A stretch of DNA of 26,140 bases from a virus. Positions 1 to 26,140 of this stretch are shown here, in pieces. Location of the stretch: the IMG/VR virus record IMGVR_UViG_3300036398_002903, positions 1 through 26,140 of that record; one strand, written 5' to 3'. The notes below the pieces were generated by a model that was not told the DNA's origin, did not search any database, and worked only from the letters and a program-made list of their open reading frames with translations. Made by a program: the position numbers and the translations under genes. How positions within the stretch are numbered: the first letter of the stretch is position 1; each line of letters opens with the position of its first letter.

Positions 1-138
1 CTTGAGATCCGGGTTTGCACCGGGCTCGGACGGATCACGCAGACGCATCCGACGCAGGCGACCGATGTAGGTGCCCTTCTTGCCGTAGTTGGGGGTCGAC
101 TCACCGGTAGCGTTCATGATCGAATCAAGCAGAGCCAT
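1..138 (-). CDS. Unknown phage protein, N-terminal 46 residues only (runs off the left edge)
   Basis: The frame opens with ATG at 138-136 on the minus strand and stays open to base 1, so only the first 46 residues are visible. A purine-rich Shine-Dalgarno (AAGGAAG) lies just upstream. The peptide starts MALLDSIMNATGESTPNYGK and continues with a basic stretch (GRLRRMRLRD). The opening, a short helix followed by a Gly/Asn/Tyr-rich turn, recalls small phage single-strand DNA-binding or recombination-mediator proteins. That would suit its position downstream of a helicase and a RecB-like nuclease, but it is only an inference from context and I do not recognise the family. It has its own promoter and a hairpin-rich leader at 159-230, which suggests it is expressed at a different level from the upstream genes. 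Confidence 0.7.
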   Translation of the reverse strand, partial: MALLDSIMNATGESTPNYGKKGTYIGRLRRMRLRDPSEPGANPDLK

Positions 139-158
139 TTTGTTCTTCCTTCGTTCGT

Positions 159-191
159 GGGCTTTCGCCCGGTTCGTGGCGGTTGACCGCC
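159..191 (-). promoter_or_regulatory. Structured 5' leader with two hairpins
   Basis: Between the promoter and the start codon at 138 the minus-strand transcript contains two perfect short hairpins. One is GGCGGT/ACCGCC (178-191). The other is GGGC-GAAA-GCCC (159-170), whose loop is a GNRA tetraloop on the transcribed strand. The sequence CACGAAC occurs on both sides of the second hairpin, and the second copy runs into the Shine-Dalgarno. The leader could stabilise the mRNA or serve as a translational operator. The hairpins are seen directly; the role is inferred. Confidence 0.45.
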
Positions 192-202
192 GATGTGTCC
201 TG

Positions 203-230
203 AGTGTATCCACCCGGGATATGGAGTCAA
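203..230 (-). promoter_or_regulatory. Sigma70-type promoter, leftward
   Basis: On the minus strand TTGACT (230-225) is followed after 16 bases by TACACT (208-203). This is five of six matches to the -35 consensus and a good -10. Transcription would start near 196, giving a leader of about 57 nt that holds both hairpins. It lies just after the helicase stop codon at 241, so it would drive the truncated gene at the left edge independently. Confidence 0.6.
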
Positions 231-240
231 GCCCCCTAGA

Positions 241-2004
241 TCAGCCCCACATCGGATCTGCTGGGCGGCTTTGACGGTAGTCTTCTACCACGAATGCATG
301 TCCGTCGTGGTCAAGCCAATGGGCAGCGAGCAATCTCTGGTCCGTGCCCATCACGTCTTCAACATACTTGGCGTCGCCAAGTACCTTCTCGATGGCGTTG
401 AGGTTCTCCAACGAGTGCGCGTAGAAGTGGAACCGAACCAAGTCCGCTTTCTGCCCTTCGCGATGGTGTCGGGCGAGAAGCTGCTCCACCGTCTTGCCAC
501 CAGACGGAAAGCCCATGATCAACGCTTCGGACCACTGTTGCAGGTTCTTGCCGGTTCCGTGCGCCCGCACCGAGGCCGCGCAGGGGCCACGGTAGGTCTT
601 GATCCGTTCATCGCCTGCCCCGAAGTAGGGGATGTCCTTGAACCGCCCGCCAACAAGGTCGTCGTCTTGTTCTTCGGTGTATGCGGTTGAGTGGGATACC
701 CACACCACACCGCCCGTTTCTAGTGCCCACTTCTCGGCATCTCGCACGAGGTAGTCCGAGATCCAGTACGGCTTGGTGTTGGGCTCAAATGTGTGTCGCA
801 GATCACGCCACCGGGTAAATTCAGGCACGTCGCCGAAGGTGCCAGCTTCAACAGCGTTCCAGACTTGCAGCGGCGTGTCGTAGGACGTCTTGCCGTGAGA
901 TTCCATGCGGGCGCGGACAAACGAAGTCCACGCAGCTTTGGCTTCACGCCACTCGCGAGGTGGGGGAGGGTCGCAATAGTACGCGAAGCCGTTGGCAATC
1001 TCGCGAGTATGATTCCAGAAGGTGACGCCTGCCTCTACCGGGTCTCCCGTAGGGAGGACGTAGTCTTGCCGTAGAGCCGCCATTGCAGACCGGACTTCAG
1101 CCGGTACCGTCACATCCCGTCGCTGAAGAATGAGCGGTAGCCCGCACGAGACTTCCCGCGACGTAACGACGAAAGGAGTGTGCGTAATGCGGTCACGAAC
1201 CGCACGGCGGATGTCGTCGAGGTTCGGCGAGTCTTTCTCGGGACAGAGACGTAGGAGCGCACCGGGTTGCAACCTCAATTCTTCCTTGACCTTGCGATCA
1301 ATACACAAAGACATCTGCTCAAGAGCCAACCAGTCACGCGGGACCGGGGAGTAGTCCTCTAGCGCCGCTTCGAACTGGTGGGCAAACTGCTTCAGGGACA
1401 CGTCCCATGCAGTTCCCGTCAAGGGGCAATAGGCTACCTTGCCTCCACGCTTGCGCTTGTTCTTGATGAAGCGGAACACGCGACGCGACCGGCCAGACTT
1501 GAGCGTCTGGAGGAAGTGGGCCTCATCGGGGATGATGAGGTCCGGGTCGAACTCCTCGATGTACGTCGCGTAGTTGACGGTTGAAAGGGATTCGTAGGAC
1601 AGGACTCGGATGACCGGATCGCCCGGAGATACCTGTGAAACTTCATCCGCGCCGAATGCTGCGGGGAATACCCAGTGTTGCCGCAACGTTGCGAAGTCGT
1701 CCAAAGTCTTTTGACGCAACGCAGCCGGGACGAGGATGAGGACTCGCTTGGCCTTCAAGATGCGCGGCAACAACGCACTCAATAACGTCTTGCCGGCTCC
1801 GGGTGCCAACAACCCTACGAGGCGACCCCGTGCAGCTTCGGCCAAGGCCCATGCCTGAATACGCTTCAGTTTCTGTGTGCCAGTCGGAGTCTTCAACGCC
1901 CCGGTAAGAACGTCGATGATCTGATCTAGTTCTTCGTTGGAAGGTGGCGCTCGCTTAGGGAGCGCCACAATCCGGTCGAATTCGGGGTCGTTGAAGACTT
2001 GCAC
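241..2004 (-). CDS. SF2 DEAH/SNF2-like DNA helicase
   Basis: 587-residue superfamily 2 helicase, expected to use ATP to move along or remodel phage DNA during replication or recombination. Visible motifs are Walker A APGAGKT (67-73), motif II DEAH (160-163), a motif III-like LTGTA (195-199), and motif VI QLLARHHREGQ (from about 508), the arginine-finger pattern of SNF2-type phage helicases. The frame stays open to a TTG/GTG at 2037/2034, but no ribosome site is seen there. GTG at 2004 has GGAG six bases upstream and lies one base after the stop of the 27-residue micropeptide, so I chose 2004. It is the third gene in a leftward run with the Cas4-like nuclease, a common pairing in phage recombination modules. 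The exact helicase subfamily is uncertain. Confidence 0.85.
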   Translation of the reverse strand: MQVFNDPEFDRIVALPKRAPPSNEELDQIIDVLTGALKTPTGTQKLKRIQAWALAEAARGRLVGLLAPGAGKTLLSALLPRILKAKRVLILVPAALRQKTLDDFATLRQHWVFPAAFGADEVSQVSPGDPVIRVLSYESLSTVNYATYIEEFDPDLIIPDEAHFLQTLKSGRSRRVFRFIKNKRKRGGKVAYCPLTGTAWDVSLKQFAHQFEAALEDYSPVPRDWLALEQMSLCIDRKVKEELRLQPGALLRLCPEKDSPNLDDIRRAVRDRITHTPFVVTSREVSCGLPLILQRRDVTVPAEVRSAMAALRQDYVLPTGDPVEAGVTFWNHTREIANGFAYYCDPPPPREWREAKAAWTSFVRARMESHGKTSYDTPLQVWNAVEAGTFGDVPEFTRWRDLRHTFEPNTKPYWISDYLVRDAEKWALETGGVVWVSHSTAYTEEQDDDLVGGRFKDIPYFGAGDERIKTYRGPCAASVRAHGTGKNLQQWSEALIMGFPSGGKTVEQLLARHHREGQKADLVRFHFYAHSLENLNAIEKVLGDAKYVEDVMGTDQRLLAAHWLDHDGHAFVVEDYRQSRPADPMWG

Positions 2005-2005
2005 G

Positions 2006-2089
2006 TCAGTCTCCGATTGCCAGTCCGAGAGCACCAAAGGCGAACGTGCAGACTACTAGCAAACCAAGGAGCGAATCAAGCGACAGCAT
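2006..2089 (-). CDS. 27-residue hydrophobic micropeptide
   Basis: An ATG at 2089 with TGGGG five bases upstream opens a 27-codon frame ending in TGA at 2008-2006. The peptide begins MLSLDSLLGLLVVC and is almost wholly hydrophobic up to its terminal Gly-Asp, enough for one membrane-spanning helix. It fits exactly between the nuclease stop (2102-2100) and the best-supported helicase start (GTG 2004), and its own end contains that gene's Shine-Dalgarno. It may be a genuine small membrane peptide, or a leader whose translation couples nuclease and helicase synthesis. Function unknown. Confidence 0.5.
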   Translation of the reverse strand: MLSLDSLLGLLVVCTFAFGALGLAIGD

Positions 2090-2099
2090 AAGTACCCCA

Positions 2100-3386
2100 T
2101 CAGACGCGGTTGAGACCCAGCAAGGCCACAGCCAACTTAGCCGCTTCGATGCGCTGGTCAAGGTTTGCTTCGGGTTCGTTGCGAACCTCCCAGATCGTGC
2201 TGTCGATCACCGTGATGAGTTCGTCGTGCGTGTAGTGTCGTGCAGTGCCCTGAGTCGGGTGGACCGGCATCGGAACTGAATCAGGGAGGTCTGCTTCTGG
2301 TGTGCCCGTGCTGGCGACGTATTCTGCGGCGTCGACTCGTGCGACCTTGACCGATCCTTTCGGGCGGCCTCGACCCCGCTTGACCTCGACCACGGGGGGT
2401 GGCGCAGGCTCCGTGGGGGACACATTCGGCTGTGCGTCGGGCGGGACGACCGATGGCGCGATGTCGAGGGCGATGCGAACTGAATCAAGCAGGGGCATCA
2501 CCGGAGGGGGCGGGGCTGCGAGGGGAATCAACTGGCGGGACTCCGGTGGGACTTCGACTACTTCGGCGCGAGATTCCGGCAGCGGAGCCGGGGTGGACGA
2601 CGACAGGGCAGCGAGTTTTGCGAGGATCTCAGGACTCACAGGATCTACCTCCTTCACCTTTCGGTGTCCGGCATAGTCTGGGCACAGATCCTTGAAGTGA
2701 CAACCCCCATATTTGAAACAAGCCTCTCCGGGTGAGGCTTCGACCTCGACCGCTTTTGGACGCCGCTTGGCGATCTGGACCAGATCCGTCACGACCGGAC
2801 GCCACTTCAAGAGACCCGCTTCCAGCATCTCAAGGTTCTGTGTCAGGGTCACGGGGCGAGTCTGCGGTGGTCGGTTGCGGGGTTGCTCCCGCTTGACATA
2901 ATTCCACTGAAGCTGGACTTCGTCCCGGTTGTCGAACACAGCACGATAGGCGACGCCATACAGCACCGTTTGGGCATCTGTGGCGAGGTCTTCTTCCGAC
3001 TTGGCGTAGCGGTCGATGTTGGACGTGGTCTTATGGTCGTAAATGACGTGGTTGATCGGGTCCACCAAGTCAATCTTGCCGCGAAGCAGGGCATCTTCAC
3101 CGGGCCACGCGAGGGTGAACTCGGCTTCGGCTACCAAGTGCTCGGCCCGTGGTGGACACAAGCCCAACAACGCCTTGGCTTCGGGCCGTTCCGGTGCTGT
3201 GCCGTTCTTGAAATAGCACTCCACTTCGTTGTGGATCGCGGTGCCGTCGTTGGTAGCCCCGGTCTCAGGACGGGTTATGCCTTCCAACTTTTCATACGCC
3301 CATGCCCTACGGCAGGTGGCGAACGTGGTGAGTTGGGAAGCCGAGACGGGAACCGGTCCGGTTCCGTTGTAGGTGGATTGTGTCAC
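2100..3386 (-). CDS. Cas4/RecB-like PD-(D/E)XK nuclease with AT-hook tail
   Basis: 428-residue nuclease. Residues 1-240 form a PD-(D/E)XK core: H52, D106 in GKIDLVD, D117-x-K119 in YDHKTT, and the QxxxY motif at Q139-Y143. Four cysteines (C25, and C223/C229/C235 in the ACFKYGGC...LCPDY segment) are placed as in the Fe-S-binding Cas4/AddB nucleases. Residues 260-335 are a Pro/Ala/Val-rich linker, followed by GRGRPKG (338-344), a good match to an AT-hook for minor-groove binding, and then a short helical C-terminus. It probably processes DNA ends for recombination or replication. The start is GTG at 3386, with only a weak Shine-Dalgarno. It is the first gene of the leftward operon beside the divergent control region. 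The C-terminal extension is unusual for this family. Confidence 0.85.
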   Translation of the reverse strand: MTQSTYNGTGPVPVSASQLTTFATCRRAWAYEKLEGITRPETGATNDGTAIHNEVECYFKNGTAPERPEAKALLGLCPPRAEHLVAEAEFTLAWPGEDALLRGKIDLVDPINHVIYDHKTTSNIDRYAKSEEDLATDAQTVLYGVAYRAVFDNRDEVQLQWNYVKREQPRNRPPQTRPVTLTQNLEMLEAGLLKWRPVVTDLVQIAKRRPKAVEVEASPGEACFKYGGCHFKDLCPDYAGHRKVKEVDPVSPEILAKLAALSSSTPAPLPESRAEVVEVPPESRQLIPLAAPPPPVMPLLDSVRIALDIAPSVVPPDAQPNVSPTEPAPPPVVEVKRGRGRPKGSVKVARVDAAEYVASTGTPEADLPDSVPMPVHPTQGTARHYTHDELITVIDSTIWEVRNEPEANLDQRIEAAKLAVALLGLNRV

Positions 3387-3435
3387 CCACGCAGTCTACT
3401 ACGGCTGTAGTGGGTTGTGTCGCCCGTACAGTCAA

Positions 3436-3474
3436 CCACTAGATGTAGGGGGCTGCACCCACAACATCTAGTGG
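3436..3474. repeat. Perfect 11-bp inverted repeat
   Basis: CCACTAGATGT at 3436-3446 is exactly mirrored by ACATCTAGTGG at 3464-3474, with a 17-base loop. Each arm carries the CCACTAG core seen elsewhere in the region, so this could be a two-half-site operator or an extruded/RNA hairpin. No T-run follows on either strand, which argues against a simple terminator. Confidence 0.65.
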
Positions 3475-3487
3475 GTCGAGTAGCAGT

Positions 3488-3590
3488 GACCACATTTTTC
3501 TTCCCGAAAACGGGATCTTTGCTCTAAAGAGGAACCTATCATTGGATCTAATTGAGCAAGAAACCGGTTTTCGGGAACAGTCTGGTGGTC
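3488..3590. repeat. Large imperfect dyad (24-bp inner arms plus 6-bp outer arms)
   Basis: The arms 3501-3524 and 3554-3577 pair over 24 positions with three mismatches and one wobble. The outer 11 bp (TTCCCGAAAAC against GTTTTCGGGAA) and the inner six (TTGCTC against GAGCAA) are perfect. GACCAC (3488-3493) and GTGGTC (3585-3590) form a further symmetric outer pair. The central 29 bases are AT-rich. A 103-bp nested dyad without coding function is a plausible origin or regulatory cruciform. Confidence 0.6.
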
Positions 3591-3686
3591 GCTACAGACG
3601 TGACCCACTAAAGCTGGGGGGTCAAGGCCACAAAAGCGGACGCTTACCAGCCCAAAAACCACATTTGCCTACATGTGAAGCGGGTA

Positions 3687-3710
3687 CACTTGCCCAAATG
3701 CACTTGCCCA
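3687..3710 (+). repeat. Tandem direct repeat CACTTGCCCA
   Basis: CACTTGCCCA occurs at 3687-3696 and again at 3701-3710, separated by AATG. A diverged relative, CACATTTGCC, lies at about 3660-3669. The spacing is 14 bp between the exact copies. They sit just upstream of the first rightward gene and are iteron-like or operator-like. Confidence 0.45.
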
Positions 3711-3746
3711 CTAGACCCCTCCGCAACAGGGGCTAAACTGGTCCCC

Positions 3747-4202
3747 ATGCCAGTCTGGACTTTCGCGGACAACCTCGCCTTCACTCGCAGGTATGACTTC
3801 GCCCACATCATCCGGTCATCTGACGACCCCGAGGCTACCCTTGAGTCACTCCGCGAACCTTCACCCCTGCGCCCGACTGAGAACAGTCCTTGGTTGTTGT
3901 GGCGTCTCAGAAGGTGTTGGGACCATCTGAGATCAGACCGTGTGGTCATGACGCTTCAAGCCACGCGAGAAGCCATGCTGCACCGGAAGTCTTTGCCTCG
4001 GGAGGCTTGGCTGGTGTTGGGATTGGCCTCCCTACCCGAAGACGAATGGATACCGCCGCAAGACCCCTTCGACCTGATTGAAGAGATTACGATTTCAGTT
4101 GACGGCGACCAAGACTTCAAGGATGAACTAACCGCATGGGTCCGCAATACGAAACGTCGAGCCACAATCCAACGAGTGCTTCATTGGATTCCTTGGTCCT
4201 GA
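3747..4202 (+). CDS. Unknown 151-residue protein, first gene of the primase operon
   Basis: The frame is open from a GTG at 3675, but ATG 3747 (MPVWTFADNL) is the more natural start because the preceding 24 codons cross the repeat-rich control region. AGGGG lies 14 bases upstream, rather far, so initiation may be weak. The protein is rich in Trp, Arg and acidic residues, has no signal peptide or membrane segment, and ends in a basic helix followed by WIPWS. It overlaps the start of the primase-helicase gene by 67 bases, which suggests coupled translation. I do not recognise the family. Position suggests an early regulator or replication accessory factor, but this is context only. Confidence 0.65.
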   Translation: MPVWTFADNLAFTRRYDFAHIIRSSDDPEATLESLREPSPLRPTENSPWLLWRLRRCWDHLRSDRVVMTLQATREAMLHRKSLPREAWLVLGLASLPEDEWIPPQDPFDLIEEITISVDGDQDFKDELTAWVRNTKRRATIQRVLHWIPWS

Positions 4203-6823
4203 GTCGTTTCAAGACTTGGCGCGGACTCGTGTACGCAGGGCGTTTTGGTGTCGTTGGAACGCCAATTGACTCGTTCGGCGACCTTGCTGAGTTGACCGCT
4301 GAAGCCGAAAAGCGCGTATTCGAAAAAGGCTCGGGACCTGCGGTCATGACCGCTTTCACGCCCAACCATCGCCGACGCAACGAAGACTTCACTGCCGAAG
4401 CCGTTGTAACCGGTTTGGTCATAGACCTTGACGACGGTGTGCCTTCACTAGAACCCATCCGAGCAATGCTGGCTCGTCTCAGAGCACAGGACGTTGCGTA
4501 TCACTTTCAGTGGCGCAAAGCCGCCACGACATACAAGATCCATGTGATCTTGCCCTATGCCGAACCCGCGCCGGCCAAAGATCCCAGCACCATCCGAGAA
4601 CAACAAGCTGCGCTAACGCAGCGCATTCTGCCGGAAGGAATCCCGTTCGACTATGCCACGACGAAGGCTGCGGGTCTGTGCTACCTGATGACGCCTCGCC
4701 CCGGTTCGCAGGAACGGGTCAACACCGAGATCCACTTCGGTGCGAACGCCCTCGACTTCGTGGCGATGTATCCACCTTGGCTCCAAGGTGAAACCCGCCG
4801 AAAGAGGTCTAGGGCGGAAGCCACCAACGAGACGAAGATCATCCTCGGCGCGATGGAAGTCAATGAATGGGTCGAGTCCAAGGGTGCGTGGGACGTGACG
4901 TGTCCAGTCGGCCACGGAGACGACTACAAGTCGAAGACGTACCTGTACCCACACGGAACGATCTCTTGTATGGCAGGCAAGTGCCAAGGCAAGCCGCTGG
5001 CGTGGTTCCTTTCGCACCTACCTGACGATGTACGGGAACAAGTCATCGCGTCGTCGGTAACTCCGCTGAAGCTGGAACTTGCACGAGTCGAACCCAAAGT
5101 TACGGTCGCACAAGCCCACGATTCGATGCGCGAAGCCCTTGCCGATAACCGAGCCATCGAAGGTCATGCCACGGTGGTGCAGGTCTCGACAGGCGCAGGT
5201 AAAACCCGGGCTATTGCGGAATATCTGAACATGTATTCAGCCCCCTTCGAAGGCGAACGGGACTCGTCTGGCTTGTCTGCGGTGCTGGCGGTACCAACGA
5301 ATGCTCTGTTGCGCGAAATCGAACCGCGCCTCACCGTCCCACATGTTCGTAAATTCGGTGTCTTGGCGGTCCTGAACGACGACGGTACCCCCGCGTGTAA
5401 AAAATTCGCCTTGGCCAAGTCTCTGCAAGACTCTGGCGGTAACGTCCACCGGTTGCTGTGCAGCCATTGTGAGTATCGTGAGGACTGTCCAGCCCGAAAC
5501 AACGCCACGGTCGGCGACGGATCGTTGACCCTGACCAACCACGCTTTGATGCCGACCGTGGCGCAAAAGTTGCTGGAACGAGGGCGGCATCCGTTGCTTG
5601 TGTGGGACGAATCCCCACAGTGGGTTGAAACCGGCAACGTGACGCTCAAGGATCTGGAATGGTTGACCTTGGAGTTCGATCGCGAAGCAAAACCACCCAG
5701 AGGCATGGATGCGCTACTCGACGCAATGGTCGACGTCAAGTTGTTCTCAGACCGTTACCGTGGCGCGGTACGACCGGTGCTGGAAGCACTCAGGTGGATA
5801 CGCTCCGCGTTTCAAGGCATCATTTCGTGTCATGAAGCCGTTCAGCAATGGGCCGCTACACTAGGAAACGGCATGGTGCTGGCCAAGGCCCGCGACGCCA
5901 CCGGCATTGAAAAGTCCGGAGACGCTTGGAAAGACCTGATGGCGTGTTTCGCCGCAGCGGCGATGCTGAACCATTCCGAGATGGGTTTTGATGGTATGCG
6001 TGGAGACACCCAGCAACGGGTCCTGCGGGCAGAACGAATTATGCGCGTGTTGGGCTTGATGGCTGGTGAAGACGCGGTCTTGGTGCTGGACCAGCATCAT
6101 GTCTCGATCTCGTCTCTGACAGCTAGCGGGGCGTTGTTCCGCAAGTATGGCGGGGTCGTACTGGATGCCACGGCAAACCTCGCTGAACTTCGTCGCTTGC
6201 GCCCAGATCTCCGTCCCGTGACATTGCGCGTGGCTGACTCCGGTGAGACTGAACGCTACCTTCAGCACCTTCCGGGGTTGGATCGGAAGTCTCTCAAGCA
6301 CCGTCCCGAGCGGCTGACGCAATGTGTCTCTCACGCAAAGTCCTCAATCGCTCGATGGGCAAAAGCGGGGCGGGTCGAGGCCAAGACTGTGGTGTTTACC
6401 TACATGGCCTACGCAAAGACGGTTCAGGAGCAGTGGCCTGAAGCCGAGGTCGGCTACTTCGGCAACACCCGAGGTTACGACAGGTTCTTTCAGGAGGGCT
6501 TCAACACGTTCGTGACATTGGGCGACCCCGTGACGAATTTGTCGGCTCTGGCTCTGCAATGGCGCGTACTGACGGGGGCAGTGCCGGTATCGAACGACGT
6601 GGAATGGCAACGCTACATCGCGGCGTCGGCTGAATCAGAACTTGCACAGGCTCACGGTCGTGCCCGCAACCCACAAGCCTTGAAGGGTCGTGGTGGTCGT
6701 TTGCATCTGCATTACGGGCGTAAGGTTCCGGCTGGCTGGGACTCCGAAACCACCCGAGTGGATCCTGTTTCGTTGAATTTGGACTTTACTTCTCTGACGG
6801 GCGCGGCTACGGATACGGAATGA
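4136..6823 (+). CDS. Primase-helicase fusion: AEP-like primase plus Fe-S DinG/XPD-like SF2 helicase
   Basis: 895-residue protein. The N-terminal part (about 20-215) resembles archaeo-eukaryotic-type primases: catalytic DLDDG with D97/D99, a KIHVIL motif with H136, and a third acidic motif around D172 (FDYATTKAAG). A Cys/His segment at 256-283 (CPVGH, then H273, C278, C283) could bind zinc. The C-terminal part is a helicase: Walker A STGAGKT (351-357); four cysteines C421, C442, C445 and C451 between motifs I and II, as in the XPD/DinG iron-sulfur domain; TNHALM (467-472), typical of that family; Walker B-like DES (491-493); and motif VI QAHGRAR (838-844). It should prime and unwind phage DNA. 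Start ATG 4136 has AAGGA about 12 bases upstream. It ends in an ATGA overlap with the next small frame. Phage primases are more often joined to SF3 or SF4 helicases. Confidence 0.85.
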   Translation: MGPQYETSSHNPTSASLDSLVLSRFKTWRGLVYAGRFGVVGTPIDSFGDLAELTAEAEKRVFEKGSGPAVMTAFTPNHRRRNEDFTAEAVVTGLVIDLDDGVPSLEPIRAMLARLRAQDVAYHFQWRKAATTYKIHVILPYAEPAPAKDPSTIREQQAALTQRILPEGIPFDYATTKAAGLCYLMTPRPGSQERVNTEIHFGANALDFVAMYPPWLQGETRRKRSRAEATNETKIILGAMEVNEWVESKGAWDVTCPVGHGDDYKSKTYLYPHGTISCMAGKCQGKPLAWFLSHLPDDVREQVIASSVTPLKLELARVEPKVTVAQAHDSMREALADNRAIEGHATVVQVSTGAGKTRAIAEYLNMYSAPFEGERDSSGLSAVLAVPTNALLREIEPRLTVPHVRKFGVLAVLNDDGTPACKKFALAKSLQDSGGNVHRLLCSHCEYREDCPARNNATVGDGSLTLTNHALMPTVAQKLLERGRHPLLVWDESPQWVETGNVTLKDLEWLTLEFDREAKPPRGMDALLDAMVDVKLFSDRYRGAVRPVLEALRWIRSAFQGIISCHEAVQQWAATLGNGMVLAKARDATGIEKSGDAWKDLMACFAAAAMLNHSEMGFDGMRGDTQQRVLRAERIMRVLGLMAGEDAVLVLDQHHVSISSLTASGALFRKYGGVVLDATANLAELRRLRPDLRPVTLRVADSGETERYLQHLPGLDRKSLKHRPERLTQCVSHAKSSIARWAKAGRVEAKTVVFTYMAYAKTVQEQWPEAEVGYFGNTRGYDRFFQEGFNTFVTLGDPVTNLSALALQWRVLTGAVPVSNDVEWQRYIAASAESELAQAHGRARNPQALKGRGGRLHLHYGRKVPAGWDSETTRVDPVSLNLDFTSLTGAATDTE

Positions 6824-6894
6824 ACAGGACGCAGAACGCGGCCTTGTACCACGCCCAGCGCATACTGCGCGAAGCCTTGGAGAAGAAGCCATGA
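6820..6894 (+). CDS. 24-residue mini-ORF between primase-helicase and next gene
   Basis: ATG 6820 overlaps the primase-helicase stop (ATGA), and the 24-codon frame ends with TGA 6892-6894, which overlaps the next ATG at 6891 (again ATGA). It begins MNRTQNAALY and is predicted to be one amphipathic, basic helix. GGAGAAG inside its end is the Shine-Dalgarno of the following gene. It may be a real micropeptide or simply a coupling ORF. Only the double-overlap architecture supports it. Confidence 0.4.
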   Translation: MNRTQNAALYHAQRILREALEKKP

Positions 6895-7136
6895 GCAAGC
6901 ACACACCGGGACCGTGGAAGATCGGAGCACTTGAGTCAGGTCAGGCCGCCGTTGACGGAGCCGATGGTTCCGAGGTGACTGGGTTCGTCAGCATCCCAGA
7001 CGCCCAACTCATCGCCGCCGCGCCCGATTTGCTTTCAGCGTGTGAACGTCTTGTCCGCTGTGTGAAACACATGGATGAACATCCAGCAATGATCGCGGCG
7101 AATGACGCCATCAAGAAAGCCCGAGGTGCAACATGA
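6891..7136 (+). CDS. Small phage protein of the HTPGPW type
   Basis: 81 residues starting MSKHTPGPWKIG, with the later motif DAQLIAAAPDLLSACERLV. This combination, an HTPGPW opening and a DA.LIAAAPDLL helix, is very common in small proteins of tailed phages, but no function is established to my knowledge. GGAGAAG is well placed upstream of the ATG. It ends in an ATGA overlap with the next gene, so it belongs to the same rightward transcription unit. Confidence 0.8.
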   Translation: MSKHTPGPWKIGALESGQAAVDGADGSEVTGFVSIPDAQLIAAAPDLLSACERLVRCVKHMDEHPAMIAANDAIKKARGAT

Positions 7137-7357
7137 ACGAAATCCTTGCAGAGCAGTGGGCCATCGCGCTGCGCTTGTGGACCGAAGAATACACCTTTTG
7201 GGAAGGCTTCCATCGCCGCTCACTGGCGTTGGGTCACGCCAAACAATCTGACGAAGTCTTCCAAGAGACGGTGTGTGAACGAGTCCTTCGGATACTGCCG
7301 ATGCGGGTGCGCAAGGAAAAGATTGACCTGCGGTCCGCAGTAGAGGTAGGGTCGTGA
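7133..7357 (+). CDS. Unknown 74-residue protein
   Basis: Start ATG 7133 overlaps the preceding stop and has GAGGTG six bases upstream. The protein (MNEILAEQWAIALRLWTEEY) is largely helical and rich in Glu, Arg and Trp, with no signal or membrane segment. It is followed by a GTGA overlap with the next frame. Family not recognised. It is one of a string of small genes after the primase, a position where phages often keep host-takeover or anti-defence genes; that role is only a guess. Confidence 0.65.
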   Translation: MNEILAEQWAIALRLWTEEYTFWEGFHRRSLALGHAKQSDEVFQETVCERVLRILPMRVRKEKIDLRSAVEVGS

Positions 7358-7518
7358 ATATGGATGCCGCTCTCCGACAGAAACTCTACGACGCCTACAT
7401 GGAACTGGCTGATCAAGCCGCACAACGCCGCCAATGGGAAGCCGCTTCCGCGTTCCAATACGCGGCTGGGTTGGCCTTGGGCCTGACAGTCAAGGTCGAG
7501 GTCGCCAGTGAGCCCTGA
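7354..7518 (+). CDS. Unknown 54-residue helical protein
   Basis: GTG 7354 overlaps the stop of the upstream gene (GTGA) and has AGAGGT six bases before it; ATG 7360 is a possible alternative start. The 54 residues (start MNMDAALRQKLYDAYMELAD) form an Ala/Gln-rich helical sequence and end VASEP. The next gene starts inside it at 7508. The overlaps on both sides and a good ribosome site support it as real. Function unknown. Confidence 0.55.
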   Translation: MNMDAALRQKLYDAYMELADQAAQRRQWEAASAFQYAAGLALGLTVKVEVASEP

Positions 7519-7870
7519 CACCAAGCATCTCGTGGATAGATTGCGCCGAGCCCATCAGCGATGGGACGCCGCTATGGCCCGCGAGGGCTATCGTGACGAT
7601 CCTGACGAGGCTCGTGCTGAAGGTGCCCCATTCACCGACGATGACTGGCGGCTGTATTGGTGGGCCGATATGTGGCGACTTGAAGTGCATCATCTCGAAA
7701 ATCAACTTGACCTGACGCCCGAGGCAGCTACTTTTCGTGCGCAGCACGGGTCTTTCGTAGTGAACGAAGATCCAACCTACGTCGAAGCCGAACAACGACT
7801 CGATGTCGTGGCCAAGCACATCGGCGTCAACATGACAATGAAGCCCAAAAACAGTCGGAGGACGAAGTGA
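7508..7870 (+). CDS. Unknown 120-residue protein
   Basis: GTG 7508 with GAGGT five bases upstream. The protein is acidic and helical in its first two thirds (LVDRLRRAHQRWDAAMAREG, then WRLYWWADMWRLEVHHLENQ, which is rich in Trp and His) and basic at the C-terminus (KPKNSRRTK). No membrane segment or recognisable catalytic motif. It overlaps the DUF3310 gene by four bases, and the CGGAGG at its end is that gene's Shine-Dalgarno. Family not recognised. Confidence 0.65.
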   Translation: MSPDTKHLVDRLRRAHQRWDAAMAREGYRDDPDEARAEGAPFTDDDWRLYWWADMWRLEVHHLENQLDLTPEAATFRAQHGSFVVNEDPTYVEAEQRLDVVAKHIGVNMTMKPKNSRRTK

Positions 7871-8106
7871 CTGATGCCGTCGATCACCCCGCCCACTACG
7901 GTGGTGGAGACAACCTTTACGAGACGATCCGTGTGATCGAGGCGTGGAATTTGGATTTCTGCCTTGGCAACGCGGTGAAGTATATCTCCCGCGCCGGTAA
8001 GAAGACGTCAGACCCCGAGCAGGACCTTGAGAAGGCAGTGTGGTATCTTCAACGACGTCTCAAGCAGATCCGTGACGCGAAAGCCCCGCCTAAGCATCTG
8101 AAGTGA
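7867..8106 (+). CDS. DUF3310 family protein
   Basis: 79 residues with the hallmark pattern of DUF3310 (Pfam): HPAHYGGG near the N-terminus, then VIEAWNLDFCLGNAVKYISR, GKK, DLEKAVWYLQRRL. The domain is common in phages, sometimes fused to nucleotide-metabolism enzymes, and its biochemical role is not settled. GTG 7867 overlaps the previous gene (GTGA) and is preceded by CGGAGG. This is the last rightward gene. The terminator palindrome begins immediately after its TGA. Confidence 0.9.
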   Translation: MTDAVDHPAHYGGGDNLYETIRVIEAWNLDFCLGNAVKYISRAGKKTSDPEQDLEKAVWYLQRRLKQIRDAKAPPKHLK

Positions 8107-8130
8107 CCCTACCCCGGGGTAGGGTTCTTT
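8107..8130 (+). terminator. Palindromic terminator between converging operons
   Basis: CCCTACCCCGGGGTAGGG (8107-8124) is a perfect 18-bp palindrome followed on the plus strand by TTCTTT (8125-8130). It should end rightward transcription directly after the DUF3310 gene. No comparable T-run follows on the minus strand, so its effect on the leftward late operon is less certain. The minus-strand metallopeptidase stop codon (8111-8109) lies inside it. Confidence 0.75.
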
Positions 8131-8678
8131 GACCCCATTGCCGACTCGACCTCGGGACTAAGACGCCCGAGGTCACGTTCAGTGATGAGTCTGTGGTGAC
8201 ACAGGGGCCAAGCTGAACCGGGCCAGCGACCATGTCGTCGCGCCCATTCGAACGCTAAAACGTAAGCATTGGCGGACTTGATGTACCGCAATCGGTCAAC
8301 CGGCAACGCGAAGCGATCAATGAGCCGAACAGCGTGGCGTTCGGCGTCCAGTTCCATCCGTTGCAGGTATCGCACGGATGACAGCAACGCTCGCGGCTTG
8401 ACCTCTTGTCCCGCCAAGTGCTTGTCGAAGCGTTGCTGATGGTCGCCCGCCTTGGCATACCGCTTGTCGAGAAATTGTTCGACGTGCCCGAGTTCGTGGG
8501 CAAGCACACCAGACCAATCTGGGGCACTCACAGCCACGGTCAAGCGGCGAGAGTCTTCTTCAAATTCCCCGAGGAGGGTAGTCCGTATTCGATGCGTCGG
8601 CGCAAGGACGAGGTCTCCCGACACGACTGCGAGGCGGTCCATTGCGTAATCGACCAGAGCCGCCTCGTTGACGTGCAT
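8109..8678 (-). CDS. Putative zinc metallopeptidase (HELGH)
   Basis: 189 residues from ATG 8678, where AGGGGG is eight bases upstream; the GTG two codons earlier (8684) is too close to that site. The motif VLAHELGHVEQFLD gives the zinc ligands H61 and H65 and catalytic E62. Downstream, ELDAERHAVRL (109-119) offers a glutamate as third ligand, a gluzincin-like layout similar to ImmA/IrrE-type peptidases. No signal peptide is seen, so it probably acts in the cytoplasm. It is the last gene of the late leftward operon, after the lysis genes. The substrate is unknown; it could be a host regulator or a virion protein. Its final codons lie within the terminator palindrome. Confidence 0.7.
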   Translation of the reverse strand: MHVNEAALVDYAMDRLAVVSGDLVLAPTHRIRTTLLGEFEEDSRRLTVAVSAPDWSGVLAHELGHVEQFLDKRYAKAGDHQQRFDKHLAGQEVKPRALLSSVRYLQRMELDAERHAVRLIDRFALPVDRLRYIKSANAYVLAFEWARRHGRWPGSAWPLCHHRLITERDLGRLSPEVESAMGSKNPTPG

Positions 8679-8690
8679 ACACACAACCCC

Positions 8691-9002
8691 CTAGACAGGC
8701 ATCTTGACCGAGTTGCCTTCGGCTCTTTCGTGCAACAGTACGCACATCTCAAGCCGTTCAAGTCGTTCTGGCGTACACTCATCCCCGAAGGATTCGTTGA
8801 AAACATGCACCATGTAGCCCACTCGACGACGAGTGGCCAAGGCTTCGTCGAGGATTTGCTCAACCAACGCATCCACGACGTAGTCCGGCAAGATGCATCC
8901 GTTTTGCCGCAACGTAGTCCGAACGTCATCACGCACCCGAGCGACGTTATCGGGATTGTATTCTGCTCGACGAACGGGATCTTCAGCGGGAGGCAGCGTC
9001 AC
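8691..9002 (-). CDS. Unknown 103-residue protein
   Basis: GTG at 9002 overlaps the endolysin stop (GTGA on the minus strand). The protein (start MTLPPAEDPVRRAEYNPDNV) is charged and helical, with two cysteines and no signal or membrane segment. Its TAG stop (8693-8691) is immediately followed by GGGGG, forming the ribosome site of the metallopeptidase. Family not recognised. A place between endolysin and metallopeptidase does not by itself indicate a lysis role. Confidence 0.6.
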   Translation of the reverse strand: MTLPPAEDPVRRAEYNPDNVARVRDDVRTTLRQNGCILPDYVVDALVEQILDEALATRRRVGYMVHVFNESFGDECTPERLERLEMCVLLHERAEGNSVKMPV

Positions 9003-9454
9003 GGGCGACGTCCGTAGTTCGCAATTTCGGGGTCGTCACGTCGCACACGCCGTTTGGATACCCGATCCGCCCAATTCCCGTCCACCACATCAACGTGGGT
9101 CAGGTCCACGCCCACCACGATGCCAATGTGGCGTCCCGGTCCCGCATCTGAGCGACCCCGAGTCTTGAAGAAGATCACGTCACCCGGAGCCGGTTCACGA
9201 ACCAACCAACCATGCTCTCCAAACACCCGTTCAGTGTGGGACACCGAAGCCAACGGATTCGCCCGTTTTCGGTTGGGTACAACATCCCCCGGAATAGGCC
9301 GACCAGCCTCGCGAAACACCCATGCCACGAAATGAGCGCACCACGGCTCGGCTCGGGCTCCGGTGTATTTATCGACGTCGACGCCCCGATTTGACCCCTT
9401 TGGGTCTTCTCTGAAGCCGACTTGCGAAAGGGAAATCTGGACGACGTCAATCAC
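8999..9454 (-). CDS. CHAP-domain endolysin
   Basis: 151-residue single-domain peptidoglycan hydrolase of the CHAP (NlpC/P60-like) amidase/endopeptidase family. The catalytic Cys39 is in EPWCAHFVAWVFREAG, the His109 in GRHIGIVVGV, and the polar third residue in VDGNWAD (about 125-127). It has no signal peptide, so release would depend on the holin-like protein encoded just upstream. No separate wall-binding domain is seen. GTG 9454 is chosen because AAGGAG precedes it at good spacing inside the end of the holin gene. Its layout (holin, then endolysin) is the classic lysis pair. Confidence 0.85.
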   Translation of the reverse strand: MIDVVQISLSQVGFREDPKGSNRGVDVDKYTGARAEPWCAHFVAWVFREAGRPIPGDVVPNRKRANPLASVSHTERVFGEHGWLVREPAPGDVIFFKTRGRSDAGPGRHIGIVVGVDLTHVDVVDGNWADRVSKRRVRRDDPEIANYGRRP

Positions 9455-9457
9455 AAG

Positions 9458-9784
9458 TCACTCCTTGTGCGAAAGGGCTTCAGCTTCGGCTCGGAGTTCA
9501 GCCGCTTCAAGCAGCTTGGCTCTTGCTTCGGCATCGTTGTTGTGATCCGCGTCCTCCTTGAGGGCTTTGGCCTCCGTGGCCAAAAAGTCTGCCTTGGCTC
9601 GCTTACGAGCGGCTTTGCCGGCCAGATACCGGTTCATCAGAACAGCCAAAGCAGGACCGATGACGGCTGGGATGTAGGACACAAACGTCCACGGATTCGC
9701 TGGGTCAACAGGCGTAGAGGAAGCAAGACTCAGCGTAGTGCCGAGCCCAGCAGCAGACGTCAGGGCAACATCAGTGTTTACCAT
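9458..9784 (-). CDS. Holin-like membrane protein
   Basis: 108 residues from ATG 9784 (GAGGA six bases upstream; a GTG lies one codon earlier). After a polar N-terminus of about 34 residues there is one clear hydrophobic segment (FVSYIPAVIGPALAVLMN) and then a long, highly charged, Ala/Glu/Lys-rich helix, possibly coiled coil. One membrane segment plus a charged cytoplasmic tail next to an endolysin fits a holin or other lysis membrane protein. The family is not recognised, and a structural or spanin-like role is not excluded. Confidence 0.65.
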   Translation of the reverse strand: MVNTDVALTSAAGLGTTLSLASSTPVDPANPWTFVSYIPAVIGPALAVLMNRYLAGKAARKRAKADFLATEAKALKEDADHNNDAEARAKLLEAAELRAEAEALSHKE

Positions 9785-9793
9785 CACAAGTCC

Positions 9794-10636
9794 TCACTGC
9801 GTGTATAGCACGTTCAATGCCTGTCGAAAGCCAGAAGCCACGCGACGGCGGATTTCGTCGGTAGAGAGGTTGAAGTCCAAACCGGATCCGTGCGGCACGA
9901 TCGGCACAGCAACGTCGTCTCGTCGGGTTTGAATGTTCGGCTCGACATACAGGCCCACATTCAAACAGGCTTCGAACAATTGCACGAGCCCTTCTCGCCG
10001 GATGGGATCAGGAGCCCCATCAGTGTCGGAATCTCTTCGGGTGAGGTACAGACTGACGGTCGGTTCAGGGCGGTTCGCAAAGACCTCGTGAGGGCAATTG
10101 TTGCCCCAACCACCGTCCACATAGAGGCGGTTACCCGTGCCCAGAGAAGGAATCTCTTGAGCCGCAGCCACCGGAAACACGGCAGTGCTGGCCGTCAAAA
10201 CTTCCCAGATCAGCACATCAGGGTGCTGCCACGAGGTAACGTAGACCGGGCGCTCGGTGTAGCAATCAGACACCACCACACACAAGGGCACCTTGACGTC
10301 GCCCATCTTGGCGTCCTTGAAGATGTCCTTCAGAGCCGCCCGCACATAGGACCAGTCGTGCATCCCACTTTCGCGGGTCAACACAAGTCGGGGGTGAAAC
10401 CGAATGACCTTCTTCCCACCTGTGAGGTGGTTCTTCTGAAACAAGCGAACCATCTGGGCTTCAAGGACAAGCGGGTCCAAGCCCAAAGCCATCCCAGCCG
10501 CGATAACGGCACCAATTGAAGCGCCGGCATAACCTGCGGCATCAAAGCGGCCCAGCCAAGCCTGAAGACCACCCCACAACGTAGGTCCGTGTGAAGCGCC
10601 GCCAGCAATGACAAAGTAGCGACGACTTCGCTTCAT
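9794..10636 (-). CDS. Patatin-like phospholipase
   Basis: 280 residues with the Ser-Asp catalytic dyad of patatin-family lipid acyl hydrolases. The nucleophile elbow is GASIG with Ser40, and the catalytic Asp174 is in VDGGWGNN. The oxyanion-hole loop AGGASHG (11-17) has His where many relatives have Arg. The expected product hydrolyses membrane phospholipids. No signal peptide is present, so it would act from the cytoplasm, on the inner membrane after holin action, or as a virion cargo. It lies directly before the holin-like and endolysin genes in the late operon, with GAGGTG before its ATG. A lysis, membrane-rupture or host-remodelling role is inferred. Confidence 0.85.
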   Translation of the reverse strand: MKRSRRYFVIAGGASHGPTLWGGLQAWLGRFDAAGYAGASIGAVIAAGMALGLDPLVLEAQMVRLFQKNHLTGGKKVIRFHPRLVLTRESGMHDWSYVRAALKDIFKDAKMGDVKVPLCVVVSDCYTERPVYVTSWQHPDVLIWEVLTASTAVFPVAAAQEIPSLGTGNRLYVDGGWGNNCPHEVFANRPEPTVSLYLTRRDSDTDGAPDPIRREGLVQLFEACLNVGLYVEPNIQTRRDDVAVPIVPHGSGLDFNLSTDEIRRRVASGFRQALNVLYTQ

Positions 10637-10648
10637 TGACCCACCTCG

Positions 10649-11131
10649 CTAGCGCACAACGCGTTCGACCTGTGCCTGAACGGACGCAGCATTACCCACG
10701 ATGCAGGCACAACGCGTTCCGTCATAGCGAAAGGTGCGAATCTGCCGAGGCATGATAAGGCTGCCCTGCGAGGGGCTTCCGTGAGTGCAGTTCATGATTG
10801 CGGCGTAACCTTGGCTGGTCCAAGCCGAGGCGGTACCACACAAAGCATCGTTACATGTGGCACCGACAGCAGAAACCGTTCCAAAACACAGATCGTTTGT
10901 GTTGGTCGGATGCGTATTCTGTACCACGAAAAGCTGCGTGTCGTCCCGCGTCTTCTTGAGGTTCTCTGTGCCGATAGCAGCTACGGGCGTGGTACCGATG
11001 TTGTCGTTATCCCGCACCGGATCTGCGCTCAAAGGGGCGTTGATCACGGCATCAAGTCGCTCTCCCAGAGGTGCGCCGGCATGGGCCACGAGGGGGATAA
11101 GCAGGGCAAGGAACACAACACGCAACGACAT
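10649..11131 (-). CDS. Exported six-cysteine protein
   Basis: 160 residues. The N-terminus MSLRVVFLALLIPLVAHAGA is a typical Sec signal peptide, with cleavage likely after AHA (residue 18). The mature part has six cysteines between about residues 80 and 145, enough for three disulfides, and is otherwise Thr/Asn/Ala-rich, like a small beta-rich domain. There is no lipobox. GGGAGG precedes the ATG at 11131. It could be a secreted virion-associated protein, a receptor-blocking exclusion factor or an accessory lysis protein. Family not recognised. Confidence 0.65.
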   Translation of the reverse strand: MSLRVVFLALLIPLVAHAGAPLGERLDAVINAPLSADPVRDNDNIGTTPVAAIGTENLKKTRDDTQLFVVQNTHPTNTNDLCFGTVSAVGATCNDALCGTASAWTSQGYAAIMNCTHGSPSQGSLIMPRQIRTFRYDGTRCACIVGNAASVQAQVERVVR

Positions 11132-11149
11132 AGGAAAACCTCCCGGCTG

Positions 11150-11155
11150 ATTCTA
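11150..11155 (-). promoter_or_regulatory. Candidate extended -10 promoter before the lysis genes
   Basis: On the minus strand, TGGTAGAAT combines the extended -10 TG element with a TAGAAT hexamer (11155-11150) in the 33-base gap before the exported protein. A TTGAAA lies upstream but at a short spacing of 14 bases. If real, it would boost the exported protein, patatin, holin and endolysin genes separately from the tail genes. Confidence 0.3.
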
Positions 11156-11164
11156 CCATAGTGG

Positions 11165-11707
11165 TCAATTTTCAATCACACACACGGCTCCGCTACCGAT
11201 CTGAGCAATGACATCAGAGCCAGCTACCTCCGAACGGAAGATCACCCGAAGGGTTGCGTTGACATTGGTTGACCTGTTGCGAAGCACACACTGCAATTTT
11301 GACGCGACGTTACCTGCCGTGGAATCAGTGCCCACCACAATAACGTCCGTGCTGCCTGACGCAGCAACGTTGAACACATCACCGTCAAGCACACCTGTCG
11401 CCGCCGCAGCGGAAGAGAGGTTGACGTAGATTACGGCTGAACCCGTCAAGTTCCCATCGGCACCGGCCGCCTGTTCAGCACGGACGCCAAAACCGATACC
11501 CGTCGTCGTGGCAGCCGCAGTGGCGATGAGATTTGCCGTGATCACTGCCTTCTTGTTCGGTGGAATCGTGAACGTACAGCCGGTCAAAATAGCAGGCGTG
11601 ACGGTTCCATTTGTTTGTGTTGCCGTCAGAATAGAGGCATCTACCTGAGACGTCTTTATTGCCTCAAGATCCGCTACTCGGCGCAGAAGGGCCTCGATTA
11701 CGTTCAT
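11165..11707 (-). CDS. Probable small tail-fibre or virion surface protein
   Basis: 180 residues. A short helical start (MNVIEALLRRVADLEAIKTS, coiled-coil-like) is followed by a Thr/Ala/Val/Gly-rich, beta-predicted body with alternating hydrophobic residues and few charged ones, like phage jelly-roll attachment domains. Its ATG overlaps the stop of the large tail protein (ATGA), so it is translated directly after it. An N-terminal oligomerisation helix plus beta domain suits a trimeric fibre or tail accessory. Specific family not recognised. Confidence 0.6.
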   Translation of the reverse strand: MNVIEALLRRVADLEAIKTSQVDASILTATQTNGTVTPAILTGCTFTIPPNKKAVITANLIATAAATTTGIGFGVRAEQAAGADGNLTGSAVIYVNLSSAAAATGVLDGDVFNVAASGSTDVIVVGTDSTAGNVASKLQCVLRNRSTNVNATLRVIFRSEVAGSDVIAQIGSGAVCVIEN

Positions 11708-14700
11708 CTCTGATTCCCCAGAACGTAGGAGACAAGCATATGATTGGCTCCGTTTGTGTTATCGGTGGCGTTGATCAAGTCGTACCCCGAAGCACTGGCA
11801 TTGCGCAGCCTCAAAATCAACTGATCTCCCGAGGCACAAGTAACCGCCGCCGAAGCAGTCAATCGCCACGGGGTAGATGCGCCAACACCTTCAATGCCGT
11901 TCTCGCCATGAAAGCCAACCGTCGCTCCGCTTCGGAGGTGCAACCAACCAACGAGCATATACCACGCAACCGAGACACCAACCTTGGTCGGATCGCCAAA
12001 CCACGACGAAACGTGATTGAGCAACCACGTTCCATCACACGGAACCTGAAAGAAGTGGCTTGCCGTGGAATACAACCCGTAATCGTCGTAGGTGCGCCCA
12101 GCGGCGTCTGTGCCATTGTCCGTGGTCAGCAGAGTGGCTGTCGACCAAGTAGCGGAAGCGACAAACAACCGAGTAGCGCCAGAGGTATAGGCCGCCACCG
12201 CACCTACGGTCTGGTCAGCAAAGCGAGGCACGAATGTCGGCACCGTAGCAGTCGACGCGGATCCCATGCCAGTAATCATCGACACGTTGCCGAAGATGTC
12301 CATCTCACCGAAGCGCATATAGTGAGGCACACCGGGCGTGAGCGGAGTCCCGTCACCCATAGAGTCGATGGCGATTCGTTCGCCACGAAACACCCCCACT
12401 CGGTTGGATTCATTCGGAATGAATCCCACAGACGCCGTCGACATCCAGACCATCGTCTGATCGTTCCGAAGGCCCATCTCTCTGCGTCGCGGCGAACGGC
12501 GAATCAAATTGAATTGCCGAGCGAACGTGACAGCCTTATCGAGTGCCAGCCTCGTTGACTGGTCTACGAGGTCAACGGGATAATTCGCAGCCGCCGCAGG
12601 ACGCTCGGGACAAATCAAAATACGTTCGGTCCAAAGGGTACCTCGGCTTGGTTGAGTCAACCGCACCTCATAGGTAGCGACGCATTCCCCAGCAGCGTAC
12701 TTTTCCGTGATGCCAGTAATGGCCACGGTCTGTTCACTGTTCCAACGTCCCCTGACGAGGTCTTCAGGCAAACGAACGATGTCGTGCAGTTCCAGCGGTT
12801 TTACGCGAGATGTAAACGTGAATTGCGCCGTTGGTGCCGACAAGTCACTTATAAGCGTGTTGGCCAGCCGCTGTGCCTCGGCTTCCGTGTTGATGGCGAG
12901 GTTTGAACCTTCGTACACAGCTACCGGCAAGTAGCCGTACTCCGCCAACGAAGTCGACGCCGTCGACATTATTTCTCGGAAGGACAGATGTACACACGAA
13001 AAGAGAGGCAGGTTTGTGGTATAGGTGCCGTCTGCCGCGCCAGTCCCGGCCACATCGGACTCCACCAGTCGCGGACCAACCACGTTGCCTGAATAAGACC
13101 CATTCAACGCCGCACTGCCGCCCGTACCACCTTCAAGTGTAAAGGCGACGCCTTCGCCGGTCGGATCCAGATTTGTAACGTCGGAATTCAACGTCACCGA
13201 TACCCGACCGCTCGCCACGGCAACGGACGAAATGGACAAGGTAGCCGTCGATTCGTTACGATTGAAGCGCACAATCGCGTGATTACGAATCCTAGAAATG
13301 TCCGACCTTACGGGGGCGATGTCAACAATCGCGGCGGCGTCAAGCTGGTAGTTGTGCTGGAAAGTCACCGTACCGGGGCTCGGACCAATGCTGGCTCCCG
13401 ACGCGATGGTGCTGCTCGTGGTTGCCCGCAACGTAGCGCGATAGAAGTCCATCACCGAGGCTACGCTGTAGGATCGGTCCAACGTGGTGATGCTTGAACT
13501 GCTGATCGTGACCTGCATGTTTTCCGAAAGCCCGTGCGGCTCACGGAACTCAACCAGTGCGTCTTGAGGACCAATACGCTGCACGGTCTGATGCGGAATA
13601 CACTTGGTTCGCCGAGGCGAGTACGTTGTCAGCCGATAGCCCGCCCAAGGCTCGTGATACTTGAATTCGGTAACGAAACCAATCTGGTCTGAAATGGCCT
13701 GAAGTGCGTCAATGACCGGTCCCGACGACACGTCGTTATATCGCAGCATCAAGCTGCTGCCGAGAAACGCAGGCGTGGTCACCGTGCCTGCTTCGGAATA
13801 CACACGGAGTTTGCCAAAGTTCTTATAGCCGATCGTAGTCCAAGAGGTTCCATTCGGAATACGGGGCTCAAAGTCGCTGATGATTTCGTCTTGGGCGTCC
13901 TCGGCAGACTTGTTCGGGGAAGCGTAGTTGTAGGCTCGCCCGTCCAACACAAAAACATCGCGCAAGGCGGACGACTTGTCCGAACATGACAAAGTAACCG
14001 TTTCGTCCCCAAGATCCCACGAATCGACAGCCCCCTCGAAAATGGGCTCCCATTCCCATCCCTGAATAACCCAGCCTGACGGAACGAAGGCTCGTTCAAT
14101 GACCACTTTTCGGCGCAGCGCCAAGAGATTCAAATAAGGTGTATCCGACACCGTCCCGAGAGGACTCAGATCCACCAAACGACCCCGACGACGGCGCAGG
14201 GTCACGGAAGCAGTTCCCGTCGAGTCATCGACCGTGAGGCTACGGTCTACCGAGTCAACGAAATCCTGCCCGTCGAGATTGGTAAGGTCTTGGGGAACAC
14301 CGGTCGAATCGTCAATCAGCACTCGGGTGCGAACTTCGTAGTTCTCCGAAGCCAAAAGGACGTTGTCGTCCCACGGCTGTACACAACCTCCATACAGAGC
14401 ACGTTGCTTGGCCGTTCCAAGCGAACGTCGCCAGAAGGCCATTTCGCTGCTGATTCCCTTTAGTTCGTCTTGGGCTGAACTCAGATAAGAACCACCAGAG
14501 ACGTTGTAGATGGACCCGCCAATAACCCATCGCGTCGAGGCGTTCGTACCCGCAACTGTATTCACGGTGCCAGTGTGTTCGCTATCCAATCTCCCATTGA
14601 TGTAAAGCCGAATCTTTGATTCAAGAGGGGCGACCTCAAAGGCGAACAACCCCACGGTTGAGGGTGAGGTCGTGACGTAGCTGGCCAACGAAGACGAAGT

Positions 14701-15735
14701 CACCGCAAGACGTACCGCAAAACGGTAATCCGCATGACGCACGACTTGCAAGATCGGGAAATTGCTGCCTGTTCCTCCCGGAGTCGACGACCTTTCCATG
14801 CAGACGAAGGAACCGCCGCTGAATTTGTGCCAGAAGGCAGCGGCAAATCCGACTGAAGCGTTGGAGATGTAGCCCGAGTCGTTTGGTGTGTCGCCAACGG
14901 TGCTCACAGCCCCCGACCAAGAACGACCACCGGTAGCAAAAGGACCAATGGCCGAGGTAGTCGTCGTCGGCACGTAAGGGCCGACACTGGCGGCAGCCTC
15001 GATCTGAGCGCCCCACACGAAGATGCCGCTCACGCCGTCGCCAAGGTAGATGGAATCGCCTGCCGTTGCGCCGCTGCTCGTGGCGATGAGCAGACGCACC
15101 GATGTTGCGGTATCCGACAAGCCTGTGATACTGATGCGGTACCAGCCGTTATACAAAGCCACTACAGAGCACGACCCCAACGTCCATGTGCCGTTGGAGG
15201 TGACGTATGCGATGGCTCCCGTCAGCAGGTTGACCGTGACGTCGATACGGTTGGTCGAAACCCCGGAGAAGAGATACGCACGGACAAAGTTGCGCCCATC
15301 GGGGCGAGCGTGGAAGCTGGCTGTGTAGGTTATCTGGGTGGCGGATTTCGAGACGGTCTGCAAAACGTAGTGAACGTTTGAGGTGGCGTCCTCGACCAGC
15401 TTGTCTGCGGTGAGATTGCCGTCTAAGGCCATCACCGCGTCAGGCGTCACCGAGGCGTTTGACTTGGTCCACTGTGCGTTGTCGAATTCCTGACTATAGA
15501 GCAGCAAATTGGTGGTTTGGACGGTTACCGTCTTTGAATTGGGGTTGAACACCGAAGCTACCGGCTCAGGCGGGGTGCTCCCGTTGAACCCTACGAGATG
15601 GCGATCCCGCCCCAGACGACCGAGAATCGTAGCCTCGTTTTGCAGCGTTGCCGTCGAAAGAGACCAGTCCGGGTAGTAGGCGAACATGTCGTTGTCCGCC
15701 ATGAAGCCTTGGTACGGGGTTCGCAGAATCCGCAT
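11704..15735 (-). CDS. Large tail hub/adhesin with carbohydrate-binding modules
   Basis: 1343 residues, several domains. Residues about 76-260 (NLLLYSQEFDNAQWTKSN ... WYRISITG ... IFVWGAQIEA) match the carbohydrate-binding-like module common in phage head and tail fibres. Residues about 270-450 look like a LamG/concanavalin-type sandwich (INGRLDSEHTGTV, WVIGGSIYN, MAFWRRSLG). The middle (about 460-1100) is a long beta-rich region that includes DLTNLDGQDFV, resembling tail-tip or hub proteins. The last 160 residues (HFFQVPCDGTWLL ... CASGDQLILRL) have a C1q/TNF-like jelly-roll pattern. It probably forms the tail tip and recognises host surface glycans. GAGAAG precedes the ATG. It follows the distal tail gene. 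Domain borders are approximate. Confidence 0.8.
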   Translation of the reverse strand: MRILRTPYQGFMADNDMFAYYPDWSLSTATLQNEATILGRLGRDRHLVGFNGSTPPEPVASVFNPNSKTVTVQTTNLLLYSQEFDNAQWTKSNASVTPDAVMALDGNLTADKLVEDATSNVHYVLQTVSKSATQITYTASFHARPDGRNFVRAYLFSGVSTNRIDVTVNLLTGAIAYVTSNGTWTLGSCSVVALYNGWYRISITGLSDTATSVRLLIATSSGATAGDSIYLGDGVSGIFVWGAQIEAAASVGPYVPTTTTSAIGPFATGGRSWSGAVSTVGDTPNDSGYISNASVGFAAAFWHKFSGGSFVCMERSSTPGGTGSNFPILQVVRHADYRFAVRLAVTSSSLASYVTTSPSTVGLFAFEVAPLESKIRLYINGRLDSEHTGTVNTVAGTNASTRWVIGGSIYNVSGGSYLSSAQDELKGISSEMAFWRRSLGTAKQRALYGGCVQPWDDNVLLASENYEVRTRVLIDDSTGVPQDLTNLDGQDFVDSVDRSLTVDDSTGTASVTLRRRRGRLVDLSPLGTVSDTPYLNLLALRRKVVIERAFVPSGWVIQGWEWEPIFEGAVDSWDLGDETVTLSCSDKSSALRDVFVLDGRAYNYASPNKSAEDAQDEIISDFEPRIPNGTSWTTIGYKNFGKLRVYSEAGTVTTPAFLGSSLMLRYNDVSSGPVIDALQAISDQIGFVTEFKYHEPWAGYRLTTYSPRRTKCIPHQTVQRIGPQDALVEFREPHGLSENMQVTISSSSITTLDRSYSVASVMDFYRATLRATTSSTIASGASIGPSPGTVTFQHNYQLDAAAIVDIAPVRSDISRIRNHAIVRFNRNESTATLSISSVAVASGRVSVTLNSDVTNLDPTGEGVAFTLEGGTGGSAALNGSYSGNVVGPRLVESDVAGTGAADGTYTTNLPLFSCVHLSFREIMSTASTSLAEYGYLPVAVYEGSNLAINTEAEAQRLANTLISDLSAPTAQFTFTSRVKPLELHDIVRLPEDLVRGRWNSEQTVAITGITEKYAAGECVATYEVRLTQPSRGTLWTERILICPERPAAAANYPVDLVDQSTRLALDKAVTFARQFNLIRRSPRRREMGLRNDQTMVWMSTASVGFIPNESNRVGVFRGERIAIDSMGDGTPLTPGVPHYMRFGEMDIFGNVSMITGMGSASTATVPTFVPRFADQTVGAVAAYTSGATRLFVASATWSTATLLTTDNGTDAAGRTYDDYGLYSTASHFFQVPCDGTWLLNHVSSWFGDPTKVGVSVAWYMLVGWLHLRSGATVGFHGENGIEGVGASTPWRLTASAAVTCASGDQLILRLRNASASGYDLINATDNTNGANHMLVSYVLGNQR

Positions 15736-15738
15736 GGA

Positions 15739-16650
15739 TCACTTCTCTTGCAGCATGATTGCCAACGACCTCGCATTGTACCGGAAAACACCATCAACCG
15801 TAACCGGCTTCACGTTGAAGGACTTGGTGAAGCCCTTGGCCACCATGGGTCCGTTCTCGCCTGCTCCGTTACAGGGCACGAAACGCCCCTGTAGAGCGTC
15901 GCCAGTCACCGTTACGAACGGCCGCCGCGCAAAGCCGGTGGACGCCAGCCCGAAGGCAACTGACGCTGCCGAAGCAAGCATGTCTTCGTTCCACGCGAAG
16001 CGATCGACACTAAAAGCCGCGTATTGTGCGGTCGCGGTCGCACCAGACGATGTCTCCCCTTGCAGGACCACTCCCAGATACCCGCTTGCCACGGAATGCG
16101 TCATAAAGGGCACAGAACCCACCGAGGCTCCGTTTACGTAGTACCGCACGGTACCGGCGTAGGACTTGGTTGCGAACGACCTCCAAGGACCGTCCCCGTT
16201 CGCAATGTGATACCCGTGAACCGTCCAGTCGCCCTCGGACCCGAACCGCAAAGTTGCCGTGGCGGTATCCCCCGGAAACAACCCCAATGAAAAGGCTTGG
16301 TTGCCCCACAAAGGACTAACGGTCGATCCAAAACCCGAAGCGGACGTCATCGAGTAGCCGGCGTCTGCCGAGGTACGGGTAAAGGTCGTAGTCACCCCTG
16401 TAGGTGTGGTGACCTGACGAGCGAATGACCAGCGATGGCCGTCACCGCGAACCCAGCCTTCCAAGGCGAGGGCGTCCTCCAGAGCAAGGGGCGGTGTCTC
16501 AAAGGACAAACTTCGCTTCTTGGCGTAGGTGAGTCCTTCAAGTTGCTCATCCAAAGCCCCTCGGCCATACGACTCGACGGAGTCGTCATCAAGCGAAAAC
16601 GAGTCGAGAATGGCCTCGATGGCATAGCCATCAATGCGAAGAAACGCCAT
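15739..16650 (-). CDS. Probable distal tail protein
   Basis: 303 residues from ATG 16650, which overlaps the tape-measure stop as TGATG and has GGAGG five bases upstream; an in-frame TTG at 16662 is less likely. The start MAFLRIDGYAIEAILDSFSL and the later KKRSLSFETPPLALEDALAL resemble the N-terminal tube-like domain of distal tail proteins. The middle is beta-rich (WTVHGYHIANGDGPWRSF). Location directly after the tape measure and before the hub/adhesin is the classic distal tail position. The assignment relies mainly on gene order. Confidence 0.7.
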   Translation of the reverse strand: MAFLRIDGYAIEAILDSFSLDDDSVESYGRGALDEQLEGLTYAKKRSLSFETPPLALEDALALEGWVRGDGHRWSFARQVTTPTGVTTTFTRTSADAGYSMTSASGFGSTVSPLWGNQAFSLGLFPGDTATATLRFGSEGDWTVHGYHIANGDGPWRSFATKSYAGTVRYYVNGASVGSVPFMTHSVASGYLGVVLQGETSSGATATAQYAAFSVDRFAWNEDMLASAASVAFGLASTGFARRPFVTVTGDALQGRFVPCNGAGENGPMVAKGFTKSFNVKPVTVDGVFRYNARSLAIMLQEK

Positions 16651-19115
16651 CAGGTCCTCCAACGACCGTTTGCAAAGCCATCAACCGAACGCTCTCCGAT
16701 GCCTGTTCGGATACCCGTTCCTCGCCATTTCGTTTCAGCGTTCTGTGTAGCGTAGATGGCTCCTGCTACCTTGTAGCTTTGTGGCAGATTGCGGAACTCT
16801 CGGGTGAAGTCACGCAGAGCCTGAGTGTTTTCGTCCAAAGCCGAGGTGTTCGCGTCGATGGGATCATCACCTCCGCTAGAAGGAGGTCTGAAGTCGTCCC
16901 TGTCGAGGTACTTGCCGAAGCCTTTGAGGCCAAACACGTCGCGAGCAATCTTCACAATCATATTGTTGAAGCTGATCGCACCCCCGAGCATCGTATCAAT
17001 AAACCACATGAACCCGGCATTGAGATTACCGACAACCACGTTCAAATCGAAGAACAAACCGAAGAGATTCAACCCCGACGTGGCAATGGCAGAAATGAAC
17101 CACACGAGCATCTCAATAAACGGGGAGAGGCCAACGACCACCGTAGAGACAGCGGAAACAATGCCAGACACAACCCCTATGACAAGGGTCACGATATTCA
17201 CAAGGGGACGCAGAGCCGCGCCAACCAACACACCGACAGCGGCGAGCAAATCCTGCAAGGCGGTGCCCAGCATAGGCAAACCAGACAAAATTTCACCCAG
17301 AGCCAACCGCACGAGTTGCTCAAGGCCCACCATGATGCTACCAAGAAGATCCGTAACAGGCTTCAAACCATCAATGATGTTGAAAAGCAGCCCAGCAAGA
17401 GCCCCCAAAGCCGCTCCCAACGGACCCGCCACTGCCCCCGCAGTCGCACCCGACATGACGCCGGACAGAGCAGAGGTAATGCCTTCTGTAATACCTCCTG
17501 ACATCTGTCCGATTGCTCCCGCAATAGGCCCCACAAGACCTTGACCGGAACCAATGGCGGTGACTGCATCGCCAACCGGACGGTTGAACTCGATCATGTC
17601 TTTCAAGACTTGCTTCTGCACTTCCTCCCAATCCTTCAGCCATTTCTTCATGATCTGGTCGTGGCGCGAAATGCCGTTGTCGAATTGAACAACACTACTA
17701 CTGAAAGGTGCCGCCAATGCCCGCCCCTCAGCAACGAAATCCTTTTCCTCCGTGGCGGCTAACCATTTATCAAAGGCCGCTTCTGCACTGTGCAAATCGG
17801 AAGAGGTAATACCTTGCTTCCGATCAGATTTCGGGGTGGGACCGGTAACCTTTTGAACTACTCTCGGCAATACCCCAAGGGCCGAGGCAGTTTCCTTGAT
17901 GGCTTCAATCAATCCGGCGAGAGCGCCTTCGCCGGATTTGCGCATGGCGTCCAAGGTCTCTTTTGACATAGCAGACACATCAGCGAGAATCTTCTCCCGA
18001 TCATAGAAGAGGTCGTCTCCTGTGGCCTTTCGGAAAGACTTGAGCAAGCTGGTGAGTTGGTCTTCCTGCTCGGTCTTTTTATCCATAGCCGCAAATTCGG
18101 ATTTGAGTACCAAAGCGTCGGCTTCTTTGCGAACATTAGCAATGGTCTCATCCATCCACTTGCGCCAAATAGAAGACCCTCCCACCTTCAACGCGCCAGC
18201 CAAGCCCTCAACAAGGCGCAAACCGAGGTATTCGCCCAGCGACCCCCAGTCTTGTGATTGCAGCAGCGTCTTTACGTCATCGAAAAACGACGTCAGACCG
18301 GGCAGAAATTCACTCAGAACTTTAGCCAAGCCGACCTTGAGAGTGTCGATTGTGTTCTGCATCGACGCATCGAAACGAGCGAACGACTCAGCCGTGCGAT
18401 CAGTCGTGTTCGCGTACTCATCCAAGGTGCCTTGCGACTGACGAGCGACTTCCTCAACGAATGCGAGTTGCTTTTCTTCAGCCGACAGAGCCTCGACAGT
18501 CTTGTTCACCTTGGCGGCGTAGGTCTCGTTGGCCTGACCGACCGAGACAATGATGCCGAGGTTATCGAGCAGCAGCCGGGACGACCGAGCCGTACCGACG
18601 ATGATCGAGTTGAACATGTAGTCGAAGGATTGCCCGGTCTTGAGGGCTGAAGCCTCCGCGACCATGACAAGTTGCTTGAACGTCTTCTCGTTGATTCCCA
18701 TTGAGTCGGCCAAATTGGCCTTCTTCATGAGTTCCGCGTCGGACACCATTCCGTTGGTGGCCTTACGGTATTCTTCGATTGACTTGCCGGCGTTCTTGAA
18801 GAACTGCTCGGCAGCCATGATTTTAGAGCCTTCCGAGGCTGCGGAATACGCCTTGGTGATGCTGCCGGCCAAAGTATCGAAAATAGTATTCGTTACCTTG
18901 ATGTCACGCGACAACCGGGTCATTGAGTCGCGGAAAGAGTTCGTCTTGCTGGACGCCTCTTCAAGATGCTTGGTCACCACCTTGACGCGGGAGCCGATTT
19001 CCTCGCCGGCCTTGTTGAACCTCTTGATGACCTCGATCGAGCCGTTCATGGCCCCATCGAACTTCTTGGTGTCGGCTACGAGTTGAGTGACGATCTGGTC
19101 GGTATTCGTAGCCAT
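16650..19115 (-). CDS. Tail tape-measure protein
   Basis: 821 residues. The N-terminal half is helical and polar, with repeated Lys/Glu/Ser heptad-like stretches. Around residues 515-740 there are several long hydrophobic Gly/Ala-rich segments (for example GAVAGPLGAALGALAGLLFN and VNIVTLVIGVVSGIVSAVST), as in tape-measure proteins that insert in the membrane during DNA ejection. The C-terminus is polar. By the usual relation of about 1.5 angstrom per residue, the tail would be roughly 120 nm long. It starts at ATG 19115, five bases after the end of the frameshifted chaperone. Confidence 0.92.
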   Translation of the reverse strand: MATNTDQIVTQLVADTKKFDGAMNGSIEVIKRFNKAGEEIGSRVKVVTKHLEEASSKTNSFRDSMTRLSRDIKVTNTIFDTLAGSITKAYSAASEGSKIMAAEQFFKNAGKSIEEYRKATNGMVSDAELMKKANLADSMGINEKTFKQLVMVAEASALKTGQSFDYMFNSIIVGTARSSRLLLDNLGIIVSVGQANETYAAKVNKTVEALSAEEKQLAFVEEVARQSQGTLDEYANTTDRTAESFARFDASMQNTIDTLKVGLAKVLSEFLPGLTSFFDDVKTLLQSQDWGSLGEYLGLRLVEGLAGALKVGGSSIWRKWMDETIANVRKEADALVLKSEFAAMDKKTEQEDQLTSLLKSFRKATGDDLFYDREKILADVSAMSKETLDAMRKSGEGALAGLIEAIKETASALGVLPRVVQKVTGPTPKSDRKQGITSSDLHSAEAAFDKWLAATEEKDFVAEGRALAAPFSSSVVQFDNGISRHDQIMKKWLKDWEEVQKQVLKDMIEFNRPVGDAVTAIGSGQGLVGPIAGAIGQMSGGITEGITSALSGVMSGATAGAVAGPLGAALGALAGLLFNIIDGLKPVTDLLGSIMVGLEQLVRLALGEILSGLPMLGTALQDLLAAVGVLVGAALRPLVNIVTLVIGVVSGIVSAVSTVVVGLSPFIEMLVWFISAIATSGLNLFGLFFDLNVVVGNLNAGFMWFIDTMLGGAISFNNMIVKIARDVFGLKGFGKYLDRDDFRPPSSGGDDPIDANTSALDENTQALRDFTREFRNLPQSYKVAGAIYATQNAETKWRGTGIRTGIGERSVDGFANGRWRT

Positions 19116-19119
19116 CCGG

Positions 19120-19646
19120 TCACCTCAACGAACGGCGTTCGCGGTTAGAACCGCCCGCGCCTTTCTTGTTGCGCAGCTTGATCCACTCAAGCCAGAGGTA
19201 AAACTCCTCTACAGACATGGATCGTACCACGTCCAACGTCACGCCAAGGTGGTCAGCGACCAAGAGATGCGCTTGAGTCTCTCGGTCGCTTTTCAGTTTT
19301 TTGCGGCGGCCTTGGCCTCACCCATCAGGGACATCAACGCCGTCACCACGGGGTCGATGAAGCTGCCCTGCGCTGGCAGGTCAAGCAGCACGGCTTCATC
19401 CGCTTGGTCGAAGATGGGCTTTCCATCAGCCGGGTCATAAGCGCACTGAATGACGATCTGAGCCATGACTCGGGCCTGCGCAGCAGCATCCCCATCACTG
19501 GCCTTGGAGAACATCGTCGCCTGTGCCAAAGTCGGCGAGCGGACCTCAACGGTCAGGACTTCCTCGCCGTCGCGAATCTCCACGACGGTGCGGCGAATGG
19601 CTTTTGAGGACTGATCAATGAGACGCTGGCGCAGAGTGGTAGTCAT
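19120..19646 (-). CDS. Tail assembly chaperone, -1 frameshift product (gpGT-like)
   Basis: Produced when ribosomes translating the 117-residue chaperone slip back one base at A_AAA_AAC (19302-19296), one codon before the normal TGA. The fusion would have 175 residues. The added tail reads LKSDRETQAHLLVADHLG, then MSVEEFYLWLEWIKLR, and ends at TGA 19122-19120, just before the tape-measure ATG. The SVEEFYLWLEWIKLR helix is typical of the T part of phage G/GT chaperones. By analogy with lambda, the G domain binds tape measure and the T domain recruits tail-tube subunits. An independent start at ATG 19218 is possible but has no ribosome site. Confidence 0.88.
19255..19302 (-). promoter_or_regulatory. 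Programmed -1 ribosomal frameshift signal
   Basis: The slippery heptamer A_AAA_AAC (19302-19296) is in the zero frame. Five bases later (19290-19278) begins a 13-bp stem, closed by 19267-19255, with one G-U wobble and a 10-base loop (19277-19268). The zero-frame stop lies in the spacer. This is the standard heptamer, spacer and stem arrangement for -1 frameshifting. The loop has a five-base complement (UCAAG/CUUGG) just downstream, so a weak pseudoknot is possible. Confidence 0.9.
19293..19646 (-). CDS. Tail assembly chaperone, zero-frame product (gpG-like)
   Basis: 117 residues (start MTTTLRQRLIDQSSKAIRRT). It is a helical, acidic protein located between tail-tube and tape-measure genes, the invariant place for this chaperone in siphoviruses. 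Its last two codons AAA AAC form the end of the slippery heptamer, and its TGA follows immediately. Sequence similarity across this family is generally low, so the call rests on position, size and the frameshift signal, which together are convincing. Confidence 0.85.
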   Translation of the reverse strand: MTTTLRQRLIDQSSKAIRRTVVEIRDGEEVLTVEVRSPTLAQATMFSKASDGDAAAQARVMAQIVIQCAYDPADGKPIFDQADEAVLLDLPAQGSFIDPVVTALMSLMGEAKAAAKN

Positions 19647-19658
19647 GCGCGAAGAATA

Positions 19659-20315
19659 TCACAGAGTCCGCTCGGAGTAGCCGGCAATCCGTCCAGTGCG
19701 GTCGTCACGCGATGCCGACAAAACCCACTCCACCGTCGCCTCGACCAGACCATCAACAGAAGTCGACCGTTCGATCGAAGTGATCTTGCCGATCCCGCGA
19801 AACAAAGGGCTGAAACCAGAGTTGACTTCGACGAACACATCCGAGCCCGTAGCACTCAGCGTGGCCAATCGCGCCATATCGTTCGGATTCAGCAGCATGT
19901 CCAAGGACAGGCTGGCATCAGCCAAACCAGAGATGCGTCGGCGAAACGGGCTGGTCGACGTGTAGACAGTGGTATCGAGCAACTCGCTGGATTCGGTCAG
20001 CGAATGGCCTTTGACTTCGCTGACGAACTCAGAAGCCGTCGTAAGCGGAATGAACGTGCCGGTCAGGGTCGGAGCCGCTGCCAAAGGCGAAGTCACGGTG
20101 AACTGGCCGAACAGGAAGTCAAACGCCGTGACACTCGTGTAGGCCAATGTCGCACCCGACACAGTGATGTGCCAAGGAAACGACGGGTCAATGCAACGGC
20201 GAGCCGCCGACGTCACTTGAAAAGACGTCGACGACAGGGTCGTACAAGCCTCTGCCGTCATGGTCGTGGGGATACCACCTCGGCGAATAGCGCACTGAAA
20301 GCCTGCACGAGCCAT
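19659..20315 (-). CDS. Second tail-tube-like protein (paralogue)
   Basis: 218 residues; ATG 20315 with CGGAGG upstream. The C-terminal half shares an ordered motif set with the neighbouring 141-residue protein: a Leu-Asp-x-Thr segment, RRRI at 125-128 followed by GLAD and alternating Ser/Leu, and IERSTSVDG at 181-189. That marks the two as duplicates. The N-terminal 100 residues have no counterpart and may be an added surface domain. As the gene is directly upstream of the chaperone, it is probably a tail-tube or tail-decorating subunit; either this or the neighbour is the main tube protein. Confidence 0.7.
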   Translation of the reverse strand: MARAGFQCAIRRGGIPTTMTAEACTTLSSTSFQVTSAARRCIDPSFPWHITVSGATLAYTSVTAFDFLFGQFTVTSPLAAAPTLTGTFIPLTTASEFVSEVKGHSLTESSELLDTTVYTSTSPFRRRISGLADASLSLDMLLNPNDMARLATLSATGSDVFVEVNSGFSPLFRGIGKITSIERSTSVDGLVEATVEWVLSASRDDRTGRIAGYSERTL

Positions 20316-20341
20316 GTAACCTCCGCGTCCGTGTCAGCCGA

Positions 20342-20767
20342 TCAGATGCCCGAGCCAATGACGATCGGGTCGACGGAGCCCTCGTGCTGAAGGCTGATGC
20401 TAACCTCGACCTTACCATCGACCGAAGCCGAACGCTCAAGGGACTCGACCAGCATCGAGACGGCCAGACCGTGCGTGGCACCAGACACGACAACCGTCTG
20501 ACGGAGGATGACCGGCAAGCCGTTGGTGTAGCAGTGCTTGAGATGGGCGTAAGCCGTGTCGGCGATCTCAAGGTCACCGTCGATGCTGGCCGAAAGGTCG
20601 CGCAGACCCATGATCCGGCGTCGCAGGTTGGAATCACGGAAGTCGGTGACGTCCAGTGCTTCGCGACCGTCAGACAGATCGACCGAGATTGCGCCATCCA
20701 ACTCGGCATAGGTCGACGACGCACCAGTCGCAATCGAAACGGTAAGGTCAAAGCCAGCAATCGCCAA
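20342..20767 (-). CDS. Major tail-tube-like protein
   Basis: 141 residues. The compact beta-rich pattern (LDVTDFRDSNLRRRIMGLRD, then MLVESLERSASVDGKVEVSI) fits tail-tube proteins of long-tailed phages, and the place between tail terminator and chaperone agrees. The only in-frame start before the conserved part is TTG 20767, with AGAGGT five bases upstream, so an uncommon start codon is likely used. It shares RRRI and ERSxSVDG motifs with the next gene. The size is short for some tube families but within their range. Confidence 0.72.
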   Translation of the reverse strand: MAIAGFDLTVSIATGASSTYAELDGAISVDLSDGREALDVTDFRDSNLRRRIMGLRDLSASIDGDLEIADTAYAHLKHCYTNGLPVILRQTVVVSGATHGLAVSMLVESLERSASVDGKVEVSISLQHEGSVDPIVIGSGI

Positions 20768-20795
20768 GGTACACCTCTAGTTGGTGGAACGGTTT

Positions 20796-20801
20796 ATGAT
20801 A
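20796..20801 (-). promoter_or_regulatory. Candidate extended -10 promoter before tail-tube genes
   Basis: The 39-base gap before the TTG-started tube gene contains TGCTATCAT on the minus strand, an extended -10 (TG, one base, TATCAT at 20801-20796). No convincing -35 is visible. A separate promoter would suit an abundant tail-tube protein, but the evidence is one short motif. Confidence 0.28.
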
Positions 20802-20806
20802 GCACG

Positions 20807-21241
20807 TCACCCAGCCGTGTAGTGTTCAAGCCGAACAGTCACAGCAAATTCAGGGCACTCCTGATCGTCTTCGCCGATGAAAGTGGGGCCTGACTGCAAC
20901 GGCTCGATGCGGACATAAGCCCGAGAGCCGGTAGAAATCGACCCCGGAGAGGTGCGGTTTAGCGCCGCCCACACAGCATCAGCCCGTTCCTTTATGCGGA
21001 GGTAGGACCCGTTCGGTCCACGCATTCGGATCTGCACGTCGACTCTGTGGTAGGTCTGGTTCCGCGCATCCAAAAAGCCGTTCGGCTGGGGGCCACCGTA
21101 CTCCTGAATGACGACAGCTTCAATCGGGAACGGTGCCTTTCCGGGACGCATCGGACCGACGAACGTGAACGACGTCGAACACCCGGACCGGGCAAAACCC
21201 GGACCGGTAAGATAGCTTCGGACGTCAAGTTCTACGCTCAT
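20807..21241 (-). CDS. Probable tail terminator/completion protein
   Basis: 144 residues starting MSVELDVRSYLTGPGFARSG. The region PFPIEAVVIQEYGGP...RVDVQIRMRG...ERADAVWAAL resembles phage minor capsid or tail terminator proteins, which cap the tail before it joins the head. It overlaps the gp10-like gene by ATGA and precedes the tube genes, the standard place for the terminator. No catalytic motif. The call depends on gene order plus general fold-like pattern. Confidence 0.65.
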   Translation of the reverse strand: MSVELDVRSYLTGPGFARSGCSTSFTFVGPMRPGKAPFPIEAVVIQEYGGPQPNGFLDARNQTYHRVDVQIRMRGPNGSYLRIKERADAVWAALNRTSPGSISTGSRAYVRIEPLQSGPTFIGEDDQECPEFAVTVRLEHYTAG

Positions 21242-21690
21242 CGGCCTTTGATACTCCCCCGCATGGCGGGCAGGCGTCCAGTACGCAGGAAGTAGTTTAT
21301 CGCTTCCTTGATGACTTCTTGGTTCTGCTTGAGTCGGTCATTCACAGCCGTCTCCAAGAACTTGGCCTGACCTTGCGAGGCCCGACCTCGATTCTTCGTT
21401 TTGCTATACAGACCGGGGTGACTGTACGACGTATTTTCGTGCTGTGCAGCAATGTAGGGAATACCGTAATAGCCGATCTCGACCAACACCGAGAGCATAC
21501 TGATTTTCGGAAACTCCACAAAGGCGGATTTTTCCAAGTCGCCGTGTTCGTAGGGAGCGCGGGTCTTGGACAGAGCCATCGTCTGCTGCCCTGCGTTGAA
21601 TTCGCCTACGGCAGCCGCGTCGAGGAACTGCTTCGGGTATTTCCGAAACTTGCTGATGATTTCGTTCGATCCTTTGATGATGACTTTCAC
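21238..21690 (-). CDS. HK97 gp10-like / minor capsid-tail component
   Basis: 150 residues. The basic N-terminal helix (MKVIIKGSNEIISKFRKYPK), the RAPYEHGDLEKSAFVE segment and the YGIPYIAAQHENTSYSHPG segment (a Tyr-Ala-x-x-x-His pattern) are characteristic of the HK97 gp10-like group of head-tail joining proteins. GTG 21690 overlaps the upstream stop (GTGA), with GAGGTG before it. It should act at the neck or tail completion step. Confidence 0.75.
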   Translation of the reverse strand: MKVIIKGSNEIISKFRKYPKQFLDAAAVGEFNAGQQTMALSKTRAPYEHGDLEKSAFVEFPKISMLSVLVEIGYYGIPYIAAQHENTSYSHPGLYSKTKNRGRASQGQAKFLETAVNDRLKQNQEVIKEAINYFLRTGRLPAMRGSIKGR

Positions 21691-22022
21691 AGCATCACCT
21701 CGATGTGATCGAGATTGGCATTCTCATCGTAGCAATACTGCACGTTCTTGGGTCTGCGCGGCTGGTCAGGTACTCCCGGCAAATAGAACCACGCCGACCG
21801 GCAAGCGGCCTCTGCCAATGGAAACGTCTCGTCGAGGATTAGCATGTGCTTGGTTCGCTCGTCGATGGAATCCGAACCCACGGGAACCTCGCGGTAGTAG
21901 GGCTCCACGCGACCAAAACAAGTAGCCGTCGACCCGGCTTGGCCCTGCCCGGAAAAATCCAGAGAAGCCACACTGGCGTAGCTGACGACATGCCTGAGTT
22001 GTGCCTTCAACACGGGGTCCAT
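21687..22022 (-). CDS. Probable head-tail closure protein
   Basis: 111 residues, ATG 22022 with GAGAG upstream. The order connector, this gene, gp10-like, tail terminator matches the head-closure (stopper) slot of siphoviruses. The sequence has beta-type segments (ATCFGRVEPYYREVPVG and TKHMLILDETFPLAEAACRS), and the C-terminal part could fit the small beta-barrel of head-closure proteins. Similarity is not strong enough to name a family. Confidence 0.6.
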   Translation of the reverse strand: MDPVLKAQLRHVVSYASVASLDFSGQGQAGSTATCFGRVEPYYREVPVGSDSIDERTKHMLILDETFPLAEAACRSAWFYLPGVPDQPRRPKNVQYCYDENANLDHIEVML

Positions 22023-22025
22023 AGG

Positions 22026-22508
22026 TCACTCTCTAAAATAGGTAGCCGGATCGTCCGCCACTTCGGGGAAGTCGTCTTGACCAACCGACGCAGGAGGCAA
22101 CACGTTATCCGCGTTGTCACGGAGGTTCTCATTCGCCGTCTCGGAGATACCGCCCGCGTAACCGGTGGCCAACAGGCTGCCGGCACCTTCACCACCGGGC
22201 GTAGAGCCGGGACCGACTGCACGAAGCCGCTTGGCGAGGTCAGAGTAGTGCTTATGCCGAGCAGCAGCCGAGATGCGCAGCAGCGAGTTTTCGGTGTTCA
22301 CCTGAAAGGCGTACTTGGCCGAAAGGAGATCAGCGCAATCGGCTGCCGCATAATTGACGACCGGCTGGGCAGACAAGACGAAGTAGATTTCTTCGTCTTG
22401 AAGTTGCTGCCGTGTGGTGTCTGTATCGCCGACGATGAGCCGTACTTTCATCAGCGAAGCCACCGTCGCTGCCGACGTCAACAACTGTGGGATGTAGGTC
22501 CATGTCAT
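22026..22508 (-). CDS. Head-tail connector (gp6-like adaptor)
   Basis: 160 residues. The segment VRLIVGDTDTTRQQLQDEEI, followed by a helix with ADLLSAKYAF, is the typical pattern of phage head-tail adaptor proteins that bind under the portal. The C-terminal 50 residues are Gly/Ala/Asn-rich and probably flexible. Its ATG overlaps the preceding gene's stop (ATGA), and GGGAG is upstream. It begins the neck module and implies that portal and capsid genes lie to the right. Confidence 0.8.
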   Translation of the reverse strand: MTWTYIPQLLTSAATVASLMKVRLIVGDTDTTRQQLQDEEIYFVLSAQPVVNYAAADCADLLSAKYAFQVNTENSLLRISAAARHKHYSDLAKRLRAVGPGSTPGGEGAGSLLATGYAGGISETANENLRDNADNVLPPASVGQDDFPEVADDPATYFRE

Positions 22509-22801
22509 TGGCTGACTCCCAAAGTCGTCGCCGTTTCAAGAATCTGGCCTTCACTGGTCGTGATTCTACACCCTACCACATAGGTAGCGCCGTCAATCCC
22601 GCCTTGAATCAGATGGCGTACCACGGGGGACAAGTCCACGATTGGCGTACCGAATAGCATCGAAGCCGCAGAAACCGACGACGCCCCCGACGTTACAATG
22701 GTCCATGTCGACGTCGCGACACTTTCTCCATGCTGAATAAGGGCTCCGAAATTGAACCCGTAGCGAACAACTTCGGTCGATGTTTTGGGAGAAAAGGACA
22801 T
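22505..22801 (-). CDS. Small virion structural protein
   Basis: 98 residues: MSFSPKTSTEVVRYGFNFG, a STWTIVTSGASSV strand pair, and GGIDGATYVVGCRITTSEGQ near the end. The ordered pattern (ESV..STW.I, then GG..G..Y...C.ITTS.GQ) is familiar in small beta proteins of phage structural modules, sometimes called fibre or tail adaptor proteins; the exact role is not certain. It follows the repeat protein and overlaps the connector gene. A perfect TATAAT lies five bases before its ATG. Confidence 0.65.
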   Translation of the reverse strand: MSFSPKTSTEVVRYGFNFGALIQHGESVATSTWTIVTSGASSVSAASMLFGTPIVDLSPVVRHLIQGGIDGATYVVGCRITTSEGQILETATTLGVSQ

Positions 22802-22806
22802 GCCTG

Positions 22807-22812
22807 ATTATA
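22807..22812 (-). promoter_or_regulatory. Candidate -10 box close to ATG 22801
   Basis: TATAAT on the minus strand (22812-22807) is a perfect -10 hexamer, only five bases before the ATG. A transcript from it would begin at or near the start codon, so the mRNA would be nearly leaderless. No -35 is evident. AGGGGG lies 12 bases before the ATG, so longer transcripts could use it as a ribosome site. Confidence 0.35.
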
Positions 22813-22816
22813 CCCC

Positions 22817-24271
22817 CTAAAGAACGGTTCTTCGCTCTAGAACATTTGCGATTTTGACGCCCGGTCGCGGCGCGGCTATATGGAGCGTCTCCCGCTCTAG
22901 AACGTCTGCTGTTTTGACACCCGGTCCCGCTACGGCTACATGCAAAGTAGACCGGCCTGAGAGTACGAGAACTTCTTCCCCCCGAAAGCGAAAGCGACTA
23001 GGTACATCAAACGGGGCTGGCTGGAAGCCTTCTCCGAAGGTCAGCACATCGTCCAGCGTCAGGCTCCCTTGGCCGAGCAAGACAGCAGACGCGGTTCCGT
23101 CAAAGGACAAGACGTCGAGGGAGATCGTGCCGGTTGCAACGTGCGTCTGCGACCCGACACCGTCGACGGCCGCATCGTCGAGGGTGACGACGCCGGAGGC
23201 AAAGACCACCGCCGCGACGTCGCCAGTGCAGGAGACAGCGTCGAGGGTGATAGCGCCCGACGCAACGTGCGTCTGTGTGCCAGAGCCCGCCACGGTGGCG
23301 TCGGCGAGGGTGATAACGCCCGTGCCAAACACGACAGCGGCGACGCTGCCCGTCGAGGTGACGGCGTCGAGTGTGATTGCGCCCGTGCTGGCGACGACAG
23401 GCGAGCCAGCGCCCGCCACCGTGACGGTGTCGAGGGTGACAGCGCCTGTACCGAACACGACAGCGGCGACGGTGCCTGTGCTCGTGGCGTCGTCGAGGCT
23501 GATAGCCCCGGACCCGACAACCACCGGAGAGGCGCTGCCGGCAACCGTGACGGCATCCAGCGTGATAGCGCCAGTACCATCGACGGATGACGCGCCGACA
23601 TCGCCCGATCCCGCGACGGTGACGGTGTCGAGAGTGACCGCGCCCGTGCCGAAGACGACGTCGGAGACGACGCCACTGCAAGCGACGTCGTCCAAGGTGA
23701 TGGAGCCGGTGGCGACGTGGGTCTGTGAGCCGCTACCCGCGAACGCCACCGTGTCGAGGGCGACGCCCCCGGTGGCGACGATGACGGGCGAGCCGCTTGC
23801 GGCAACGACCACCGTGTCCAGCGTGACGGCCCCGGTCGCAAACACAGCATCGGCCACCGTGCCTGTTGCTGTGGCGTCGTCGAGGGTGACGCCCCCGGTG
23901 GCGACGATGACGGGCGAGCCGCTGCCGGTGAATGCCACCGTGTCCAGCGTGACCGCACCTGTCGCGACGTGTGTCTGCCGGCCGCTACCAGCCGAGACGA
24001 CGGTGTCGAGGGTGACCGCACCTGTCGCAACGTGCGTCTGCTGGCCACTGCCCGAGACGGCGACGGTATCGAGCGTGACTGCGCCGGTTGCGTCTACGCC
24101 GCTACCAGACCCTGCCGTCGCGCTACCGCTGACGACGGCATCGGCGAGCGTGATGTCGCTCGACTCTTCAAGGTTGATCGGGGGATTTGGATCGTGGTTG
24201 GTGGGCTTGGTCGCCCACTGTGTCTGCGCCCACGACCGGACGACAAGGCCGTTGCCGGAAATCTGATGCAC
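22817..24271 (-). CDS. Repeat-built virion protein (18 units of about 21 residues)
   Basis: 484 residues from GTG 24271 (GGAGG eight bases upstream). After a 38-residue head with several Trp and Pro residues come 18 tandem units of the form GAVTLDTVxVxGSGxxxxVAT (about 39-421). Unit endings fall into three types: QTHVAT, SPVVVAT and VAAVVFGT. Two units (1 and 9) carry small insertions. A short linker leads to two basic 20-residue repeats (442-461 and 462-481; TLHVAVAGPGVK-type). Regular 21-residue beta units suggest a beta-solenoid or fibre. It lies between structural genes, so a head fibre or decoration protein is likely. Codon periodicity leaves long shadow frames on the other strand. Confidence 0.75.
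   Translation of the reverse strand: MHQISGNGLVVRSWAQTQWATKPTNHDPNPPINLEESSDITLADAVVSGSATAGSGSGVDATGAVTLDTVAVSGSGQQTHVATGAVTLDTVVSAGSGRQTHVATGAVTLDTVAFTGSGSPVIVATGGVTLDDATATGTVADAVFATGAVTLDTVVVAASGSPVIVATGGVALDTVAFAGSGSQTHVATGSITLDDVACSGVVSDVVFGTGAVTLDTVTVAGSGDVGASSVDGTGAITLDAVTVAGSASPVVVGSGAISLDDATSTGTVAAVVFGTGAVTLDTVTVAGAGSPVVASTGAITLDAVTSTGSVAAVVFGTGVITLADATVAGSGTQTHVASGAITLDAVSCTGDVAAVVFASGVVTLDDAAVDGVGSQTHVATGTISLDVLSFDGTASAVLLGQGSLTLDDVLTFGEGFQPAPFDVPSRFRFRGEEVLVLSGRSTLHVAVAGPGVKTADVLERETLHIAAPRPGVKIANVLERRTVL
22829..22948 (-). repeat. Two 60-bp coding repeats at the C-terminus of the repeat protein
   Basis: Two tandem 60-bp units encode TLHVAVAGPGVKTADVLERE and TLHIAAPRPGVKIANVLERR. 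They differ from the 63-bp family in length, charge and sequence, so they were probably gained separately. The ending TVL looks like the start of a third, cut-off unit. Confidence 0.75.
23009..24157 (-). repeat. Eighteen 63-bp tandem coding repeats
   Basis: A roughly 1.15-kb run of 63-bp units, each encoding one 21-residue Leu-Asp repeat. The first and ninth units are longer. Several units are nearly identical at protein level while neighbours differ, so unit types are shuffled rather than graded. This pattern is expected from repeated unequal recombination. Confidence 0.85.
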
Positions 24272-24294
24272 GGCCTCGACCTCCTACGTCGTGA

Positions 24295-25419
24295 TCAACC
24301 CGACGCCGTGGCGAACATCCCGGTGAAACTTGGTGTGCTCGTTGCGGGATGACTGACATCCAAGAACGCCAAGCAGGCATCGTCGAAGATGCGCGTCAAG
24401 TTGAAGGCGGTGTTGATGCCGTCGACGATGGTGATCATGTTCGCCACGACGCACGGCATGAACGCAATCGGGTGGCCGATGACGAATGCGACCGTGCCTG
24501 TCACCGAGGCGGAGCACTGCATCTGCGTAAGCGCCTTGATCCCGTTGTCGCCGGTCGCAAGCGGTGCGAACCACTGATTCAGCGGATGATCGAGACGGTT
24601 GATTGTCGCCGTAGAGTTGCCCGTCAACGACGGCAACGTCGCGGCATTGCCGTTCTGGTCGGTGTAGGTGCAGACGGTCCAGTTGTGCGCCGTCGCACCG
24701 AGGGCCGCTTGGACCTCGACAATGAGGAAGTTTCCGTCGGCGCTGTCTGGCTGATCATCGGCGGTGTTTTGGTAGCGTGTCGGGACGCCCGTCACCGCCT
24801 CCGTCGCCGTTGACGACATCGTTTTGTTGACCTCAAAGAGACGGTCATAGAGCAGCAACGTGCGCGGTGCGACAGAGCAAAGCACGTCGGCTCGCACGAA
24901 GTGTTGCGTGTCTGGCGACGACGGGTTGACAAAGAAGAACGCGCCTTGCGTCGCATCCGTCAGTGCCGCACCACCGGGAGCAGCCGCCGCAGCGTTGCCC
25001 GCAGGGGGATACGCACCGACGCGCCAAAGGGATGTACTCGCTCCGACAACCGATCCGCTGCCTGTCTTCTGGAACGTGAAGTCCCTGCGCTTGCCGAAGT
25101 TTGACACCTCGTTGATCAGGTCCGACAGCGACGAGAACCCGTGCATCCGGTGACGCCCTGCGACCTTGCCGATGGCGTGATCGACACGCTCCACGCATCG
25201 CTCGGCGAGGGACATGAAGTCGCCGCCGTCGATGCGACCGACGAAGTCGCCACCGCGACCGCACCACACACCGCCAGCACCGGGGACGCCGTTGATCAGG
25301 ATGGGCCTGCGCCCGTGCCAGTCGCGCATGGACCCCGAGATGTGTTCCACTTGGTCTGCGCCAAGCCAGCGCTCCAGCTTGCTTGAGTTGGTGCTGCGTC
25401 GTGCGATCACGTTGGCCAT
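24295..25419 (-). CDS. Probable virion structural protein, 374 residues
   Basis: ATG 25419 with GAGAGG upstream. The protein starts MANVIARRSTNSSKLERWLG and contains SSLSDLINEVSNFGKRRDFT, a Gly/Ala-rich linker (GNAAAAAPGGAALTDATQG), and a beta-rich core (TLLLYDRLFEVNKTMSSTAT). No enzymatic motif is visible. Position between small structural genes and the repeat protein suggests a capsid-associated, decoration or minor tail protein. Family not confidently recognised. Confidence 0.65.
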   Translation of the reverse strand: MANVIARRSTNSSKLERWLGADQVEHISGSMRDWHGRRPILINGVPGAGGVWCGRGGDFVGRIDGGDFMSLAERCVERVDHAIGKVAGRHRMHGFSSLSDLINEVSNFGKRRDFTFQKTGSGSVVGASTSLWRVGAYPPAGNAAAAAPGGAALTDATQGAFFFVNPSSPDTQHFVRADVLCSVAPRTLLLYDRLFEVNKTMSSTATEAVTGVPTRYQNTADDQPDSADGNFLIVEVQAALGATAHNWTVCTYTDQNGNAATLPSLTGNSTATINRLDHPLNQWFAPLATGDNGIKALTQMQCSASVTGTVAFVIGHPIAFMPCVVANMITIVDGINTAFNLTRIFDDACLAFLDVSHPATSTPSFTGMFATASG

Positions 25420-25431
25420 GTCGTCGTCCTC

Positions 25432-25653
25432 TCAGGTGCAGACTTCGCCGGCATAGATGCCGACGTTAGCGGGCGGTTCCGTTGTCGTCGACGTGGGGCT
25501 CGATCCATAGCCATCAAGCCAATACCCGACGACGTGTGCGCATCGTACACAGCGCCAAAAGACCTTGCTGCCGGCGTCGACCTCGCCAGCGGGAGCCGTC
25601 GCCGACTCCCACTGTGCGTGACCGAAGTTGATCGCCGGGTCAAGGTCGTGCAT
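25432..25653 (-). CDS. Unknown 73-residue protein with a CxxC motif
   Basis: The ATG overlaps the stop of the upstream gene as TGATG and has no own Shine-Dalgarno, so translation is probably coupled. The short sequence has VFWRCVRCAHVVGYWL in the centre and a Cys near its C-terminus, which could bind a metal, plus a Thr/Pro-rich linker. Located among structural genes. Family not recognised. Confidence 0.55.
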   Translation of the reverse strand: MHDLDPAINFGHAQWESATAPAGEVDAGSKVFWRCVRCAHVVGYWLDGYGSSPTSTTTEPPANVGIYAGEVCT

Positions 25654-26054
25654 CAGTTGTTGCCGTCAGTGATGGTCAGCGACGTGACCTGCACCGGCTG
25701 GCCCGAGACGATGGACAGCGTCGTGAGGTTGAGGTCGCTGCCCGACGTGCCGCAGTCGCCATCACACACGAACGCACCCGTCGAGTCGGTCAAGTAGAAG
25801 AACGCCGCCGTGCCCGTCGCGTTGGCCGACGTGTCGGAGAACGGCGTCGTGAACGTGAGCACGCCCGACGACGACGAGCCGCAGGGATCGGCGCACGTCA
25901 GTTCGGCAAGCAGAGCGCCGGCTGGGGTGCCGCCCTTCGTCGGCTTGCTGCCGGCGTAGATGCGGAGCAGGCCCGCGCCAGCGCCAGCGTCGACGGCGGC
26001 ACGGATTGAATCCACGCGAGTGTTACGGACGGTGTTTGCGATACGGACGGCCAT
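25653..26054 (-). CDS. Small virion structural protein
   Basis: 133 residues; ATG 26054 preceded by GGAGG. The opening MAVRIANTVRNTRVDSIRAA, then GAGLLRIYAGSKP, a Gly/Thr-rich strand region and the ending TSGSDLNLTTLSIVSGQPV...VTSLTIT match a pattern I associate with small structural proteins found after phage capsid genes. Function in the particle is not established. It is the first gene after an apparent terminator, so it probably starts a new transcription unit or receives read-through from the capsid genes. Confidence 0.65.
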   Translation of the reverse strand: MAVRIANTVRNTRVDSIRAAVDAGAGAGLLRIYAGSKPTKGGTPAGALLAELTCADPCGSSSSGVLTFTTPFSDTSANATGTAAFFYLTDSTGAFVCDGDCGTSGSDLNLTTLSIVSGQPVQVTSLTITDGNN

Positions 26055-26103
26055 GCGTTTTCCTCCGCCAGAACAGGCGCGGGTGTATTCAAGAACACAA
26101 AAG

Positions 26104-26129
26104 CAAGGCTCAACTCCGGTTGAGCCTTG
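26104..26129 (-). terminator. Intrinsic terminator at the right edge (leftward)
   Basis: A perfect 11-bp inverted repeat, CAAGGCTCAAC/GTTGAGCCTTG, with a four-base loop is followed on the minus strand by CTTTTGTGTT. It would end or attenuate leftward transcription from a gene beyond the right edge, most likely the major capsid gene, before the structural gene at 26054. Such a hairpin often lowers expression of genes after the capsid gene. Confidence 0.75.
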
Positions 26130-26140
26130 GCAAATTCGAC

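Follow-up and report, generated by a model that had tools for sequence, protein, structure and literature searches.

A locus on the minus strand of the window, by which is meant the whole 26,140-bp stretch of viral DNA that was analyzed, is very probably a programmed -1 ribosomal frameshift signal of the kind found in the lambda G/GT and HK97 gp13/gp14 genes. Frameshifting in tail chaperones is well known, the arrangement described here is an ordinary one for tailed phages, and the known picture of tail assembly is left unchanged. What is new is comparative evidence that the hairpin downstream of the slip site has been preserved by paired mutations in relatives, together with a survey of similar loci; covariation of the stem is unreported in the cited work on phage chaperone sites.

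Organization of the G/T Locus

The components of the locus and its flanking tail genes are listed in Table 1. An earlier note on this DNA had described positions 19255-19302 as a complete frameshift cassette, and direct reading of the minus strand bears this out, with the zero-frame A_AAA_AAC, the adjacent stop, and the 5-nt spacer (which includes the stop) all present. The G open reading frame ends in GAG GCC AAG GCC GCC GCA AAA AAC TGA. The hairpin lies where the note had placed it, with a 5' arm AGCGACCGAGAGA (19290-19278), a 10-nt loop CTCAAGCGCA (19277-19268), and a 3' arm TCTCTTGGTCGCT (19267-19255), the 13 pairs of the stem consisting of 12 Watson-Crick pairs and one G-U.

Table 1. Features of the G/T locus and flanking tail genes in the window.
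Feature	Position	Strand	Details
Gene G open reading frame, zero frame, 117 aa	19293..19646 (19646-19293)	minus	C-terminus ...EAKAAAKN*
Slippery heptamer A_AAA_AAC, G zero frame	19296..19302	minus	read from the sequence
Zero-frame stop TGA, immediately 3' of the heptamer	19293..19295	minus	kept in L003 and L093-L100
Spacer TGAAA, 5 nt, heptamer to stem, including the TGA stop	19291..19295	minus	
Predicted stimulatory hairpin, 13-bp stem and 10-nt loop	19255..19290	minus	
T extension, -1 frame, 58 codons and TGA (19122-19120)	19120..19296	minus	open frame
Tape measure protein gene	16650..19115	minus	phrog_3779, E 1.7e-13; ATG at 19115, four bases past the T stop
Major tail protein gene, second gene upstream of G	20342..20767	minus	phrog_1407, E 6.9e-13; Pfam Phage_tail_2 above cut-off

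G/T lies between the major tail protein and tape measure genes, its expected position and the arrangement also seen in lambda (PMC5009743). G matches phrog_344 (E 2.5e-7), and a profile of eleven members of its family, compared with the PDB, finds 2ob9, the HK97 gp13 tail assembly chaperone (E 5e-5). The fold predicted for G by AlphaFold2 (mean pLDDT 78) likewise has 2ob9 as its top Foldseek match (E 3e-4, TM 0.61). By PHROG match, profile-to-PDB comparison, and predicted fold, G is an HK97 gp13-like tail assembly chaperone. This identity, with the conservation in the nearest relative and in a second clade described below, supports the earlier interpretation of the locus as a G/GT chaperone frameshift cassette.

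The T Extension in the -1 Frame

The earlier note had given the -1 extension 58-59 residues and placed its stop five bases before the tape-measure ATG. The open frame is indeed there and encodes exactly 58 residues when read from the last heptamer base (LKSDRETQ...RRSLR); its stop is immediately upstream of the ATG, but the gap is four bases (CCGG). When the T region is compared with that of the nearest relative, locus L003 (76% identity in G), substitutions number 11, 8, and 23 at -1 codon positions 1, 2, and 3, respectively, and the region contains no stops in the -1 frame and five in the zero frame. Because substitutions concentrate at the third position of a frame that has stayed open, while the zero frame is interrupted, the T frame appears, on this comparison of sequences, to be under protein-level selection. 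T alone matches phrog_337 weakly (E 0.09) and aligns with the T domains of two related loci, L019 and L023, which match phrog_337 clearly. The putative T domain is short, at 58 aa vs. about 100-120 aa in most complete relatives, or approximately half the length of the phrog_337 T domains. Within T, a 23-nt stretch (19233-19211, minus strand; GACGTGGTACGATCCATGTCTGT) does not differ between the window and L003 even at silent positions, and this may be due to chance.

T might alternatively be made separately, through re-initiation or an internal start past the G stop, with no fusion produced, and TTG, GTG, and ATG codons do occur in the -1 frame downstream of the stop. However, the G stop has no ATG close by, neither the early TTG nor the GGC-GTG codon is conserved (CTT and GTC in L003), and the first conserved starts (GTG at ~19230 and ATG at ~19218) would cost T roughly the first 22-26 of its 58 residues. 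Conservation of the heptamer would then be unexplained, and we attach almost no credence to separate synthesis. The earlier note had held that a relative lacking the heptamer and stem while keeping a separate T gene would speak against frameshifting; among the relatives found, none has lost both and retained an independently started T.

Rarity and Folding of the Hairpin

AAAAAAC occurs once in the window, both strands considered, and stems of 13 bp or more that begin 5-8 nt downstream and include no more than one G-U pair are found at 4 of ~52,140 positions in the window. The 76-nt region folds as RNA at -26.6 kcal/mol (z = -2.8), an energy equally low in 1 of 200 shuffles. When the T frame was recoded synonymously using the phage's own codon usage, the observed energy or lower was reached in 39 of 5000 trials, so that the encoded protein does not by itself account for the stem; recodings of the T peptide alone average -15.5 kcal/mol, and in the same test of L003, 262 of 5000 fold as well. 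The predicted fold also contains a short outer helix (19308-19304 with 19246-19242, minus strand) that surrounds the slip site and hairpin and has a 6-bp version in L003; it would have to be melted by any ribosome positioned on the heptamer.

A pseudoknot-stimulated site was considered and rejected, since the 7 bp that the loop could form with sequence 103 nt downstream are no better than chance (P 0.11-0.25), and the L003 loop has just 5-bp matches. A search of the window against Rfam returned no match. The best match to a Shine-Dalgarno-like element, which may or may not act as a stimulator, is GGUGA, ~15 nt upstream of the heptamer.

Compensatory Changes in Relatives

Close relatives in the viral collection comprise two lineages only; no relatives were returned when G or the major tail protein was used as a query against the phage collection, or when the tape measure protein was used in a genome scan. 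L003 retains the heptamer, the TGA, the spacer, and a 14-bp stem. Eight of the 13 pairs in the window's stem are the same in L003, two have changed on one side, three are double compensatory changes, and none is broken. Slid registers leave 35-54% of cells paired. The observed covariation score was reached in 63 of 500 shuffles, which is a weak control for the window's own stem because just two sequences are compared.

A second clade, L093-L100, consists of relatives of L023 and is represented by seven distinct sequences. In every one of them A_AAA_AAC is followed directly by TGA and a stem begins 5 nt past the heptamer, and in the 10-pair register that was counted, 98.6% of cells are paired, two pairs having changed on both sides; the covariation score of this clade was reached in 2 of 500 shuffles. 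Covariation of the stem, which the earlier note had proposed as a check, is thus seen in L003 and again in the second clade. A stable stem 5 nt past the heptamer that covaries in two clades points to a hairpin-stimulated site.

Survey of Tail Chaperone Loci

Loci of similar design were sought with a pattern joining the heptamer to the stop (GCNGCAAAAAACTGAAANGC, with looser variants), in which input from the stem was limited to its first one or two bases. Two of the scans demanded GCN before the heptamer, a form that the window does not match, and yielded L027, L041, and L047 and otherwise chance controls. A locus was taken as chaperone-like if a long open reading frame ended at the pattern, was continued by a -1 open reading frame, and had at least some chaperone-family support. 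Ten distinct loci, the window and L003 included, qualified; most match phrog_344/337 or phrog_569/680, L047 being borderline in its family match and L027 matching by its T part only. In 8 of these 10 loci a stem of 8 bp or longer starts 4-9 nt past the heptamer, vs. 0 of the 41 other hits (Fisher p 7e-8). One further locus, L043, passed the open reading frame length filter without a chaperone match and was counted as chance; counted as a chaperone, it would make the proportion 8 of 11. Two loci, L061 and L063, have the heptamer without a clean stem, so the stem is common but not universal. In a separate scan of 754 bacterial genomes, phrog_344 had a match in eight. The earlier note had singled out the stem for its strength, and it is indeed strong and at the canonical distance, but the survey indicates that it is not exceptional in this gene family.

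These data bear on the reading that frameshifting is real at the heptamer while the hairpin plays no stimulatory part and arises incidentally from GC-rich coding sequence. The two heptamer-bearing chaperone loci that lack a clean stem favor it, as do the low mean energy of the T recodings and the ease with which L003 can be recoded to fold as well. Against it are the double compensatory changes between the window and L003 with no pair broken, the further compensations in the second clade, and the distribution of stems between chaperone-like loci and other hits, and we regard an incidental hairpin as improbable.

Comparison With Known Frameshift Signals

The window resembles lambda G/GT and HK97/HK022 gp13/gp14 in gene order, in its HK97 gp13-like G, and in having a -1 extension immediately ahead of the tape measure gene, and a shift into the -1 frame is expected. 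It differs from HK022, in which G_GGA_AAG lies far upstream of the stop, in having A_AAA_AAC at the stop, and its T is just 58 aa in comparison with the lambda/HK97 type. The slip site also has a counterpart in gp12/gp13 of Acinetobacter phage Loki, where AAAAAAC directly precedes the G stop and has been published as a likely frameshift site (PMC5313236). An 8-bp stem beginning 8 nt past this heptamer was found in the present analysis; unlike the window, Loki has a TAA stop, a shorter stem, a T of 116 aa, and an extra gene separating T from the tape measure gene. Burkholderia phage KL1 gp18/gp19 likewise has its heptamer abutting TGA with a predicted stem-loop downstream (PMC3483164), but the heptamer is GGGAAAC and a tail gene intervenes before the tape measure gene. 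The E. coli dnaX signal shares with the window a heptamer followed a few nt downstream by a simple hairpin (PMC4066793, PMC7618472), and differs from it in using A_AAA_AAG and an upstream Shine-Dalgarno-like stimulator.

Other phages show further variants, including AAAAAAC TCA TAA with an 8-bp stem in Moraxella Mcat28 and GGGAAAC TGA in Streptomyces Dubu and phiSASD1. The heptamer is farther upstream of the stop in Bcep176 (AAAAAAG), whose gp69/69' are annotated as lambda G/T equivalents, as it is in HK022. In the Thermobifida phage locus L079, no canonical heptamer is present within the stretch scanned.

The homopolymeric A6 run in the slip site raises the alternative of transcriptional slippage, in which the fusion would be translated from a mixed mRNA population. 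Six A residues are short for such slippage. The stop next to the heptamer and a hairpin spaced as in ribosomal signals suit slippage by the ribosome instead, and related genes use G_GGA_AAC, A_AAA_AAG, and G_GGA_AAG, all of them ribosomal slip sites and none a homopolymer; transcriptional slippage is in our judgment highly improbable.

Proposed Mechanism and Significance

Under programmed ribosomal frameshifting, which we infer to take place here, most ribosomes would read AAA AAC TGA and release the 117-aa G. The hairpin, which begins pairing 5 nt past the heptamer, would make a minority pause, and both tRNAs of a paused ribosome would slip from A_AAA_AAC to AAA_AAA, after which translation would continue in the -1 frame to yield a GT protein of 175 aa (...AAAKN-LKSDRETQ...). 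G would be made in abundance and GT sparingly. If lambda is a guide, G would coat the tape measure protein while the T part of the few GT molecules would recruit the major tail protein, and with such roles the G:GT ratio would matter in tail assembly.

In lambda, this ratio is given as 30:1 (PMC5009743). A point against the proposed frameshift is that in E. coli A_AAA_AAC shifts far less readily than A_AAA_AAG (PMC5009743, PMC4066793), although the host of this phage may be another species. The strong stem could compensate for a weak heptamer, or it could just keep frameshifting at the low level required in lambda-type assembly. As a tentative generalization, somewhat doubtful at present, A_AAA_AAC with an immediate stop and a strong simple hairpin at 5-8 nt may be a combined signal that recurs across tail chaperone families with a distant relationship or none (phrog_344/337 and phrog_569/680), the hairpin offsetting the heptamer's weakness in E. 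coli and fixing the G:GT ratio. The locus also offers a clean and compact test case, with heptamer, stop, stem, and short T contained inside 190 nt; because the heptamer is weak in E. coli, the stem's share of any frameshifting could be directly measurable.

Other Features of the Window

A 484-aa protein encoded at 22817-24271 (minus strand) consists mostly of tandem ATGAVTLDTVTVAGSG-like repeats and had no match in a Pfam search. An 895-aa gene at 4136-6823 lies on the plus strand amid minus-strand genes and has a DEAD-box match that is sub-threshold only. A patatin-like phospholipase gene (9794-10636, minus strand; PF01734, E 3e-15) is located near a CHAP-domain gene (8999-9454). Directly upstream of G, the gene at 19659-20315 (minus strand) encodes a protein whose C-terminal part resembles the major tail protein (34% identity over 121 aa, E 1e-8), the two forming a tandem tail-tube-like gene pair.
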